From: Rhodospirillaceae bacterium
GTDB taxonomy: Bacteria; Pseudomonadota; Alphaproteobacteria; GCA-2731375
Direction: 5' to 3'
Length of the DNA stretch: 64,000 nt
Assembly: GCA_018660265.1 (NCBI GenBank)
Contig: JABJKS010000089.1
Location: 186,001-250,000, forward strand
Shown here: piece after piece, positions 1 to 64,000 of the stretch
Layout: the number at the start of each line of letters is the position of its first letter
Position numbering within the stretch: position 1 is the first letter of the stretch
Translations under genes and position numbers: made by a program
The notes under the pieces: model-generated
Databases searched by the model: none
Told to the model about the DNA's origin: nothing
What the model saw: only the letters and a program-made list of their open reading frames with translations

Positions 1-1
1 C

Positions 2-181
2 CAGGACACGGTGATTGTCAGCCATTTCGTCGCCATCAATGTGGCTGTCGGCGCGGCGCAAAATGATGAACGCCTGACCTTGTTCCGGCCCAATAATTGC
101 TCTGTCACGGTACTGGAAACAGACGGGCAAACCCTGTCCGTGGTTGAGTTGGGCGAGGTTTTGGAGACCGTCGTTAACTAG
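2..181 (+). CDS. Histidine phosphatase family protein, C-terminal fragment
   Basis: Only the last 59 codons are in the window; the gene begins upstream. The fragment opens with DTVIVSHFVAINVAVGAA, which fits the second-histidine strand of phosphoglycerate-mutase-like histidine phosphatases (the SH motif after a hydrophobic strand), and ends on a short beta-rich tail. The family removes or transfers phosphate through a phosphohistidine, but the first RHG motif lies outside the window, so activity and substrate cannot be judged. It ends 17 bases before the hydroxyacyl-CoA dehydrogenase gene on the same strand and may share its transcript. Confidence 0.6.
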   Translation, partial: QDTVIVSHFVAINVAVGAAQNDERLTLFRPNNCSVTVLETDGQTLSVVELGEVLETVVN

Positions 182-198
182 CAAATTGGTGATTTGAT

Positions 199-1161
199 AT
201 GACGCCCCAGGTTGATCCAAATGCCGTGCGTAATGTTACTTGTATTGGCTGCGGTGTTATCGGGGCCGGTTGGGTGGCGCATTTTTTGGCCCGGGGATTT
301 GCTGTTACTGCCTGGGACCCGTCACCTGAGGGGGAGGCTACCCTTCGTCATATTATCACAGCTGCCCGCCCCGCATTGATAGACCTTGGTCTAGACCCAG
401 AGGCAGGACAACTGACATATGCGCCCACTCTGGCAGCGGCCTGCGCGGCAGCTGAATTCGTCCAGGAAAGCGCGCCGGAGCGTTTGGATCTAAAGATTGA
501 ACTTTTGGCAGAGATCGACCGGGCCACGCCGCCCACCACTATCATCGCCTCATCTACCTCCGGGTTCCTGATGAATGATATGCAGGCCGGCGCTGCGCAT
601 CCCGAACGGATGGTCGTGGGGCATCCTTTCAATCCGCCCTATCTGTTGCCCTTGGTCGAAGTCGTCGGTGGCAAAAAGACCGCCCCAGGCGTGGTTGATC
701 GGGCCACGGCCTTTTACGAAGCGGCCGGAAAGACCGTAATCCCCATGGCCCGTGAAGTCCCAGGCTTCATCGCCGACCGTCTGCAACAGGCGATCTGGCA
801 CGAGGCCCTGCATATGATAGAGGCGGGGGAGGCGACCGTGGCCGAAATCGACAAGGCCATCGCGGCAGGACCCGGCCTGCGTTGGGCCATCATGGGCCAT
901 TGCCTGACCTTTCATCTGGCAGGAGGTGAAGGCGGCATGGCGCATTTTCTGGAACATTTTGACGCGGCGACCGGCGCTCCCTGGACCCGCCTGGCAGCAC
1001 CCGAGATGACGCCGGAATTGGAACAGGCCTTAATCACCGGCTGTGATGATGCCGCAGGTGGCAGATCCGTTGCTGAACTGACAGAACATCGGGACCGCTG
1101 TCTGGTTGCCCTGATGCGTGCCTTGGAAGCAGCACGGGCCCCGGATGGTGCCATTCCCTAA
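199..1161 (+). CDS. 3-hydroxyacyl-CoA dehydrogenase family protein, carnitine 3-dehydrogenase-like
   Basis: 320 residues. An N-terminal Rossmann domain carries the NAD-binding motif CIGCGVIGAGW (about residues 15-25). The family core GHPFNPPYLLPLVEVVGG (about 140-157) follows, then the C-terminal helical domain with PGFIADRLQQA and GPGLRWAIMG. The GPGLRWA and AGGEGGM elements resemble bacterial L-carnitine 3-dehydrogenases, which oxidise carnitine to 3-dehydrocarnitine with NAD. The same fold also serves hydroxybutyryl-CoA and gulonate dehydrogenases. Its stop overlaps the convergent small membrane gene by four bases. CaiC-like and CaiB-like genes near 29 and 34 kb fit a carnitine theme but are far away. 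Family is sure, substrate is not. Confidence 0.85.
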   Translation: MTPQVDPNAVRNVTCIGCGVIGAGWVAHFLARGFAVTAWDPSPEGEATLRHIITAARPALIDLGLDPEAGQLTYAPTLAAACAAAEFVQESAPERLDLKIELLAEIDRATPPTTIIASSTSGFLMNDMQAGAAHPERMVVGHPFNPPYLLPLVEVVGGKKTAPGVVDRATAFYEAAGKTVIPMAREVPGFIADRLQQAIWHEALHMIEAGEATVAEIDKAIAAGPGLRWAIMGHCLTFHLAGGEGGMAHFLEHFDAATGAPWTRLAAPEMTPELEQALITGCDDAAGGRSVAELTEHRDRCLVALMRALEAARAPDGAIP

Positions 1162-1340
1162 TCCGAAGTGCGGCGGAACACGGGGACCAGGAACACGAGA
1201 CAGGCGATCAGGAAAAACAAACCGCCAAGTCCCGACAGCCAATCGCCGCCTTTGATGGCAGAGGCAATAAAGAACAACGCCGAGACAATGAAAAGAAGCC
1301 AGCCGGCAATCTCAAACTTCTTACCGGTTGCCGGGCTCAA
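1158..1340 (-). CDS. Small two-helix membrane protein, TTG start
   Basis: 60 residues with two hydrophobic segments (about 13-29 and 36-53) separated by a short GGD turn, and a basic C-terminal tail (FRRTSD). I do not recognise a family. The TTG at 1340 is favoured because GGGAGG lies six bases upstream and no ATG is available in this frame. The gene begins 30 bases after the DUF1326 stop, so the two are probably co-transcribed. It is likely an inner-membrane hairpin protein. Confidence that it is a gene rests on the ribosome site, the membrane pattern and the operon position. Confidence 0.55.
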   Translation of the reverse strand: MSPATGKKFEIAGWLLFIVSALFFIASAIKGGDWLSGLGGLFFLIACLVFLVPVFRRTSD

Positions 1341-1370
1341 CGGTGGCCTCCCAGCGAACTCTGGGCGAAC

Positions 1371-1994
1371 TCAAGCGGCCCAGCTAAACGGGGCAAAATG
1401 GCCGTTGTTACCTTTGCCCTGCATCTCCAGATCAAGATCGAAAGCCTGTATACGCGTGAACTTTGACCGGGCCAGGGCCAGTCGCGTGTTGGCGGGATGC
1501 CCCGTGTTATCAATATAGAACGGCTGTCCGTTACCGTTGCGCGAGGGCACCCCCTCAATCTCGTAGGTCAATACACCGGGGATTTCCACCGACCGGGATA
1601 GGCCGTCCATGACGAAATTAATGGGTTTGAATTGCAGGCCGCGATAGTCACTGACCAGATTGTCCCGGATCATGCCGGGCACGCCGCCGGCCTCCCCACT
1701 GACAATGCCGCCCAGGGCGGTACGTTGAGCCTCGTCCGCGCTGTCATCCACCACATTGGCGAAAATCCAGTTGCCGTGGGACATCACCCTGCCTGAGCGG
1801 ATCACGAGGGCAAATTTCAATCCCCCCAGATCCACATCACCACATTGCCCCTGATCGATACGAAAAATCATAAGAGCCGTGCAATGGTCAAACGTCGCCT
1901 CCCCCTGGGGGTTGGTATAGATACACGGACATAGATAGTCGCAATTGCAGCTTTCCATGTACTCGCCACTGATGTTCCATTTATTCGCGCTCAT
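1371..1994 (-). CDS. DUF1326 domain-containing protein
   Basis: 207 residues. The N-terminal cysteine cluster YMESCNCDYLCPCIY (about 12-26) and the GxxxFDHC stretch are hallmarks of the DUF1326 family, whose function is not established. The clustered cysteines suggest a metal site or redox role, but this is inference. No signal peptide is visible, so it is probably cytoplasmic. The start ATG has GGGAGG a few bases upstream. The 60-residue membrane protein follows on the same strand, so the pair may work together at the membrane. Confidence 0.8.
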   Translation of the reverse strand: MSANKWNISGEYMESCNCDYLCPCIYTNPQGEATFDHCTALMIFRIDQGQCGDVDLGGLKFALVIRSGRVMSHGNWIFANVVDDSADEAQRTALGGIVSGEAGGVPGMIRDNLVSDYRGLQFKPINFVMDGLSRSVEIPGVLTYEIEGVPSRNGNGQPFYIDNTGHPANTRLALARSKFTRIQAFDLDLEMQGKGNNGHFAPFSWAA

Positions 1995-2033
1995 ATCATG
2001 CCTCCCTCTATCAAGTTTATTTTAAACATGATC

Positions 2034-2107
2034 GGACTGTTAAGAAAAGAGCAATTGAACCAACCACTTGGATCACAAAAGTGACTCTATTTGATTGAAA
2101 ATTGCTC
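2034..2107. repeat. Dispersed hairpin repeat, family A, copy 1 (degenerate)
   Basis: This copy keeps the second arm of the family seen more fully at 5423-5523: GAGCAATTGAACCAA, CACTTGGATCACAA, then TTGATTGAAAATTGCTC. The outer GAGCAATT/AATTGCTC ends pair and enclose an inner imperfect stem. The first hairpin (GAGCATTTCC type) is missing. The edge of the repeat supplies the stop codon of the neighbouring nitronate monooxygenase gene. Confidence 0.7.
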
Positions 2108-3182
2108 AAGGGGTAAGTGCGGCCATTCGTTCGCCGGCGTCCCGCGCCAGCTGCCGGGTTAGATCCTCTGCCCCAATGACCTGGGCTAGGCCAGCCGCCT
2201 GACCCGACCACAACGACGAGAAATCGCCGCTGTCCTTGGCTTCCGCCGCCGCCTTTAGGGGTGCCAATGCGCCACCAGCTGTAGGAAAGGCCGGGGCCAT
2301 ATCAGACATCGGTCCAACGTCCCGCATAATGCGGTTCATTATTCCACGTGCCGGCCTGCCGGAGAACACATTCGTCAGCGCGGTTTGGCCTTCATCCGTG
2401 GCCATCAACGCGGCGCGATGCAGGTCACTCACCAAACTTTCCGGCGTGAACAGATAGGCCGTGCCGATTTGCACAGCGGCAGCCCCCAAGGCAAAGGCCG
2501 CAGCCATGCCACGGCCATCAGCAATTCCGCCCGCCGCAATAACCGGCACCGACACCGCATCGACGACTTGCGGCACCAGCGCAAAGGTGCCCGCCTGGGT
2601 CGAGATATCATCGCTTAGAAACATGCCGCGATGACCACCCGCTTCGTAGCCTTGGGCAATGATGGCATCGCACCCGCGTTCTTCCAGCCAGCGGGCCTCT
2701 GCCACCGACGTGGCGGAACTGATGATCCGGCAACCGACCGCCTTCACGCGGTCCAACAAATCTGGGGCCGGCAGGCCGAAATGGAAGCTGATCACTTCCG
2801 GCGAGATATCTTCGACAATCTCGCACATGGCAGCATCAAATGGCGATCGGCTCGCAGCTGGTGCAGTGGCTGATTTATCCAGACCAAATTCGTCATAGTA
2901 ACCGCCCAGATGATCCTTCCAGGCCTTTGCACGACCGGGATCAGCTGGAATAGGATCGTGGCAAAAGAAATTCAGGTTGATAGGACGGTCTGTTTGTTGT
3001 CGGATAACGCCAACTTCGGCCCGCATCTTGTCAGCCCCCAGCATGGCACAAGGCAATGAACCCACACCCCCGCCTTTGGCCGCTGCAATCGCCAAGGCCG
3101 CGCCACCGGCACCCGCCATGGGGGCCTGAATGATAGGCAGTTCCACATCGATCAAGTCAAGGAATGTGCGGTTTGGCCACAT
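2106..3182 (-). CDS. Nitronate monooxygenase family flavoprotein
   Basis: 358 residues, a TIM-barrel FMN enzyme of the 2-nitropropane dioxygenase/nitronate monooxygenase family. Visible marks are the N-terminal PIIQAPMAGAGG (about 16-27), the substrate-region motif AQGYEAGGHRG (about 176-186) with the family histidine, and the phosphate-binding VIAAGGIADGRGMAAAFALG (about 214-233). Family members oxidise nitronates with O2, but many annotated members have other or unknown roles. It starts six bases after the acyl-CoA synthetase stop, so the two form an operon. The stop codon falls inside the end of a dispersed repeat, so the original C-terminus may have been altered. A distant paralogue lies at 23644. 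Confidence 0.85.
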   Translation of the reverse strand: MWPNRTFLDLIDVELPIIQAPMAGAGGAALAIAAAKGGGVGSLPCAMLGADKMRAEVGVIRQQTDRPINLNFFCHDPIPADPGRAKAWKDHLGGYYDEFGLDKSATAPAASRSPFDAAMCEIVEDISPEVISFHFGLPAPDLLDRVKAVGCRIISSATSVAEARWLEERGCDAIIAQGYEAGGHRGMFLSDDISTQAGTFALVPQVVDAVSVPVIAAGGIADGRGMAAAFALGAAAVQIGTAYLFTPESLVSDLHRAALMATDEGQTALTNVFSGRPARGIMNRIMRDVGPMSDMAPAFPTAGGALAPLKAAAEAKDSGDFSSLWSGQAAGLAQVIGAEDLTRQLARDAGERMAALTP

Positions 3183-3188
3183 GATTAT

Positions 3189-5327
3189 TCAATCCGATTG
3201 AGTAATGATCAGGGCATCGACGGCGACGGCACCCTCGCCTTTTGCCCTCACCAGCAGAGGATTAATATCGATGCTTTCGATAACATCACCATTCGCCGCA
3301 GCGTAGACCGAAAGTTGGGCCAGCGCCATGGCCAGGGCATCCACGTCCGCCGGGGCCTGGCCGCGCACGCCGTCGAGCATGGCCCGGCCGCGTACTTCAT
3401 TGATCATCCGGTGCGCCTCATCCACCCCAAAGGGCGCGATGCGGAAGGTGACGTCTTTCAGGACTTCGACAAATATCCCACCTAGTCCGAACAGCACCAC
3501 GGGGCCAAACACCGGATCCCGGTGTACGCCGATAATGGTTTCAACCCCGCCTGAGACCATGGGTGCCACCAAGATCCCGTCGATGGCCGCATCCCTGGCG
3601 TGCTGTCCAACGGCGGCCATGATTGCCTGATACCCGGCCCGCACTTCATCCACGGTTTGCAGGTTCAACTTCACCCCGCCAATGTCCGATTTATGCTGAA
3701 TATCCGGCGAGACGATTTTCATCACCACCGGATACCCCACCTCCATCGCCGCCTGCGCCGCATCATCAGCGGAATTGGCCAAGCGTCCCGGTGTCATGGG
3801 AAGACCTGCCTTGGCCAGGATATCGCCGGCCTCAATCTCGCTCAACGCACGCCTGGGCGGAGCGACAGCCTCGTTGGGCAGGGCGGGCGGGCTATCGGCG
3901 GTGGACCCAGGTGCCGCGCGGGCGAAGCTTTTGCCGAAATCCACCAGGGCGGCAATGGCACGGATAGCCCGGTTCGGATCTTCGATTACAAGATATTTCA
4001 GGCCTTCCAGATACTCCCGTTCCGGGCCGTGGCAGACCATGGACAGGATCATCAAATCGTCGGGGTAATCCGCACGCACATTCTCCAACACTTCGCGGAT
4101 CTGAGCCATCATCCGGGGTGAGAAACCCACCGTAGACAAAAACACCAGGGTGGCATCGCAGTCGCCCTCGCTCAACATGGTGCGCAGGCTGCCTTCAAAC
4201 ACCGGCATGTCGTTCAACATCTGTGCCGTTGTATCCACCGGGTTGCGCACGGCGGCCAGCGGCATCAACGCCTTCAGTTTCTTTTGCGCCTTTTCAGGCA
4301 GCTCCGGCACCTCCAAGTCATACATTGCCGCGATATCGGATGTCAGAACGCCAATGCCGCCCGAAATGGTCACGATGCCAAGGCGGTTGCGGGCGGGAAA
4401 TTGCCCCGCCGCGGCGGCACCTGATACATCCAGCAACTCGTCCAGGGAATAAACCCTGACCACCCCATATTGCCGGAACATGGCGTCATAGATGGCATCT
4501 GCGCCTGCCAGGGACGCGGTATGGCTGTTGGCAGCCACTGCGCCCACCTCGGATGCACCAACTTTCATCATGACCACCGCCTTGCCATTGGCGCGGGCGG
4601 CGGCAAAGGCCTGCATCAGACGTTCAGGCTTACGGGTACCTTCGATATAGGCGGCGATGACAGTGGTACCGGGGTCTGTCGCGCAATGGGCGATACAATC
4701 GGCCACATCCACATCAACCTCGTTGCCGGTGGTGATCCAATTGCGCACGCCCAGGCCCCGCTCCCGCGCCAGCACCAGGGTATGACCGCCCACGGCACCG
4801 GACTGGCTGATGATCGAGATATTGCCAGGTTTGGGCCAGCCGTGTTCAAAAAATGACGCGAAGGTGCCAATGGCAAAAGATGCCGGGTTGAGCGTTCCCA
4901 TACAGTTCGGCCCGACCATGCGGATATCATGCTGGGCGGCAATTTCGGCCAGCTCTGCCTGCCAGGCTACGCCTTCCTCGCTGACTTCGGAAAAACCGGA
5001 GGAAAAGATTACCACTGAACGCACCCCGGCCTCGGCGCAATTTCGCACCGCATCCACCACCAGGGGCGCGGGCACCGTGACGATGCACATATCCACGGCC
5101 TCGGGAAGATCGCGGATATCCTTGTAGGCCTGCAGGCCCTGGATCACGCCGCCACGAGGATTGATGGGATAAATCGTGCCTGTGAAACCCGCCTCTTTCA
5201 TAAAACGGATGGGGCGGCCGCCGAATTTCTGGATATTGTCCGAGGCGCCGATAATGGCGATGGTCTTCGGATCGAACAGGGGGAGAAGGGAACTTGCTTG
5301 GCTTGACACTGTCGTAGCTCCATCCAT
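3189..5327 (-). CDS. NDP-forming acyl-CoA synthetase (acetate-CoA ligase family)
   Basis: About 712 residues from this start. Domain order is CoA-binding Rossmann (IAIIGASDN near the start), a succinyl-CoA-ligase-like flavodoxin domain with the phosphohistidine loop NSHTASLAGADAIYD, and a C-terminal ATP-grasp domain with VGYPVVMKIVSPDIQHKSD and VLFGLGGIFVEVLKD. The family makes acyl-CoA from carboxylate, CoA and ATP with release of ADP. The frame stays open to an ATG at 5384, but that leader looks non-homologous. A GTG at 5303 has GGAG eight bases upstream and is a serious alternative to the ATG at 5327 used here. It leads an operon with the nitronate monooxygenase. The acid activated is unknown. 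Confidence 0.85.
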   Translation of the reverse strand: MDGATTVSSQASSLLPLFDPKTIAIIGASDNIQKFGGRPIRFMKEAGFTGTIYPINPRGGVIQGLQAYKDIRDLPEAVDMCIVTVPAPLVVDAVRNCAEAGVRSVVIFSSGFSEVSEEGVAWQAELAEIAAQHDIRMVGPNCMGTLNPASFAIGTFASFFEHGWPKPGNISIISQSGAVGGHTLVLARERGLGVRNWITTGNEVDVDVADCIAHCATDPGTTVIAAYIEGTRKPERLMQAFAAARANGKAVVMMKVGASEVGAVAANSHTASLAGADAIYDAMFRQYGVVRVYSLDELLDVSGAAAAGQFPARNRLGIVTISGGIGVLTSDIAAMYDLEVPELPEKAQKKLKALMPLAAVRNPVDTTAQMLNDMPVFEGSLRTMLSEGDCDATLVFLSTVGFSPRMMAQIREVLENVRADYPDDLMILSMVCHGPEREYLEGLKYLVIEDPNRAIRAIAALVDFGKSFARAAPGSTADSPPALPNEAVAPPRRALSEIEAGDILAKAGLPMTPGRLANSADDAAQAAMEVGYPVVMKIVSPDIQHKSDIGGVKLNLQTVDEVRAGYQAIMAAVGQHARDAAIDGILVAPMVSGGVETIIGVHRDPVFGPVVLFGLGGIFVEVLKDVTFRIAPFGVDEAHRMINEVRGRAMLDGVRGQAPADVDALAMALAQLSVYAAANGDVIESIDINPLLVRAKGEGAVAVDALIITQSD

Positions 5328-5389
5328 TGGCGGCCAGGAAGAAGCGGAATGGCCGCACCTTTTCCTTAAAATATCCCTATGCAAAAGCT

Positions 5390-5420
5390 ACGGCGCGGAG
5401 CAGAAATTGCCCCGCGCCGT
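5390..5420 (-). terminator. Hairpin downstream of the TRAP operon
   Basis: Perfect nine-base inverted repeat ACGGCGCGG / CCGCGCCGT around a 13-base loop. Read on the minus strand it lies after the TRAP permease gene and the family A repeat and is followed by AGCTTTTGC, so the T-tract is weak. It probably slows or ends transcription from the TRAP operon, perhaps with Rho. Confidence 0.4.
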
Positions 5421-5422
5421 TT

Positions 5423-5523
5423 AGAGCATTTCCAACTAGGAAATGCTCTGACTCTTAAGAATAGAGCAATTGAACCAATCACTTGGATCACAAGAGTGAT
5501 TCCAATTGATTGAAAATTGCTCT
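5423..5523. repeat. Dispersed hairpin repeat, family A, most complete copy
   Basis: Two hairpins in series. The first is GAGCATTTCC-AACTA-GGAAATGCTC, a perfect ten-base stem. A linker GACTCTTAAGAAT follows. The second is a long imperfect stem closed by AGAGCAATT / AATTGCTCT with an inner AATCACT / AGTGATT pair. Related copies are at 2034 and 37757. It ends 14 bases from the TRAP permease stop. No open frame is present. Confidence 0.8.
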
Positions 5524-5536
5524 AGCCCGTACACAA

Positions 5537-7516
5537 CTATGCCGTTGCGGCCACACCCCGGTTCAGGAACCAGGTCAGAGCAACCGCAGGCGCCAGTACC
5601 ACCGCACCGGCGAGCGCCAATTCAAGGTTCGCATAGCCGGTGAACTCCCCACCGGGCACGGCGAACAACAGGGCGGCAAGCAACAAAACCCCCCTGATCG
5701 GCCATTGCAAAACACTGTGGGTCGCGACATTGCCGACACCCAGCAGATAACCTTGCAAGGCACCTGCTAACAGGATGATGCCGATGACAGCAGTGCTGAA
5801 GACATTAATGATCTCCCCCCACTCCCCCTGCATAATCAGGGCTGGGTTCAAGACAAAGAAGAACGGTATGAAATAGATCACCGATCCTAATCGCATGGCC
5901 TCGAACCCGGTTCGCATCGGTTTAGCCTGAGCCAGAGAGGCCGCCGCAAAAGCACCCAATGCCACTGGTGGCGTGATGAACGACAGCATGCCCCAGTACA
6001 ACATGAACAAATGCACTGCCATGGGGTTCAAGCCGGATTCGGTCAACGCAGGTGCCAATGTAATGGCCAGAATAATATAGGCCACAGTCACCGTCACCCC
6101 GATGCCCATGATGAACGAAGCCAAAGCCCCCATCATCAACAAGACGACCACCGAGTCCCCGGCCATGGACAACAACTCATTCGCCAGGGTGGAGATTTTA
6201 CCGGTCAGGGACAAAGCACCGACAATCATCCCAATACCCGCCAAAATCGCCGCCAGCTCGACAAACAAACGGCCGACACCAACAATAAAGTCAATGAAGC
6301 CATTGAAATCCCAGCGACTGGCTTTGATGAACTGGTTGATCACAATCAACAAGACGGTGGCGTAGTAAGGTGCCAATGCTTCTCGTTGCAGAAACATCAA
6401 CATCCAGATCAGCAAGGCAAACACGGTAACGTAATGCCAGCCTTCAAACAGGGTCTTGCGAACGGAGGGCATTTCCTCCTTCGGCAGACCTTCCAGCTTC
6501 ATGCGCGCGGCATAACTGTCGATCTGTATAAACAGGCCGAAGAAATACAACACCGAGGGGATTACGGCAGCGATGACGATATCGGAATAAGGCACTTCCA
6601 AATAGGTCGCCATGACAAAGGCGGTGGAGCCCATGATGGGCGGCATCAAAACCCCACCCGTAGAAGCACAGGCCTCAACCCCACCAGCATAATGAGGGGA
6701 AAAGCCCGTGCGTTTCATGGCGGGAATGGACAATGCGCCAGTGGTCAAAACGTTGGTGATGACACTGCCGCTCATGGAACCCATCAGGCCGGAAGCGAAA
6801 ATGGCCACCTTGGCCGGACCACCGCGGACATGTCCTAACAAGGCAAACGCCAGGTTCAGGAAGAATGTGCCACCGCCGGTGTATTGCAACGCCACCCCGA
6901 ACATCAAAAAGCCGATCACCAGATTGGCGAAGGCCCGGAACGGAATACCGAAAATACCTTCCGAGGAGACCGCATGATAGGCCAGGGCAACCGTGAAATC
7001 CTCATTCGAGGCATCAAAGGGCACCGGCAGATAATCTGCATATACCGGATAAAGGGAAACGACGAACACCACCAAAAAAACCGGCGGGCCACCGGCCCGG
7101 CGCACAGCTTCCAATGCCAGCAGCCAGAGAACGATAGCGGCATATTTGATGTGATCAGGGGCGGCATATTCCCAACCCAGATCGACAATATCCCTGGCAT
7201 AAACCAAGAAATAGATATTCACCCCGAAAGCAATCAATGCCAATGCGATATCATAAATCGGCACCGTGGCACCGGTCTTGCTGTTGGCCGGAAAAATCAA
7301 AAACACCATGGGCAGTAAAACCGCCAACAAGGCGTAAAAATACTGGGTATCGATGGCAACGAAGCCACCAAACCGACCCAGATTAAACAGCTGATAGACA
7401 GATATGACGAGGGAGAGCACCGTCCCCGATACGAGGACCCACTTCCAAAACGGAGTCAACCGGCGATAGCGGTGATCCGCTGTCGCCGGTTGTTCCTGTA
7501 CAGACGATTGAGACAT
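5537..7516 (-). CDS. TRAP transporter fused permease subunit (4TM-12TM)
   Basis: 659 residues, almost wholly hydrophobic, about 16-18 predicted helices. It fuses the small DctQ-like and large DctM-like parts as usual for TRAP systems of the TAXI type. The conserved core VACASTGGVLMPPIMGSTAF-like stretch (seen here as GGVEACASTGGVLMPP) and the later ITPPVALGAFAAASLA (about 519-534) mark the large-subunit transport repeats. It imports an organic anion with Na+ or H+ from the periplasmic binding protein encoded 14 bases upstream. The substrate is unknown; TAXI systems often take dicarboxylates, glutamate or other carboxylates. Neighbouring acyl-CoA synthetase genes fit carboxylate uptake. Confidence 0.92.
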   Translation of the reverse strand: MSQSSVQEQPATADHRYRRLTPFWKWVLVSGTVLSLVISVYQLFNLGRFGGFVAIDTQYFYALLAVLLPMVFLIFPANSKTGATVPIYDIALALIAFGVNIYFLVYARDIVDLGWEYAAPDHIKYAAIVLWLLALEAVRRAGGPPVFLVVFVVSLYPVYADYLPVPFDASNEDFTVALAYHAVSSEGIFGIPFRAFANLVIGFLMFGVALQYTGGGTFFLNLAFALLGHVRGGPAKVAIFASGLMGSMSGSVITNVLTTGALSIPAMKRTGFSPHYAGGVEACASTGGVLMPPIMGSTAFVMATYLEVPYSDIVIAAVIPSVLYFFGLFIQIDSYAARMKLEGLPKEEMPSVRKTLFEGWHYVTVFALLIWMLMFLQREALAPYYATVLLIVINQFIKASRWDFNGFIDFIVGVGRLFVELAAILAGIGMIVGALSLTGKISTLANELLSMAGDSVVVLLMMGALASFIMGIGVTVTVAYIILAITLAPALTESGLNPMAVHLFMLYWGMLSFITPPVALGAFAAASLAQAKPMRTGFEAMRLGSVIYFIPFFFVLNPALIMQGEWGEIINVFSTAVIGIILLAGALQGYLLGVGNVATHSVLQWPIRGVLLLAALLFAVPGGEFTGYANLELALAGAVVLAPAVALTWFLNRGVAATA

Positions 7517-7530
7517 ATTTTCCTATGAAC

Positions 7531-8691
7531 TCAATTGAAAACCAAAGGCAGACCAGCCTTTTTCAATGTCATGGCGCGTGCTGCCATCCATTTCATTTTC
7601 AAGTCTTCTTTTGACATGCTGTCCTTACCGGGCAGCGCCTTCCAAGCGGCCATCAGCATGTTCTGACGCTTGTTCAGCTTGTCATTGTGGGCTTGTGCTG
7701 CATCGGACCAGATGCCGACTTCCTTCCAATATTGGATCGCACCTTTGTGGTATGGCAGGGCCCAGGTCATGTTCTGGTTCTTGATCGACCAACCAGCGGC
7801 ACCTGGTGCGGCACCTTTGTAGTTGTCGAATTGAGAAACCACGCCTTTAACCATTGAATAGACCACACCAGCGTCTTTATCGGTGTTGGTGATCAGGGCC
7901 GGATAAGCATAGGTCGCGCCTTGGTGCGGCGCATCCTTGGAAATGTTGGCACCCGAGGTCGCCACGTGCATTTGGTTCACCGGATGGGCATTCGCCATGC
8001 GGGCCCAGCCTTCTTTGTCGTCATGCATCAGCTGCGGCCAATGAATGCCACGCGGGGAAGCTGCCAAACGCTTTGCGTGAGGTGTAATCGTGCTCATAAA
8101 AGCGGCATCGGACTGGCCGTTGATGATGGCATCGACAGAGGCCTTAAAGCCGGAGACTTCAACCTTCGTCACGTCATCCCAGGACAAACCGGCAAATGCC
8201 AGGTTGGCCGCAACGTTCCAGTTCAAGGCATCGCCCGCACGTACCCAAGAGACGCGCTTGCCTTTAATGTCGGCAACAGTATTGATACCGGCGTCCTTGG
8301 CGGTTGCCAACGCCAGATTATGCGTGCCAATGGCTGTCATAACCACTTGGAAATCCTGCGGGCCCCATTCTTTGGAGGCAAACAGCAGAACGCCTTCCTG
8401 GCCGAAATAAGCCGCGATACCACAGGCGCAGAAATCGGCCCGCTTGTCCCGCAGCGGGGCCATGCGTGAAACATCGTTCTTGCCCGGAATAATCCGCAGC
8501 GTCGTACCATAGGCTTTCTTAATAGCGTTACCGATAGCGACTGATTGCGCATAGCCCGAGGCGGTGGTGCCATAGGCCGTCCAAGACACTTTTTTCGGTA
8601 ACATCACATCGCCCGCCATGGCGCTGCTGGCCATGCCGAAACTGGCCGCGACAGCGATTGCCGCTGCCGTACGGAATATTTTACTGTTCAT
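7531..8691 (-). CDS. TAXI family TRAP transporter periplasmic binding protein
   Basis: 386 residues from the ATG at 8691, which has GGGAG about ten bases upstream. The open frame runs further up to 8733 but that part precedes the signal peptide. The signal sequence has a basic start (MNSKIFR), a hydrophobic core and a likely cleavage after SSAMA. The mature protein has the TAXI pattern YGTTASGYAQSVAIGNA and later GDALNWNVAANLAFAGLSWDD. It binds the substrate in the periplasm and hands it to the fused permease encoded directly downstream. It is the first gene of the operon. Ligand unknown. Confidence 0.92.
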   Translation of the reverse strand: MNSKIFRTAAAIAVAASFGMASSAMAGDVMLPKKVSWTAYGTTASGYAQSVAIGNAIKKAYGTTLRIIPGKNDVSRMAPLRDKRADFCACGIAAYFGQEGVLLFASKEWGPQDFQVVMTAIGTHNLALATAKDAGINTVADIKGKRVSWVRAGDALNWNVAANLAFAGLSWDDVTKVEVSGFKASVDAIINGQSDAAFMSTITPHAKRLAASPRGIHWPQLMHDDKEGWARMANAHPVNQMHVATSGANISKDAPHQGATYAYPALITNTDKDAGVVYSMVKGVVSQFDNYKGAAPGAAGWSIKNQNMTWALPYHKGAIQYWKEVGIWSDAAQAHNDKLNKRQNMLMAAWKALPGKDSMSKEDLKMKWMAARAMTLKKAGLPLVFN

Positions 8692-9011
8692 TTCTTGATT
8701 TCTCCCTAAGACGTTGCCCCACCCCCAGACCACACATTAGGTGCGATCCAAACACGGAAAACAACATACGACCCGTTCAATAATGACGGAAATTCATTTG
8801 CCTTCACGTTCGAAGTTTGATTGTGGCCTGTTGCGATAAGGCCGTCAATGCACCTATGGTCCCGCGCGCCCAGTTTCATGGTTCATTGCCGCCCGCACCA
8901 ATGATCATTGTGCCGCCTGATAGCAACAGTTAGGCTTGGCAATCAGGCCTGACAGTTAAGCTAGTGTGGGAATTTTGCAGTTCCAATCAATTTTTTTACA
9001 GGGTGGCGCGA
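8692..9011. other. Divergent intergenic region, 320 bases
   Basis: This lies between the TRAP binding-protein gene (minus) and the acyl-CoA dehydrogenase gene (plus) and must hold both promoters. I see a perfect ten-base palindrome AATGATCATT at 8900-8909, a possible operator, and a TTGGCA at 8936-8941 that could be a plus-strand -35, but its matching -10 (AGCTAG) is poor. No RNA gene or coding frame is apparent. Confidence 0.4.
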
Positions 9012-10166
9012 GTGGAATTTTCCTTTACCGAAGAACAGATGGCAATTCGCGATACGGCGCGTCGTTTCGCCAAAGACCGCCTGGCCCCGCATTTTCGTCA
9101 GCGCGAACAAGACCGTAAGATTGGCCGGGACATCATTTCGGAAATGGCTGAACTGGGCCTGATCGGCGCCGACCTGCCGGCTGAATTCGGTGGTCTGGGC
9201 CTTGATTGCGTCACGGCCGGGATCATCATCGAGGAAATCGCCGCCGCAGATCTAAGCGTGTCTTATATCCAGCTAATCGGATCTTTAAATGGCCACCTGT
9301 TGGCAGATCACGCAACGCCGGAAATCGCCGCCCGGGCCATCGGCGATATCTGTACCGGCAAATCCATCACCTCCCTGGGATTGACGGAACCTCGGGGCGG
9401 CTCGGATGCTGCCGGGCTGATTGTCAGTGCCCGCCGGGACGGTGACGACTATGTCCTGAATGGGGAAAAAACCTCGATCTCGTTAAGCACCCAGGCTGAT
9501 GAAGTCATGTTATTCGCACGCACCGGCACAGAGGAAGAGCGCGGCCGTGGCGTCAGTACGTTCTATGCCCCTTTGAATGGCCCCGGCATCACGCGCACGG
9601 AATTCGATGACATGGGCCATGGTGCCGTGGGGCGGGGATCGCTGTTTTTTGACGATGCGCGCATTCCCGCCAGCTGTCTGATGGGGGAAGAGGGCGCGGG
9701 CTTTCGCCAGGTGATGAACGGTTTTGATTTTTCCCGCGCCCTGATCGGCCTGCAGGTCCTGGGCCCGGCCCGGGCCTCGCTGGAGGAAGCCTGGCAATAC
9801 AGCACCGAGCGGGAAGCATTCGGCAAGCCCATTGCAGCCTTTCAGGGCGTGACCCAGCCATTGGCGGAATTCGAGACCTATTTTGAGGCCGCCCGCTTGC
9901 TTTGTTACAAAACCCTATGGCTGCGAGATCAAAACCTGTCCCACACCAAGGAAGCGGCCATGGTGAAATGGTGGGCCCCAAAGGTTGCCTTTGAAATTAT
10001 TCACCAATGCCTGCTGACACATGGCCATTTCGGCTATACCAAAGAGTTGCCGTTCGAACAGCGTATGCGTGATGTTCTGGGCCTGCAAATCGGTGACGGC
10101 ACGGCGCAAATTCAAAAAATGATCATTGCCCGGGAAACCGTCGGGCGGGTGGCACTACCTTACTAA
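9012..10166 (+). CDS. Acyl-CoA dehydrogenase family protein
   Basis: 384 residues from the GTG at 9012 (VEFSFTEEQ is the normal family N-terminus; AGGG lies eight bases upstream). The open frame continues up to 8964 without homologous residues. Landmarks are GLIGADLPAEFGGLGLD, the FAD-binding GLTEPRGGSDAAGL, and the C-terminal region around THGHFGYTKELPFEQRMRD. These enzymes introduce an alpha-beta double bond into acyl-CoA, passing electrons to ETF. The Glu base position cannot be fixed without alignment. First gene of an operon with enoyl-CoA hydratase, Nudix hydrolase and ABC permease, which fits a beta-oxidation-like pathway. Confidence 0.9.
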   Translation: MEFSFTEEQMAIRDTARRFAKDRLAPHFRQREQDRKIGRDIISEMAELGLIGADLPAEFGGLGLDCVTAGIIIEEIAAADLSVSYIQLIGSLNGHLLADHATPEIAARAIGDICTGKSITSLGLTEPRGGSDAAGLIVSARRDGDDYVLNGEKTSISLSTQADEVMLFARTGTEEERGRGVSTFYAPLNGPGITRTEFDDMGHGAVGRGSLFFDDARIPASCLMGEEGAGFRQVMNGFDFSRALIGLQVLGPARASLEEAWQYSTEREAFGKPIAAFQGVTQPLAEFETYFEAARLLCYKTLWLRDQNLSHTKEAAMVKWWAPKVAFEIIHQCLLTHGHFGYTKELPFEQRMRDVLGLQIGDGTAQIQKMIIARETVGRVALPY

Positions 10167-10192
10167 ACGAAGAGAATTGTAGGAGAGATATT

Positions 10193-10978
10193 ATGAGTGG
10201 CTGCGAAGCGGAAATCCTACGACAGGTTGTCGATGGTGTCGGGATCATGACCCTGAACCGGCCGGACAAATTCAATTGCATCTCCACCGCCCTGATGGAT
10301 GGGATGGGTGCGGCCATCGAAGCCTTTGAGGCAGACAAGGCCGTGCGTGTCATTCTGCTGAATGCCGTCGGCAAGACTTTCTGCACCGGAGCCGATTTGG
10401 ATGAAGTCACGGTGGCACGCAAAAGCCGCGATACCTTGGCCACATTCATTGGCCATATTCATAAGGTTTTCCGCCGTTTGGAAACCTCCCCCCTGCCCGT
10501 GGTGGTCTCCGTCAACGGCCTGGCTTTGGCAGGCGGCATTGAAATGATGATGTCATGCGATGTGGCCTTCGCCGCCGAAAGCGCCCAGATCGGTGATCAA
10601 CATGCCCAATACGGCCTGGTGCCAGGTGGCGGCGGAACCCAACGCCTGCCCCGCCTGGTTGGTTTGCGCCGGGCCCTGGACCTGCAATATACCAACCGCT
10701 GGCTGACGGCGGCCGAGGCGGAACGCTGGGGCCTGGTCAATTATGTTGTAGCTGATGATGCCCTGGCCGATGCCGCGCTGGATTACTGCAAGGGCCTGGC
10801 AGCGAAAAGCCGGGCCGGGCTGGCTGCTATGAAACGCCTCTCGCGCCAGGGCTTGGAAATGGCCCCGTCCGATGGCTTAAGTTTGGAGGAGGACGCCGTG
10901 GTCGCCTGCCTGATGGACCCGGATGCCGAAGAAGGCCTGGCCGCCTTCCAGGCCCGGCGCAAGCCAAACTTTGCATAG
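10193..10978 (+). CDS. Enoyl-CoA hydratase/isomerase family protein
   Basis: 261 residues, crotonase fold. Visible marks are FCTGADLDE (first oxyanion loop), SVNGLALAGGIEMMMSCD (about 104-121) and GLVPGGGGTQRLPRLVG. The first catalytic glutamate of classical hydratases, normally just before the GxxPGxGGTQRL motif, is replaced here by the run GDQHAQYG, so the reaction may be isomerisation or another crotonase chemistry. A strong ribosome site (AGGAGAG) lies upstream of the ATG. It follows the acyl-CoA dehydrogenase by 26 bases. Confidence 0.9.
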   Translation: MSGCEAEILRQVVDGVGIMTLNRPDKFNCISTALMDGMGAAIEAFEADKAVRVILLNAVGKTFCTGADLDEVTVARKSRDTLATFIGHIHKVFRRLETSPLPVVVSVNGLALAGGIEMMMSCDVAFAAESAQIGDQHAQYGLVPGGGGTQRLPRLVGLRRALDLQYTNRWLTAAEAERWGLVNYVVADDALADAALDYCKGLAAKSRAGLAAMKRLSRQGLEMAPSDGLSLEEDAVVACLMDPDAEEGLAAFQARRKPNFA

Positions 10979-10991
10979 GGGATCGTAGGAC

Positions 10992-11423
10992 ATGCCCCGA
11001 TCCTATCCTGACCGGCCCATGGTGGGTGTGGGTGCCGTGGTCTTCAAAGACAGCGAGATCCTGATGATCCGCCGGGGCAAGGCGCCGCGCAAGGGCCATT
11101 GGAGCCTGCCGGGCGGAATGCAGGAACTGGGTGAAACCGTCTTTGCCGCCGCTGCCCGTGAGGTCCTGGAAGAAACCAGTATTGTGATCCGGAACATTGC
11201 CCTGATTGATGTCATCGACTCCATCACGCCCGATGATGAAGGCCGTGTGCAGTTTCACTACACCTTGGTTGATGTGGTGGCCGATTGGCAGGGCGGTGAA
11301 GCGGTGGGGGGCGATGACGCCATGCATGCGGAATTCATGCCGTTACATCGGGCGGAAAGCCTGGACATGTGGGCCGAGACTCACCGTATTATCAAGGTCG
11401 CACGGGACATGCGCGGGATTTGA
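10992..11423 (+). CDS. Nudix hydrolase
   Basis: 143 residues. The Nudix box is at about residues 40-62: GGMQELGE, seven residues, then REVLEETSI. The usual glycine after EE-x is serine, a tolerated change. The N-terminal VGVGAVVFKDSEILMIRRG and SLPGG strand match ADP-ribose pyrophosphatase-like or MutT-like members. It hydrolyses a nucleoside diphosphate derivative, perhaps a CoA or ADP-ribose compound given the acyl-CoA neighbours, but this is inference. It sits 13 bases after the enoyl-CoA hydratase and one base before the ABC permease, so co-transcription is likely. Confidence 0.88.
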   Translation: MPRSYPDRPMVGVGAVVFKDSEILMIRRGKAPRKGHWSLPGGMQELGETVFAAAAREVLEETSIVIRNIALIDVIDSITPDDEGRVQFHYTLVDVVADWQGGEAVGGDDAMHAEFMPLHRAESLDMWAETHRIIKVARDMRGI

Positions 11424-11424
11424 G

Positions 11425-12228
11425 ATGTCCGATCCTGCTCTGAACCGACCACGGATACTCGGGGCAATCAACTGGCTGGGCCTGTGGACCCTGTATCAAA
11501 AAGAAGTCCGGCGGTTTCTAAAGGTCACAGCACAAACGGTGATTGGCCCCCTGGTTATGAGCCTGTTGTTCCTGGCCATATTCGCCGTTGCCCTGGGCAG
11601 TCGCCGTGGTGAAATAGACGGTGTGGCCTACACATCGTTCCTGGCCCCCGGACTGGTCATGATGGCAATCACCCAGAACGCCTTCGCCAATGCCTCATCA
11701 TCATTGTTGATCGCCAAGACCCAAGGCACCATCGTCGATCTGTTGATGGCACCATTGCGCCCCCTGGAATTGATATTGGCATTTGTCTTTGCCGCCATGA
11801 CACGGGGCCTGTTGGTGGCCCTGGTGGTCGCCGTTGCCATGACACCGTTTGTTTCTATGACAATCAACCATATGGGTTTGCTGTTGTTTCACGCCCTTGC
11901 AGCAAGCGCATTGCTAGCCCTGCTGGGTATTTTGGCGGGCCTGTGGGCGGAGCGGATGGATAACCTGGCTGCCGTGACCAATTTCGCCATCGCCCCGCTG
12001 ACCTTTCTGTCCGGCACATTCTTCAGCGCCACGGACCTGCCCCCGGCCCTGCAAGGGCTGCTGACCTTAAACCCGTTCTTTCACATGATCGACGGTTTTC
12101 GCCACGGCTTCATCGGCCAGGGACAGGTTGAACCGATTATCGCCGTCACCGTCATGTTGGCTGCCAATTTGGCGGTCTTCTGGCTCTGTCATCGTACCGT
12201 CGCCCGTGGCTGGCGCATTAAACCCTGA
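11425..12228 (+). CDS. ABC-2 type transporter permease
   Basis: 267 residues, six hydrophobic segments, with the ABC-2 pattern LYQKEVRRFLKVTAQTVIGP at the start and the conserved LNPFFHMIDGFRHGFIGQ near the end, close to the YadH/NodJ-type permeases. The ATG at 11425 is chosen: it is one base past the Nudix stop and begins the conserved region; the longer open frame upstream is the Nudix gene in another frame. The matching ATP-binding subunit, normally adjacent, is not in this neighbourhood, so the partner must be encoded elsewhere. Cargo unknown. Confidence 0.88.
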   Translation: MSDPALNRPRILGAINWLGLWTLYQKEVRRFLKVTAQTVIGPLVMSLLFLAIFAVALGSRRGEIDGVAYTSFLAPGLVMMAITQNAFANASSSLLIAKTQGTIVDLLMAPLRPLELILAFVFAAMTRGLLVALVVAVAMTPFVSMTINHMGLLLFHALAASALLALLGILAGLWAERMDNLAAVTNFAIAPLTFLSGTFFSATDLPPALQGLLTLNPFFHMIDGFRHGFIGQGQVEPIIAVTVMLAANLAVFWLCHRTVARGWRIKP

Positions 12229-12246
12229 AGGGGCCTTGCACGTGGA

Positions 12247-12306
12247 TGCCCGGATCAGGTCCGGGCACGACAGAATATTCGTCATTGCCGGGCATGACCC
12301 GGCAAT
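12247..12306. repeat. Paired hairpin repeat, family C, copy 1
   Basis: Two perfect stems: TGCCCGGA-TCAGG-TCCGGGCA (12247-12267) and ATTGCCGGG-CATGA-CCCGGCAAT (12284-12306). The second matches, with paired changes, the stem at 43535-43557. It lies in the convergent gap between the ABC permease and the PRISE-like reductase and could also act as a bidirectional terminator. Confidence 0.75.
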
Positions 12307-12345
12307 CCATGTTGCCGCAATCATCAAGTCATCCAGGGAACACAC

Positions 12346-13422
12346 CTATCGGGGCAAAATGCCTTCGTCCTGATACTGCTGCAACAGCTCGATCAACATA
12401 TCCTCTGTATCGATACAATCCTGAAAGCCGTGCTGGCGCAGCTTGATGGTACTGACCACCACGGGGGCCGGGTTCTTGCCGGCGGCAAAGTTGAAATCCG
12501 CAAACTGCCAGGATTGCCCCACCAGCTTGTCATAGGGAATATCGCGCAGACTATGCGTCTTGGCGATTTCTTCCCAAATGTGCGCCTTTGTCGGCATCAC
12601 GTCCTGCAGACGCTGGGGTTCGGGCTCTCCCATCACCATGCCGAAATGTTTGGCCAGGGTGGGCCAAAGGCCGGGGAAAGTAATATTGTCGCCGTTGGTA
12701 ATATTGAAAATCTCGTCCCGCGCGCCATCCGCATCTGTGGCCCAGTCCAGGCATTTGGCGATCAGGCGGGTGTCGATGGCCTCTGTCACATAAGGGCCGC
12801 CACCTGGATGACAAAGGGGCAGGCCCTCGGCCCGGCGGATCACCGCATAGACTGCCATGGCAAGGAGAATGTTCAGGGGCGCGTCCAGGGCGAAACCAAA
12901 AATGGTCTGCGGCCGTAGGATCATCCAGTTCCAGCCCTTACCTTTTTGCAGATCGCGGACAAAGTCTTCCTGATACCAATAGAAGTTCTCATGCTCGTTG
13001 CGGGCCCATCTCTCCCGCGCCGGCACGGGGGGTGGACGCAAATGGGCCCCATAGGCCTTGGTGCCCTGAAAAAGAGAGATCTGGCTGAGGTCCTTCGCCA
13101 CCCTATCGAGGGGTTCGAGGGCATTTTTCAACATCGTCGTGTTGGTTTCCATTTGCGCCTTGGCCCGCCAGCCCCGGATTACGTCTTCTTCTTCGTATAG
13201 GGCGGTATAGATAACGTGGGTGGTATCCGACAGTTCCCCCAGAATTTTTTCGCAGCCCGCACGGTCCATCAAATCGAGGGGAATAAAACGCCCCCCATGT
13301 TCGAAGGCGGGTGGCCGGCGTGACAGGGCAGTGACCTTCCACCCGGGCTGGGCATCGAAGTGGCGCAGTGCGGCGCCGCCGACCAGACCCGAAGGACCGA
13401 AAATGACGATATTTCCACTCAT
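12346..13422 (-). CDS. NAD(P)-dependent reductase, PRISE/progesterone 5-beta-reductase-like SDR
   Basis: 358 residues from the ATG at 13422, the start of the nucleotide-binding strand MSGNIVIFGPSGLVGGAALR. Extended SDR of the PRISE type: the family signatures LFQGTKAYGAH and NFYWYQEDF (with the tyrosine that replaces the usual YxxxK arrangement) are present, then WMILRPQTIFGFA. PRISE enzymes reduce enone double bonds of steroids or iridoids, but bacterial members are poorly characterised. It is divergent from the VOC-dioxygenase operon, sharing a 98-base gap. Substrate uncertain. Confidence 0.85.
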   Translation of the reverse strand: MSGNIVIFGPSGLVGGAALRHFDAQPGWKVTALSRRPPAFEHGGRFIPLDLMDRAGCEKILGELSDTTHVIYTALYEEEDVIRGWRAKAQMETNTTMLKNALEPLDRVAKDLSQISLFQGTKAYGAHLRPPPVPARERWARNEHENFYWYQEDFVRDLQKGKGWNWMILRPQTIFGFALDAPLNILLAMAVYAVIRRAEGLPLCHPGGGPYVTEAIDTRLIAKCLDWATDADGARDEIFNITNGDNITFPGLWPTLAKHFGMVMGEPEPQRLQDVMPTKAHIWEEIAKTHSLRDIPYDKLVGQSWQFADFNFAAGKNPAPVVVSTIKLRQHGFQDCIDTEDMLIELLQQYQDEGILPR

Positions 13423-13520
13423 GATTATGTACCATTGCAACATTGGACGGGTGAGGGGCAGAATAGGGTCCCGCTTCACCTCTCGCAACCGGCTGAAGTG
13501 ATGAACAGGAGGATATGATC

Positions 13521-14048
13521 ATGAGTCGCCTTTTCGGACCCCTGCGCCAGATGGGATATGTGGTCAAAGATATTGATGCCGCCATGCGCCACTGGATCGA
13601 TGTGTGCCAGATCGGGCCCTGGTTCTATGTGGATAAGCTGGCCGTTGATGGTTTTCGTTATAAAGGAGAACCCAGCGCGCCCCATATCTCCATCGCCCTG
13701 GCGAATTCCGGTGATATGCAGATAGAGCTGATCCAACAGCGCGACAGCGCCCCGACCATGTACCAGGATTTTCTGAATGCGGGCCGCGAAGGCCTGCAGC
13801 ATTTTTCGACCTGGCCGGAAAATTATCACGAGATCTATGACAAGGCCCTGGCCGCCGGCTACACCGTCGGACAGGAATCCTCCAGCCCCCGTGGCTCCTT
13901 TGTCTATTTCCAACAGGAAGGCCATATGGGTACGATCATCGAAATGGCAGAGTTGACCGAAACCCGCCAACGCATGTTCGGTGGCGTCCGGGATGCGGCT
14001 GCCGGCTGGGACGGCAGCGACCCGATCCGGGAAAATTGGCCCCGTTGA
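13521..14048 (+). CDS. VOC family (glyoxalase-like) protein
   Basis: 175 residues. The start at 13521 is chosen because AGGAGG (13507-13512) is eight bases upstream of it, whereas the ATG at 13515 is only two bases away. Two beta-alpha-beta-beta-beta units are visible: GYVVKDIDAAMRHWI at the start and the C-terminal GSFVYFQQEGHMGTIIEMAE ending with the typical metal-binding glutamate. Candidate histidine ligands are in APHISIAL and LQHFSTW. The family includes dioxygenases, epimerases and lyases, so no reaction is assigned. First gene of an operon with a TauD-like dioxygenase and a MetE-like protein. Confidence 0.85.
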   Translation: MSRLFGPLRQMGYVVKDIDAAMRHWIDVCQIGPWFYVDKLAVDGFRYKGEPSAPHISIALANSGDMQIELIQQRDSAPTMYQDFLNAGREGLQHFSTWPENYHEIYDKALAAGYTVGQESSSPRGSFVYFQQEGHMGTIIEMAELTETRQRMFGGVRDAAAGWDGSDPIRENWPR

Positions 14049-14069
14049 GGCTTTGGAAAGGGAGCAACC

Positions 14070-14936
14070 ATGTTGAAGAACAGCAAACTGGAAATTCGTC
14101 AACTTGCAGGTGCCTTGGGGGCAGAGATCCTGGGCGCGGATTTATCCCAAGACATTGATGGCGGCACGTTTGAGAAAATTTTTGCCGCGTTGATGGAATA
14201 CGGCATGGTGGTGATCCGGGAGCAAGACATCACGCCGGCCCAGCACAAGGCCTTTTGCCAGCGCATCGGCGATCCGCTGCCGGTGCCGTTCGTGAAAACC
14301 CTGGACGACCATCCCGAGATCATCGCCGTCATCAAGGAGGCGGATGAGCGCACGAGAATGGTTTTCGGCGGCACCTGGCATACGGATTTCAGCTTCCTCG
14401 CCGCGCCACCCAAAGCTTCCTGCCTTTACGCGCGCGAGATCCCCAGCTTTGGCGGCGATACCCTGTTTGCCTCCATGACCAAAGCCTATGAGGCCCTGTC
14501 GCCCGGCATGAAGGCGCTGTTAAAGGATATGAAAGTGGTGCATTCGGGGCGGCGGTCCTATGGTCCGGTTGGCACTTTTGCCAAGACACAGCTGAATTCC
14601 GTCAATGTTACGGCCAGTGAAGAGGGTGATGCGGAGGTTCTCCACCCCGCCGTCGTCGTGATCCCGGAAAGCGGCAAGCGCAGCCTATTCATCAATGACA
14701 TCTATGCAATTCGGTTCGACGGCATGACAGAGGCGGAAAGCGCGCCGCTGTTGAATTTCCTGTGTGAGCAGGCTCGCCGCCCGGAAAACCTCTGCCGTTT
14801 GGATTGGCAACCTGGTTCTCTTGCCCTATGGGACAATCGCACCACCATGCACTACGCCGTCGATGACTATGACGGCCAGCGGCGGGAGATGCATCGGGTC
14901 ACCATTGCCGGCATACCCCTAGAAGGCGTCCAATAG
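14070..14936 (+). CDS. TauD/TfdA family Fe(II)/2-oxoglutarate dioxygenase
   Basis: 288 residues. The iron ligands are visible as H104 and D106 in GGTWHTDFSF and H261 in DNRTTMHYAVDD; the 2-oxoglutarate arginine is in the following REMHRVTIAG stretch (about R276). Length and spacing match TauD/TfdA enzymes, which hydroxylate a substrate next to a leaving group and so cleave taurine, 2,4-D and similar compounds. Which compound is used here cannot be told. It is 21 bases after the VOC gene and 13 bases before the MetE-like gene, so the three probably act on one small molecule. Confidence 0.92.
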   Translation: MLKNSKLEIRQLAGALGAEILGADLSQDIDGGTFEKIFAALMEYGMVVIREQDITPAQHKAFCQRIGDPLPVPFVKTLDDHPEIIAVIKEADERTRMVFGGTWHTDFSFLAAPPKASCLYAREIPSFGGDTLFASMTKAYEALSPGMKALLKDMKVVHSGRRSYGPVGTFAKTQLNSVNVTASEEGDAEVLHPAVVVIPESGKRSLFINDIYAIRFDGMTEAESAPLLNFLCEQARRPENLCRLDWQPGSLALWDNRTTMHYAVDDYDGQRREMHRVTIAGIPLEGVQ

Positions 14937-14949
14937 AAGGGATCCAATA

Positions 14950-16116
14950 ATGCAACGCAGCGACGAACGTATCCTCACGACCCACGCGGGCAGCCTGCCA
15001 CGCCCGCCGGCCCTGACCGCCATGTTCGCTGATCGGGTACAGGGCCGCGGCGTCGATATGGCGGCAATGGCAACGGCGATCGAAGACGCCACGAACTGGG
15101 TTCTGCCCAAACAATTGGATGCAGGCATCGACATTCCCAATAATGGCGAACAGCCGCGGGATGCGTTCTTTTTATATGTCCGCCACCGTATGACCGGTTT
15201 CACCGGCCTTGGCACCCGGCAGGGCCCGGCGGATGTGGCCCGCTATCCGCAATTCCTGGCCATGCGGCAAAGCCTTGCCACCAACAAGGTCGCCGTGACC
15301 AATTTCGAGGTGCCCAAGGTTGTCGATGAAGTGCGCTATATTGACCCCGCGTTCGTGGCCACGGAATGCGGTGACTTTCGGCGTATTCTCACCGACATAG
15401 CACCGGCGCAGAGGGAGGCGTTTATTACCGCGCCATCACCGGGCATTATCGCAGCGGCGGTGCCGAACGAATATTACGACAGCGCGGACAGATATCTCGA
15501 TGCCCTGGCCAAGGCTTTGCAGATTGAGTACGAGGCCATTGTAAAGCATGGCTTTACCCTGCAACTGGATTGCCCTGACCTGGCGCTGGAGCGTCATGTC
15601 ACCTATGCGGACCGGCCTGTTTCAGATTTTATAGAGTTCGTTGAAGGGGTGATCGATGCCATCAACCGCTCTTTGGTCAATATCCCACGGGATCAGGTGC
15701 GCCTGCATGTTTGTTGGGGCAATTACGAAGGCCCCCATGATCTGGACGTCCCCTTGGCGGATATCCTGCCGACTGTCCTGCAGGCGGATGTGGGCGGCAT
15801 CGTCTTGCCTTTTGCCAACCCCCGCCATGCCCATGAATACAAGATCTTTGAAAACGGCCCACTCGCTGACGATCAAATTCTGGTCGCAGGCGTCATCGAC
15901 ACCACGACGAACTATGTGGAACATCCCGAAACCGTTGCCGATAGGATAGAACGGATCGCCCAGGCGTTGGGTGATCCGACACGTATCCTGGCCGGCACCG
16001 ATTGCGGTTTCGACACCTCTGCCGGCATGGGCAAAGTTGCCGAAGACGTAGTTTGGGCCAAACTGGCAGCCTTGTCCGAAGGCGCAAAAATCGCCTCCGC
16101 TCGATTGTTTGGCTAA
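14950..16116 (+). CDS. Cobalamin-independent methionine synthase II family (MetE C-terminal-like) protein
   Basis: 388 residues, a TIM-barrel like the catalytic half of MetE, without the N-terminal half. Zinc-site residues are recognisable as H253 and C255 in RLHVCWGNYEGPHD and C352 in AGTDCGFD. Many short MetE-like proteins occur in catabolic operons and are thought to move methyl or other groups to or from thiols, or to cleave carbon-sulfur bonds; few have been tested. Placed after a TauD-like dioxygenase and a VOC protein, it may process a methylated or sulfur-containing compound. Not a housekeeping MetE. Confidence 0.88.
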   Translation: MQRSDERILTTHAGSLPRPPALTAMFADRVQGRGVDMAAMATAIEDATNWVLPKQLDAGIDIPNNGEQPRDAFFLYVRHRMTGFTGLGTRQGPADVARYPQFLAMRQSLATNKVAVTNFEVPKVVDEVRYIDPAFVATECGDFRRILTDIAPAQREAFITAPSPGIIAAAVPNEYYDSADRYLDALAKALQIEYEAIVKHGFTLQLDCPDLALERHVTYADRPVSDFIEFVEGVIDAINRSLVNIPRDQVRLHVCWGNYEGPHDLDVPLADILPTVLQADVGGIVLPFANPRHAHEYKIFENGPLADDQILVAGVIDTTTNYVEHPETVADRIERIAQALGDPTRILAGTDCGFDTSAGMGKVAEDVVWAKLAALSEGAKIASARLFG

Positions 16117-16122
16117 CGAATT

Positions 16123-16938
16123 CTAGACAGTCTTCCCGCCGCGTAGTTTTTCCCAATCATACTGCGAGGGCTCTTTGTCCTTGAAGCGTTGCACGGCAGC
16201 CTTGTGATAGGGCGTGACCAGGGCCATGCCCTGGGCATCAGCTTCCAGTTCCAACAAAGTGCGATGATCCAGATTATGCGATTGGTTGAGGATATTCTTC
16301 GACATCCCGATGGCCGCTGTTGAAGCATGGCGGAACCGACCCGCGAACTCCCGCACCTCATCCATGGCATTTTCCTGGGATACCACATCCAGGATCAAGC
16401 CGATCTCCTTCGCCTCTTCAGCACCGACCTTACGGGCGCTGTACACCAGTTCCTTGGCACGTTGCAGGCCAACCAGGCGTGGCAGGATATAGAACCCGCC
16501 CCAATCGGGCACCGCACCGATACGGCCAAAGGCCTGCATGAACATACCCTTGGGTGTGGCAAAAACAAAATCCGCCGCCAGCGCCAGGTTGCAACCGGCA
16601 CCGGCTGCCGGGCCATCGACCAAACTGACCACCGGCAACTCAATATTGGCAATGTCATAAATCAGAGCATGATCGGAGCGCAGGCCTTTGCGGGTCATCA
16701 AAGACGTACGTTCATCGCTGCCCATGCCCTTGATATCGCCACCGGCACAAAATGCGCCACCAGCGCCTGTCAGGATCAGCGCCTTGATCTCTTCGCCGGC
16801 CTGATCCTTCACCACCTTTAGGGCCGCGCGCAGGTCGTCACGCATTTCCGCGCTCAAGGCGTTGCGGGCATCGGGACGAAACAGTGTGATGGTCGCAATT
16901 TCATCCGAAACGTCGAATTTGATATGTGTGAAATCCAT
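16123..16938 (-). CDS. Enoyl-CoA hydratase/isomerase family protein
   Basis: 271 residues, crotonase fold: FCAGGDIKGMG (oxyanion loop), LVDGPAAGAGCNLALAADF, then GRIGAVPDWGGFYILPRLVG. The glutamate of true hydratases before the GxxP motif is absent and an aspartate (VPDWGG) sits where isomerases of the PaaG type carry their base, so an isomerase or ring-cleaving role is possible. It is convergent with the MetE-like gene (six-base gap) and appears to be monocistronic. Substrate unknown. Confidence 0.88.
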   Translation of the reverse strand: MDFTHIKFDVSDEIATITLFRPDARNALSAEMRDDLRAALKVVKDQAGEEIKALILTGAGGAFCAGGDIKGMGSDERTSLMTRKGLRSDHALIYDIANIELPVVSLVDGPAAGAGCNLALAADFVFATPKGMFMQAFGRIGAVPDWGGFYILPRLVGLQRAKELVYSARKVGAEEAKEIGLILDVVSQENAMDEVREFAGRFRHASTAAIGMSKNILNQSHNLDHRTLLELEADAQGMALVTPYHKAAVQRFKDKEPSQYDWEKLRGGKTV

Positions 16939-17098
16939 TCTGCTGGGATCCTTTTATAATATGCCAGTGGCTCGGCAGGCTTAAACAATGTGCTTGAATT
17001 TCAGTAACGATAACTGAAGTGGACGGCTGTTGAAACTATCTTGCTATTTATAAGCTGATTGCCAGGATTGCCGGGTCTGCGTGCAAGCCTGTTGGGCC

Positions 17099-17647
17099 TT
17101 ACAAACCCCGTTCGACCCAACTGCGTAATATGGCGTGAGAGCGCTGGCTGTCATTGGTAAATTGTTCGATTTGGGGGCCGTTTTGGGCCGCGAACTCCAG
17201 GCGGTAGCCGTTCGGATCATGAAAATAGATTGAGGAAATGACACCATGATCAATAGGGCCTTCAACTTCCAACCCCTTGTCCAATAATCGCTTTCGCCAA
17301 ATCGACAGGGCGTCATGATCCGCCAGGCCCATAGCGAAATGCAAGTCCATGCCCCATTGCCGTTTGAATTCGAATGGCGGCGCAGCTTCGCCCTGTCCGG
17401 CCACCTCAAAAAAGGCGATATAATTCGATGCAGCGCCGTTATGGCCGCCGATGTCAAAGAAGATATGCATGTAGCGTACCGCCTCCCCCGTCGTGGGATG
17501 GGCATCAATATCCAGGGCCTGGGTCATGGGAAAACCCAACAGGTCTTCGTAGAAAGCCCGGGTTTCTTCTGCATTTCGGCAACGGAAAGCCGCGTGGTGG
17601 GCACCCGTGACGGGCGGCACGCCGGCTTCGGTCGGGATATTGGTCAT
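17099..17647 (-). CDS. VOC family (glyoxalase-like) protein
   Basis: 182 residues from the ATG at 17647, which has GGGGAGG five bases upstream; the longer open frame has no homology. The two VOC modules are seen as GAHHAAFRCRNAEETRAFYE at the start and SIYFHDPNGYRLEFAAQ near the end, the latter ending in the usual metal-binding glutamate. The histidine pair in HHAAF supplies a candidate ligand, and DLHFAMGLADHD another. Similar proteins include extradiol-type dioxygenases. It is divergent from the FAD monooxygenase gene, so the two may share regulation and act on the same aromatic compound. Confidence 0.85.
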   Translation of the reverse strand: MTNIPTEAGVPPVTGAHHAAFRCRNAEETRAFYEDLLGFPMTQALDIDAHPTTGEAVRYMHIFFDIGGHNGAASNYIAFFEVAGQGEAAPPFEFKRQWGMDLHFAMGLADHDALSIWRKRLLDKGLEVEGPIDHGVISSIYFHDPNGYRLEFAAQNGPQIEQFTNDSQRSHAILRSWVERGL

Positions 17648-17747
17648 CAAAGCCTCCCCAAAAAAATAGAACTGTTGGAAAAGAATTATGCTAGCAGATT
17701 TGCGGTTTTTTCGTGCGCTTTTTAGCCGAGCCCCGTAACCTAGTGTC

Positions 17748-18929
17748 ATGAGTAAAAATCAAGGTAATGTAATCGTCGTTGGTGCCGGCCTTGGCGGGCT
17801 GACATTGGCCCTGTGTCTGGCCCGGGCCGGGTTCGGCGTCACGGTGCTGGAACAGGCAAAGGTTTTGGGCGAAGTGGGGGCAGGCGTTCAAATCAGCGCC
17901 AATGGTGCCCGGGTGCTGTACCACCTTGGCCTGGCCGATGCGTTGAAGGCCGTCGCCTTCACGCCGGAGCGCGGCGAGATGCGCCATTGGCAGACCGGCG
18001 AGACCTTAAGCTCCCGCCCCTTGGGCAAGGCCAGCGAGGAAACTTATGGCTTTCCCTATTTCCACCTTCACCGCGCGGATTTCCACAACGTTTTGGCGGA
18101 GGCTTTGGCCAGGGAAGTTCCTGATGCGGTTCATCTGGGATGCAACGTTACCGGCTTTAGCCAAGCAGGGGACGGCGTCACCGTCACGACAGAGGATGGT
18201 GAGATGTTTCAAGGTGACATCCTGGTCGGCTGCGACGGTATTCATTCGATAATTCGCGGACAGCTGTTTGGCCCCGATGCCCCGCGCTTTACGGGTTGTG
18301 TTGCCTGGCGCGCCACGGTGCCGGTGGAGGCCCTGCCCAAAGGCCACGTGCGCCCGGTGGGTTCCAATTGGATCGGCCGGGGTGGCCACTTCGTGCACTA
18401 CTATGTGCGCCGGGGCGAGTTGGTGAATTGCGTCGGGATTATGGAACAGGATGAATGGCAGGCCGAATCCTGGTCCAATGAAGGTGCCATCGAACAGTTT
18501 CTGGCTGATTTCGAGGATTGGCACGATGATTTGAAGCTGCTGATCCACAAGGCGGAAAGCTGTTTTCGCTGGGGCCTGTTTGACCGGGAGCCCATGAAAA
18601 AGTGGAGCGAGGGACGTGTGACCCTGCTGGGCGATGCCTGCCATCCCATGCTGCCCTTCATGGCCCAGGGCGCGGTCATGGCAATAGAGGATGCCTATAC
18701 CTTAGCCGAATGCCTGAAAGCGGGTACGGCAGGGCCCGAAACTGCCCTGAAACAATATGAAGACCTGCGCCGGGAACGCACGGCGACAGTGCAGAAAATG
18801 TCCCGGGACAATATTCAGTTTTTCCACAACGCGGACCTGCCCAACCTCCTTGAGCGCATGGCCAGCCATCGGGAAGCGCATTTGTGGCTGTATAGTTTCG
18901 ATGTCACCGCCCAGGATTTCGCAAGCTAG
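17748..18929 (+). CDS. FAD-dependent aromatic monooxygenase (salicylate 1-monooxygenase-like)
   Basis: 393 residues. The dinucleotide motif IVVGAGLGGLTLALCLARAG (about 9-28) and the second FAD motif VTLLGDACHPMLPFMAQGA (about 288-306) place it in group A flavoprotein hydroxylases, close to salicylate and 3-hydroxybenzoate 6-hydroxylases. Such enzymes add one oxygen atom to a phenolic acid using NADH. No recognisable ring-cleavage operon follows, though the divergent VOC protein, the downstream fumarylacetoacetase-family gene and the BenE-like transporter suit aromatic acid use. The stop overlaps the convergent Nudix gene by four bases. Confidence 0.88.
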   Translation: MSKNQGNVIVVGAGLGGLTLALCLARAGFGVTVLEQAKVLGEVGAGVQISANGARVLYHLGLADALKAVAFTPERGEMRHWQTGETLSSRPLGKASEETYGFPYFHLHRADFHNVLAEALAREVPDAVHLGCNVTGFSQAGDGVTVTTEDGEMFQGDILVGCDGIHSIIRGQLFGPDAPRFTGCVAWRATVPVEALPKGHVRPVGSNWIGRGGHFVHYYVRRGELVNCVGIMEQDEWQAESWSNEGAIEQFLADFEDWHDDLKLLIHKAESCFRWGLFDREPMKKWSEGRVTLLGDACHPMLPFMAQGAVMAIEDAYTLAECLKAGTAGPETALKQYEDLRRERTATVQKMSRDNIQFFHNADLPNLLERMASHREAHLWLYSFDVTAQDFAS

Positions 18930-19333
18930 AAAGATTTTACAACGCGCAAATATTCGCCGATGGCAACGTGATCTACCGCCAGATCCAAGCCTTGAAGATC
19001 ATCCAATGGCAGCCACAACAGCTCTTCCGCCTCGTTATTCTGCATCTCGCCAGACCAATTGTGTAGCGCATAGTAATGCAGCCTTCGCAGTTCCTCGGAT
19101 GGGTTCAACAAGGTGCAAAAATATTGCGGTTCCGTCGTCGTCAGGCCCAGTTCTTCGGCCAATTCCCTATGCAGGGCGTCTTCCACACTTTCCCCCGGCT
19201 CCAAATGGCCACCGGGAATGGACACGGCACCGGGGTCTACCACCTTGTCCAAACGCCGCCTCTCGACCAGAAAGCGGTCGCCGTCTACCAGCAGGAACGT
19301 TACGCAGTCCAATATGTCCCCCCGCGCGTTCAT
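18926..19333 (-). CDS. Nudix hydrolase
   Basis: 135 residues from the ATG at 19333. The Nudix box is canonical: GGHLEPGE, seven residues, RELAEELGL (about 42-64). A further in-frame ATG at 19369 would overlap the SDR gene; the shorter start sits four bases after that stop and fits the family. Likely hydrolyses an oxidised or activated nucleotide. It is the last gene of the minus-strand LLM-NIPSNAP-SDR-Nudix operon, and runs into the end of the FAD monooxygenase gene. Confidence 0.85.
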   Translation of the reverse strand: MNARGDILDCVTFLLVDGDRFLVERRRLDKVVDPGAVSIPGGHLEPGESVEDALHRELAEELGLTTTEPQYFCTLLNPSEELRRLHYYALHNWSGEMQNNEAEELLWLPLDDLQGLDLAVDHVAIGEYLRVVKSF

Positions 19334-19337
19334 GGGA

Positions 19338-20111
19338 CTATCCGATGGAGACCGTGCGCCCGCCATCAATCACCAGGGAAGTCCCGGTGGTGTAGCGGGC
19401 CGCATCAGAGGCGAGATACAGCACCGCATAGCCGACCTCTACCGGATCACCCAAGCGGCCCAACGGCGTCTGGGCCAGCATCTTTGCCTTGACCTCCGGT
19501 GTGTAAGCATCCGCCAACGAGGTTTCAAACAGGCCGGGCAGGATGGTATTTACACGGATCTGGTCCGGGCCGAATTCCAGGGCAAACGAACGTGTCATGC
19601 CGTCCAAGGCAGCTTTGAAAGTGGAATACAGGGCCAAATTGGGCGAGGCGTGCCGGGCCGCGGTTGAGGATATATTGATGATGCTGCCGCCAATATTCGG
19701 GCTGTTTTTGCGCATCAACTCAACTGCGCCGACGGACATCTGCCAATAGCCGCCGATATTGACGTCGAGGGCCTTTTTGACCAGCCCATGGTCCGTATCC
19801 AGAATGGTCCGCCAGGGGCTTAGCACGGCATTGTTGATCAGAATATCCAGGCGGCCATGCCGTTCGCCCAGATGGGCATACATGGCGGCAACCGTATCTT
19901 CGTTGCCAATATGGCAGGCGCGGCCCTCGGCACTTAAACCAAGCTCGCGGAACTCGGCCGCCACTTCATCACAGGCATCCTGCTTGCGTGATGAGATCAC
20001 CACATGGGCGCCATGCTCGGCCAAAACCTGTGCCGTGGCCCGCCCCAAACCCATAGTCGATCCAGTGATCAAGGCGACCCGACCCGTCAGATCAAATATT
20101 TCACGCGACAT
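19338..20111 (-). CDS. SDR family oxidoreductase
   Basis: 257 residues, classical short-chain dehydrogenase. Visible are the cofactor motif ITGSTMGLGRATAQ (about 15-28), DILINNAVLSPW, the catalytic serine in NISSTAA, the YxxxK pair in LYSTFKAALDG, and the C-terminal TTGTSLVIDGGRTV. Such enzymes interconvert alcohols and ketones with NAD(P). It lies 13 bases downstream of the NIPSNAP gene and probably acts on the same compound as the LLM flavin enzyme at the head of the operon. Confidence 0.9.
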   Translation of the reverse strand: MSREIFDLTGRVALITGSTMGLGRATAQVLAEHGAHVVISSRKQDACDEVAAEFRELGLSAEGRACHIGNEDTVAAMYAHLGERHGRLDILINNAVLSPWRTILDTDHGLVKKALDVNIGGYWQMSVGAVELMRKNSPNIGGSIINISSTAARHASPNLALYSTFKAALDGMTRSFALEFGPDQIRVNTILPGLFETSLADAYTPEVKAKMLAQTPLGRLGDPVEVGYAVLYLASDAARYTTGTSLVIDGGRTVSIG

Positions 20112-20124
20112 GAGGTATTCGCCC

Positions 20125-20448
20125 TCAGGGATGCGGTCCCCAAGGGGCTTCGTTCAACAACTGGATCTGCTGGGTCATCAAATGCGGGCGGATCATGCCT
20201 GCAAATTTCATGAAATCCGCATCTGCGAACAATCCGGCCCAATGGGCCCGACGGTCGGCGTCATCATCGAACTTCCACAGATGCACCAGCTGGCTCAACC
20301 CACCAGTGTCAGAGGTGAAATAGCCCACCAGCTTGGCATCAAAACCGCCCTTTTCAATAGCCGGCCAGCCGAACTCCGCATAGACCTTAACGATATCACC
20401 CATATGCCCCACATAGGCCTGGTAGGTCCGCATCTCATATAAAGCCAT
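20125..20448 (-). CDS. NIPSNAP family protein
   Basis: 107 residues, a single ferredoxin-like alpha-beta barrel domain. MALYEMRTYQAYVGHM at the start and the QLVHLWKFDDDADRRAHWA stretch are typical of bacterial NIPSNAP proteins, which resemble dimeric barrel enzymes and monooxygenase accessory proteins. Biochemical roles in bacteria are largely unknown. It sits between an LLM flavin oxidoreductase and an SDR, each within about 20 bases, so it is part of the same pathway. Confidence 0.88.
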   Translation of the reverse strand: MALYEMRTYQAYVGHMGDIVKVYAEFGWPAIEKGGFDAKLVGYFTSDTGGLSQLVHLWKFDDDADRRAHWAGLFADADFMKFAGMIRPHLMTQQIQLLNEAPWGPHP

Positions 20449-20468
20449 TGTCTTCTCCCTCGCTAATT

Positions 20469-21305
20469 TCAGCCGGCCAGCGGCGCGTATTTATCCAACA
20501 ACGCCATGACTTCATCCCGTGGCGCGGATGGTAGGCCCAGAATGGCGCGGTCCACGCCCGCCTCGGCATAGCTGTCCAAAGTAGCCTGATCGCCGGGCGC
20601 GCCAAATACACTGACGGAAATTTCCGAAACATCACGCCCGGCCTTATCCGCGAACGTCTTCAGCCGCGCCATATTTGCGGCGGCGTCAAAACCGTGGCGG
20701 GCGCGCGGCAGCCAGCCGTCACAATAATCCACCACACGGGCCAGGGTATAATCCGTCTCCCCCCCCATGATCACGGGAGGATGAGGCTTTTGCACTGGCT
20801 TCGGATGGGCCCAGGAGGCATCGAAGTTGACGAAATCACCGTGATAGGCAGCGTCTTCCTCGGTCCACAAAGCCTTCATGGCCAGGACTTGGTCCTTTAT
20901 CTGGGCAAAGCGGGTTTTGTATTCCACGCCGTGATGGTTCATTTCCTCTACATTCCAGCCACCGCCGATGCCGAACAAAAAGCGCCCGTTGGACATCATA
21001 TCCAGGCTGGCGACGTTCTTGGCGGTGACGATGGATTCCCGTTGGGCGAGGAGACAAATTCCCGTGCCCAGCTTCAAATTCTTGGTCACGGCACCCGCAT
21101 AGGCCAAGGCCACGAAGGGGTCGTGGGTATGCCAATAATCAGGCGGCAAATCCGCGCCGCCGGGCCAGGCAGATTCCCGTGAAGCCGGGATATGCGTGTG
21201 CTCCGGCAGGAACAGGCTCTCAAAGCCGCGCTCCTCCAACGCAATGGCCAATTCGTCTGTCCGGATGGTGTAATCAGTGGCAAAAATCAGCACGCCAACG
21301 TCCAT
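20469..21305 (-). CDS. LLM class F420/FMN-dependent oxidoreductase
   Basis: 278 residues from the ATG at 21305 (GGAG about 11 bases upstream); the open frame runs to 21326. A luciferase-like TIM barrel: SLFLPEHTHIPASRES, GTGICLLAQRESIVTAKNVA, and GRFLFGIGGGWNVEEMNHHG match the subgroup annotated as probable F420-dependent oxidoreductases. F420 is not universal in proteobacteria, so FMN may be the actual cofactor. First gene of the four-gene minus-strand operon ending in the Nudix hydrolase. Confidence 0.87.
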   Translation of the reverse strand: MDVGVLIFATDYTIRTDELAIALEERGFESLFLPEHTHIPASRESAWPGGADLPPDYWHTHDPFVALAYAGAVTKNLKLGTGICLLAQRESIVTAKNVASLDMMSNGRFLFGIGGGWNVEEMNHHGVEYKTRFAQIKDQVLAMKALWTEEDAAYHGDFVNFDASWAHPKPVQKPHPPVIMGGETDYTLARVVDYCDGWLPRARHGFDAAANMARLKTFADKAGRDVSEISVSVFGAPGDQATLDSYAEAGVDRAILGLPSAPRDEVMALLDKYAPLAG

Positions 21306-21468
21306 GGCAAAGTCTCCTATCCCCAAATATGTGATGTGCCATTAGAGACAAGGAAGACGGCTCTGTCCACAACCCATCCGCAGGCACTAGGCAGAAGGGT
21401 TCCGAGGGCGTAAGTTGCGCTCAAATTTCGCTTATAGAATTGTTTCTCACACAGGACGGAACCACATC

Positions 21469-22326
21469 ATGCGCATCACCACCCTAGACGTTAACGGCAC
21501 CCCCACCCTGGCAGTCCGCAAGGGCGACAAATATGTGAACCTGTCCAAGGCCGCGCCGGATCTGCCCAACGACATGGCGGCATTGATCGCCGCCAACGGA
21601 CTGGGCAAGGCCGAGGCTGCCGCCGGTGCGGCGGGTGACGACGCCATGATCGCGTTGGCGGATGCAAAATATCTGCCGGTGGTTGAGAACCCTTCGAAAA
21701 TTATCTGCTGTGGTCTGAACTATCGCGACCACGCGATTGAGACCAACAATCCAATTCCCGAATACCCGATCATCTTTTTCCGCATGATCACCTCCATGGC
21801 GGCCCATAACGCGCCCATGATCCTGCCCAAGGCAGCGTCCGACTATGATTACGAAGCTGAACTGGCTGTAATCATCGGCAAGGGCGGCAAGCATATTTCG
21901 AAAGCCAATGCCCTTGATTGTGTGGCCGGTTATTCCTGCTTCAATGATGGTTCCATCCGCAGCTATCAGTTCAAGTCACCACAATGGGGCATGGGCAAGA
22001 ATTTCGATGCCACGGGTGGTTTCGGCCCCGACATGGTAACACCGGATGAGCTGCCCAATGGCGTCGGCGATCTGCGCATTCAGTGCCGCATCAATGGCGA
22101 GACCTTGCAGGATTCATCCACCATTCAGCACATCTTTGATGTCGAAACGGTGATCGAAACCGTGTCCGAGGCGATGACCCTGAACCCCGGCGATGTGATC
22201 ATCATGGGCACACCGCCCGGTGTCGGTTCCGCCCGCACACCTAATGTCTGGATGAAGGACGGTGATGTCTGCGAGATCGAGATCGAAGGCATCGGCATCC
22301 TCTCCAACCCCATCGTCGCTGAATAG
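21469..22326 (+). CDS. Fumarylacetoacetate hydrolase (FAH) family protein
   Basis: 285 residues from the ATG at 21469 (AGGACGGA upstream; the longer frame has no homology). The catalytic domain shows CCGLNYRDHAIE, then the metal ligands in DYDYEAELAVIIGKGG, the FNDGSIRSYQ run, and NPGDVIIMGTPPGVG. FAH-family enzymes hydrolyse or decarboxylate acylpyruvates and 2-hydroxyhepta-2,4-diene-1,7-dioate-like products of aromatic ring cleavage. A BenE-like transporter gene begins in the same frame just downstream, supporting a role in aromatic acid breakdown, but the substrate is not fixed. Confidence 0.92.
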   Translation: MRITTLDVNGTPTLAVRKGDKYVNLSKAAPDLPNDMAALIAANGLGKAEAAAGAAGDDAMIALADAKYLPVVENPSKIICCGLNYRDHAIETNNPIPEYPIIFFRMITSMAAHNAPMILPKAASDYDYEAELAVIIGKGGKHISKANALDCVAGYSCFNDGSIRSYQFKSPQWGMGKNFDATGGFGPDMVTPDELPNGVGDLRIQCRINGETLQDSSTIQHIFDVETVIETVSEAMTLNPGDVIIMGTPPGVGSARTPNVWMKDGDVCEIEIEGIGILSNPIVAE

Positions 22327-22440
22327 CGCCCGCCTGAACTGGGGTTAGCCCTGGCTGTATTAGAGACACCGCCCCGGCCCCTGCCCGGCCTGAGGGAGAG
22401 CCTATCGGGCGTTGACCGGCATAATCTGGTCAACGCCCTG

Positions 22441-23565
22441 GTGGCTTGGCTATTCGCAATTTCCGGCCCCGTGGTGATCATCCTGGCCGTCGGTCGCCAG
22501 GGCGGTTTACGACCAGAAGACATTTCATCCTGGGTCTTTGCCGCCTTTGTCTTCGGCGGCGTTCTGACCATGATCTTCAGCTACATATTCCGCCAACCTA
22601 TCGCCATTATGTGGACCATTCCCGGTGCGGTTCTGATCGGCGGGGCGTTGCAGCATCTCAGCTTTGCCGAAGTGATCGGGGCCTATCTGGTTTGCGGCGT
22701 CTTCATGACGTTTTTGGGTGTCACCGGTCTGGTCGCCAAGATCATGGCGGCGATCCCCATGCCCATCGTCATGGCCATGGTGGCAGGCGTTTTCCTGCCC
22801 TTCGGCCTGAACATCATCACGGCGTTTGAAGAAGCGACCATGATGGCGGTGGCCATGGTCGCCGCCTTCGCCATTCCCACCGCCATTCCCAGTATTGGCC
22901 GGGTACTGCCGCCTGTCCTATGCGCCCTGGCGGCTGGCACCGCCAGCATCATTTATTCCGGGCAAATGTCCGGCGTGGAAATCCCCAGCTTGGCTATTGC
23001 CGAGCCGATCCTCTACACCCCCGTTTTCACCCTGCGCGCCCTGGGAGAATTGGTCATTCCCCTGGCCGTTACCGTGATCGCGGCGCAAAACGCCCAGGGC
23101 TTTGTCATCCTGCGTCAAGCCGGGTTTGAGCCGCCGGAGAACGACCTGACCGTGACCTGCGGTCTGGGCAGCCTGTTGTTCGGCATCTTCGGCTCTGTCC
23201 CGACCTGCGTCACCGGGCCCGCCAATGCCATCCTGAACACCTCCGGCGCGAAGGAGCGGCGCTATATGGCAGGCGTTATCTTTGGCCTGCTGGCAATCAT
23301 GTTCGGAATTTTTTCGCCTTTCACCACAGGCCTGGGTTTGGTCCTGCCGGCGGTCTTCATCAATCTACTCGGCGGCTTGGCCATGTTAGGCGTTCTGCAA
23401 GGCGCCTTCACCACAGCCTTCGACAACCCGGCCCATGCCCTCGGTGCCCTGGTCAGCTTCCTGGTTACCCTCTCCGGCGTGGCGATCCTGAACGTCGGCG
23501 CACCGTTTTGGGGTTTGGCGTTTGGCTATGCGGTGACTTTGTTATTGCGGCGGCGTGGTGCTTAG
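22441..23565 (+). CDS. Benzoate/H+ symporter BenE family transporter, start uncertain
   Basis: At least 374 residues with about 11-12 hydrophobic segments; MWTIPGAVLIGG, PIVMAMVAGVFLPFGLN and CVTGPANAILNTSGA are typical BenE signatures. BenE imports benzoate with a proton. The first usable start is the GTG at 22441, but the same frame is open back to the FAH stop at 22324 and encodes LRESLSGVDRHNLVNALVAW, which looks like the true BenE N-terminus leading into helix 1. No ATG, GTG or TTG occurs in that stretch, only CTG codons (for example 22351, 22381, 22390). Either a CTG start is used or a start codon has been lost. A fully broken gene seems unlikely since the rest is intact. Confidence 0.85.
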   Translation: MAWLFAISGPVVIILAVGRQGGLRPEDISSWVFAAFVFGGVLTMIFSYIFRQPIAIMWTIPGAVLIGGALQHLSFAEVIGAYLVCGVFMTFLGVTGLVAKIMAAIPMPIVMAMVAGVFLPFGLNIITAFEEATMMAVAMVAAFAIPTAIPSIGRVLPPVLCALAAGTASIIYSGQMSGVEIPSLAIAEPILYTPVFTLRALGELVIPLAVTVIAAQNAQGFVILRQAGFEPPENDLTVTCGLGSLLFGIFGSVPTCVTGPANAILNTSGAKERRYMAGVIFGLLAIMFGIFSPFTTGLGLVLPAVFINLLGGLAMLGVLQGAFTTAFDNPAHALGALVSFLVTLSGVAILNVGAPFWGLAFGYAVTLLLRRRGA

Positions 23566-23643
23566 ATCCGATTGACGCCTCACCCGGTCAAGCCGTAGGC
23601 TTTGGGTTAAATGACCTAGAAAAGAGACCGCAGGAGACGTCCC

Positions 23644-24780
23644 ATGAAATCCGCACTTTGTGACCGCCTTGGTATCGAATTCCCGCTGTTTGCCTTTACC
23701 CATTGCCGCGACGTGGTGGCCGCCGTTACCAACGCGGGCGGTATGGGTATTCTGGGGGCTGTTAATCACACGCCGGAAAGCCTGGAGATTGAGCTGAACT
23801 GGATTGACGAACACGTGAATGGCAAGCCCTATGGCGTCGATCTTTTGATCCCGAATAAGTTGGTCGGCAAGGATGATGAGCTGACAGCGGCGGACTTTGA
23901 GGCCCGCGTGCCCCCCGAACATCGAAACTATGTCAAAGATCTGTTGGAAAAAAACGGCATCGATGCTTCCGATCTTTGGGATAACACGGCCGATGCCAAA
24001 TACGGCGATAACTACCGCGCCGACAGCTTGACGGAGGTGATGGACGTCGCCTTCGCGCACCCGATCAAGATGATGGTCAACGCCCTTGGCGTACCGCCCG
24101 AATATATGCTGAGCCAGGCCCATGCGAGAGACATCCTGGTCGGTGCCCTGACCGGAGCCAAGGAACATGCCATCAAACATGCCGAGGCCGGCGTCGACGT
24201 GCTGGTGACATCCGGCACGGAAGCGGGCGGCCATTGCGGCGAGGTATCCACCATGGTGTTGATCCCGGAAGTCGTCGAGGCGATGGAGGCCTATCCAAAC
24301 GTCTCAGTTCTGGCAGCGGGCGGCATCGCCACGGGCCGTCAAATGGCGGCCTGTATGGCCATGGGTGCGGCGGGGGCCTGGACCGGATCGGTCTGGCTGA
24401 CCACGGCGGAGGCGGAGACGATCCCGACGGTGAAGGCAAAGATGCTGGCGGCAGGTTCGCGCAACACCGTCCGCTCCCGCAGTCGCACCGGCAAGCCGAC
24501 CCGGCAGCTGCAATCCACCTGGACCGACGCCTGGCACGCCGACGGCGCACCCGATCCCTTGCCCATGCCCTTGCAGGGCCTGGTGACCCGGCCCGCCATG
24601 GCAAAGATCGATAAACTGGCGGAGGGTGGCCATCAAGGTGCCCAGGACCTGGCGACATATTTCGTCGGACAAGCCGTGGGCCTGATGAACGTCGAACAAT
24701 CCGCCCGCTCCGTCGTCTATGACTTCATGGAAGACTATGCCACCGCAGTCGAGAGGCTGTCTGCCACAGTTGCCGAGTAG
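23644..24780 (+). CDS. Nitronate monooxygenase family flavoprotein
   Basis: 378 residues. FMN TIM barrel with VAAVTNAGGMGILGA (about 23-37), the motif TSGTEAGGHCGEVSTMVLIP (about 190-209) containing the family histidine, and VLAAGGIATGRQMAACMAMG. It resembles a subgroup with a long insertion (about 60-130) that is common in actinobacteria and alphaproteobacteria near fatty-acid genes. The ATG has AGGAG upstream. It is a diverged paralogue of the protein at 2106. True nitronate activity is unproven for this subgroup. Confidence 0.87.
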   Translation: MKSALCDRLGIEFPLFAFTHCRDVVAAVTNAGGMGILGAVNHTPESLEIELNWIDEHVNGKPYGVDLLIPNKLVGKDDELTAADFEARVPPEHRNYVKDLLEKNGIDASDLWDNTADAKYGDNYRADSLTEVMDVAFAHPIKMMVNALGVPPEYMLSQAHARDILVGALTGAKEHAIKHAEAGVDVLVTSGTEAGGHCGEVSTMVLIPEVVEAMEAYPNVSVLAAGGIATGRQMAACMAMGAAGAWTGSVWLTTAEAETIPTVKAKMLAAGSRNTVRSRSRTGKPTRQLQSTWTDAWHADGAPDPLPMPLQGLVTRPAMAKIDKLAEGGHQGAQDLATYFVGQAVGLMNVEQSARSVVYDFMEDYATAVERLSATVAE

Positions 24781-24792
24781 AGCTTCTCGTTT

Positions 24793-24885
24793 AAGGTCGC
24801 GACGGCGGCCCGGCGCTTATGCGCCGCCGCCCCATTCTCTTCTGTGGAGCAGTGCGCTCTTGCGCACATGCGTGTGCGACCAAGG
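24793..24885. repeat. Convergent-gap double-hairpin repeat, family B, copy 1
   Basis: GGTCGCGACGGCGGCCCGGC followed by GCTTATGCGCCGCCGCC forms a GC-rich stem with a TTAT loop. A second stem GTGCGC-TCTT-GCGCAC lies at 24852-24867. The same arrangement recurs at 36454-36528. It fills the gap between the convergent nitronate monooxygenase and methyltransferase genes. Confidence 0.8.
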
Positions 24886-24898
24886 ACTCGCCGGGGGA

Positions 24899-25915
24899 CT
24901 AGCCCGGCTTGCGGGCGTAGACGATCCGGGTCATATCGGCGATCACTTCGGCCTCAGCTGGGTTTTCGAAACCGGCGGCTTCCATATCGGCCATGATCCG
25001 CGCGGCGGTCATTGACGAGGCTTCCGGCGTAAATGCCATGTGCTGGACATGCCACAGGGCCGCCAGGGGAGGTTCTGCATCCTCGTTGACCATGAAATCA
25101 TGCACCATCAAAATGCCGCCCGGTCGCAGGGTATTGAAGGCATCAGACAACAATCCGGCCAACGAACTTTCCGGCACGCCGGAGAACAGATAGGACATCA
25201 ACACGGCACAACGCCCCGTGGGCCATTGGCATTCCAGGGCATTGGCAGGGATATAGCTGACCCGATCCACCAAGCCGGCATCGGAGATATACTCCCAACC
25301 GATTTCAGAGACGTTCGGGAAATCAATGATGGTGGCGTTCAAATCCGGGTTCGCCTTGCACAGGCTGATGGTCATGGCCCCGGTGCCGCCGCCCACATCC
25401 AGCAATGTCTTGGCATCGGACAGATCAACCAGGCGGGCAATGGTACCCCCAGGCCCCAGGGAGCCTGCATGTTGCGCCTTGGAATAAATCCGCGCCTGGA
25501 CCGGATCGGACATCCAGGTGGCGTAAGAAGCGATGTCATCGGGGTCCAACGTACCATCCATAGAGGCGTTGAGCTGCCCCATCACAGGATACATCTGGCC
25601 ATTAATCTGATAGCGCAGGTAATCGCCAAAATCATATTTCGCGCCCTTGACCAAAAAGGCCTCTGCGGCGGGGGAGTTGGCAAGCTTGCCATTTTCACGT
25701 GTCATAAGGCCCAGGCTGCGCATGGCCGTCGACAAAGTGGTGATGCGATTGATCGGCACATCGGCGGCATCGGCCAATTCCCTCTCGGTCTTCGCAGCGC
25801 ATGAGAGGTGGGAAAAAAGGTCTACATGGAGGGCGGCAAAGAGTGATTTTGATGCCATAAAACCAAATGCAATTTTCGAAATGTCTTCGGCTGTTTCAGC
25901 CACGGCGGTTTGCAC
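24899..25915 (-). CDS. SAM-dependent O-methyltransferase-like protein (dimerisation domain plus methyltransferase)
   Basis: 338 residues. The N-terminal winged-helix dimerisation region (about 20-75, KTERELADAADVPINRITTL) precedes a SAM-binding domain with TLLDVGGGTGAMTISLCKA (about 169-187) and LRPGGILMVHDFM. This is the arrangement of plant-type and antibiotic O-methyltransferases such as hydroxyindole O-methyltransferase. The general base histidine of that family is not evident where expected, so the acceptor and even the chemistry are open. Monocistronic, convergent with the nitronate monooxygenase gene. Confidence 0.85.
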   Translation of the reverse strand: MQTAVAETAEDISKIAFGFMASKSLFAALHVDLFSHLSCAAKTERELADAADVPINRITTLSTAMRSLGLMTRENGKLANSPAAEAFLVKGAKYDFGDYLRYQINGQMYPVMGQLNASMDGTLDPDDIASYATWMSDPVQARIYSKAQHAGSLGPGGTIARLVDLSDAKTLLDVGGGTGAMTISLCKANPDLNATIIDFPNVSEIGWEYISDAGLVDRVSYIPANALECQWPTGRCAVLMSYLFSGVPESSLAGLLSDAFNTLRPGGILMVHDFMVNEDAEPPLAALWHVQHMAFTPEASSMTAARIMADMEAAGFENPAEAEVIADMTRIVYARKPG

Positions 25916-26070
25916 AAATAGCTCCTATTGGTAGGTCGCGTTCATATTTATCGTTCGTTGGAGGACCAATGGATTGCCACGACAGGTGCCGCACATATGG
26001 CGGTTCCTGGGGCGTGAGCGCGGGTCATGGTGTATGAGCGACCCGCAGCGCGGTCCAACCGAATTATATA

Positions 26071-26199
26071 GCCCTAGTGGTTCGATTCTAACGGATGGTT
26101 CCCATCCGTGAGGATCGAAAGACCATTAGACTCTTAAGAATCGTGGTGCGCGGGACACGAAACAGAAGGTCTCTTCTTTTTCGCTCGCACCACTAGGGC
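26071..26199. repeat. 129-bp nested inverted-repeat element, MITE-like
   Basis: Perfect 11-base terminal inverted repeats GCCCTAGTGGT (26071-26081) and ACCACTAGGGC (26189-26199). Inside is a second hairpin, TTCGAT / ATCGAA enclosing CGGATGG-TTC-CCATCCG (26092-26108). The linker contains GACTCTTAAGAAT, also present in family A repeats. No coding frame. The rest of the 25916-26319 gap shows no gene. Confidence 0.6.
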
Positions 26200-26319
26200 A
26201 TTGATCCGGAAGACCCATCATAGCGCCCTTGTTTAGGCATATCAAATAATCGCCCTGGATGAATGCGCGATCGTTCCCATATGACAGCGATAGCCAGGTT
26301 GTCGGAGGCAAAATATCAG

Positions 26320-26937
26320 ATGTCAATTTACAGCAAGTACATTCTGCCCTGGGGCATTAACGCTGCCTGCGGTGGCAAACCCGTCGCCAAACAACGGGCC
26401 AAGATTGTCCCGCAAGCAAAGGGCATGGTGCTTGAGGTCGGCATCGGGTCCGGCCTGAACCTACCGTTCTATGACAGGGCACAGGTAGAAAAGGTTTGGG
26501 GCTTGGAGCCCTCCGTGGAATTACGGCGCATGGCTGAAAAAGTCGCAGGAGAGACTGACTTGGCGGTTGATTTCATCGACCTGCCTGGTGAGGAAATTCC
26601 CCTTGCTGACAACAGCATCGATACGGTGTTGATCACCTATACCCTTTGTACCATCCCCGATACTGCCCGCGCCTTGGCGCAGATCCATCGAGTTCTAAAA
26701 CCCGGTGCAGAGTTGCTGTTTTGCGAACATGGCCTGGCACCGGATGCGGACGTCAGGCGCTGGCAGGCCCGGATTGATCCGGTGTGGAGCAAATTCACCG
26801 GCGGCTGCCATATCAACCGGCCCATTGACGGTCTGATCCGCAATGCCGGCTTTCACATCACACAAATGGATACCATGTACATACCCGGCCCCCGCACCCA
26901 TAGCTTCAATTATTGGGGCGCAGCGGTAGCAGCTTGA
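26320..26937 (+). CDS. Class I SAM-dependent methyltransferase
   Basis: 205 residues from the ATG at 26320 (GGAGG 11 bases upstream; the longer frame precedes any homology). Motif I is VLEVGIGSGLNLPFY (about 37-51), the acidic loop end is WGLEPSVELR, and motif IV is IDTVLITYTLCTIPDTARAL, followed by HRVLKPGAELLFCEHG. This resembles the phospholipid/ubiquinone-type small methyltransferases and the mammalian METTL7-like family. Acceptor unknown. It stands alone between the repeat element and the AidB-like gene. Confidence 0.87.
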   Translation: MSIYSKYILPWGINAACGGKPVAKQRAKIVPQAKGMVLEVGIGSGLNLPFYDRAQVEKVWGLEPSVELRRMAEKVAGETDLAVDFIDLPGEEIPLADNSIDTVLITYTLCTIPDTARALAQIHRVLKPGAELLFCEHGLAPDADVRRWQARIDPVWSKFTGGCHINRPIDGLIRNAGFHITQMDTMYIPGPRTHSFNYWGAAVAA

Positions 26938-26979
26938 TGAAGAGCATGTCGCGGCCTATATCAACGCCGATGCGATAAC

Positions 26980-28707
26980 TCATGCGCCCAGCACCGCCGG
27001 TTTTGGCGCCGCCGGTTTTGGCAGCGCCCGTTCTATAATTGCGGCAAAATCAGTGCTGGCGGGCAGCGCGCCATAGGCCCCGGTCCATCGCTGCCCCAGG
27101 CGGGACGCACAAAAGGCATCCGCCACCGCGTTTGGTGCATGCCGCACCAACAACGCCCCCTGTAACGTAATGGCCATCAATTCCGTGATCGCCCTGGCGC
27201 GATGTTCCAGATGCTCCGGAGCCGCCAACTCGTCCCGCAGGCTGTCAGCGGCGGCATCCAGGGCGGCATTACCGCCACGGGCTGCGTCCAACTCCGCCAA
27301 CAGGCTGGGTGCTGCGGCTTTCTCCCGACCCATGGCGCGCAGGACATCCAGGCACATGACATTGCCGGACCCTTCCCAGATGCTGTTCACAGGTGCCTCC
27401 CGGTAGATGCGGGGCATAATGGATTCTTCGATATAACCGGGACCACCATGGCATTCCATGGCCTCGTAGGCATGCCCCGGCGCGCGCTTGCAGATCCAAT
27501 ATTTGCCCACGGCGGTACCAATACGGGCCAGGGCGGCGGCGGCTTCATCATCCCCGGTCCCATTCATGGCCTCATCCATGGCGCGGCCAATGCGCAGGGC
27601 CAGGGCCAGGGCGGCCTCCGCCTCCAGGGCCAGATCCGCCAGGACATTCTGCATCAGGGGTTGGTCGATCAGCTTTTTCTGAAAGGTTACCCGGTGGGAG
27701 GTGTGATGCAGGGCCTGCACCAGGCCTTGTCGCATCATGCCCGCTGAGGAGAAACAGCAGTAATAGCGGTTGCCCTGGACCATATCGATAATGGTGCGAA
27801 CGCCGCGGCCGTCATCGCCCACCATCAGCCCCCAGGTATCGTGCAATTCCATCTCCGTTGAGGCGTTGGAGCGGTTCCCCAGCTTGTCCTTCAGACGTTG
27901 GATGGACAGATTGTTCCGCTCCCCATCCGGTCGCCAGCGGGGCACCAGGAAACAGGACAATCCCACATCCGTATAGGCCAGTGTCAAAAACGCATCGCAC
28001 ATGGGCGCGGAGCAGAAAAACTTATGCCCAGTCAAAAGATAGCCACCCTCTGCGCCGCCACCAACACCACCACCAACACCACCAATGGGCACGGCGCGGG
28101 TGGTGTTGGTGCGCACGTCCGAGCCGCCTTGTTTTTCGGTCATGAACATACCGATGGTGGCGCCGGATTTTTCCGTCATGGGGATATCGCGCCGGTCATA
28201 AGATGTCGCCAGTAATTTCGGCAACCAAACATCCGCCACCTCCCTGGTGCCCCGCAGGGCGGGCAGCACGGAATAGGTCATGGCCATGGGGCAAAGCACG
28301 CCGCCCTCGGGTTGCGCCATCATATAGGTCAGCGCACCATGGACCACCTGGGCCCCTGGTTGGGGGTGGTTCCAGGCAAAACTGGGCACCTCGTTCTCAA
28401 TCGCCATGGCCATCAGGTCGTGATAGCTGGGATGAAATTCCACTTGGTTGATGCGCATGCCATAGCGGTCAAAGGCCTTTAATTCCGGCGGGAACCTATT
28501 GGCCTGATCCGCCTTCTCGAACGTCGCCCCCGCGCCGGCGATCTTCCCGAAATCCGCCAACTTGTCTTTGGCCCAGGCACCGCCCTCCCGGGCGATACCC
28601 TCCTGCAAGGCTTGATCCCCGGCCCACAAATCCTGATCCCCCATATGGGGCGGCATGTTGGTGACATCGTGGGTGGGCAGATTGGCGAGGGGTTTTAAGG
28701 GTTGCAT
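26980..28707 (-). CDS. Acyl-CoA dehydrogenase family protein, AidB-like
   Basis: 575 residues from the ATG at 28707: GGGA lies eight bases upstream, whereas an ATG six bases earlier (28713) is too close to it. The fold is acyl-CoA dehydrogenase with FAD motif MTEKQGGSDVRTNTTRA and the long C-terminal extension of the AidB group, containing MECHGGPGYIEESIMPR and SIWEGSGNVMCLDVLRA. AidB of E. coli belongs to the alkylation response and binds DNA; most homologues act as dehydrogenases of unknown acyl-CoAs. A glycine-rich loop made by a 12-bp tandem repeat interrupts the sequence just before GGYLLTGHKFF. Divergent from the CaiC-like ligase, so both may serve one acid. Confidence 0.88.
   Translation of the reverse strand: MQPLKPLANLPTHDVTNMPPHMGDQDLWAGDQALQEGIAREGGAWAKDKLADFGKIAGAGATFEKADQANRFPPELKAFDRYGMRINQVEFHPSYHDLMAMAIENEVPSFAWNHPQPGAQVVHGALTYMMAQPEGGVLCPMAMTYSVLPALRGTREVADVWLPKLLATSYDRRDIPMTEKSGATIGMFMTEKQGGSDVRTNTTRAVPIGGVGGGVGGGAEGGYLLTGHKFFCSAPMCDAFLTLAYTDVGLSCFLVPRWRPDGERNNLSIQRLKDKLGNRSNASTEMELHDTWGLMVGDDGRGVRTIIDMVQGNRYYCCFSSAGMMRQGLVQALHHTSHRVTFQKKLIDQPLMQNVLADLALEAEAALALALRIGRAMDEAMNGTGDDEAAAALARIGTAVGKYWICKRAPGHAYEAMECHGGPGYIEESIMPRIYREAPVNSIWEGSGNVMCLDVLRAMGREKAAAPSLLAELDAARGGNAALDAAADSLRDELAAPEHLEHRARAITELMAITLQGALLVRHAPNAVADAFCASRLGQRWTGAYGALPASTDFAAIIERALPKPAAPKPAVLGA
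28060..28083. repeat. 12-bp in-frame tandem repeat within the AidB-like gene
   Basis: Two exact units of ACCAACACCACC. On the coding (minus) strand each encodes Gly-Gly-Val-Gly, giving a flexible GGVGGGVGGG loop between two conserved strands. The unit length is a multiple of three, so copy-number changes keep the frame. Confidence 0.85.
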
Positions 28708-28800
28708 GGCCATATTCCCAAGTTTCTGTACGATACATTTTAGTTTATCTGAAATTTTCCGCGATAACCGCAATTTCCTGTGGCAAAATAGGGCTTCAAT

Positions 28801-28837
28801 CGTTCAGTATCCGGCGTTCAGTATCCGGCGTTCAGCG
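28801..28837. repeat. 14-bp tandem repeat upstream of the CoA ligase gene
   Basis: Two exact copies of CGTTCAGTATCCGG and a partial third (CGTTCAGCG), ending 16 bases before the ligase ATG. It sits where the leader of the ligase transcript should be, so copy number could affect expression. No stem is evident. Confidence 0.85.
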
Positions 28838-28852
28838 TTTATAGGTAGTCCC

Positions 28853-30454
28853 ATGCTTCATGATCCCCGCATCCCCGCCCCCGAAGTCTGTGTTCTTGGT
28901 TATCAGTTGGAACATTGGGCGGCAAAAAAGCCCGATGAAACCTTCTTCATATTCCATGGTGGGGAGACCTGGACCTGGGGGCAAACCCTTGCCCTGGTCA
29001 AACGTGCCGCCAAGGGATTGCAGGACATGGGCGTCAAAAAGGGCGATCACGTGCTGTCCTGGCAGCCAAATAATCGCCAATCCGTCCTGACATGGTTCGC
29101 CCTGAATTATCTTGGCGCTGTCTATGTGCCCGTGAACATCGCCTACAAAGGCAACTTGTTGCAGCACGTGGTGCAACTGTCCGATGCGAAATTAATGGTC
29201 TGCCATGCTGATCTGGCACCCCGTCTGAATGAAATCGAATGCGGTGCTTTGGTGGATGTCATTATCACCAACGGCGCGGCTGAACTGGATAATCTGGCAA
29301 CCCATGCGGAGGCCATCCTGGCACCTGAAACGGGTTTAGCCGGGATGCCGGATACGGTGGCACCGTGGGATACCATGTATATCATCTTCACCTCCGGCAC
29401 CACGGGGCCGTCCAAGGCGGTGCTGTCGTCCTATTTGCAGGGCTATGCCATGGGCCCCATCGGTTATACTTATGTGGATGAGAGTGATCGCTGTTTGGTC
29501 AACCTGCCCATGTTCCATGTCGGGGCGACAGCCCTTGTGGTGCTGGTCTTGGCGCGGGGTGGCTCGTGCTTTCTGGATACCCATTTTAAGACCGATGAAT
29601 TCTGGACAACCGTGCGCGAGCATAAGACCACCATGACCGTGCTGTTGGGGGCCATGATACCGTTCCTGACCAAACTGCCCCCCAGTGACGAGGATACGAA
29701 CCATACTTTACGCAAGGCGGTTTGTGTTCCCTGGAACGAGGAAACCATGGCCATGGGCCGGCGCTATGGCATCGAGATGTGGACCACCTTCAATATGACG
29801 GAAATCTCCTCTCCCATGATGTCTGATCCGTTCCCGGCCGTCGCCGGCACCTGCGGCAAAATCCGCGACGGCGTCGAAGGCCGGGTGGTGGATGACAATG
29901 ATTGCGAGGTCGGCCCCGGCGTGGCGGGGGAGTTGATCCTGCGGACGGACCAACCCTGGGCCATGAACCATGGATACTACAAAAACCCCAAGGCCACGGC
30001 AGAGGCCTGGCGGAACGGTTGGTTCCACACAGGCGATGCCTTCACCTATGACACGGAGGGCTATTTCTATTTCGTCGACCGGATCAAGGATGCCATCCGC
30101 CGCCGGGGCGAAAATATTTCGTCGTTCGAGGTGGAGTCAGACGTTAACGCATACGAGGACGCGGGCGAGGTCGCAGCCATCGCCGTACCGTCCGAGTTGG
30201 GGGAGGACGATGTCATGATCATCATCGCGCCCCTGGCCGGCAAAACCATAGACCCACTGGAATTATTTCGGTTTCTGGAACCCCGCATGGCGCATTTTAT
30301 GCTGCCCCGCTATATCCGCGTGGTGGATGAATTGCCCAAAACCCCGACGCAAAAAGTGCAAAAACATCTGCTGAAAGAGGACGGCATCACGCCTGACACC
30401 TGGGACCGGGAAGCAGAAGGTATCGTCGTGAAGCGGGAGAAGATCGGCGTCTAG
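28853..30454 (+). CDS. AMP-dependent acyl-CoA synthetase, crotonobetaine/carnitine-CoA ligase-like
   Basis: 533 residues from the ATG at 28853; the frame is open back to 28655 but that part lies in the divergent gap. Motifs: the ATP loop YIIFTSGTTGPSKAV (about 176-190), FNMTEISSP, GWFHTGDAFTYDTEGYFYFV, and the C-terminal hinge RIKDAIRRRGENISSFEVE. The C-terminal lysine lies in TPTQKVQKH. Overall pattern is close to CaiC-type ligases, which activate short carboxylic acids through an acyl-adenylate. It is divergent from the AidB-like dehydrogenase, which could act on the CoA ester made here. Confidence 0.9.
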   Translation: MLHDPRIPAPEVCVLGYQLEHWAAKKPDETFFIFHGGETWTWGQTLALVKRAAKGLQDMGVKKGDHVLSWQPNNRQSVLTWFALNYLGAVYVPVNIAYKGNLLQHVVQLSDAKLMVCHADLAPRLNEIECGALVDVIITNGAAELDNLATHAEAILAPETGLAGMPDTVAPWDTMYIIFTSGTTGPSKAVLSSYLQGYAMGPIGYTYVDESDRCLVNLPMFHVGATALVVLVLARGGSCFLDTHFKTDEFWTTVREHKTTMTVLLGAMIPFLTKLPPSDEDTNHTLRKAVCVPWNEETMAMGRRYGIEMWTTFNMTEISSPMMSDPFPAVAGTCGKIRDGVEGRVVDDNDCEVGPGVAGELILRTDQPWAMNHGYYKNPKATAEAWRNGWFHTGDAFTYDTEGYFYFVDRIKDAIRRRGENISSFEVESDVNAYEDAGEVAAIAVPSELGEDDVMIIIAPLAGKTIDPLELFRFLEPRMAHFMLPRYIRVVDELPKTPTQKVQKHLLKEDGITPDTWDREAEGIVVKREKIGV

Positions 30455-30484
30455 AGCAATGGACGCACATAGGGACTTTTAGAG

Positions 30485-31174
30485 ATGAACAGGCTCATCG
30501 CGGCAGTACTGGTAGTTTTTGTAATGCTGACCGGTTGCGAATATTCTGGAAGCTTCGATAACCCGGTATCGCGGAACCTATCGTGGTTCGATTACGTCGG
30601 CGGGCGTGGATTGAAGGAGGCGTGTGGTGCGGGCGCATCGGATAGATTGCGCTTTGTCTACAACGGCAATTATGACGAGCAGATCAGAACCTACGATCTG
30701 CGGGCGCTGTCACAAAAGCCCGGTGCGGTGGTCTCGGCCTGGGTCCGTAGCGCGGGCAATCTCGCCAATGGCGTAAAATTCCCCAACCTGCTGTCGCCCT
30801 GGGATGGTGATCGGGTTGAAGGCACAATGGATCGAAAAGCCTTCGCCGCTCTGCGCGCGGCCCTGAGGGAAGATCAGTTTAGCGGTTACAGACCGGTTGG
30901 CCTGCAATTGCCGTCTAATGAATATTACTGGCTTGTCACGGGGTGCCTGAATGGCCGGTTTCATTCCAACGCCTGGCTTTACCCCTCCGAACGCTTCAAG
31001 ACCTTGAAGTTTCCGGCGAAATTACTGGCCGGTGATCATACCGGCATTAAATTTCGCGATCCAGCGACCGCAAAAATATACGAAGACTATCCGATCAAAA
31101 CGCGGGGCGGTCGAAACCCATCCGATCCTTCGTTCCTGATTGAACTTGGGGCCAATGGAATTGTCGGGCAATAA
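30485..31174 (+). CDS. Putative lipoprotein of unknown function
   Basis: 229 residues. The N-terminus MNRLIAAVLVVFVMLTGCEY is a lipoprotein signal peptide with lipobox LTGC, so Cys18 should be lipidated and the protein held in the inner or outer membrane facing the periplasm. Two further cysteines (in KEACGAG and TGCLNG) could form a disulfide. I recognise no domain. It starts 30 bases after the ligase stop and may be co-transcribed with it, though nothing links the functions. Confidence 0.7.
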   Translation: MNRLIAAVLVVFVMLTGCEYSGSFDNPVSRNLSWFDYVGGRGLKEACGAGASDRLRFVYNGNYDEQIRTYDLRALSQKPGAVVSAWVRSAGNLANGVKFPNLLSPWDGDRVEGTMDRKAFAALRAALREDQFSGYRPVGLQLPSNEYYWLVTGCLNGRFHSNAWLYPSERFKTLKFPAKLLAGDHTGIKFRDPATAKIYEDYPIKTRGGRNPSDPSFLIELGANGIVGQ

Positions 31175-31253
31175 GGCCTGTTTAACCACCCTTCATAACG
31201 CCAGCTAATATTTTTCCGGGCAACGGGAAGAGGCGGAAAAAACCGGCACGGGC

Positions 31254-31745
31254 TTATTCCAAGTCCAGAAACGATTGGGCATAGGTTAAGTCACCGGATT
31301 GGTCTGACAGCCAATCGGGCCGCAACTCCAACGCCATGACATATTCTTTCGGATAGATCGTCTCGAACTTATCCGCCAGGGCGACCTCGAAGCCGAAGCG
31401 GCTGTAATAATCCGGCGCGCCCAGCAGGAACACCGCGCCCCAGCTTAGTTGCTCTGCTTGGGCAAGGCCGGCGCGGATCAGCTTTGAGCCGATGGCCTGG
31501 TTTTGCCGTGCGGGCAGGACAGAAACAGGTGCCAGGCCAAGGCAGCCGTTTGGTGCCTGTAGTTTTGAGAACAGGATATGGCCAACGATGTTACCGTCCT
31601 CAGCCTCTGCCACCAGAGAAAATTCGGCATCCCCTGATGCCTGCAGGGCCGCAACCAGATCAGCCTCTGTCACCTGGCCAAAGGCAGCCAGCACGACCCG
31701 GCGGACGGCACCCTTATCATCAGCGGTTTCATTTCGTATAATCAT
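31254..31745 (-). CDS. GNAT family N-acetyltransferase
   Basis: 163 residues from the ATG at 31745; another in-frame ATG at 31763 adds only six residues. The acetyl-CoA binding region is APVSVLPARQNQAIGSKLIR (about 78-97), with QNQAIG replacing the usual Q/RxxGxG/A. The C-terminal FLLGAPDYYSRFGFEVA is typical of the YhbS-like subgroup. Acetyl acceptor unknown. It is divergent from the PhyH operon by 59 bases. Confidence 0.87.
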   Translation of the reverse strand: MIIRNETADDKGAVRRVVLAAFGQVTEADLVAALQASGDAEFSLVAEAEDGNIVGHILFSKLQAPNGCLGLAPVSVLPARQNQAIGSKLIRAGLAQAEQLSWGAVFLLGAPDYYSRFGFEVALADKFETIYPKEYVMALELRPDWLSDQSGDLTYAQSFLDLE

Positions 31746-31804
31746 AGCTACGTGATGACCCACCCTTGACGGGCTGTCAAATATCTAACCTTGAGGAGAT
31801 TGCC

Positions 31805-32701
31805 ATGAAACCGGAAGAAATTCTAAGCCACGCGCCAAAGGTGCTGAGCCAGGAACAGCGCGAGGCCTATTTCGAAACCGGTTATCTGGTGTTGGAAAAT
31901 TTCATTGGTGATGACTGGCTGGACCGTCTGTGGGCGGTAACCAACCGCTTTATCGACGACAGCCGGAGCCATACGAAATCCGGCAAGGTCTTTGATCTGG
32001 AGCCGAACCATACGGCCGAAGAACCCCGTCTGCGGCGCATTTCCCAACCCGTCGCCCTGGACCCGGTGTACGAGGAGTTCGGTTTGCGCGGGCCGATCGT
32101 GGATCTGGCCGAGGATCTGGTGGGCCCGAATGTGAAGTACCACCATTCGAAACTGAACATGAAATGGTCGGGCGGCGGCGAAGAGGTGAAATGGCACCAG
32201 GACATCCAATTCTGGCCCCATACCAACTATTCCCCCCTGACCATCGGGCTGTATATGGACGATGTGGATGATGAAATGGGGCCCATGGGGGTGATTCCCG
32301 GCAGCCACAAAGGCGAGATTTATGACCTGTACGGCGACGACGGCAATTGGGTCGGTGCGTTGAGCGACGAAGACTTGGCAGGGGTTGAGCGGGACAGAGC
32401 GGTCTGGATGCGCGGCGGCAAGGGCTCCATCACCATCCACAATTGCCGCATGCTGCATGGCTCCATGGCGAATAATTCACCGCGCAGCCGCCCCCTGCTG
32501 CTGCACACCTATGCCTCTGCCGATGCGCTGACGTTTCCGGGCAGTGTGGTCACCGGCGTGCCCCATGCCGATAGCCTGATCCGCGGCGAACCCGCCAAAT
32601 GGATCCACTTCGACCCCGAACCCTGCCTGATCCCGCCTGACTGGTCCAAGGGCTATAGCTCGATATTTGCTTTGCAACAGGAAGAGGCGGCAGGAAATTA
32701 G
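31805..32701 (+). CDS. Phytanoyl-CoA dioxygenase (PhyH) family protein
   Basis: 298 residues from the ATG at 31805, preceded by GAGGAG. The iron ligands are H131 and D133 (KWHQDIQFW) and H218 (CRMLHGSMANN), and a candidate 2-oxoglutarate arginine is in NNSPRSRPLLLHTY. PhyH-type enzymes hydroxylate CoA esters, ectoine, phosphonates or alkaloid-like substrates using Fe(II) and 2-oxoglutarate. The gene directly abuts a hotdog thioesterase-like gene (one-base gap) and a RidA-like gene, so the substrate may be a CoA ester. Confidence 0.92.
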   Translation: MKPEEILSHAPKVLSQEQREAYFETGYLVLENFIGDDWLDRLWAVTNRFIDDSRSHTKSGKVFDLEPNHTAEEPRLRRISQPVALDPVYEEFGLRGPIVDLAEDLVGPNVKYHHSKLNMKWSGGGEEVKWHQDIQFWPHTNYSPLTIGLYMDDVDDEMGPMGVIPGSHKGEIYDLYGDDGNWVGALSDEDLAGVERDRAVWMRGGKGSITIHNCRMLHGSMANNSPRSRPLLLHTYASADALTFPGSVVTGVPHADSLIRGEPAKWIHFDPEPCLIPPDWSKGYSSIFALQQEEAAGN

Positions 32702-32702
32702 A

Positions 32703-33530
32703 ATGGCCGAGATGGATACAGCAACGGGATACAGCGAGACATTTCGGGGCGACGTTGCCCCGTGGGAGGTCGATGCGACCGAGCATTTTACCGTCGCCTA
32801 TTATTACGAGAAGTTCGAGGGCGCGGCCTGGCGCTTCCTGCATCAACAAGGGGTCAATCCAAATGCAGCGCGGACGACGGCGGCCCTAACCCACTACAAG
32901 GCGGAGCTGCGCAACCGGGATATCTACAGGGTTGAAACCGCACTGATCGATGCCGGTGCCAGGCCCACCATTGCCCATAAACTCTTCAATGCCGGCTCGG
33001 GCGAGCTGTGTACCACCATGCAACAAACCCTTGCCGGCGTCACTCTATCGGGGCCAACGGTTGCATGGGACGGTGATGCGCGTGAAGACCGCACTATCCC
33101 CGGTGATGAGGCAACATGGGTGCCGGCGCTTGCCAATATGGCCCGGGTGGAGGAAGCCGACTGGGCCGGGAACCTGTCCCTGCCCGGCTATATCCATCGC
33201 TTTTCCACCGCCAACAGCTTCATCATGTCGGCCTTTGGCATGACGCCAGAATACATGACCACCAACAGATATGGCCTTTCCACATTCGAATTCCAGCTTG
33301 AATTTCAAAGCCAGGCCAAGCCCGGCGATATGATCGACATTGAAAGCTGCATCGCCCAGCTTGGCGGCTCCTCCGTGCGGCTTTGTCACCGTATGCGCAA
33401 TGCCGCCACCGGCGCAGCGATCGCCAGCCTGAGCCAGTTCGGCGTACAGCTGGACCTGGAAGCACGCCGCCCATCCCGCATTGCCGACGATCTTCGCGCC
33501 CGGGCCGAGGCGCTGTTGAATTCAAATTGA
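32703..33530 (+). CDS. Acyl-CoA thioesterase-like double-hotdog protein
   Basis: 275 residues from the ATG at 32703, one base after the PhyH stop. The N-terminal half VDATEHFTVAYYYEKFEGAA resembles 4-hydroxybenzoyl-CoA thioesterase-type hotdog domains, and the second half STFEFQLEFQSQAKPGDMID looks like a second hotdog. Such proteins hydrolyse acyl-CoA. The normal catalytic aspartate of the first hotdog may be the D of VDATEHF. Placement between PhyH and RidA suggests release of a hydroxylated acid. Function inferred from fold only. Confidence 0.75.
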   Translation: MAEMDTATGYSETFRGDVAPWEVDATEHFTVAYYYEKFEGAAWRFLHQQGVNPNAARTTAALTHYKAELRNRDIYRVETALIDAGARPTIAHKLFNAGSGELCTTMQQTLAGVTLSGPTVAWDGDAREDRTIPGDEATWVPALANMARVEEADWAGNLSLPGYIHRFSTANSFIMSAFGMTPEYMTTNRYGLSTFEFQLEFQSQAKPGDMIDIESCIAQLGGSSVRLCHRMRNAATGAAIASLSQFGVQLDLEARRPSRIADDLRARAEALLNSN

Positions 33531-33543
33531 TGGAGAAACCGAG

Positions 33544-33927
33544 ATGACCATAGAACGTTTCATGGTGGAGGGGCAGTTGACGCCGGTCAGCCATTATTGC
33601 CATTCCGTGCGGGCGGGAAATCTTGTTTGGGTATCGGGCGTCGTGGGGATGCTTGCAGACGGCACCATCCCCGAAGACACTACGGCGCAGTTCGACATTG
33701 CCATGGATGCCATGGACGCCTGTTTGCGGGCCGCGGGCGGCCTGCCCGAACATGTAGTCAAGGTTCAGGTTTTTATGACCGATATATCCGAGCGCGCGGC
33801 CATTAACCCACGCCGCATCGCCTACTTTGGCGAACACCTGCCGGCCTCCACCCTGGTTGAGGTTTCCGCCCTGGTGGATCCGCGCATGAAGGTGGAGATT
33901 GAATGCCAGGCCGTGCTGCCGGATTAG
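33544..33927 (+). CDS. RidA family protein lacking the canonical arginine
   Basis: 127 residues, single RidA (YjgF/YER057c) domain forming a trimeric barrel: SHYCHSVRAGNLVWVSGVVG at the start, VVKVQVFMTDI in the middle, VEIECQAVLPD at the end. In archetypal RidA the imine-binding arginine is in PARxxVEV; here the run is PASTLVEVSAL with serine instead, so 2-aminoacrylate deaminase activity is doubtful and it more likely belongs to a Rid subgroup with another role. Last gene of the PhyH-thioesterase operon. Confidence 0.9.
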   Translation: MTIERFMVEGQLTPVSHYCHSVRAGNLVWVSGVVGMLADGTIPEDTTAQFDIAMDAMDACLRAAGGLPEHVVKVQVFMTDISERAAINPRRIAYFGEHLPASTLVEVSALVDPRMKVEIECQAVLPD

Positions 33928-33938
33928 GAACTTATCCC

Positions 33939-35147
33939 CTAAATCGCGCCCACTTCTTTTAGGTCGGCAATCTCCGCTTCATCCAGACCCAGCCAATCGC
34001 CATAGACCGCATCGTTGTGCTGGCCCAGATCCGGGTTCAGGGTCAACTCCATCGGCTCCGTGCCATCGAACCGGATCGGGCTGTGGTGGGCTGTTATACG
34101 GCCCGCTTCCGGGTGATCGATCCAGCGCAGCATGCCGCGCTCGTGCAAATGGGGATCATTGACCACTTCCTCCAAATCCCGCACGGCGGCGGTGGGGATA
34201 TGGTGACGCTGGGCTGCGGCCTCCGCCTCATTCTTGGTCATGGTGGCGACCCAGGCGGCAACCATCTCGTCCACCTCGTCCATATTCTCCACACGGGCAT
34301 TGGACGTGAGATAGCGTTCATCCTCCGCCAGATCCTCCCGCCCCATGGCGACCAGCAAATTCTGCCAATGTTCCTCCCGCACGGTGATGATGGCCACATA
34401 GCCGTCGGATGCCGCATAGACGTTGTAGGGCACCACGGACAGGCCGCCATGTTGGTTGCCCGTACGGGTGAGGATTTCGCCCCCCTGTTGTTTTTGTCCG
34501 AAATACATGCCCAGGTTTGAGGCCAGGGTGGGCAAAATGGAATCCAGCATGGCAACCTCGACCAGGCGGCCCTTGCCCGTCCGCTCCCGCTCATACAGGC
34601 CGGTCATGACGGCACCATATAAATGCGTGCCGGTGATGAAATCGACGACGGCAGGCCCTGCCTTAACGGGCGGGCCGTCGGGGAAGCCCGTGACGTGCAT
34701 GACGCCGCCCACCGCCTGTACAGTCAGGTCCATGGCCAGATCATCCCGCCTGGGTCCATCACGGCCATAGCCGGAGCCGGAGGCATAGATCAAACGCGGG
34801 TTCAAGGCCATCAGGCTTTCAGCGCCCACGCCCAGGCGCTCCATCACGGTTGGGGCAAAATTCTCCAACAGCACATCCGCCTGACAGACCATTTTGCGCA
34901 ATAATTCGCGGCCCCGTTCATGCTTAAGGTTAAGGGTAACGCCTTCCTTGTTGGCGTTCAGGGTCGCCAGGGGGAACGAGCCGCCCACCGCACCCGAACG
35001 CCGGCGCAGGGGCTCGCCCCCTGGTGGCTCTATCTTGATCACCCGGGCCCCGCCCATGGCCAACATGAAGGACGCGTAAGGGCCGTTATAGATCTGACCA
35101 AAATCAAGGACCGTAACCCCCTCAAGAGGGTAGGAAGACACAGACAT
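33939..35147 (-). CDS. CaiB/BaiF CoA-transferase family protein
   Basis: 402 residues from the ATG at 35147 (MSVSSYPLEGVTVLDFGQIY is the usual start; the longer frame adds seven residues). Typical type III CoA-transferase features: GADVIKIEPP-like GARVIKIEPPGGEP, NKEGVTLNLKHERGREL, LLENFAPTVMERLG, and the catalytic aspartate D140 in LAMDLTVQAVGG. These enzymes move CoA between carboxylic acids through a glutamyl or aspartyl anhydride. Together with the CaiC-like ligase and the carnitine-dehydrogenase-like gene it hints at carnitine or related acids, but the three are scattered. Convergent with the RidA-like gene. Confidence 0.92.
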   Translation of the reverse strand: MSVSSYPLEGVTVLDFGQIYNGPYASFMLAMGGARVIKIEPPGGEPLRRRSGAVGGSFPLATLNANKEGVTLNLKHERGRELLRKMVCQADVLLENFAPTVMERLGVGAESLMALNPRLIYASGSGYGRDGPRRDDLAMDLTVQAVGGVMHVTGFPDGPPVKAGPAVVDFITGTHLYGAVMTGLYERERTGKGRLVEVAMLDSILPTLASNLGMYFGQKQQGGEILTRTGNQHGGLSVVPYNVYAASDGYVAIITVREEHWQNLLVAMGREDLAEDERYLTSNARVENMDEVDEMVAAWVATMTKNEAEAAAQRHHIPTAAVRDLEEVVNDPHLHERGMLRWIDHPEAGRITAHHSPIRFDGTEPMELTLNPDLGQHNDAVYGDWLGLDEAEIADLKEVGAI

Positions 35148-35236
35148 GTATGTTTTAACCTCGTGCAACTGTTACCGCTCATACTGCCACATTATGCCGG
35201 CCCACAATACATACCTGACGAAGGAAGCCACCCTAC

Positions 35237-36454
35237 ATGCCGCAAAACAGTGTCTTGTTCTCGCTCGGCTTCCGCCCCTTCTTTCTGTTGGCCGGGGCTT
35301 ACAGCGCATTGGCGGTGGGTGCCTGGGCTGGTTGGCTGGGTGATTTATGGGGCCTGCCTGAGGTTTATCCGTCAGGGGCCCTGCATGCCCACGAGATGAT
35401 GTTCGGCTTTGCCCTGGCCGCCATTGCAGGCTTTCTGCTCACCTCCGTGCCGCAATGGACCGGGGCCAAGCCGTTGCGGGGCTGGGGCCTGATGGCGCTG
35501 GCGGCATCCTGGCTGTTGGGACGTGTCGGGGTGCTGGCTGCGGGCGCAGTTGGGCCCTTGGCCGCCATGCTGATGGATATGATTTATCCCATCGCCCTGT
35601 GCGCGGTGATTGGTGCCATGTTGATCGGGGCCCGGAACCGGCGCAATTACGGCTTCATCGGGCTGTTGGCCGGCGCCGTGCTGGCGAATTTTTGCTGGCA
35701 TCTGGAGATGTCGGGCCTGGCAGATACGATCGAAGGTGCCTATGCCGACGAATTGGCGGGTACCGGGTTGAAAATGATGCTGAACCTGTTGTTGATATTC
35801 GTGGCGATCATGGGCGGTCGGGTGATCCCCATGTTCTCCGCCAACTGGATGCGCCGTCAGGGCCAGGACCTGGCCCCCCGCCATCCGGAATGGCTGAAAC
35901 GTTTGTGCATTTACGGCCTGATCCTGGTGCTGGTGGCGGAATTTCTATCGCCCGTGCTGGATGACCGTATCATCGGCGTTCTGGCCGTTGTGGTGGGTCT
36001 GGCCTATCTCTATCGCCTGTGGGGTTGGAACGGCTACAAGACCTATGGCCACTCGTTAGTGTGGATATTGCACTTGGCCTATTTCTGGCTGGGCCTGGCC
36101 CTGTTGTTGAAAGGTGGGCATTATCTCGGGCCAGAGATCCCCATTGCGATCCCTGATAGTGCGGCCCGCCACGCGGCAGCCGTTGGTGCCGTCGGCACCA
36201 TGATCATGGCCCTGATGCCCCGGGTCAGCCTGGGCCACACAGGCCGCGATTTGATCCTGCCCCGCCCCATGCTGCTGGCCTACGCGCTGATTTTGACCGC
36301 GCCGTTCCTCAGGGTCGCCAGTCCGTTTTTGGAGGGCGAGATGTACGAGTTGACCCTGATGGCATCGGGCCTGGCCTGGATGGCGGCCTATGCCCTGTTC
36401 GTCTGGTGTTTCGCGCCCATGCTGCTGGCAGCACGGGTCGACATAGCAAAATAA
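35237..36454 (+). CDS. nnrS: NnrS family haem-copper membrane protein
   Basis: 405 residues, about 12 membrane helices. The N-terminus SLGFRPFFLLAGAYSALAVG and the histidine-rich GALHAHEMMFGFALAAIAGF are NnrS hallmarks; further conserved parts are GGRVIPMFSANWMRR and MPRVSLGHTGRDL. NnrS binds haem and copper and protects cells against nitric oxide stress in denitrifiers and pathogens. No NO reductase or nitrite reductase is seen here, so it may act as a general nitrosative-stress factor. Monocistronic. Confidence 0.92.
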   Translation: MPQNSVLFSLGFRPFFLLAGAYSALAVGAWAGWLGDLWGLPEVYPSGALHAHEMMFGFALAAIAGFLLTSVPQWTGAKPLRGWGLMALAASWLLGRVGVLAAGAVGPLAAMLMDMIYPIALCAVIGAMLIGARNRRNYGFIGLLAGAVLANFCWHLEMSGLADTIEGAYADELAGTGLKMMLNLLLIFVAIMGGRVIPMFSANWMRRQGQDLAPRHPEWLKRLCIYGLILVLVAEFLSPVLDDRIIGVLAVVVGLAYLYRLWGWNGYKTYGHSLVWILHLAYFWLGLALLLKGGHYLGPEIPIAIPDSAARHAAAVGAVGTMIMALMPRVSLGHTGRDLILPRPMLLAYALILTAPFLRVASPFLEGEMYELTLMASGLAWMAAYALFVWCFAPMLLAARVDIAK

Positions 36455-36528
36455 CGGTCGCGACGGCGGCCCGGCGCTTATACGCCGCCCCCGTGGAGCC
36501 GTGCGCATAAGCGCACTGCGTGAACGAC
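36454..36528. repeat. Convergent-gap double-hairpin repeat, family B, copy 2
   Basis: It matches 24793-24885: GGTCGCGACGGCGGCCCGGC, then GCTTATACGCCGCC, then GTGGAGC and a stem GTGCGC-ATAA-GCGCAC (36501-36516). The stem is identical to copy 1 but the loop differs (ATAA instead of TCTT). It again fills a gap between convergent genes (nnrS and pdxH). Confidence 0.8.
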
Positions 36529-36534
36529 AGATAG

Positions 36535-37119
36535 CTACGGGAACAGTTTCTCAGTCCGCCAGCTATCCCCATCGGGTAGGTAGACCTCCCGGTCGTGCAG
36601 GCGGAAAGGTTTGTCCTGCCAGAATTCGAACCGTTGCGGGATCAGGCGAAAGCCGGACCAATAGGCGGGCCGGGGCACGGTACTAAGGGCATATTTCGCA
36701 GCATAAACCGCAACCGCCTTTTCCAGGGCAAAACGATCCGGCAGGGGCCGGGATTGTTGTGAGGCCCAGGCCCCGATCTGGCTGTCTTTGGCGCGGGAGG
36801 CAAAATACTCATCCGCCTCCCCATCGTTGACGACCTCGATAGCGCCCTGAACCCGGACCTGTCGGCGCAGAGACTTCCAATGAAAACACAGCGCCGCCTT
36901 ACCCGCGCCCTGCAATTCGGTACCCTTGGCGCTTTCCAGATTGGTATAAAAAACAAAGCCCTGCGCATCCACGGCCTTCAACAACACCATGCGCACATTG
37001 GGCATACCATCGCCATCGACGGTGGCCAGCGACATGGCGGTCGCATCATTCGGCTCGCCCTTTTCAGCCTCGGCCAACCAGCCGTTAAAGCGCGCTATAA
37101 TCTCGTTGATTTCGGCCAT
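36535..37119 (-). CDS. pdxH: Pyridoxamine 5'-phosphate oxidase
   Basis: 194 residues, slightly shorter than E. coli PdxH (218) but complete. FMN-binding stretch [20 protein letters not shown], then [31 protein letters not shown], and the C-terminal signature [20 protein letters not shown] ending WRTEKLFP. It oxidises pyridoxamine or pyridoxine phosphate to pyridoxal phosphate with O2. It is monocistronic; the PLP-dependent aminotransferase at 38728 is a likely user of the cofactor but not linked in an operon. Confidence 0.95.
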
Positions 37120-37325
37120 ACCTAATCATTCCAACTTAATACCAAGGTGCGGTAATAACACCGGCACCCGAAACGGACCAGCCTGCCCCCGCAATCTAAT
37201 CCCCCGCAATGGACCTGTCGAGCGGTGCCAAAACATCACGATTGCGCACGATCACAGCTTGACAGTTGGGGCGCTGAAACCCTATATCCCTCACTGCCCC
37301 GCGCGATTTTTATGCGGAGCCCATA

Positions 37326-37402
37326 GGCTCCTTAGCTCAGTTGGTTAGAGCACGGGAATCATAATCCCGGTGTCCCCAGTTCAAATCTGGGAGGAGCCAC
37401 CA
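37326..37402 (+). tRNA. tRNA with CAU anticodon, probably elongator tRNA-Met
   Basis: Complete 77-nt cloverleaf with encoded CCA: acceptor GGCTCCT/AGGAGCC, D-arm GCTC-AGTTGGTTA-GAGC, anticodon arm CGGGA-ATCATAA-TCCCG (anticodon CAT), variable GTGTC, T-arm CCCAG-TTCAAAT-CTGGG. All stems pair perfectly. The GGAATCATAATCC loop context suits elongator Met. The lysidine-modified tRNA-Ile(CAU) is the other possibility and depends on the tRNA identity elements. Not an initiator: the acceptor begins with a G-C pair and lacks three G-C pairs in the anticodon stem. Confidence 0.95.
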
Positions 37403-37411
37403 AAATACCAG

Positions 37412-37451
37412 ACCCCCAACGGTCCCCGACCGCTGGGGGTTTGTCGTTTTT
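37412..37451 (+). terminator. Terminator of the tRNA gene
   Basis: Stem ACCCCCA (37412-37418) / TGGGGGT (37434-37440), with partial inner pairing CGG/CCG, followed by TTGTCGTTTTT. It lies ten bases after the tRNA CCA end and fits a rho-independent terminator. Confidence 0.75.
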
Positions 37452-37560
37452 GGGAGTTTTTCTCAGCTTGACCCACGGCACACAATTGGAATTTGTTAAC
37501 ATTACATTTACCATATATGTGGTAAATCGCATTGTGAACGCAACTAAGTAGGTAACGGAT

Positions 37561-37758
37561 ATGAACAACAACACCGCCCTCATCCGCCCCGCACATGGCG
37601 CAAACTTTGCCTACCCTTTCCCTTGTGCGGCACCTTCTGAAACTGTCGCGGGCAGCAATGGACCTGCGATCTTTGAGCGGCCGCAGCCATCAGAGAAAAC
37701 AAGCGCAGAACCAAATGATTGGTCTACGTGGTGGACGTCTGTGTCCGCGCCTTCCTAG
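37561..37758 (+). CDS. Possible small protein of 65 residues
   Basis: An ATG at 37561 preceded by GGTAACGGAT opens a 65-codon frame rich in Asn, Ala, Pro and Ser, with no recognisable domain and no hydrophobic segment. The stop codon is at the edge of a family A repeat. It lies between the tRNA terminator and the repeat in a stretch with no other gene. It may be a real small protein or a chance frame; I lean to the latter. Confidence 0.25.
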   Translation: MNNNTALIRPAHGANFAYPFPCAAPSETVAGSNGPAIFERPQPSEKTSAEPNDWSTWWTSVSAPS

Positions 37759-37860
37759 AACATTTCCGACCAGGAAATGCTCAGACTCTTAGGAGTCGAG
37801 CAATTTTTCCAATCTCTTAGAATCGCCAATGCTTTGGGCGATGCTCTTTAGATTGGAATT
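37757..37860. repeat. Dispersed hairpin repeat, family A, copy 3 (diverged)
   Basis: The first hairpin GAACATTTCC-GACCA-GGAAATGCTC and the linker GACTCTTAGGAGTC match the copy at 5423. The second half differs: GAGCAATTTTTCCAATCT, then AATCGCC-AATGCTTT-GGGCGAT and GATTGGAATT. CCAATCT/AGATTGG pair over the whole second half, so the folding survives although the sequence has drifted. Confidence 0.7.
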
Positions 37861-37862
37861 AC

Positions 37863-37903
37863 CCAAAACGCAACAGGGCCCGAACCTTGCGGTCCGGACC
37901 CTG
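37863..37903 (-). terminator. Terminator after the urate-oxidase-type gene
   Basis: On the minus strand CAGGGTCCGGACC-GCAA-GGTTCGGGCCCTG forms a 13-base stem (two G-U pairs) capped by a GNRA-type GCAA tetraloop, followed by TTGCGTTTTGGG. It lies about 60 bases after the stop of the 37966 gene. Confidence 0.8.
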
Positions 37904-37965
37904 CTCCGTCGTGATGTAACTGTTGTATTCTTCTTAGTAGATGTCGTTCCTAATAAATGTCGGCC

Positions 37966-38571
37966 TTAGTAGATGTTTTGGGCCGAGACCATGGCATAGA
38001 GCATGGGGAACGACAGCAAGGTGTTGGTGCGGCTGAACAGCATCGCTGTCCGGGCCGAGGCTGCTTTCACATCAGGCTCCGCATCGACGATGCCAAGTGC
38101 CTTTTGCTGGGCCGGCCAGATGATGAACCAAACGTTGAACCACATGATGGTACCGAGCCACATGCCGATGCCGATGGCGGTGTGCTTGGGCACGCCGTCG
38201 GTCAGGCCAAGCGAAATGGCTTCAACGATGTAACCGTTCATGGCGGCAAGGATCAGACCGGTGACGATGGTGCCCATGGCACCCCAGCGGAACCACCACA
38301 AGGCGGCAGGTGCGATATGCTTGCCCACGGCTGGTTTCAGCTCATCCGGAATGGATGGCATGGTCGGGATCTGCACAAAGTTGAAGTACCACAGAATGCC
38401 GATCCACATCACGCCGCAGATCACGTGCAGCCAGCGCATGGCGAAGGTCGCCCACGCCATATCAAAGGCGATGGTATCCACATGCCATTGCATCAAAACA
38501 ATAACCATGATGACGGTCAGCACGATGCCCGCGATGACCGTGTTTCGTAGATTTGAAAGTATAGCTGCCAC
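37966..38571 (-). CDS. Urate oxidase N-terminal-type membrane protein (PuuD-like, cytochrome c domain absent)
   Basis: 201 residues, start GTG (AGGGGA about eight bases upstream). Four to five membrane helices; FAMRWLHVICGVMWIGILWYFNFVQ and the following WFRWGAMGTIVTGL match the membrane domain of urate hydroxylase PuuD. Full PuuD has a C-terminal cytochrome c of roughly 200 more residues; here the frame stops cleanly and a strong terminator follows, so this is a stand-alone membrane domain rather than a recent truncation. No other purine gene is nearby, so a role in urate oxidation is unproven. Histidines in RWLH may bind haem. Confidence 0.8.
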   Translation of the reverse strand: MAAILSNLRNTVIAGIVLTVIMVIVLMQWHVDTIAFDMAWATFAMRWLHVICGVMWIGILWYFNFVQIPTMPSIPDELKPAVGKHIAPAALWWFRWGAMGTIVTGLILAAMNGYIVEAISLGLTDGVPKHTAIGIGMWLGTIMWFNVWFIIWPAQQKALGIVDAEPDVKAASARTAMLFSRTNTLLSFPMLYAMVSAQNIY

Positions 38572-38727
38572 TGTATTATCCCCTACCCCTATTTAAAAAA
38601 ACCGAATTAGCGATTCATTTATCATAGAATACCACTAAAGTTACAAATTTCAAAAACCTCCCTGACATATTACCCCGCCATCGTGCTAGAAAGTGGCTCA
38701 AACACGCCTAGATGAAAGACCACAGAC

Positions 38728-39948
38728 ATGAGTTTTGATTTCACGCCGTTCCTTCGCGATGACCTTCCCCCGGCCGCAAAACCCTGGGGCGGCTTTGCCG
38801 AATTTAATTTTGTCGGCGGGCATGTAAACGCCGCCTCTGTCCCTGGCCCATCGTTGGTGGAGGCCCTGGCGAAGGTAATGCAACGGGATGGCGATAGGCT
38901 GGGCTATTACGGTCTGGGCCATGGTTCCCAGGGCTATTTGCCGTTGCGGGAATATATCGCGCAGATGCTGGCGGAGCGCACGGGCATGCCGACGGACCCC
39001 GGCGAGATCCTGATCACGACGGGATCATTGCAGGGCATGGATCTGGTCAACGATGCCCTGTTGCAACCCGGCGACACGGTGATTTTGGAGGCCGTCAATT
39101 ATGGCGGCCAGTTAAGCCGCCTGCGCAAACTGGGCGTCAACTATGTCGGCATTGAAGTGGACGAAGACGGCATGAAGATGGATGCCCTGGAAGACGTTCT
39201 GGCAGCCCAAAAGGCCGCCGGAGCGATGGCAAAATACATCTATACTATTCCGACCGTACAAAACCCCTCGGCCACGGTGATGAGCCTGCCCCGGCGGCAA
39301 AAGATGCTGGACTTGGCCCGTGAATACGGCATTCCGATATTTGAGGATGATTGCTATGCGGAGCTGTTGTGGGAGGGGGAGCGTCCCCAGACCATCCGCT
39401 CCCTGGACGACCAGGGACAGGTGATCTATTGCGGCACATTTTCGAAAACCATCGCGCCCAGCCTGCGCACGGGCTATCTGGTCGCCGACTGGTCGGTGCT
39501 AAGCCGCCTGATGCCCCTGAAGACCGACGGCGGCTGTGGTGCCCTGGAACAGATGGCCCTGGCGGAATATTGCCCGGATAATTATGCCAACCTTGTGGCT
39601 GGCATCCGTCAGATCCTGAAGGGTAAGTGTGAGGCCATGGCCGAAGCATTGGGCGAACAGTTCGGCGCGGCGGCGGAATTCAGCATGCCAAAGGGCGGCC
39701 TCTATATCTGGGTGACCCTGCCGGCAGAAGTGGACACGGACCGTTTGACCAAGATTGCCGGCGAACAAGGCGTTGCCATTAATCCGGGTTCCGAGTGGGC
39801 CGCGGATGCCGATTATGGCCGCCGCCGTTTGCGGGTTTGTTTCGGCCATCCCTCAAAACAGGAAATCCGTGACGGCATCGCCCGCCTGGCGGAGATTTGC
39901 CACGCCGAATTTGGCGTGCCCCTGCGCGGTGCCAATGTGGAACGCTGA
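38728..39948 (+). CDS. PLP-dependent aminotransferase, class I/II (2-aminoadipate/LysN-like)
   Basis: 406 residues. The PLP lysine is K240 in CGTFSKTIAPSLRTGYLV; upstream are the aspartate/tyrosine of PIFEDDCYAELLW, and TIPTVQNPSATVMSLPRRQK. The latter stretch is characteristic of the MocR/2-aminoadipate aminotransferase group, but there is no N-terminal GntR-type DNA-binding domain, so this is a free enzyme. Likely transaminates a branched, aromatic or 2-aminoadipate-type amino acid. Followed after 20 bases by a membrane hydrolase gene on the same strand. Confidence 0.92.
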   Translation: MSFDFTPFLRDDLPPAAKPWGGFAEFNFVGGHVNAASVPGPSLVEALAKVMQRDGDRLGYYGLGHGSQGYLPLREYIAQMLAERTGMPTDPGEILITTGSLQGMDLVNDALLQPGDTVILEAVNYGGQLSRLRKLGVNYVGIEVDEDGMKMDALEDVLAAQKAAGAMAKYIYTIPTVQNPSATVMSLPRRQKMLDLAREYGIPIFEDDCYAELLWEGERPQTIRSLDDQGQVIYCGTFSKTIAPSLRTGYLVADWSVLSRLMPLKTDGGCGALEQMALAEYCPDNYANLVAGIRQILKGKCEAMAEALGEQFGAAAEFSMPKGGLYIWVTLPAEVDTDRLTKIAGEQGVAINPGSEWAADADYGRRRLRVCFGHPSKQEIRDGIARLAEICHAEFGVPLRGANVER

Positions 39949-39968
39949 TGGCCGTATAACCATATAAT

Positions 39969-41069
39969 ATGGATTCCCTAAGCCAGATCGTCCTCGGTGC
40001 CGCCGTTGGGGTCGCCGTACTGGGCCGGCGTATGGGGCCGCGCCGGGCCGCCATCGCAGGCGGCATCCTGGGAACCTTGCCGGACCTGGACGTTCTGGTG
40101 CGCTATGACGACCCGGTAGACAGCTTTATCATGCACCGGGGGTGGAGCCATTCATTGCTCGTCCAGGCCGCCGTGACGCCCTTGTTCGGGGAGGCCATGC
40201 TAAGGCTCAGCAAGGCGCTGCGGGATCAGCGCATGCTGACCTACATCGCGGTTTATTTATGCCTGTCCACGCACGCGCTTCTCGATGCCATGACCATCTA
40301 TGGCACCAAGCTGTTATGGCCGCTTTCGGTGCAGCCGTTCGCGGTGGGATCGGTGTTCATCATCGATGCCCTGTATACCCTGCCCCTGTTGGTGGCCATG
40401 ATCTGGGCCCTGACGCAGAAAGACTGGACGCCGCGCATCGGTAAAGTGGTGGCTGCGGGTTTGATCCTGTCCAGCGCCTATCAGGCCTGGTGCTTCACGG
40501 CGCAACAGGTGGTGACTGCGCGGGCCCAGGCATTCCTGCAGCAACAGCATATTGCAGCCGATCGGTTGCTGGCGATCCCGACGCCGTTCAACAGCTACCT
40601 CTGGCGGGTGATCGCCCTACAGGATCGCGAAGACCGCTACCTTAACATTTATATGCCGGTATTCGGCGGCCCGGCCCAGACCACGGTTTATAGCCACCCA
40701 CGCGGTACGGCCCTGAAAACCTGCCTGGGCGAGAACGCGGCCCTGGAAAAACTGGCCTGGTTCAGCCGGGGTTATTACCGCCTGGACCGCCGACCCGGTC
40801 AGGGCGGTGACGAAGGTAATGATGGTGGCGATGTGGTGCTGTCCGACCTGCGCATGGGGCTGACCCCCAACTATGCCTTTCAATTCGCCATCAACGGTGA
40901 TGTGCCCAGACGTCTGGGCGGATCACGAGGGACCCAGGCAGATATTGATTGGCTGTTGGCAAATCTGTGGCATGATCCGGTAACCAGACGGGCCGAGGTT
41001 GCGGCCCGTTTAAATTTGCAAGAGCTTCATCGAACGGTGGCCGCGAACGCCGGCGACCGACGTTGTTAG
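39969..41069 (+). CDS. Metal-dependent membrane hydrolase (DUF457/YdjM-like)
   Basis: 366 residues. The N-terminal MDSLSQIVLGAAVGVAVLG, GTLPDLDVLVRYDDPVDS and MHRGWSHSLLVQA carry the conserved His and Asp residues of the LexA-regulated inner-membrane hydrolase family, with several membrane helices in the first 180 residues and a soluble C-terminal half. The biochemical role of this family is not settled. It follows the aminotransferase by 20 bases and precedes a GST gene by 43 bases. Confidence 0.85.
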   Translation: MDSLSQIVLGAAVGVAVLGRRMGPRRAAIAGGILGTLPDLDVLVRYDDPVDSFIMHRGWSHSLLVQAAVTPLFGEAMLRLSKALRDQRMLTYIAVYLCLSTHALLDAMTIYGTKLLWPLSVQPFAVGSVFIIDALYTLPLLVAMIWALTQKDWTPRIGKVVAAGLILSSAYQAWCFTAQQVVTARAQAFLQQQHIAADRLLAIPTPFNSYLWRVIALQDREDRYLNIYMPVFGGPAQTTVYSHPRGTALKTCLGENAALEKLAWFSRGYYRLDRRPGQGGDEGNDGGDVVLSDLRMGLTPNYAFQFAINGDVPRRLGGSRGTQADIDWLLANLWHDPVTRRAEVAARLNLQELHRTVAANAGDRRC

Positions 41070-41112
41070 CGCCCAGATCAGCCAGAGCAGCCAGAGCAGA
41101 AAGACCGGAACC

Positions 41113-41742
41113 ATGAAATTCTATGATTGCAGCACCGCCCCCTCGCCCCGCCGGGTTCGTATCTTCATCGCCGAAAAGGGCCTGGATATCGAAACCGTCA
41201 ATATCGACATGCGCAAGGGCGAACAGATGAGCGAAGAATTCCGTGCCATCAACCCGGGCTGCACCGTGCCCGCCCTGGTACTGGATGACGGCACCACGTT
41301 GGTGACGACGGCAGGCATTCGCAACTACCTCGAAGATCTGCACCCCACGCCGCCCCTGATGGGCGCTACGGCAAAGGAAAAGGGCCTGATCGCCGATGTG
41401 CAATGGAAGATCGAATTCAGCGGCTCCATGGCCATGGCCGAGGCCCTGCGCAACTCTGCTCCCCGCATGAAGGGTCGCGCTCTGCCAGGCCCCGATAATT
41501 TTGAACAGATCCCCGAACTGGCCGAACGGGGCAAGACGCGCGTACAGCTGTTTCTGGACCGTATGGATGCGATGATCGGCGATAAGCCTTTTGTGGCCGG
41601 TGACAATTATTCCGTTGCCGATATCGACCTGTTGATCCTGGTGGACTTCGCCGGCTGGCTGAAAATGAGCATTCCCGAAGATGCCGCAAATGCCCAGCGC
41701 TGGTATGAAAGTGTGTCATCCCGGCCCAGCGCGAAACTATAA
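41113..41742 (+). CDS. Glutathione S-transferase family protein
   Basis: 209 residues: thioredoxin-like N-terminal domain (MKFYDCSTAPSPRRVRIFIAEKG; GCTVPALVLDDG with the cis-proline) and an all-helical C-terminal domain (DNYSVADIDLLILVDFAGW). The catalytic residue of this class would be Ser or Cys in the CSTAPSPR turn. Conjugation target unknown. Last gene of the aminotransferase-DUF457-GST run; a strong hairpin follows. Confidence 0.9.
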   Translation: MKFYDCSTAPSPRRVRIFIAEKGLDIETVNIDMRKGEQMSEEFRAINPGCTVPALVLDDGTTLVTTAGIRNYLEDLHPTPPLMGATAKEKGLIADVQWKIEFSGSMAMAEALRNSAPRMKGRALPGPDNFEQIPELAERGKTRVQLFLDRMDAMIGDKPFVAGDNYSVADIDLLILVDFAGWLKMSIPEDAANAQRWYESVSSRPSAKL

Positions 41743-41750
41743 AGGCGCAG

Positions 41751-41783
41751 GCCGGCCACTCATACGACGACCCGGTGGCCGGC
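41751..41783 (+). terminator. GC-rich hairpin after the GST gene
   Basis: GCCGGCCAC / GTGGCCGGC, nine perfect base pairs around a 15-base loop, nine bases after the GST stop. No T-tract follows, so it may be a Rho-type or RNA-stability element. Confidence 0.5.
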
Positions 41784-41929
41784 GCTGGGGTTGATGCGTG
41801 GCGACGATAGGTTTTGCGTAAACTTTCACCGTAACCGTGCCTGGCGTGCTATATCCATAACCTGGAACGATTCTTATTATCATCTCTACTTCGAAACCCC
41901 GGAAACCCGGAAAACTTTGGATACGCCCG

Positions 41930-42718
41930 ATGCTTGCTGTGATCTCGCCCGCGAAAAAGCTGAATTTTGAGCAGACCCCTATTGCCCGTTACAGCCAGCC
42001 GGATTTCCTGGCCCAGGCGGGCAAACTGGCCAAGGCAGCCGGGCGGTTAAGCCGGCCAAAGCTGGCCGCGACCATGAAGTTGAGCGCACCTTTGGCGGAT
42101 CTGAATTACCTGCGCTTTCAGGCGTTTTCGGACAGCCCGCCCCGGGACCATACCAAGCAGGCGGCCCTGGCCTTTAACGGCGATACCTATGTCGGCCTGG
42201 ATGCGGCCTCGTGGGATGAGGCTGACCTGGATTATGCCCAGGATCATTTGCGCATATTATCGGGCCTGTATGGCTTGCTGCGCCCGCTGGATTTGATGCA
42301 GCCCTATCGCCTGGAAATGGGGGCGCGGTTTTCGCCGCCCCGGCGCAAGGATCTGTATGATTTCTGGGGTGACCAGATCACCGATGCGTTGAGCGATGTG
42401 TTAAGCGGCCATGACGAAAAAACCATCATCAACCTGGCCTCCAACGAATATTTCAAATCCGTGCGCCCGGCCAAACTAAAGGGCCGCATCATCACGCCCG
42501 CATTCAGGGAAGACCGCGATGGGGAAAGCCGCATCATCGGCTTTTTCGCCAAACAGGCGCGCGGCATGATGGCGCGGTACATTGTGCAAAACCGCATCAA
42601 GGACCCGGAAGATTTGAAAAACTTCGACCTGGGCGGCTATCAATATCGCGCGGCACTCTCGAATGGTGATGCCTGGGTCTTCACCCGGCCGCAACCAGCC
42701 GGCGTCGGTGTGAATTAG
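41930..42718 (+). CDS. yaaA: Peroxide stress protein YaaA
   Basis: 262 residues, full length. MLAVISPAKKLNFE at the start, RFQAFSDSPPRDHTKQAALAFNGDTYVGLDA, LRILSGLYGLLRPLDLMQPYRLEMG and INLASNEYFKSVRP are conserved YaaA signatures. In E. coli YaaA lowers free iron during hydrogen peroxide stress and binds DNA. The hydrolase gene follows after nine bases and is probably co-transcribed. Confidence 0.95.
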   Translation: MLAVISPAKKLNFEQTPIARYSQPDFLAQAGKLAKAAGRLSRPKLAATMKLSAPLADLNYLRFQAFSDSPPRDHTKQAALAFNGDTYVGLDAASWDEADLDYAQDHLRILSGLYGLLRPLDLMQPYRLEMGARFSPPRRKDLYDFWGDQITDALSDVLSGHDEKTIINLASNEYFKSVRPAKLKGRIITPAFREDRDGESRIIGFFAKQARGMMARYIVQNRIKDPEDLKNFDLGGYQYRAALSNGDAWVFTRPQPAGVGVN

Positions 42719-42727
42719 CAATCCCCA

Positions 42728-43435
42728 ATGGCCAACATTGTCCTGATACATGGTGCCTGGCATGGCGGTTGGTGCTGGCGTCTGGTGCGCCAAGACCTTG
42801 AAGCTCGCGGACATAAGGTCTTCACACCCAGCCTGACGGGCCTGGGGGATCGGGTACATCTGATGCACGTGGAGGTGGACCTGGAAACACATATCAACGA
42901 CGTGGTTGGCTTGATAGAAGCAGAGGAACTGGACGACGTGATCCTGTGCGGCCACAGCTATGGCGGCATGGTGATTACCGGTGTTGCAGACGCCGTTGGA
43001 GACAGGATCAAATCCCTGGTCTATCTGGATGCGTTGGTGCCGGAAAACGGCCAGTCCGCCCTGTCGCTTTTGTCCCCCGAAGGCGCGGAAAGTTTTCGCA
43101 AAAAAGCCGCAAGCACGGGCGACGGCTGGAAAATACCCCCTATACCTGCGGCGGCCTTCGGCGTCACGGACCCAGACCTTGCCGCCTGGATCGACCGCCG
43201 CTGCGTCCCCCACCCCCTGGCCAGTATGGAACAGCCGCTGGCGTTGACCCATCCGGCCCGGCGCGACATTCCCTGCACCTATATCCTGGCGGAGGACTTC
43301 CCGAACTTTAAACCCGTCCACGCCCGCCTGGCAGAGGACCCCGCCTGGACCTGCCACAGCCTGCCCTGCGGCCACGACGTCATGGCCATCATGCCAAAGG
43401 AACTCAGTGATATCCTGGACGGCCGGTCGATATAG
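42728..43435 (+). CDS. Alpha/beta hydrolase, esterase/hydroxynitrile-lyase-like
   Basis: 235 residues. Oxyanion region LIHGAWHGGWCWRLV, nucleophile S77 in LCGHSYGGMVITG, and the catalytic histidine in SLPCGHDVMAIMP; the acid is probably the aspartate of ILAEDFPNF. This matches the small alpha/beta hydrolases related to plant methylesterases and hydroxynitrile lyases, and to bacterial EstC. It starts nine bases after yaaA. Substrate unknown. Confidence 0.9.
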   Translation: MANIVLIHGAWHGGWCWRLVRQDLEARGHKVFTPSLTGLGDRVHLMHVEVDLETHINDVVGLIEAEELDDVILCGHSYGGMVITGVADAVGDRIKSLVYLDALVPENGQSALSLLSPEGAESFRKKAASTGDGWKIPPIPAAAFGVTDPDLAAWIDRRCVPHPLASMEQPLALTHPARRDIPCTYILAEDFPNFKPVHARLAEDPAWTCHSLPCGHDVMAIMPKELSDILDGRSI

Positions 43436-43455
43436 GCGGTGCGTGGACCCTCTGG

Positions 43456-43557
43456 ATTACCGGGTCGAAGCCCGGCAATGACGAAGATAGGGTAAAAATT
43501 GGCAGAAAACAGGCAAACCCATCATGCACTTGTCATTAACGGGCTTGACCCGTTAAT
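43456..43557. repeat. Paired hairpin repeat, family C, copy 2
   Basis: Two stems of the same family in opposite orientation: ATTACCGGG-TCGAAG-CCCGGCAAT (43456-43479, one mismatch) and ATTAACGGG-CTTGA-CCCGTTAAT (43535-43557, perfect). Compared with 12284-12306, the second stem has GC to AA on the left matched by GC to TT on the right, a paired change that keeps the helix. Confidence 0.8.
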
Positions 43558-43612
43558 CCAGGGCTACAAGGCGATGAGATGGCTCCTCTTTGGTGCCGCT
43601 CTATAATCCGCG

Positions 43613-43957
43613 CTACGTCGCCAGGTTTTGTTTTTGCGCCTCATCAAAACCAACAGAAACCCCGTCGTTGGTGACAAAGATGGGCCGCTTCAAAATAGCC
43701 GGTTGTTCCAGCAACAAAGACACAAGGGCATCACCCGTCGCACCCTTCTGCCCCTCGGTTAGCTCGCGCCACGTCGTGCCCCGGCGGTTGATCAACTTGT
43801 CAGCCCCAATGGCAGCCAGCCAATCGGTCAGCGTCTCAGCATCAATGGGCGATTTCCGAAGATCATAGAACTCAAAAACAATGCCTTCCCCCTCCAGCCA
43901 CTTCTTCGCTTTGCGACAGGTATCGCAATTCTGTAAGCCATAAACCTTCAATGTCAT
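43613..43957 (-). CDS. ArsC/Spx/YffB family thioredoxin-like protein
   Basis: 114 residues from the ATG at 43957; a TTG six bases earlier is less likely. Thioredoxin-like fold with the redox pair C11-x-x-C14 in GLQNCDTCRKAKKWL, then DLRKSPIDAETL and RRGTTWREL, ending ILKRPIFVTNDG. It belongs to the arsenate-reductase-related group whose YffB-type members are not true arsenate reductases. Probably reduces a small thiol or protein disulfide. Monocistronic, just before the toxin-antitoxin cassette. Confidence 0.88.
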   Translation of the reverse strand: MTLKVYGLQNCDTCRKAKKWLEGEGIVFEFYDLRKSPIDAETLTDWLAAIGADKLINRRGTTWRELTEGQKGATGDALVSLLLEQPAILKRPIFVTNDGVSVGFDEAQKQNLAT

Positions 43958-43998
43958 CGCCAACCCCTAAATTATGCCGTCAAATTATGCTGTTACGT

Positions 43999-44436
43999 TC
44001 AGGCGGCTTCGACGGTGACGCGCAGACGCCGGCCCAGAATGGCCAGGGCCGCTTCCATGCGGTCGATCTTGGTGTTATGGCGGGGATCGAGACAGCGGCG
44101 GATTTCGTTTTCCCCCAGGCCCATACGTTTACCCAGCTCCACGTTCGAGATACCGGCTTCGGCCATCGCTTCGTACAGGGCGATCTTGGCGGTGATCAGA
44201 GTGCCCGGCGCCACAGTGGGACGGCCACGGGCCGGGCTGGGGCGGGGGATGTCCTCATGGCCTGCCATCGCCGCACACAGGGCCTCCTCCAACGCGTCCT
44301 GGGCCTCGACCAAGGCTTCCTCCCCGTCCGCGCCATCGGTCACCGCGCCAATCACATCGGCCATATGGGCCACGATGCGGCCATCTTCATCCGGCGTCAG
44401 ATCAACCGGGTATGCGAACCTAGCGTGCGATGTCAT
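43999..44436 (-). CDS. hicB: HicB-family antitoxin with C-terminal HTH
   Basis: 145 residues. The N-terminal half has the HicB pseudo-RNase fold (FAYPVDLTPDEDGRIVAHMA, then EEALVEAQDALEEAL); the C-terminal part (about 95-140: ISNVELGKRMGLGENEIRRC) is a helix-turn-helix that would bind the operon promoter. HicB blocks the HicA toxin. It follows hicA by 59 bases on the same strand, the usual toxin-first order. A C-terminal HTH rather than ribbon-helix-helix occurs in part of the family. Confidence 0.92.
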   Translation of the reverse strand: MTSHARFAYPVDLTPDEDGRIVAHMADVIGAVTDGADGEEALVEAQDALEEALCAAMAGHEDIPRPSPARGRPTVAPGTLITAKIALYEAMAEAGISNVELGKRMGLGENEIRRCLDPRHNTKIDRMEAALAILGRRLRVTVEAA

Positions 44437-44495
44437 AGCATGGCCCCTTCAAAAGCCCCATTTTCTCGGAAGTCCCTATCTCAAAAACCACCATC

Positions 44496-44708
44496 TCAAA
44501 AGTCATTCGGATCTATACAGAGGTCGGCCAGCATTTTGGCCAGCAAGCCTTTACCAATTTCCTTCCGGCGATCCTTCAGTGTCGTGCGATGCTGCCCCAG
44601 CAAAACAGTTCCGTGGCTACCCTTACCCTGGCGGGCGACAAATTCCGGAACCAGGCCCCGGCTCTTTCCGTAACGGCGCAGTTTCTTGAGAAATTCATGA
44701 CCGTTCAT
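44496..44708 (-). CDS. hicA: HicA-family mRNA interferase toxin
   Basis: 70 residues from the ATG at 44708; the longer open frame to 44744 precedes the fold and overlaps the promoter. A double-stranded-RNA-binding-like fold: MNGHEFLKKLRRYGKSRG, then the catalytic histidine in RQGKGSHGTVLLG, and ending GKGLLAKMLADLCID. HicA cleaves mRNA independently of ribosomes when HicB is lost. An inverted repeat in its promoter (44720-44737) is a good candidate HicB operator. Confidence 0.93.
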   Translation of the reverse strand: MNGHEFLKKLRRYGKSRGLVPEFVARQGKGSHGTVLLGQHRTTLKDRRKEIGKGLLAKMLADLCIDPNDF

Positions 44709-44713
44709 GGCCC

Positions 44714-44744
44714 TATATATCGCACGTTTTTGTGCGAATCGCAA
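44714..44744 (-). promoter_or_regulatory. Candidate hicAB promoter with operator inverted repeat
   Basis: On the minus strand: TTGCGA (44739-44744, -35), then TTCGCACAAAAACGTGC with perfect arms TCGCAC/GTGCGA (44720-44737), then GATATA/TATATA as -10, seven or fewer bases from the hicA ATG. The inverted repeat sits between -35 and -10, where binding by HicB would block polymerase. The very short leader suggests little or no 5' untranslated region. Confidence 0.5.
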
Positions 44745-44837
44745 GCTAAATCAGATTATGGGGCAGCGGGCATATGAGCGACATAGGTGAATGGGAAATT
44801 AAGTTAACTGGCACCGCGACCCTTAACGGGAACAAAC

Positions 44838-44867
44838 TTGATTTATCATGAAATAAGAAGATATACT
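44838..44867 (+). promoter_or_regulatory. Candidate promoter of the Doc toxin-antitoxin operon
   Basis: TTGATT (44838-44843), an 18-base spacer, and TATACT (44862-44867), 26 bases before the antitoxin ATG. The surrounding sequence is AT-rich compared with the genes around it. The -10 matches consensus at five of six positions, the -35 at four. Confidence 0.55.
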
Positions 44868-44893
44868 GTTGTTTCAATCGCAGGAGACCGGCC

Positions 44894-45121
44894 ATGGCAC
44901 AGACGAGAGAAAAATTCGCAACGCAGATCGATAAGGATGTGCTGGCGGATGTTCGTATGCTGGCAAAGGATGAAGGCCGCCAACTACAAGCAATTGTTGA
45001 GGAGGCGCTTACCGCCCTGCTGGAAGAGCGGCGTCAGGGCAAGGCCCGCTCTCATGTCATGTCGGCCTATCAGAAAAGCCATGCCCGGTATTCGGGCCTT
45101 TATACAAAGCTTGCTGAGTGA
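44894..45121 (+). CDS. Antitoxin of a Doc-type pair, ribbon-helix-helix-like
   Basis: 75 residues, start preceded by AGGAG. FATQIDKDVLADVRMLAKDE and LQAIVEEALTALLEERRQG resemble a ribbon-helix-helix dimerisation and DNA-binding segment; the C-terminal tail SHVMSAYQKSHARYSGLYTK should bind the toxin. It is not a Phd-type fold. Its stop overlaps the GTG start of the Doc gene, ensuring coupled translation. Such RHH/Doc pairs are seen in many alphaproteobacteria and actinobacteria. Assignment rests on context and pattern. Confidence 0.82.
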   Translation: MAQTREKFATQIDKDVLADVRMLAKDEGRQLQAIVEEALTALLEERRQGKARSHVMSAYQKSHARYSGLYTKLAE

Positions 45122-45495
45122 GCCGCGACTATCTGACCCTGGCGGATGTACTCGCCATTCATGGGGATCAAATCGCGACTTATGGCGGCGGGATAGGTAT
45201 CCGCGATCCCGGCCAGCTCGAAGCCGCGCTGTTTCGTCCACAGTCCGGATATTATGAAGATATTTTCGCCGAGGCGGCAGCACTGTGGGAAAGCCTGTCC
45301 CAGTACCACCCCTTTGTTGATGGCAATAAGCGCACGGCCTTTGCATCCATGTTCACGTTTCTGACGATCAACGGTCACGATCTGACAGCGAATGCCGATC
45401 AGTCGTGGCAGTTTCTGTCCGGCCTTTACGAAAGCGGCGAACTTAATTTCGAAGCGTTGGAAAGCTGGCTACGCGAGAATGTGAAGGAAATTTAG
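45118..45495 (+). CDS. doc: Doc (death-on-curing) family toxin, Fic fold
   Basis: 125 residues, GTG start overlapping the antitoxin stop (GTGA). The Fic/Doc catalytic motif is intact: SQYHPFVDGNKRTAFAS (about 62-78). Doc phosphorylates elongation factor Tu and stops translation; other Fic proteins transfer AMP. N-terminal YLTLADVLAIHGDQIATYGG and IRDPGQLEAALFRPQ are typical Doc. Second gene of the pair, convergent with the DUF5131 gene 62 bases away. Confidence 0.94.
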   Translation: MSRDYLTLADVLAIHGDQIATYGGGIGIRDPGQLEAALFRPQSGYYEDIFAEAAALWESLSQYHPFVDGNKRTAFASMFTFLTINGHDLTANADQSWQFLSGLYESGELNFEALESWLRENVKEI

Positions 45496-45557
45496 ACGAA
45501 GTTTGCAAACGGGCGTGCGACCGAGCAATCTACTCTGCCCCCTTTGATTGGTAATTC

Positions 45558-46319
45558 TTATGCATGAACATGAAGATTAGGCATGTCGTCCCATGTGCGG
45601 CCCTTAAAGGTTCTGCCTGTGCGTTTTTTGTTCACGCCACCCCATTGTTTGAAAAAGAAATGGACATCATACAGTTCGCACTGATCAAAAATTTGATCCA
45701 CCCAATTTATATCAAGAGGTCTTGAATTTGGCCCTGACTCGCCCCCGACAATCGCCCAATGGATGTCCGACAAATTGATTTTGCCTACCGGACCAATCAA
45801 CGGCTCAAACGAAATAAAGCGAACTGCGGCCCGGCAGCGCTTTAGCTCTGCAATGCGGTATGTAACACACTCATCTTCTACCGAAGCCCCGAGCCAGACA
45901 TTTTTCAGTGCGGGTTTGTTCCTTCGCTTCAAAAACTCGGCCATACGTTCCGGTTGTTTGGTCAAAATTTGAAACGTGTGCACCTTAGCCTTTTCCATCG
46001 TTTGCCAAACACGTTCAACATATTCGAAGGGGATATTATCCTGAAATAAATCAGACATTGAATTAACGAAAACCAGTCGGGGTTTTTTCCATGTCAAAGG
46101 AATGTCCAACGTATCTTCAAGAAGATGCGTTTCGCCTGTCCAGACATATCGGGTGCCGCTCTTGCGTGTTGTGCCTCTGTAAGAAGGATGGTCCATTGCC
46201 TGAAGGCGTGCGGCCATACGCATAGCGTAGCAATTGGTGCAGCCAGCGGAAAGCACCCGGCATCCGGATACAGGATTCCATGTCGCATCGGTCCATTCAA
46301 TGTCAGACAATCCGGCCAT
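45558..46319 (-). CDS. Three-cysteine-motif protein, phage Gp37/Gp68 (DUF5131) family
   Basis: 253 residues. The N-terminus SDIEWTDATWNPVSGCRVLS is diagnostic, with C20, C27 and C30 forming the C-x6-C-x2-C motif, then NSMSDLFQD and ILTKQPERMAEFLKRR. The motif resembles an iron-sulfur site of a radical-SAM-like barrel, but no function has been shown. Its start lies inside the end of the tcmP gene (17-base overlap), the classical partner. The overlap means translational coupling. The final sixth has a FFFKQWGGVNKKRTGR stretch usual for the family. Together they form a phage- and plasmid-associated pair of unknown role. Confidence 0.9.
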   Translation of the reverse strand: MAGLSDIEWTDATWNPVSGCRVLSAGCTNCYAMRMAARLQAMDHPSYRGTTRKSGTRYVWTGETHLLEDTLDIPLTWKKPRLVFVNSMSDLFQDNIPFEYVERVWQTMEKAKVHTFQILTKQPERMAEFLKRRNKPALKNVWLGASVEDECVTYRIAELKRCRAAVRFISFEPLIGPVGKINLSDIHWAIVGGESGPNSRPLDINWVDQIFDQCELYDVHFFFKQWGGVNKKRTGRTFKGRTWDDMPNLHVHA

Positions 46320-47190
46320 ATTTCCGATCCGTTGCTTTCAATGCGGCTTTGGATAATCTATTTGCCAATGCGGTGGCCTTTGGCGAAGCGTTCCCCCAAG
46401 CGAATAATAAGTAATACGATGGATAAGCATGCTTCCCTAGAGGAATCATCTCATCCATCACACCACCTTTAAAAACGCTACGTAAGCACTCTATCATAAA
46501 TTGTGCCGCACTTTCAGGTGTGACTACTTTTTCATGGCTTACTGTATCCCCAAACAAATCACCCTGCGTCGATGGTTTCAGGAAAGCGCTCTGCCACTTG
46601 TTCGGACCATACATCCGTGTCAGGGATGGCGCATGAGTAGGATCAACTTTGCCATCGCTTGAAATTTGGCGAAACACGCTTAAACCAGCGGGAAATAAAT
46701 ACCAAAGATCGAGCGCTTCAGTTGCTGCAATAGCTTCGATAGTTTCCCAGTGAACCTGACTTCCAAACGGGTCTAGCAACACAACCCCGCGCTGTGATCG
46801 CCATTGCTCCGCTCGGCAAATTCCCTGTATCTGCTCGTTCGCATCGCCAACTACGTAGGCTGCGCGCTCAGCATTCTGACTATCATCAAATTTTGCTTTT
46901 AATGCCTCAATGCAATCCTTGCGTTTGTCGATAAAGATATAACGCCCAAACGGCGGATCAACCTTTAACGCCCGGTCTGCCGAACCGGCGATAACCGTCC
47001 GAACCTCTTCATCAAGAAGATCGTCTTTGATTTCTGCTAATGGGACCTCGCCAGTGCCGGCAAAGCCGTCAATGTAGAGCGTTCTGAACGCCGTATTGCT
47101 CAGAGCCCTTTGATACATTGAGAGATATTCCCCAATGACATTGAGTTTTCTACCTGTGGAGTCTGCGCTGCCGAATTGTTTTTGTACCAT
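46303..47190 (-). CDS. tcmP: Three-Cys-motif partner protein TcmP
   Basis: 295 residues. LYIDGFAGTGEVP (about 38-50), YIFIDKRKDCIEALKAKF and GVVLLDPFGSQVHWETIEAI follow the order of a SAM-dependent methyltransferase core (motif I loop, acidic second strand, DP motif), although the family is not proven to methylate. The name reflects its constant pairing with three-Cys-motif proteins, as here. The C-terminal half is family-specific. The start ATG at 47190 lies only nine bases after a good -10, so translation may be nearly leaderless. Codon third positions look more AT-rich than neighbours, suggesting horizontal transfer. Confidence 0.9.
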   Translation of the reverse strand: MVQKQFGSADSTGRKLNVIGEYLSMYQRALSNTAFRTLYIDGFAGTGEVPLAEIKDDLLDEEVRTVIAGSADRALKVDPPFGRYIFIDKRKDCIEALKAKFDDSQNAERAAYVVGDANEQIQGICRAEQWRSQRGVVLLDPFGSQVHWETIEAIAATEALDLWYLFPAGLSVFRQISSDGKVDPTHAPSLTRMYGPNKWQSAFLKPSTQGDLFGDTVSHEKVVTPESAAQFMIECLRSVFKGGVMDEMIPLGKHAYPSYYLLFAWGNASPKATALANRLSKAALKATDRKYGRIV

Positions 47191-47198
47191 GTCACCGA

Positions 47199-47227
47199 AT
47201 TAGAACAAATAGTGAACATTTTGTCAA
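47199..47227 (-). promoter_or_regulatory. Near-consensus promoter of the TcmP operon
   Basis: On the minus strand TTGACA (47222-47227) matches the -35 consensus exactly, a 17-base spacer follows, then TCTAAT (47199-47204), five of six -10 positions. It is the best sigma-70-type promoter seen in the window, with only eight bases between the -10 and the tcmP ATG. Confidence 0.75.
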
Positions 47228-47368
47228 GGATACGCAGGTCGCTGCAAGCTTGAATTTCACACACAATACTAGTGTAGCATCAGCCGTCCCGCAATCATTC
47301 TTCCATTTTATGCATTTCCTGTAGCCCAATACAATTTATCGTCGATGCCAAAACGTATTTTGCGCTTG

Positions 47369-47815
47369 TCACGCCAAACCCTGCCGCATTTCGGTGCCGA
47401 TGGGTTTGAAGCCGTATTTTTCGTAGAAGGGGCGGTTGTGCTCTGTTGTTTCCAGCAGGTACAGGCCGATCTCGGCGCAGCCTCGCGCGCGGGCGTTGTC
47501 GACGATGCGCTGGACCAGCAGGCCGCCGATGTTCTTGCCCCTGGCAGCGGGGGTCACCACGAGTTCCTCCAACTGGCAATATTCGCCGCCATAGCGCATG
47601 GCCAGGTTGTAGCTGACGGTGGCCATGCCCAGAATTTCCGCGCCCTCCGCGCCTTCTGTGGCCAGGATGATTTCGCCGCGCTGTTTGCTCAACAGCATTT
47701 CAAACGCCTCACCCAAGGGCCGGGCGGGGCCGGATTTGGTGGTGGATTTCAATTCGCCCAGTAATTCAACACAGCGCGCCTCGTCCGCCGCAGTGGCGTT
47801 TCGTAATTCGATCAT
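47369..47815 (-). CDS. GNAT family N-acetyltransferase
   Basis: 148 residues. MIELRNATAADEARCVELLG at the start and the acetyl-CoA loop LVVTPAARGKNIGGLLVQRI (about 86-105) with R/G-x-x-I-G-G are typical GNAT; the C-terminal EHNRPFYEKYGFKPIG closes the fold. Substrate unknown. It lies six bases downstream of the NTF2-like gene, hence an operon. It marks the right edge of the toxin/TcmP cassette, where codon use returns to GC-rich. Confidence 0.9.
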   Translation of the reverse strand: MIELRNATAADEARCVELLGELKSTTKSGPARPLGEAFEMLLSKQRGEIILATEGAEGAEILGMATVSYNLAMRYGGEYCQLEELVVTPAARGKNIGGLLVQRIVDNARARGCAEIGLYLLETTEHNRPFYEKYGFKPIGTEMRQGLA

Positions 47816-47821
47816 GCTGCC

Positions 47822-48232
47822 TTACTCTTCCGCCGGTGATTGGTGTTGTGAGATCATATACCAATGGCCGTCGCGCATTTCGTAAATGGAGGTTGAGGCG
47901 GTAATGCCTTCGGTAACGTCGTCGCCGTTGATCATTTTCGTGTCGGCCCGATAAAGTAAGATGCCAATTTGGCCCCCGGTGTTGCCATAAATGCGCGTGG
48001 AAATATCGTAGGAGACCATGCGCTCTATTTTCATAGCGCCCGATTGGATGGCGGCCATGACCTCGGCCCGGGTATGGGCCTTGCCGAATGAGGAGACATA
48101 GATCATATCCTCCCCCACGACCTTGACCAGGGCATCCAGATCGCCGGTTAACACCGCATTCATCCGATCATGATGGGCGGCGATGAGAGAGGCGTGCAAA
48201 TCAGGGGCGTCATCGTCAATATTGTCATTCAT
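47822..48232 (-). CDS. Nuclear transport factor 2-like (SnoaL/DUF4440) protein
   Basis: 136 residues, one cone-shaped alpha+beta domain: HHDRMNAVLTGDLDALVKVV, FGKAHTRAEVMAAIQSG, SIYEMRDGHWYMISQHQS. Such proteins are ketosteroid-isomerase-like; they catalyse isomerisation, dehydration or cyclisation, or merely bind ligands. No catalytic residues can be assigned. First of a two-gene operon with the GNAT gene; the Ldh-family gene lies 66 bases upstream. Confidence 0.85.
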   Translation of the reverse strand: MNDNIDDDAPDLHASLIAAHHDRMNAVLTGDLDALVKVVGEDMIYVSSFGKAHTRAEVMAAIQSGAMKIERMVSYDISTRIYGNTGGQIGILLYRADTKMINGDDVTEGITASTSIYEMRDGHWYMISQHQSPAEE

Positions 48233-48298
48233 AGATCAGGTCCTTCCAAATAGAGCGATAAACTTTTTCGTTGGCACAGATCAAGCAGTGCCGCGCGG

Positions 48299-49312
48299 CT
48301 ATTCCGCGTTCGGCGGCGCGTTGCCGCCGACATCGGCGAACACCATCAAACGGGCGTGCAGGAAATCAGGCACCTCGATTGCGCCTTCGGCCAAGCGGCG
48401 GCGGCGGTCCTGGGCGGAGCGGTCAAAGGGCATGCGGACCGCCGCGCCGCCCTGCACGGGACGGGCCGCGCGCACCGCCTCGGCATAGTCCGTGACACGG
48501 GCCCTGTAGTCAGCCTCCGCCATCAGCAAATCCGGCTTCATCGTCACAATAAGGTAGCCAAATTCCGCCAGTTCGGGGGGCTGTATGGGGGAGCCGGCGA
48601 GGATGCCGAGCAATTGCACCACATGGCCCAGGCCCGAACCCTTATGCCCGCCCCACGGCGTAAAGGCACCGGCAAGGGCTGCGGCGGGATCGGTTGTCGG
48701 GTGGCCCTGGGCATCGAATGCCTTGCCCGCCGGGATCTGCCCGTCGTGGCGTTGCGCCAACATCACCTCCGCATGCATGATGGACGAGGTGCCGATATCC
48801 CAGATCACCGGATCAGCGGTGGAGGGAAAGCCGAAGCAAATGGGATTGGTGCCAAAGCGCCCCTCGGTCGCGCCGTGGGGGGCAACCCAGGGCGTGGCGT
48901 TCGAGGCGATCATGGTGATCAAGCCCGCCTCTGCCGCCATTTCGGCAAAAACCGACAACATCCCCGTGTACCAGGTGCCGTCCGCCCCCACCAACGCCAA
49001 GCCCATGGCCTTGGCTTTATCTATCGCAATCTCCGTCGCCTTGTGCGCCACCACATAGCCCAGATTGTCATTGCCCCGCAGGCGGGCGGAAACCGGCGTC
49101 TCGTGCGCCACTTCCACCGGGCCCGTGGGAGGGCCCGTGCGCTGCAGACGTTCAACGATCGAGACGACCCGGGCCAGGCCGCCATAGGCCAGGCCCCGCA
49201 ATTCACAATCGATGATGTGGTCGGCAATAATGGCGGCGTCTTCCGCACGCTGCCCCTGGGCCGTCATCACGGCCACGACCAAACCGCGGGCTTCTTCAAT
49301 GGTGATGCGCAT
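48299..49312 (-). CDS. Ldh family (malate/L-lactate/ureidoglycolate-type) oxidoreductase
   Basis: 337 residues. MRITIEEARGLVVAVMTAQG, then VAHKATEIAIDKAKAMGLAL, MIASNATPWVAPHGATEGRF, GTNPICFGFPSTADPVIWDI and FTPWGGHKGSGLGHVVQLL are characteristic of the Ldh family, which shares no fold with classical lactate dehydrogenase and uses NAD(P). Family members oxidise malate, ureidoglycolate, sulfolactate, delta-piperideine-2-carboxylate and others. Upstream of the NTF2-like and GNAT genes on the same strand. Confidence 0.9.
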   Translation of the reverse strand: MRITIEEARGLVVAVMTAQGQRAEDAAIIADHIIDCELRGLAYGGLARVVSIVERLQRTGPPTGPVEVAHETPVSARLRGNDNLGYVVAHKATEIAIDKAKAMGLALVGADGTWYTGMLSVFAEMAAEAGLITMIASNATPWVAPHGATEGRFGTNPICFGFPSTADPVIWDIGTSSIMHAEVMLAQRHDGQIPAGKAFDAQGHPTTDPAAALAGAFTPWGGHKGSGLGHVVQLLGILAGSPIQPPELAEFGYLIVTMKPDLLMAEADYRARVTDYAEAVRAARPVQGGAAVRMPFDRSAQDRRRRLAEGAIEVPDFLHARLMVFADVGGNAPPNAE

Positions 49313-49361
49313 GCAATACTCGCAAAAATAATTCCATTATTCCGGAAGTGGCCAACGACAC

Positions 49362-49772
49362 CTATTCAGACGCAAGCTGCGCCATGAGGCCGGCGCCATC
49401 AGCGAAGACGTCCCCCTCCACCACCTTGCCGTCGCGGACTTTGAAAAACGCCGCGGATGGTCGGCTGATCTTTTTGCCGGTTGCCGCCACGCCATTGAAA
49501 ACGCCCGTATGAACGCCGGTGAAGATGTAATATACCGCCACCATATCGCCATCACCCAGGAGTTTCTGGATCGTAAATTTCGCATCGTCAAAGGCTTCAT
49601 GGCGGGCCTTGATGTCGGCCACATGTTCTTCCAATGACCCCATGGAACCAACGCCGTGGCCGTGGCGCTTATAGTCGGGGTAAAACGTCTCGTACAACAC
49701 GGCGATGTCTTTTTTGTTGAAGCCGTCTTCCATGATGTGGCGAATAAGGTCTTTATTGGCTTGCGCTGTCAT
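49362..49772 (-). CDS. SnoaL-like/ester cyclase family protein
   Basis: 136 residues from the ATG at 49772, which has GGGAGG nine bases upstream. The frame is open further up, but the added segment is built from a 15-bp tandem repeat (Pro-Phe-Ala-Pro-Arg units) and is not part of the fold. NTF2-like domain: DLIRHIMEDGFNKKDIAVLY, KRHGHGVGSMGSLEEHVADI, ISRPSAAFFKVRDGKVVEGD. Relatives include SnoaL polyketide cyclases, but most such small proteins have unknown substrates. It lies between the Ldh-family gene and the hydroxyacid dehydrogenase gene, all on the minus strand. Confidence 0.87.
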   Translation of the reverse strand: MTAQANKDLIRHIMEDGFNKKDIAVLYETFYPDYKRHGHGVGSMGSLEEHVADIKARHEAFDDAKFTIQKLLGDGDMVAVYYIFTGVHTGVFNGVAATGKKISRPSAAFFKVRDGKVVEGDVFADGAGLMAQLASE

Positions 49773-49836
49773 GATGAATCCTCCCTCTCGGTCCAAATCG
49801 GTCGTGAAATTCATGGTAGTGCAGGCAGTGCGCCTT

Positions 49837-49877
49837 GCAAATGGCCTTGGGGCAAATGGCCTTGGGGCAAATGGCCT
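49837..49877. repeat. 15-bp tandem repeat (2.7 copies) in an intergenic leader
   Basis: GCAAATGGCCTTGGG repeated twice exactly, then GCAAATGGCCT. The last partial unit overlaps the stop codon of the hydroxyacid dehydrogenase gene (49876-49878). It lies about 65-105 bases upstream of the SnoaL-like ATG in the direction of transcription, so it is part of that gene's leader or the link between the two genes. Confidence 0.88.
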
Positions 49878-50847
49878 AATAGCCGCCATCCACATTCACT
49901 ACATCGTGCATGGCCTCACCATCGCGGGCCCGGCGGACCTGGGCAGCCAGAATTGGCGCGGCGGTGGCCGCCGCCGATAGGGCGGCGATGTGGGGCGTGA
50001 TGCGGATTTTTGGATGCGTCCACAGGGGGCTGTCAGGGGCCAGGGGTTCGACGGCGAAGGCATCCAGGGTTGCGCCCGCCAGGTGGCCCCCGTTTGGCTG
50101 GCGACTGTTTGGCTGAGCACTGTCGAGGGCGGCGATCAGGTCTTCGTTCACCACCACTTCGCCCCTGCTGCAATTGATGACATAGGCACCTTGGGGCATG
50201 GCGGCAAAGGCAGCGGCATTCATCAGGTTCTCGGTCTCCGCCGTCAGGGGCAATAACAGCACGGCGATCTCCGCCGCTGCCAGGGCCTCCTCAAATCCCT
50301 CAGCCCCATGCAGACAGTGGACGCCGGATATCTCCTTGGCGGTACGGCTCCACCCCACAAGGTCGAAACCCAGGGCGCGCAGACGCTGGGCGCAGCGTTC
50401 GCCCATTTGCCCCAGGCCGAACAGGGCGACCGTGCGGTCCGGCGCGTCCGTGGTGCGGTTGCGCTGCCACTGCTTTTCCGCGCCCTGGCGGTCATAGACG
50501 TCCAGGCCAAGGTGGTGATGCAGCACCGTGGCTGTGACGTATTCCGCCATACGGTCGGTCATCAAAGGGTCTACCAAACGGGTAATGGGCACATCCCGGG
50601 GCAGGTCCGGGTCCCCCAACAAAGCATCCACCCCCGCCCCTAACGAGGCGATGCCGACCAGATTGGGCAGAGAGGCCAGGACACCGTGAGGCAGCTTCCA
50701 AACAAAAGCGAAATCAATATCCGATGCGTCGCCGTCCGGGCCATCTAGATCGGGCCAGATGCGGAACTCATCATGGGGCAGGTCGTGTTGCAACGCCGCC
50801 AGCCAGGCGTCCGCATTATCCCAGGGGCAGTGAAAAAGTATCGCCAA
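49876..50847 (-). CDS. D-2-hydroxyacid dehydrogenase, glyoxylate/hydroxypyruvate reductase A-like
   Basis: 323 residues. The N-terminal substrate domain LVGIASLGAGVDALLGDPDL, Rossmann motif VALFGLGQMGERCAQRLRAL, GAYVINCSRGEVVVNEDLIA (arginine of the active site), DAFAVEPLAPDSPLWTHPKI and the histidine in RITPHIAALS match GhrA-type enzymes that reduce glyoxylate or hydroxypyruvate with NADPH. An insertion AQPNSRQPNGG interrupts the usual LIAALDSGHLAGATLDAF stretch; its repeated QPN suggests a small duplication. First gene of the minus-strand run that includes the SnoaL-like gene. Confidence 0.9.
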   Translation of the reverse strand: MAILFHCPWDNADAWLAALQHDLPHDEFRIWPDLDGPDGDASDIDFAFVWKLPHGVLASLPNLVGIASLGAGVDALLGDPDLPRDVPITRLVDPLMTDRMAEYVTATVLHHHLGLDVYDRQGAEKQWQRNRTTDAPDRTVALFGLGQMGERCAQRLRALGFDLVGWSRTAKEISGVHCLHGAEGFEEALAAAEIAVLLLPLTAETENLMNAAAFAAMPQGAYVINCSRGEVVVNEDLIAALDSAQPNSRQPNGGHLAGATLDAFAVEPLAPDSPLWTHPKIRITPHIAALSAAATAAPILAAQVRRARDGEAMHDVVNVDGGY

Positions 50848-50928
50848 GGCATCACCCTCATTACGTCTGTACGAATTGTGCTAGTGTTCTAGAATAGCAG
50901 ACTACGCCATCATATCGCAGGAGCAAGC

Positions 50929-51870
50929 ATGACACGCCTGATCACCGTCGCCGCCGCACAACTAGGTCCCATCGAGCGGGAGGAGAGCAAAACGTCCGTC
51001 GTCAAACGTATGACAGACATGATGCGCCATGCCCATAGCCGGGGGGCGCGCCTGGTGGTCTTTCCCGAAATGGCCCTGACGACGTTTTTTCCCCGCTGGT
51101 ACATTGAGGATGAGGCGGAGCTGGACGCATTTTACGAGACTGAGATGCCATCGAACGAAACCCAACCACTGTTTGATCTCTCAAAACAGCTCGGCGTTGG
51201 TTTCTACCTTGGCTATTCCGAGATGTTCTTTGATGACACAGGCAAAAAACGCCGCTTTAACACTGCCATCCTGGTCAACCAGCAGGCAGAAATTGTCGGC
51301 AAGTATCGCAAGGTGCATTTGCCCGGCCACGCCACGTACGAGCCGGAACGGGAATGGCAGCATCTGGAAAAAGGCTATTTCGAAGTTGGCGATCTGGGTT
51401 TTCCCGTGTTCCGCACCATGGGTGGCGTCATGGGCATGTGCCTGTGCAACGACCGCCGCTGGCCCGAGACCTGGCGCGTCATGGGGATGCAGGATGTGGA
51501 TATCGTCATGCTGGGCTATAACACGCCCGTCTATAATTCGATTGCGCCTGAAAGCCCGCATCTGCGCATGTTCCACAATCATATCTCCATGCAGGCGGGC
51601 GCCTACCAAAACGGCACCTGGGCCGTGGGCACCGCCAAGGCGGGCATGGAAGGTGGCGTCGATATGATGGCGGGCAGCTGCATCATCGCACCCACGGGCG
51701 AAATCGTAGCCCTGGCCACGACGTCGGAGGATGAGGTGATCGTGGCGGAATGCGATCTGGATAAGGGCCGCTATATTCGCGACACTGTGTTCAATTTCGC
51801 GCAACATCGGCGGATCGAAAACTATGGCGTGATCACCGAACGTACCGAAGCCATCGCGCCGCCTGAATAG
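50929..51870 (+). CDS. N-carbamoyl-D-amino acid hydrolase (D-carbamoylase), nitrilase superfamily
   Basis: 313 residues, close to the 304 of known D-carbamoylases. The catalytic triad is E47 (VVFPEMALTTFFPRW), K128 (GKYRKVHLPGH) and C173 (GMCLCNDRRWPETWRVMG), matching E47-K127-C172 of the Agrobacterium enzyme within one residue. It hydrolyses N-carbamoyl-D-amino acids to the D-amino acid, CO2 and ammonia. The next gene, 11 bases on, is a hydantoin/Asp-Glu racemase. No hydantoinase is in the window. It is divergent from the hydroxyacid dehydrogenase gene. Confidence 0.93.
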   Translation: MTRLITVAAAQLGPIEREESKTSVVKRMTDMMRHAHSRGARLVVFPEMALTTFFPRWYIEDEAELDAFYETEMPSNETQPLFDLSKQLGVGFYLGYSEMFFDDTGKKRRFNTAILVNQQAEIVGKYRKVHLPGHATYEPEREWQHLEKGYFEVGDLGFPVFRTMGGVMGMCLCNDRRWPETWRVMGMQDVDIVMLGYNTPVYNSIAPESPHLRMFHNHISMQAGAYQNGTWAVGTAKAGMEGGVDMMAGSCIIAPTGEIVALATTSEDEVIVAECDLDKGRYIRDTVFNFAQHRRIENYGVITERTEAIAPPE

Positions 51871-51881
51871 GGGAACAGCCC

Positions 51882-52571
51882 ATGTCCGAACGTATCGTCG
51901 TTATCAATCCAAACTCCTCAGTCGATGTCACCGCCGGCATTGATGCTGCCATGGCACCGTTACGTTTTGCCGACGGCCCCAGCATCGATTGCCTCACCCT
52001 GGCAGAGGGGCCGCCCGGTATCGAATGCCAGCGCCACGTCGACGGCGTCATCGGTCCGCTGTGCGATTTGATCGAACGCGAAGGCAACAGCGCCGATGCC
52101 TTCGTGGTCGCGTGTTTTTCCGATCCCGGCCTGCATTCGGCGCGGGAGACGACGCCGCATCCCGTCATGGGCATTTCAGAAAGCGGCATCACCACGGCCC
52201 TGACCCTGGGCGAACGTTTTGGCATTATCGCGATCCTGCCCGCGGGTATTTCCCGCCATAAACGTTATATCCGGCAAATGGGGTTAGAGGGGCGGATGGC
52301 AGGCGACCGGGCCATTGGCATCGGGGTCACGGGACTAAACGCGGATGGGGCCACGGACGCGGTTGAAGAACGCATGCGAGAGGTGGGTCGGCAATTGATC
52401 GAAGAAGATGGGGCCGACGTTCTGATCATGGGCTGTGCCGGCATGGCCCGCTATCGCCATTCCCTGGAAGACACCCTGGGCGTGCCTGTTATCGATCCCA
52501 GCCAGGCGGCTGTCGCAAACGCCATCGCCGCCGTGCGCCTGGGCTATAGCAACAGCACAATGAAGGCCTGA
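51882..52571 (+). CDS. Asp/Glu/hydantoin racemase family protein
   Basis: 229 residues. VVINPNSSVDVTAGIDAAMA at the start, the first active cysteine in AFVVACFSDPGLHSARE, GISESGITTALTLGERFGII, and the second cysteine in DVLIMGCAGMARYRHSLE are conserved in hydantoin and allantoin racemases, a two-cysteine, cofactor-free family. Adjacent to a D-carbamoylase, it would interconvert hydantoin enantiomers, feeding the D pathway. Aspartate racemase or maleate isomerase activity cannot be excluded. Confidence 0.9.
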   Translation: MSERIVVINPNSSVDVTAGIDAAMAPLRFADGPSIDCLTLAEGPPGIECQRHVDGVIGPLCDLIEREGNSADAFVVACFSDPGLHSARETTPHPVMGISESGITTALTLGERFGIIAILPAGISRHKRYIRQMGLEGRMAGDRAIGIGVTGLNADGATDAVEERMREVGRQLIEEDGADVLIMGCAGMARYRHSLEDTLGVPVIDPSQAAVANAIAAVRLGYSNSTMKA

Positions 52572-52641
52572 GCAACCACCTACCAACAGCCATACCAGCA
52601 TCAAGACCAACATCAAACCAACAGTTTCGGAGTACCCAACT

Positions 52642-53268
52642 ATGCAATTGATCGGCCGCAACCTCTCCCCCTTTGTCCGTCGCACCGCCATCGTGCTCAA
52701 CCTTCTCGACCTGAAGTATGAGCAGGTGGGTCTGTCCACCGCCGATGACATGGCGGAAATCGCCAAGCACAACCCGATCGTCCGGGTGCCGGCGATGATC
52801 CTGGATGACGGTGAGGCATTGTTGGATAGCAACGCCATTATCGATCATTTGCTGGAGGTCGCTGACCCCGATAACCGCCTGCTGCCCGCCTCCGGCGCTG
52901 AGCGGCGGGCTGTATTACGCCTGGCCGCCATCGGCCATGGGATCATGGAAAAGGCTGTCTCTTCATCCTACGAACGCAACCGCCGCCCGAAGGAAAAAGT
53001 CTTCGACGGCTGGGTCAACCAGGTTGAGGATCAGGTCAAAGGCGGCCTGGCTGCGTTGAACGCGGCAGCCGCCCAGGCCAAGGGCGGCGAATGGCTGTGC
53101 GGCGACCATCCGACCCTGGCGGATGTCAACGCCGCGGTGGCCCACGATTTTACCCAGATCGTAGCGCCCTACATCATGAAGGATGATCCCTACCCCGCCC
53201 TAACCGCCCTGGCCCAACGCGGCAACGCGATGCCCGCCTTTGGCGATACGGCGTTCAAACCAGGCTAA
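52642..53268 (+). CDS. Glutathione S-transferase family protein
   Basis: 208 residues. MQLIGRNLSPFVRRTAIVLN (Ser9 region is the likely thiol-activating site), PIVRVPAMILDDGEALLDSN with the cis-proline, and a helical C-terminal domain with LCGDHPTLADVNAAVAHDF. Function may be conjugation or isomerisation such as maleylpyruvate-type chemistry. It follows the racemase after 70 bases of CCA/CAT-rich spacer with no feature, and precedes the exporter by 16 bases. Confidence 0.9.
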   Translation: MQLIGRNLSPFVRRTAIVLNLLDLKYEQVGLSTADDMAEIAKHNPIVRVPAMILDDGEALLDSNAIIDHLLEVADPDNRLLPASGAERRAVLRLAAIGHGIMEKAVSSSYERNRRPKEKVFDGWVNQVEDQVKGGLAALNAAAAQAKGGEWLCGDHPTLADVNAAVAHDFTQIVAPYIMKDDPYPALTALAQRGNAMPAFGDTAFKPG

Positions 53269-53284
53269 AAAACTGGAGCCTTAA

Positions 53285-54193
53285 TTGCAGCAGGTATCAG
53301 AGGCGCGGGTGCATGCCCAGGTCGTGCTGGGGCGGGCCCTGGTGGCGACCTCGTTCCCGGTGGGCGCGGCCATCACCCATGGCCTGGCACCCGAGCTGTT
53401 GATCCTGGTGCGGTTCGTCCTGGCGACCCTGCTGTTCGCACCTTATGTGATCTGGCGACATGGCCTTAGCCTGCCGCCCCTGAAAACCCTGGCCGGCTAT
53501 GCCGCAATCGGGCTTTGTCTGGTGACGTTTTTTTGGTGCATGTTCGCCGCCCTGCGCCTGACATCGGCCCTGAACGCTGCCGCCCTGCACACGGCATTGC
53601 CTGCTATTTCAGCCTTCTATGCCGCCATATTGGTGCGGGAACGCCTGGGAAAATTCCGCCTCGCGGCGTTGATCCTGGGCGGGGTGGGGGCGTCGTGGGT
53701 TGTTTTTCGCGGCGACTGGGACCTGGTGATCAACCTCGCCATCAACAAGGGGGATATGATTTTTCTGGCCGGCATGTTTGCCATGGGCCTCTACACGCCC
53801 CTGGTCGGTCGCTTGCATATAAAAGAACCGGCAGCGGTGATGGCGTTCTGGACCATGGCGACGGGGGCGGTCTGGCTGCTGCTGCTTAACAATATCACCA
53901 TATTCGAGGTGGACTGGGCCGCCGTCGAATTCAAAGTCTGGGGCGGCATCGCCTATCTGGGCCTGTTCACCACGATCATCAGCTTTTTCATCCTGCAGCA
54001 CGCGACCCTGCGGATCGGCCCAACCCGGGCGGCGGCCTATGGCTACCTAACCCCGGTCTTCGTCGTGGCCGTCAACTGGGCCCTGGGCAATGGCCTGCCG
54101 ACACCCATGACCTGGCCCGGCATCATCTTGATTATCGCGGCAATGGTCGTCATGCAGCGCGGCGCGGTTAAAACCGCCGCACCTAAGGAATAG
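53285..54193 (+). CDS. DMT superfamily (EamA) transporter
   Basis: 302 residues, ten hydrophobic segments arranged as two five-helix EamA repeats. The start is a TTG at 53285 with GGAG six bases upstream; no ATG is available before the first helix (LVATSFPVGAAITHGLAPEL). EamA proteins export amino acids, nucleotides or other metabolites. In this operon it could export a D-amino acid or hydantoin derivative, but this is inference. Last gene of the D-carbamoylase run. Confidence 0.88.
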   Translation: MQQVSEARVHAQVVLGRALVATSFPVGAAITHGLAPELLILVRFVLATLLFAPYVIWRHGLSLPPLKTLAGYAAIGLCLVTFFWCMFAALRLTSALNAAALHTALPAISAFYAAILVRERLGKFRLAALILGGVGASWVVFRGDWDLVINLAINKGDMIFLAGMFAMGLYTPLVGRLHIKEPAAVMAFWTMATGAVWLLLLNNITIFEVDWAAVEFKVWGGIAYLGLFTTIISFFILQHATLRIGPTRAAAYGYLTPVFVVAVNWALGNGLPTPMTWPGIILIIAAMVVMQRGAVKTAAPKE

Positions 54194-54322
54194 GCGCGAA
54201 ACCATGTTGAGCCTAAAAAGCGCTTGATAACATGTGCAGCGTCCCCTAACCGGCGGCGGCCTTGTCGGCGCTGTGGCGCAGCCGTTATGATGGAAAACCT
54301 CTTGATATAGCAATCCAACTTA

Positions 54323-54709
54323 GTGTACCATGCATGGTACTTTCTCGATGGAGCTTACGCGGTCAGCATCAAGAAACTTCCAGCAGCCTTTTACGCGAGC
54401 AGGCATGGGAATGAGCCGGTTCGTGAATGGCTAAAGGGCCTTGATAATGATGTGCGCAAGATTATTGGCCAGGACATCAGCGATGCGGAGTACGGGTGGC
54501 CTGTAGGCATGCCGCTGTGCCGCAGCTTGGGGCATGGGCTTTTTGAAGTACGAAGCAATATCAGCGGTGGGCGGATTGCACGGCTGATCTTCGCACCAAC
54601 GAGATCCCACATGATCTTGCTGCATGGCTTTATCAAAAAGACCCAAAAAACACCTAAACGGGATTTGGATTTGGCGTTGAAACGAAAGAAGGAGATCGAA
54701 AATGGCTAA
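54323..54709 (+). CDS. RelE/HigB-type toxin (phage Gp49-like)
   Basis: 128 residues, start GTG at 54323; no ATG is available in frame. The fold is seen from KKLPAAFYASRHGNEPVREW, DVRKIIGQDISDAEYGWPVG, GLFEVRSNISGGRIARLIFA, then LLHGFIKKTQKTPKRDLDLA, matching the Gp49/HigB-like mRNA interferases with a Lys/Arg-rich active face. The GTG lies beside a 16-bp palindrome (54325-54340), so the first residues may not be translated or the operator and start overlap. The antitoxin gene overlaps its end by eight bases. Confidence 0.85.
   Translation: MYHAWYFLDGAYAVSIKKLPAAFYASRHGNEPVREWLKGLDNDVRKIIGQDISDAEYGWPVGMPLCRSLGHGLFEVRSNISGGRIARLIFAPTRSHMILLHGFIKKTQKTPKRDLDLALKRKKEIENG
54325..54340. promoter_or_regulatory. 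16-bp perfect palindrome, candidate operator of the HigBA-like pair
   Basis: GTACCATGCATGGTAC is a perfect inverted repeat two bases after the putative GTG start of the toxin. Antitoxins with HTH domains commonly bind such palindromes at their own promoters. A possible -35 TTGATA (54302-54307) is upstream but the -10 is weak. Confidence 0.5.
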
Positions 54710-54992
54710 AAAACCAAACCCTCATATTGGCTCCTCCTTTGACGATTTTCTCAAAGACGAAGGCGTGTACGAGGAAACCACCGCCCAATCCATCAAACGG
54801 GTCCTTGCCTGGCAAATCCAGGAGGCCATGACCTCAAAAGGCATGACGAAAACAGAAATGGCGGCATTAATGGAGACAAGCCGTAGCCAACTGGACCGCA
54901 TCCTTGATCCCGATAACGTCAAGCTTCAACTCGACACCCTCTATAAAGCCGCAACTGTTCTGGGCCGGGAAGTGCGCGTGGAGCTGATTTAA
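54702..54992 (+). CDS. HigA-type antitoxin, XRE-family HTH
   Basis: 96 residues. After a flexible N-terminal third, VLAWQIQEAMTSKGMTKTEM, AALMETSRSQLDRILDPDNV form the helix-turn-helix (about 38-75), ending with LDTLYKAATVLGREVRVELI. Typical of the antitoxin paired with Gp49-type toxins. It overlaps the toxin gene by eight bases. It probably binds the 54325 palindrome. Confidence 0.9.
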   Translation: MAKKPNPHIGSSFDDFLKDEGVYEETTAQSIKRVLAWQIQEAMTSKGMTKTEMAALMETSRSQLDRILDPDNVKLQLDTLYKAATVLGREVRVELI

Positions 54993-55021
54993 CTGAGCAA
55001 GCATGATCGCGGAAGCAACCG

Positions 55022-55468
55022 ATGAATGACAATAAAGCCGTTGAAATCTGGCTCCGAATGTACGAAGGGCAACATGTACACGCGCGCCATCATGAGGTTC
55101 TGCGCACCCAATCCACAAACTTGATCGTCTTGATTTCTGCCGCATTGTTAGCTTTATCAGGGAGCCAAACGGGACACCTAGACGGCTCCATAATTGGAGC
55201 TTTCATTATTGTTGTAAATCTCTACGGACTGCTAATGAGTTTAAAACACTATGAACGTAGCAGATTGCATGCAAGCGTCGGTGCAGAATACAGAAATGTC
55301 ATTTCTGATAATACCGCTATCGGAGGGCAGCATCTGGACAATATTCGAACGATGGCTCATCAATCACATAAACCAATGCTCGGAATCCAAAAACTTCGGG
55401 CATTTGTGCTTTGGGTTGGCCTGCATATTCTGCTTCTTCTGATAGGCCTATTTCTGGCCTTTGCGTAG
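55022..55468 (+). CDS. Three-helix membrane protein of unknown function
   Basis: 148 residues. A His-rich, charged N-terminus (MYEGQHVHARHHEVLRTQST) is followed by two hydrophobic helices (about 33-48 and 56-71), a soluble middle region (LKHYERSRLHASVGAEYRNV), and a final hydrophobic helix (128-148). No family is recognised; the layout loosely recalls small membrane effectors of bacterial defence (SLATT-like), but this is only an impression. It starts 29 bases after the HigA-like antitoxin and could share its transcript. AT content looks higher than the metabolic genes around it. Confidence 0.6.
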   Translation: MNDNKAVEIWLRMYEGQHVHARHHEVLRTQSTNLIVLISAALLALSGSQTGHLDGSIIGAFIIVVNLYGLLMSLKHYERSRLHASVGAEYRNVISDNTAIGGQHLDNIRTMAHQSHKPMLGIQKLRAFVLWVGLHILLLLIGLFLAFA

Positions 55469-55553
55469 AAAACTTTAACTAATTTAGGTCGACACTCAAG
55501 AACATCATGCAGCCAGGAACAGGTCGGCATTCGAACTCGGGCATGCCACTCCT

Positions 55554-56690
55554 CTAAGCCGCCAGAGGTATCCTTTGATAGCCGTTTTCGCACGGCGGGC
55601 CGTCACTGGCGTACATGACCTGGTCGTTCAGGCTTAGGATCACCGAGGCGACGGTTAGTTTCTTGTTGCCCATCGGTTCATCATCGCCTTCGTGGCGGCA
55701 GATGGCGTAGGGGTGGGCGAAGTGGTCGGTGAGCAGGCGCTGGACCAGGGCCAGATCAACCGGGCCGTTGCGTTGTTCCAACAGACGGCGCAGGCGCTGC
55801 GACCGGTACAGGGTTGAGGGGCCGCCGACCTCCAACATGGATTTTATGCCATTCCAGACTTCGAAGTGATTGGCATGGGTCAACAGCCCGTCCGTGGGAT
55901 AGAGATAGTTGGCAGCCTGGGGTGCTGTTTCCACATCGATCACTTCGCCGTCCGCATGGCCCAGCAGAAAGTTGCCGGAGGTGTTGCGGTCGGTCGACAA
56001 TATGGCTTTCAGTGCCTCGTTCATATTACGGGCGTTCATGATGTCACGGACGCGCATATGAAAAGGGCGTTGGGTCAGGTCCTTGCCGTCCTGGTCGGAG
56101 ATCAGACCGTTGACGCACAGACCCAGACCGGTTTCGTTGAGGCCGATCATGCCGCCGACGATGCCCGCCTGGGTCAGGCAAATGAAATTGGGCCGGTCGG
56201 GCCTGGTCACGCGCATCACGAAGCACTGACCGCGCAGATCGGCCAGCCAATCCCAGTTCTGTCCGATCATGGTGCCGCCGTCGTGGGTCACTTCCGGCAG
56301 AGCCGCGAAGGCGGTGCAGCCATCCGTCCGGTCCTCAAGCTCCGTTGGCGTCACAGGTGCCACAGGCGTCATGGCCGCCATGCTTTCGCTCAACGTCGAC
56401 AGATAGGTCAGTTCGTATCGCGCATTGAGGACGGCAATCTGCTCCAACGGCAGGCCGGAACCTTCCGCCACACCGGCCATCTCGATGGCATATTCCTCGT
56501 CAAAAGCCATGATCCGCCGGGCCCAGTCGTGGCCGCCCTGGACGACGCTATCCCGTGGGCTGCCGGCCATTTCAAAGCGGTTAAGATAGATCTCGACATT
56601 TTCACGGATCTGATCCGGGAAGGTCCGGCCATGGACCAGACCCCGTTCGTGCGGGTCCGCGCCAAGGTTCAAAATTTGCAGTTCGGACAT
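55554..56690 (-). CDS. C45 family autoproteolytic acyltransferase/hydrolase
   Basis: 378 residues from the ATG at 56690; the open frame continues to 56789 inside the upstream gene. The Gly-Cys cleavage site of the isopenicillin-N acyltransferase family is G124-C125 in RTDGCTAFAALPE; C125 becomes the N-terminal nucleophile. Other conserved parts are VHGRTFPDQIREN, MIGQNWDWL, and ICLTQAGIVGGMIGLNETGL. The family hydrolyses or transfers acyl groups on amides (penicillin, choloylglycine-like, peptides). It is the last gene of an operon headed by a P450 and a carboxymuconolactone-decarboxylase-like protein. Confidence 0.9.
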   Translation of the reverse strand: MSELQILNLGADPHERGLVHGRTFPDQIRENVEIYLNRFEMAGSPRDSVVQGGHDWARRIMAFDEEYAIEMAGVAEGSGLPLEQIAVLNARYELTYLSTLSESMAAMTPVAPVTPTELEDRTDGCTAFAALPEVTHDGGTMIGQNWDWLADLRGQCFVMRVTRPDRPNFICLTQAGIVGGMIGLNETGLGLCVNGLISDQDGKDLTQRPFHMRVRDIMNARNMNEALKAILSTDRNTSGNFLLGHADGEVIDVETAPQAANYLYPTDGLLTHANHFEVWNGIKSMLEVGGPSTLYRSQRLRRLLEQRNGPVDLALVQRLLTDHFAHPYAICRHEGDDEPMGNKKLTVASVILSLNDQVMYASDGPPCENGYQRIPLAA

Positions 56691-56706
56691 ACCAACCAAC
56701 CTTATC

Positions 56707-57072
56707 TTAGGCTTCTTCCTCTGGCCAAACCTCGGCCAAGACCCGAAAGGCGGATGCGGCGACGGGCCAGCCGGCATAGTGGGCAGCATGGGTGATCATG
56801 CCTTCAATCCGGTCCCTCGGCAGGCCGAGGTTTCTGGCGGCGCGAAAATGAATGTGTTGTTCGGCCTCCCGGTTCAGGGCGACCAGAATGGTACAGGTCA
56901 CGAGGGAACGTTCCTCCAGGCTCAATTCCTCACCCTGCCAAACGTCGCCGAACAGATGCTCAACCGTGTATTTGCCGAATTTCTTGGGCAACCGGGTGCC
57001 ACGGGGACTGCCCGACAATAGTTTTTTGGTCAGGGCAATGCCTTTTTCGCGTTTATCGTTGCTATCGCTCAT
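56707..57072 (-). CDS. Carboxymuconolactone decarboxylase family protein
   Basis: 121 residues, all-helical AhpD-like/CMD fold: VEHLFGDVWQGEELSLEERS, LVTCTILVALNREAEQHIHF, then RNLGLPRDRIEGMITHAAHY. It lacks a CxxC pair, so it resembles the decarboxylase/lactonase branch rather than alkylhydroperoxidases. The start overlaps the P450 stop by four bases (ATGA). Its likely role is on the product of the P450, but the reaction is unknown. Confidence 0.88.
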   Translation of the reverse strand: MSDSNDKREKGIALTKKLLSGSPRGTRLPKKFGKYTVEHLFGDVWQGEELSLEERSLVTCTILVALNREAEQHIHFRAARNLGLPRDRIEGMITHAAHYAGWPVAASAFRVLAEVWPEEEA

Positions 57073-58307
57073 GTCTTTGCTTCCTTCATGGTCACGCTCA
57101 GGTTCAGATGTCGCAGGCCCAGCAGGCGGTTGTTGGGAACGTAGACCGCCGGGCCAGCCAGTTCAAAGTGTTCGATGCGGCGCAACAGTTCTTCAAGTGC
57201 AACCTTGATCTCCAACCTCGCCAAAGCCGCGCCAAGGCAGACATGGGCACCAAAGCCAAAGCCTATATGACGGTTGGGCCGGCGGGAAACATCAAACTCA
57301 AATGGCCTATCAAAGATGGCGCTGTCCCGGTTGGCGGACATCTCCCAGATTGTGACCTTGTCGCCACGTTTCAGGGTTTTGCCGCCCAATTCGGTATCTT
57401 CCGTCACCGTGCGCCGCTTATAGATCGATGGCGTCATCCAGCGGACGAATTCCTCCACCGCCGTTTTGACCAGGGCTGGATCATCGCGCATCTGCTGCAA
57501 TTGATCAGGATGTTCGATCAAGGCACGCAAGCCGCCACCAATGGCCCCCCGCGTGGTCTCGGCCCCGGCCGGGAAAAGCAGGACAAAAAAGTTCACCAGT
57601 TCCTCATCCGTCAGGGCGCGGCCGTCTTCCTCATCCAGGCGGGCCTGAACAATTTTTGTCAGGATATCGTCGCCCGGATTGCGCCGTTTTTCGGCAATGA
57701 TCCCCTTCGCATAGTCCCTGATCTTTACATAAAATTCCTTGGCCATAACGTTCTGACTGTCGCCCGCGATGCCCTTGTCGATCCAATCGATCAGCTGCCC
57801 CCGGTCCCCTTGCGGCACGCCAAGGACAATGCAAATGGCCTGCGCGGGCAGCTCCCGGGAAAAGGCCGGCACGAAATCGAACACTTCACCGGTGGGGAAA
57901 GCATCGATCAACAGGTTGGTCCGGCGGCGCAACTCACCCTCCAACGCCCCGATGGTCTGATTGGTAAAGCCTTTGTTGACCAGGCCGCGCAGTACACGAT
58001 GATGGGGATCGTCGGTGTAATTGAGGATTTTACCCGCCGCCCGTTCGTCCTTCATGGTGGTGCCACCGCCCGTGCGGTCGCCCCCCGTGTTGGAGGAAAA
58101 CAGCTCTGCATTGCGCAGGACATACATGATGTCTTCATAGCGGCTGACCACCCACATCCCCTCGCCATCCGGCGAGCTGGGCGTAGGCGCATGCCAATGC
58201 ACGGGGTCGTTTTCCCGCAACCATGTGAAGTGTTCCTGGGGGAAGCCGTCCTTGAAGCTGGCGTCGTCGGATAAATCAACTGGTATAAACCGAGGCATGG
58301 CCGTCAT
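57069..58307 (-). CDS. Cytochrome P450
   Basis: 412 residues from the ATG at 58307 (AAGGGA eight bases upstream; a TTG six bases earlier is less likely). All core P450 features are present: I-helix oxygen-binding AGAETT (247-252), the ExxR pair E286/R289, and the haem loop FGFGAHVCLGAALAR with C357 as the iron ligand. Length and motifs suit soluble bacterial class I P450s, which need ferredoxin and a reductase, neither found here. The substrate-binding pocket cannot be inferred. Related bacterial P450s of similar sequence oxidise terpenoids or steroids (CYP125/142/107 types), a possibility only. Confidence 0.95.
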   Translation of the reverse strand: MTAMPRFIPVDLSDDASFKDGFPQEHFTWLRENDPVHWHAPTPSSPDGEGMWVVSRYEDIMYVLRNAELFSSNTGGDRTGGGTTMKDERAAGKILNYTDDPHHRVLRGLVNKGFTNQTIGALEGELRRRTNLLIDAFPTGEVFDFVPAFSRELPAQAICIVLGVPQGDRGQLIDWIDKGIAGDSQNVMAKEFYVKIRDYAKGIIAEKRRNPGDDILTKIVQARLDEEDGRALTDEELVNFFVLLFPAGAETTRGAIGGGLRALIEHPDQLQQMRDDPALVKTAVEEFVRWMTPSIYKRRTVTEDTELGGKTLKRGDKVTIWEMSANRDSAIFDRPFEFDVSRRPNRHIGFGFGAHVCLGAALARLEIKVALEELLRRIEHFELAGPAVYVPNNRLLGLRHLNLSVTMKEAKT

Positions 58308-58447
58308 GTTCAAATCCCTTCACCTAGAGTGCTTCCGAGTAGGGCGCTTCCGAGATATTCTGATCCATTTGATGCCGCCCACCAAGGCTCCGTGGCGGCC
58401 GGGATCTGAGGCGGTTCTTGGAAGATGTGCCGCATCGTCCATGGATA

Positions 58448-59221
58448 TTAGCTGCGCCAGCCGCTGGACAGGCCTGCCATCAGGCCACCATCAACGATGA
58501 TGTGCTGTCCGTTGAGCCAGGAGATATGCCCCTCCGCCAGCTGCACCATGGCTTCGGCAATATCGTCCGGCTGGGCAGCACGCCCGATGACATCGATCAT
58601 GGACTGCATGGTCTCTGCACCCACATCGTTGGTGAAATCAGGCAGAATGGGTGTGTCGACCGGCCCCGGACCCACGTCGTTGACCCGAATGCCCCGTGAA
58701 AGGCCCTTGCCCGCCAGCAGCATTGTATAAAGAACCACGGCCTCTTTCGAGAAGGTGTAGGAATCCGTTTCCACGGCCGCCTCATTTGCGGTCCACCACG
58801 CAACACCGTCATCGAAGCCCTTGGTGTCCATCAGCTCTTTCAGGAAGCCGCGCCGCTTGCGCCAGTTATTGCCCGCGATGGAGGCGACGTTGACAACTGT
58901 GCCGCCGTCGGCGATCCGGTCCCAGACTTTCTCGGTCAAATAGCGCAGGCCGAAAAAATTTACCCGCATGGTCAGCTCGTTACCGACGGCCATGGGCACG
59001 CCCGCGATGTTCAACAGGGAGGAAAATTTGCCGTCCAACTTTGCCACAGCCGCATCAATGCTGGCGGGATCGCTCAAATCGACATTGTGGCTGGTAATAT
59101 CGGAATTGCCGGATGGCTTGATGTCCAAAGAGACCACGTTGTGGCCCCGCGCCACCAACATTTTAGCTGTCGCCTCACCAACGCCCGAAGCGCCGCCCGT
59201 CATAAGTATTGGATGTTCCAT
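58448..59221 (-). CDS. SDR family oxidoreductase, 3-alpha-hydroxysteroid dehydrogenase-like
   Basis: 257 residues: LMTGGASGVGEATAKMLVAR, LLNIAGVP, catalytic serine in VNVASIAG, a long substrate loop (FLKELMDTKGFDDGVAWW), and the YxxxK pair in DSYTFSKEAVVLYTM. The loop and overall pattern resemble 3-alpha-hydroxysteroid or related short-chain dehydrogenases. It lies 140 bases upstream of the P450 gene on the same strand, so it may start the operon, and it is followed upstream by the TetR gene. Confidence 0.9.
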   Translation of the reverse strand: MEHPILMTGGASGVGEATAKMLVARGHNVVSLDIKPSGNSDITSHNVDLSDPASIDAAVAKLDGKFSSLLNIAGVPMAVGNELTMRVNFFGLRYLTEKVWDRIADGGTVVNVASIAGNNWRKRRGFLKELMDTKGFDDGVAWWTANEAAVETDSYTFSKEAVVLYTMLLAGKGLSRGIRVNDVGPGPVDTPILPDFTNDVGAETMQSMIDVIGRAAQPDDIAEAMVQLAEGHISWLNGQHIIVDGGLMAGLSSGWRS

Positions 59222-59252
59222 GTTCCGTATGCCTTCCTAAATTTAAGTCGCT

Positions 59253-60002
59253 TTAGTCTGATTTTTTAGTTTCGGTATAAACATTCTGTGGCCCCAGCAT
59301 ACTGGCCAGCTGGGTCGCCGTCGTGGACAGATCCCGGCTGGTCGCCTCCAGTCGGGCGGCCACGTCATCGGGATGTCCGCCCGCGGCCAGACCACGATAG
59401 ATAAAATCCGTCATCTCGTCCGCCGTTTGGGCCGCGTCAAAATCACCCAATCCCATGCGATGACGCCAGGTCAACTGGTCAATCCCACCCATGATCAATT
59501 GCCGCACCAGCCACATTGGTGTCTCGGCACGCAATTCCCCAGCTGTGATACCTTCCGTCACGATGTTATCGATATGGGCTGCGTATTCGCGGTTCAATTC
59601 ATAGATACGGGTGGATAAATAATTCGCCTCGGGCAGGATATGGCGATAGACCAATCTGCCCAGATCGGGATTGTCCTGCATCGCCACCAACATCCGCCAG
59701 ATCATGAAGCGCAGGCGATTGCGAACCCCTGAAATGCCCGCCAATTGTTGGTCATAATCCGCCAGAATCTCTTCGTAACAGGCCTCAACGACGGCAATTA
59801 AAAGGCCGTGTTTGGTGTCAAAAAACCTATAAAGAGAGCCTTCCACAAGGTCCGCCCGGGCCGCAATTTCGCTCATGACGGCTTCTTCATAGCCCTTTTC
59901 CAGAAATATCGCCCGTGCCGCCGCCATGATATCCATGCGGCGACGTTCGCGCGGCAAACGCGCGCGTTTTGTTTTCGCGGAATTAGGTGCCGACGTTGCC
60001 AA
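59253..60002 (-). CDS. TetR/AcrR family regulator, TTG start
   Basis: 249 residues. The N-terminal HTH runs about 23-70: RRMDIMAAARAIFLEKGYEE, ARADLVEGSLYRFFDTKHGL. The ligand-binding domain follows. The start is a TTG at 60002; an ATG at residue 23 would clip the first helix. It is long for the family, with a 25-residue C-terminal tail. It is divergent from the ketosynthase-like/thiolase operon and upstream of the SDR and P450 genes, so it probably controls one or both in response to an acyl-CoA or lipid. Confidence 0.9.
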   Translation of the reverse strand: MATSAPNSAKTKRARLPRERRRMDIMAAARAIFLEKGYEEAVMSEIAARADLVEGSLYRFFDTKHGLLIAVVEACYEEILADYDQQLAGISGVRNRLRFMIWRMLVAMQDNPDLGRLVYRHILPEANYLSTRIYELNREYAAHIDNIVTEGITAGELRAETPMWLVRQLIMGGIDQLTWRHRMGLGDFDAAQTADEMTDFIYRGLAAGGHPDDVAARLEATSRDLSTTATQLASMLGPQNVYTETKKSD

Positions 60003-60228
60003 TTTATCATTCGCCCGGATAAAACGAGAGCCTTAATGAGCGTAACTCATCAACGAAATTTGAGTCAAGTTAACGCACGCTTCCAGTCAATCACCGCCCC
60101 GGGAACGCATGCGCATGAGAACGGATCTTTGCCAGCCCTACGCAGGCAGGGCCGCGAACCAACAATCTTGCTGTACTGGTCAATATATGAGCGGCCTCTC
60201 ATCCGACACGACCGTGCCACCGCTTCCC

Positions 60229-60256
60229 TTGACGCTGAGGCGTGCTCTGGTAAATT
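60229..60256 (+). promoter_or_regulatory. Candidate promoter of the ketosynthase-like/thiolase operon
   Basis: TTGACG (60229-60234), a 16-base spacer, and TAAATT (60251-60256), 67 bases before the ATG. The rest of the 60003-60322 gap holds no gene. A short palindrome CGCATGCG near 60103 might be part of a TetR operator, but that is speculative. Confidence 0.5.
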
Positions 60257-60286
60257 AGACAGATGTACGAGTTTAAATAATTATGC

Positions 60287-60305
60287 GGACCGGCTAAACC
60301 GGTCC
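60287..60305 (+). other. Leader hairpin before the ketosynthase-like gene
   Basis: GGACCGG-CTAAA-CCGGTCC, seven perfect base pairs, ends 18 bases upstream of the ATG and a few bases before the AAGGGAAG ribosome site. It is too short and lacks a T-tract for a terminator. Possible role in mRNA stability or translation. Confidence 0.55.
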
Positions 60306-60322
60306 AGTGAAGGGAAGAGCGA

Positions 60323-61774
60323 ATGGTAGGTATTAAAGCGTACGGTGGCTATGTACCCAGACGCAGATTGCCACGTAGCGTCATTGTCGAAGCCAATGGC
60401 TGGTTCAACGCTGGGATCAAGGGTTACAGCAAGGGTGAGCGGTCCATGTGCAATTGGGACGAGGACGCCTTGACCATGGCAGTCGAAGCATGCCGCGATT
60501 GCCTCAACCAGGAACGGCCCGATGACATCAAGGCAATTTATCTCGCATCAACCACCCTCCCTTTTACGGATCGTCAGAATTCCGGCGTTTTAGGCACCGC
60601 TTTGAACCTTGGTCAAAACATGATGACCATGGACATCACCTCGTCCCAGCGGGCGGCAACATCCGGCCTGTTGAATGCGTTGAGCGTTGTCAAAGGTGCG
60701 GGCGGTAGCGCCCTGTTTGCCACAGGCGAACACCGGCGCAGCCAGACAGCAACCACCAACGAAGTAATGTACGGCGACGGCGGCGCAGCCCTGTTGTTAA
60801 GCAACGATGACGTGGTGGCTGAATTCGTCGGTGCCGGCCAGATCGCCGTTGACTTTGTGGACCATTATCGCGGCCAGAACGCCGATTTTGATTACAACTG
60901 GGAAGAACGCTGGATCCGCGACGAAGGCTTTATGAAAATCGTGCCCGAGGCCGTAAAAGCTGCCCTGGACAACACCGGCCTGAGTGCCGGCGATATTGAT
61001 CATTTCGCCATGCCCGGCACCATCCGCAACATCGCGGGTATGGTTTCGAAAGCCTGTGGTATCGCGCCGGAAGCGGCCCGGGACAATCTGCACAACGTCA
61101 TGGGTGAAGCGGGCGCCGCGCATTCATTGGTCATGCTGGTGGATTGCCTGCAGGACGCCAAGCCGGGGCAAACCATTATGGTTATCGGTTGGGGCCAGGG
61201 CTGTGACGCCTTGATCTTCAAGACCACCGATAAACTGTCCACTATGTCCAATCGTCAGGGCATCAAGGGTCATCTGGCCCATCGCAAGGAAGAGACCAAC
61301 TACAACAAATTCCTGGCCTTCAACGGCCTGGTGCAACAGGACGGTGGCCTGCGTTCGGAGACGGACAAACAGACGGCCTTGACCACCCTGTACCGGAACC
61401 GGGAAATGGTCATCGGCTTTGTTGGCGGTAAATGTTCACAGTGCGGAACGGTGCAATATCCAAAAGCCCGGATTTGCGTGAACCCGAACTGTGGTGCCAT
61501 CAACACCCAGGACGATCACCGCATGGCGGAAACGTCGGCGACGATCCAGTCCTGGACGGCTGATAATCTGACCTACGCGCCGGACCCGCCCCATCATTTC
61601 GGCATGGTGGCATTTGGCGAAGGCGGTCGCATGATGGCCGACTTCACGGATGTGGATGAAGGCGCGGTTGCCGTGGGCGATGAATTCCGCATGGTCTTCC
61701 GCATCAAAGCCGCAGACGAAAAACGTAATTTCAACAAGTATTTTTGGAAAGCCGCGCCAAAAGTTTCGGCGTAA
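60323..61774 (+). CDS. HMG-CoA synthase/ketosynthase-like protein fused to an OB-fold (DUF35) domain
   Basis: 483 residues. The first about 330 residues form a thiolase-type fold like HMG-CoA synthase (KAYGGYVPRRRLPRSVIVEA, YGDGGAALLLSND, HNVMGEAGAAHSLVMLVDCL). The catalytic cysteine of true synthases, expected after the MDIT strand, is absent; the run is SSQRAATSGLLN. A zinc ribbon C-x2-C-x10-C-x4-C (GGKCSQCGTVQYPKARICVN) and an OB-fold follow, typical of acyl-CoA-binding DUF35 proteins. The next gene is a thiolase, a common pair. It may act as a CoA-binding partner that carries substrate to the thiolase. Confidence 0.87.
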   Translation: MVGIKAYGGYVPRRRLPRSVIVEANGWFNAGIKGYSKGERSMCNWDEDALTMAVEACRDCLNQERPDDIKAIYLASTTLPFTDRQNSGVLGTALNLGQNMMTMDITSSQRAATSGLLNALSVVKGAGGSALFATGEHRRSQTATTNEVMYGDGGAALLLSNDDVVAEFVGAGQIAVDFVDHYRGQNADFDYNWEERWIRDEGFMKIVPEAVKAALDNTGLSAGDIDHFAMPGTIRNIAGMVSKACGIAPEAARDNLHNVMGEAGAAHSLVMLVDCLQDAKPGQTIMVIGWGQGCDALIFKTTDKLSTMSNRQGIKGHLAHRKEETNYNKFLAFNGLVQQDGGLRSETDKQTALTTLYRNREMVIGFVGGKCSQCGTVQYPKARICVNPNCGAINTQDDHRMAETSATIQSWTADNLTYAPDPPHHFGMVAFGEGGRMMADFTDVDEGAVAVGDEFRMVFRIKAADEKRNFNKYFWKAAPKVSA

Positions 61775-61788
61775 TTGGGAGATATATT

Positions 61789-62991
61789 ATGGCCTCAGGT
61801 ATTAGAGATAAGGTTGCTATTCTTGGTATGGGTTGCTCCAAGTTCGGTGAACGTTGGGACTGCGATGCCGAAGATTTGATTGTTGAAGCCTATCAGGAAG
61901 CTATTCTGGATGCGGGTATCGAAACCAGCCAGATCGATGCGGCCTGGTTCGCGACCGCCATTGAAGAAGTACATGTGGGCAAATCCGGCGTACCGCTGTC
62001 CGTCGCCCTTCGATTGCCGAACATTCCGGTGACCCGGGTGGAAAACTTCTGTGCCTCGGGTACGGAAGCCTTTCGCGGCGCGGTATATGCGGTTGCCTCA
62101 GGTGCGGCTGATATCGCCCTGGCGGTTGGTGTTGAAAAACTGAAAGACACCGGCTATGGCGGTCTGCCCCAACGTGGCGCGGGTCCTCTCAATGACATGA
62201 TCCGCAACAACGGTTCAGCACCGGGTGGTTTTGCCCAGTTGGCCACCGCCTACTCCGAAAAACATGGCGTTGATATGGAGACGATCAAGAAAGCCATCGG
62301 CACCATCTCTGTGAAAAGCCATGCCAACGGCGCCAAGAACCCCAAGGCCCATCTGCAAAAAGAGATCCCGCTGGATACGGTGCTGAAGGCACCGATGATC
62401 GCAGCACCTTTGGGCTTGTTTGATTGCTGTGGCGTTTCTGACGGCTCCGCTGCTGCCATTGTCACCACGCCGGAGATTGCAAAATCTTTGGGCAAGGACA
62501 ATCGGATCACCGTGAAGGCGCTTCAATTGGCGGTTTCCAATGGTGTGGAATCCGGCCACAACTCCTGGGATGGCAGCTACTTCCTGACCACCCGCAAGGC
62601 GGCAGAGCGGGCCTATAAAGAGGCCGGTATCGAAAAGCCACGGGATCAGATTTCCATGTTCGAATGCCATGACTGCTTCTCGATCACGGAAATGGTCACC
62701 ATGGAAGATCTCTACATCTCCAACGAAGGTGAAGCGTGGAGAGACGTGCTGGATGGTTTCTACAATGCCGACGGCCAGGTTCCCTGCCAAATCGATGGCG
62801 GCCTGAAATGCTTTGGCCACCCCATCGGTGCCTCCGGCCTGCGTATGCTATATGAAATGTATGGCCAATTGCTGGGCCGCGCCGGTCCGCGCCAGTTGGA
62901 CAACCCGACGTTCGGGATGACCCACAATCTGGGTGGTCAACCACATCAGAACGTCTCCTCCGTTGCCATCATTGGTCACGAAGGTGCCTGA
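61789..62991 (+). CDS. Thiolase family protein (SCPx/acetyl-CoA acetyltransferase-like)
   Basis: 400 residues from the ATG at 61789 (GGGAG upstream), 14 bases after the previous stop. The nucleophile is C88 in TRVENFCASGTEAFRGAVYA. The C-terminal active-site region includes MFECHDCFSITEM and GLKCFGHPIGASGLRMLYEM. It resembles sterol-carrier-protein-x thiolases that work with a DUF35 partner to cleave or form branched or steroid acyl-CoA. The preceding HMG-CoA-synthase-like/DUF35 fusion is the probable partner. A strong terminator follows. Confidence 0.93.
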   Translation: MASGIRDKVAILGMGCSKFGERWDCDAEDLIVEAYQEAILDAGIETSQIDAAWFATAIEEVHVGKSGVPLSVALRLPNIPVTRVENFCASGTEAFRGAVYAVASGAADIALAVGVEKLKDTGYGGLPQRGAGPLNDMIRNNGSAPGGFAQLATAYSEKHGVDMETIKKAIGTISVKSHANGAKNPKAHLQKEIPLDTVLKAPMIAAPLGLFDCCGVSDGSAAAIVTTPEIAKSLGKDNRITVKALQLAVSNGVESGHNSWDGSYFLTTRKAAERAYKEAGIEKPRDQISMFECHDCFSITEMVTMEDLYISNEGEAWRDVLDGFYNADGQVPCQIDGGLKCFGHPIGASGLRMLYEMYGQLLGRAGPRQLDNPTFGMTHNLGGQPHQNVSSVAIIGHEGA

Positions 62992-63043
62992 TTAGGTTTC
63001 GGCAAAAGAAAAATCGCTGATTTCGCATCGGCGATTAAGAGAA

Positions 63044-63069
63044 GGGGACGCTTCGGCGTCCCCTTTTTT
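63044..63069 (+). terminator. Strong rho-independent terminator of the thiolase operon
   Basis: GGGGACGC-TTCG-GCGTCCCC followed by TTTTTT: an eight-base perfect stem with a UUCG-type tetraloop, about 50 bases after the thiolase stop. Confidence 0.95.
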
Positions 63070-63219
63070 GCACCCGACCGGCCCGCTCTACCCGGTCCGC
63101 TCTACATTGAACCAGGCATCAAATTCGTGCCTTTCCGAACGACTGTTGGCCTTTTGATGTTATAGTCGAACAGGAAAAGCAGTAGCCCGCCCAGTAGAGT
63201 TCGAAGTTCATCACCAGCC

Positions 63220-64000
63220 ATGAAATCTCTTGCCCTTAATATCAATCGCCGGGTCTTTTACGGCTGGGTCATTGTGGCCGTGGCGGCATTGGGTATTTTT
63301 GTCTCGGGCCCGGGACAATCACATACCTTCAGCGTTTTTCTGGTTCATATTCAGGCCGACCTGAACATTTCCGCGACGTCCCTATCATCCGCATATGCTT
63401 TTGCGACCCTGATTGCCGCTTTCGGCCTGCCCTATATGGGACGATTGGTGGATCGCCTGGGCCCGCGCCGCATGTTGGTGGTGGTCACCTTGTTGTTGGG
63501 GCTGGCCTGTATTGCCTTTGGTGCCGCAGCGGGATTTTTATGGTTGGCGGTGGGCTTTGCCGCCCTGCGCTTTCTGGGCCAAGGCAGCCTGATGCTGAAC
63601 TGCTCCAACCTGATCTCCCACTGGTTCGACCGCCGGCGGGGCTTTGCCCTTTCTCTCATGGCGCTGGGGTTTTCCGTCTCCATGGCGGTGCACCCTCCCC
63701 TGTCCCAGTGGTTGATCGATATGGTTGGCTGGCGGCAGGCCTGGTTCTGGTTGGGTGCCAGCACCTGGATACTTCTGCTGCCGCCCGTGCTTTTTCTGCT
63801 TCATAATAAGCCGGAGGACATTGGCCTGGCACCCGATGGCGATGCCGCAACGGTGGCACAGGATGGCGACGAGCTGAAAACCATCCATGGCCTGACCTTG
63901 GGCGAGGCGCTTAGAACCTCAACCTTCTGGATCCTCGCGACCGGCCTTTTCGGACTGTCCATGCTGGTGACGGCGTTGCATTTTTTCCAGGTCTCTATTC
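63220..64000 (+). CDS. MFS transporter, N-terminal part (cut by the window end)
   Basis: 260 codons without a stop before the window edge. The start MKSLALNINRRVFYGWVIVA begins the first helix; further helices are seen, with the MFS motif A GRLVDRLGPRRMLV (about 73-86) and the motif-like FDRRRGFALSLMALG. Six or seven helices are present, half of a 12-helix carrier. This N-terminal FYGWVIV pattern is common in the monocarboxylate/oxalate:formate antiporter-type MFS group. Substrate unknown. The gene is on the same strand as the thiolase operon but after a terminator, so it has its own promoter. Confidence 0.9.
   Translation, partial: MKSLALNINRRVFYGWVIVAVAALGIFVSGPGQSHTFSVFLVHIQADLNISATSLSSAYAFATLIAAFGLPYMGRLVDRLGPRRMLVVVTLLLGLACIAFGAAAGFLWLAVGFAALRFLGQGSLMLNCSNLISHWFDRRRGFALSLMALGFSVSMAVHPPLSQWLIDMVGWRQAWFWLGASTWILLLPPVLFLLHNKPEDIGLAPDGDAATVAQDGDELKTIHGLTLGEALRTSTFWILATGLFGLSMLVTALHFFQVSI

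Follow-up and report, generated by a model that had tools for sequence, protein, structure and literature searches.

A candidate two-enzyme module of TcmP and DUF5131: a methyltransferase-like protein paired with a predicted radical-SAM barrel

Introduction

What two overlapping genes, one encoding the methyltransferase-like protein TcmP and the other a DUF5131 protein with a triplet of cysteines, may accomplish together is the question raised by a locus within a stretch of 64,000 nucleotides from a Rhodospirillaceae bacterium (contig JABJKS010000089.1, positions 186,001 to 250,000; the whole stretch is referred to herein as the window). To our knowledge, the definitions of the two families, TIGR04474 for TcmP and PF07505 for DUF5131, state no function. 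The pair itself is already known, being catalogued as the phage-defence candidate PDC-M41 in PADLOC. In the literature searched, we found passing mentions of the pair only and no experiments on it, no paper for DUF5131, and none for PDC-M41. According to a passage in a 2026 paper, most PDC candidates are without experimental validation (PMC12988326).

An earlier sequence-only reading had suggested that the pair modifies a nucleic acid or a protein, possibly in defence. The comparative results of the present study make this vague hint a testable proposal; what is new here are the predicted folds, the DP[FY]G motif, the pairing and the changes in its arrangement, the replacement of the partner beside TcmP, and the linkage to repressors.

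Results

Regarding the layout of the locus (Table 1), the ORF positions, the overlap, and the C-x6-C-x2-C motif in the sequence-only reading agreed exactly with the ORF coordinates. TcmP scored 145.7 bits against TIGR04474 (cut-off 53) and DUF5131 scored 306.6 bits against PF07505 (cut-off 28.9), and both are, as judged by these profiles, real genes. One promoter precedes the overlapping genes, and the near-consensus element that had been claimed as common to both was recovered as the only match with at most one mismatch in the 64 kb, with 0.13 such matches expected per window from shuffled sequences. The one deviation from consensus falls on the second base of the -10 box, where the A is not matched, and because of it the element is missing from the list of a stricter scan. 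With only 8 nt between the -10 box and the ATG of tcmP, transcription would yield a leaderless mRNA.

Table 1. Positions of the pair, its motifs, and neighbouring features in the window
Feature	Position	Strand	Remarks
Variable segment with the HicBA-like pair, RHH-Doc pair, and tcmP-DUF5131	43974..47368	.	Homology breaks relative to congener G006
HicA/HicB-like genes	43999..44744	-	Sub-threshold matches; context
RHH antitoxin-like gene and Doc/Fic toxin gene	44894..45495	+	Context, outside the pair
DUF5131 gene (three-Cys-motif, PF07505)	45558..46319	-	253 aa; PADLOC PDC-M41B; predicted radical-SAM barrel
Codons of C20-x6-C27-x2-C30 in DUF5131	46230..46262	-	Presumed [4Fe-4S] ligands
Overlap of the tcmP and DUF5131 coding regions	46303..46319	-	17 bases
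tcmP (class-I SAM methyltransferase-like, short type)	46303..47190	-	295 aa; PADLOC PDC-M41A; ORF, profiles, and model
Catalytic-loop motif D140-P-F-G143 of TcmP	46762..46773	-	LDP[FY]G in 48/53 homologues
SAM-binding loop of TcmP, YIDGFAGTG	47050..47076	-	Residues 39-47
K15 of TcmP	47146..47148	-	Invariant in 53 homologues
Promoter-like TTGACA-17-TCTAAT	47199..47227	-	11/12 match; ATG 8 nt downstream

Both PADLOC models were matched, PDC-M41A by TcmP (7.2e-75) and PDC-M41B by DUF5131 (8.5e-102), with the genes adjacent and overlapping. By these matches, the pair is a plain member of PDC-M41, alike in content and with the rarer of the gene orders. The sequence-only reading had correctly recognized the pairing of TIGR04474 with PF07505, from which the pair in the window, with both members over cut-off, does not differ, but it overlooked the PADLOC candidate. 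In the sister candidate PDC-M30, TcmP is of a long type, in contrast to the short TcmP in the window.

The structure prediction proposed for both proteins in the sequence-only reading was run with AlphaFold2 and yielded confident models, a methyltransferase fold for TcmP (pLDDT 92.9) and a radical-SAM-type barrel for DUF5131 (pLDDT 90.5). The TcmP model has the Rossmann-like fold with a SAM loop of a class-I SAM methyltransferase, and the solved structures closest to it were Trm1, a tRNA guanine-N2 methyltransferase (Z 16.4), and RlmJ, the 23S rRNA m6A2030 methyltransferase (Z 15.9), both of which resemble TcmP in fold and SAM loop. RlmJ was also found by the TcmP sequence profile (E 4e-6) and in an hhalign comparison with its family (97.8%, E 7e-13); the RlmJ family model PF04378 gave no match in TcmP. 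TcmP is thus modelled as a class-I methyltransferase fold of the RlmJ/Trm1 kind, in line with the loop, acidic strand, and DP motif of a SAM-dependent enzyme that had been read from the sequence. Across 53 TcmP sequences, there is no variation at K15, D41, the FAG-G loop, or D140, and P141 is kept in 52, whereas the DPPY of RlmJ has been lost and replaced by DP[FY]G. The corresponding motif in Trm1 resembles D-P-[FY]-G, and because of this resemblance the exocyclic amine of a base is favoured as the putative methyl acceptor. TcmP diverges much faster than its partner, homologues being 18-37% identical to the TcmP and 38-63% identical to the DUF5131 protein in the window.

The three cysteines of DUF5131 are invariant in their C-x6-C-x2-C spacing across 54 homologues, none of which has the canonical CX3CX2C motif. 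Other spacings occur within the radical SAM superfamily. In the profile scan, PF07505 was the only family listed for DUF5131, with no match to PF04055 (Radical_SAM), and the spore photoproduct lyase (SPL) model PF20903 had no match in the protein either. A comparison using VIA-align placed SPL, the radical SAM DNA repair enzyme SplB, as the best solved structure for the DUF5131 model (Z 13.1, rmsd 2.9 over 196 residues), followed by viperin (Z 11.3), RlmN (10.8), and then lipoyl synthase and NifB. Six SPL entries led this comparison and also filled the top six rows of a Foldseek search, the E-values of which were weak when taken alone (1.5e-3). The model has the partial TIM barrel of known radical SAM members, and DUF5131 is predicted to be a radical-SAM barrel that is closest to SPL.

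A direct profile comparison between DUF5131 and SPL, for which two or three SPL sequences were available, gave no signal. The link between them runs through structure and an intermediate family, namely, the C-x3-C-x3-C proteins described below: in two steps, each of which matched cysteine to cysteine, hhalign connected DUF5131 to this family (93.6%) and this family to SPL (94.0%), so that the cysteines of DUF5131 correspond to cluster ligands. Since the chain aligns the cysteines, the most fitting interpretation of the odd spacing in DUF5131 is that a radical-SAM motif has drifted, and the claim that DUF5131 is a radical-SAM-like enzyme is supported by the predicted fold and this homology chain. 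DUF5131 would accordingly be described as SPL-like and not as an SPL, which has C-x3-C-x2-C and another partner. All 54 homologues also matched TIGR04471 (radical SAM mobile pair A), to which the DUF5131 protein in the window scored 66 bits over residues 68-225, far below the cut-off of 355; the partner in mobile pair A/B (TIGR04471, TIGR04470) is a second radical SAM enzyme, whereas that of DUF5131 is a methyltransferase.

The pairing of TcmP is obligate. Among 289 genomes of the Alphaproteobacteria, the class of the window, 22 have a TcmP over cut-off and 43 have DUF5131; each of the 22 is among the 43 (22/22). The same scan returned six sub-threshold TcmP-like matches without DUF5131; two of the scanned sub-threshold sequences match the RlmJ family PF04378, and eight align as one family. 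When chromosomal and viral loci were combined, 80 of 81 TcmP-DUF5131 pairs were adjacent, with a gap of 791 bases in the one distant pair. Forty-six pairs are convergent, 23 have DUF5131 first, 11 have TcmP first, as in the window (11/81), and none is divergent. TcmP and DUF5131 have diverged in a correlated manner, as judged from their evolutionary distances (r 0.54, the best of 2000 permutations being 0.21). On the DUF5131 tree, a quick tree with many weak nodes, partnering with TcmP is strongly clustered (14 changes versus 40 in shuffles), and order or orientation changed at least 13 times with adjacency kept, mostly to convergent overlapping genes. In the viral pairs (L115-L186), the commonest phage layout is a convergent tcmP and DUF5131 with 3' ends overlapping by 4-60 bases.

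The most informative result was the replacement of the partner. At viral TcmP loci without DUF5131 for which both sides were sequenced, another SPL-like or radical-SAM-like neighbour was found instead; a further such locus, L173, is interrupted by the end of its contig. In L178 (6199-7963), an SPL homologue with the canonical CX3CX2C motif (E 1e-12 to solved SPL) takes the place of DUF5131 and overlaps TcmP by 23 bases, and searches for further pairs of this type returned just that contig. In five other loci (L129, L138, L146, L165, and L181), the gene next after TcmP encodes a C-x3-C-x3-C protein of 252-265 aa, which is related to a canonical radical SAM protein (PF04055) that lies beside TcmP on a Nostoc plasmid. 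With the CX3CX3C protein as query, 17 loci (L314-L330) were recovered, in all of which (17/17) a TcmP-family gene lies just upstream; the motif of the family is GCxHGCxxPCYA. Five of these 17 loci have, within approximately 10-20 bases downstream, a gene for Mod, the methylase of type III restriction systems (E 4e-23 to solved Mod), and in 4 of the 5, a large gene, named by eye as ATPase/helicase-like, comes after Mod. Wherever both flanks were readable, TcmP had a radical-SAM-type gene next to it.

Of the 43 alphaproteobacterial genomes with DUF5131, 21 have no TcmP, and the same is true of approximately half of 80 viral loci; DUF5131 therefore has functions that do not need TcmP. It is contained in 159 phage records. 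Phages that lack TcmP commonly carry a second class of the protein, most members of which exceed 280 aa. In three phages (L193, L194, and L195), the long DUF5131 is next to or near a large C5-cytosine DNA methylase in the replication module, with the two genes overlapping in one case. We considered this methylase as a general partner of TcmP-less DUF5131 and rejected it, as it was confined to the three phages above and a small number of loci.

The gene-neighbourhood survey of TcmP homologues that had been proposed revealed a link to mobile elements through prophage repressors, phages, and plasmids. Viral contigs yielded 73 TcmP loci when scanned. Of the 53 with enough upstream sequence for the count, 21 have a gene for a CI-type repressor in the 4 kb preceding TcmP, in every case on the strand of TcmP. 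A PHROG scan agreed, with repressors being frequent on the TcmP side and missing from the top list for the other side. In the Gordonia phage Fairfaxidum, the order is integrase, DUF5131, convergent methyltransferase, and immunity repressor. Plasmid copies lie beside BREX, beside two Abi genes, and beside HamA and a helicase (Hachiman), neighbours that are anecdotes rather than a statistical test. The plasmids pSymA of Sinorhizobium (L190) and pAt of Agrobacterium (L198) carry one DUF5131 and two TcmP genes, long and short, and in pAt, HamA and the helicase are a few genes away from these. An expression table for Sinorhizobium meliloti (PMC12445080) lists SMa2243, the TcmP of this species, together with SMa2245, the phage-defence helicase Hna.

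An enrichment of defence islands around chromosomal pairs was also considered and dropped: neighbours of the PADLOC type around 13 chromosomal pairs (9 families matched by 110 proteins) showed no clear excess over control regions (8 families matched by 100). Because of this outcome, the claim of a defence role rests on the prophage and operon context. It draws on the PDC-M41 listing, the type III operons, and the Hachiman, BREX, and Abi neighbours, but not on the surroundings of the chromosomal pairs.

The lower GC content noted in the sequence-only reading was borne out: GC is 47.9% in the pair and averages 57.4 (sd 2.8) over the window, and the GC3 values of the two genes (0.453 and 0.488) are the lowest among 39 long ORFs (mean 0.683). 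Homology to congener G006 ends at 43973 and restarts at 47369, leaving a variable stretch of 3.4 kb; as the contigs of G006 end near the site, this comparison gives homology breakpoints and not an empty site. G006 retains the arsC-like and GNAT genes that flank this stretch. None of the congeners searched had a DNA match to the pair at the same place, and a weak match to DUF5131 was found at another place in one of them (G002). Composition and comparison agree with the recent gain that had been claimed, and by these signs the pair is a recent acquisition. The toxin-antitoxin neighbours stood in part: Doc/Fic was clear (TIGR01550, 63.1 bits versus a cut-off of 38.65), but the RHH antitoxin beside it and the HicA/HicB-like pair were sub-threshold matches only.

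Discussion

The reading that we favour, at about even odds, is that the two enzymes form a mobile module, carried chiefly by phages and plasmids, whose task is the chemical alteration of a base in a nucleic acid and whose most likely purpose is to obstruct other phages. DUF5131 would bind a [4Fe-4S] cluster through C20, C27, and C30 and split SAM to yield a 5'-deoxyadenosyl radical, as in SPL or RlmN, and TcmP would spend a second SAM on the methylation of an exocyclic amine, using D-P-[FY]-G. The two may share a target, acting in sequence or as a complex in which TcmP depends on its radical-SAM partner, and the outcome would be an immunity module of the PDC-M41 kind carried by prophages and mobile elements. 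We infer the binding of the cluster and SAM, the base as a target, the sequential action, and the anti-phage outcome from the folds, motifs, and contexts described above. Of the two substrates originally considered, a nucleic acid appears likelier and a protein less likely because the nearest folds (SPL and RlmN; RlmJ and Trm1) act on DNA or RNA; yet the near folds also include viperin, which is a nucleotide enzyme. The substrate of viperin is CTP. The barrel of this antiviral radical SAM enzyme is related to that of DUF5131, less closely than SPL, and we know of no TcmP partner for viperin.

The phage-borne copies may also be taken to indicate that the pair, or DUF5131 alone, alters the DNA or RNA of the carrier phage to evade host defences, with the chromosomal copies being prophage remnants. 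The 159 phage records, the frequency of TcmP-less DUF5131 in phage replication modules, and the three phages in which it lies beside a C5-cytosine DNA methylase are consistent with this possibility, which we nevertheless regard as doubtful: that class of DUF5131 is longer, mostly over 280 aa, and has no TcmP, whereas the TcmP-linked class often lies behind a lysogeny repressor, and phage self-protection does not apply to the copies in plasmids and restriction operons. The proximity of SPL, which is the nearest solved fold of DUF5131 and a homologue of which replaces it in one locus, suggests the reversal of a base lesion with the help of TcmP; a methyltransferase is an unexpected partner for lesion reversal, and the patchy, mobile distribution is unlike that of most repair genes, which makes nucleic-acid repair quite improbable.

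The overlap of the two genes, their position next to two toxin-antitoxin-like operons, and the constant presence of a radical-SAM-type partner beside TcmP where both flanks are known would suit a system in which DUF5131 damages host nucleic acid and methylation by TcmP protects it. A toxin needs its cognate antitoxin alongside, whereas DUF5131 is too often without TcmP (21/43 genomes) for the latter to be the antidote, even if other antidotes are possible, and the pairs are mostly convergent and not co-transcribed; such a system is unlikely. The change of the adenine-methylase motif DPPY to DP[FY]G and the rapid divergence of TcmP may be explained if it is an inactive methyltransferase fold that serves only to anchor the radical-SAM partner at the target of the latter, but the invariance or near-invariance of K15, the SAM loop, and D140-P141 in 53 sequences leaves little probability for this reading, the smallest that we assign to any.

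A broader and rather speculative form of the two-enzyme module, to which we give a low probability, is that TcmP is a general companion of SPL-like radical-SAM proteins, i.e., DUF5131, SPL homologues, and the CX3CX3C family. In this immune system, which would work by modification, TcmP would methylate a base that the radical enzyme then converts to a hypermodified form, and phage nucleic acid would be marked or poisoned as a result. Three types of SPL-like or radical-SAM-like partners share one family of methyltransferase partners, in prophage repressor and restriction operons. Should the proposal hold, immunity in bacteria and prophages would include paired SAM chemistry directed at bases, a form beyond the known restriction-modification and viperin types.

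Two minor observations concern the genome in which the locus resides. A second TcmP of the long type (390 aa, PDC-M30A) lies at a contig edge (L003; G000:C75:138-911), so that any DUF5131 partner would be off the contig. In the window, a short element with inverted halves at 43451-43576, between the hydrolase and arsC-like genes, has dozens of partial copies in the same genome and in nearly all congeners searched, and it looks like a dispersed palindromic repeat.
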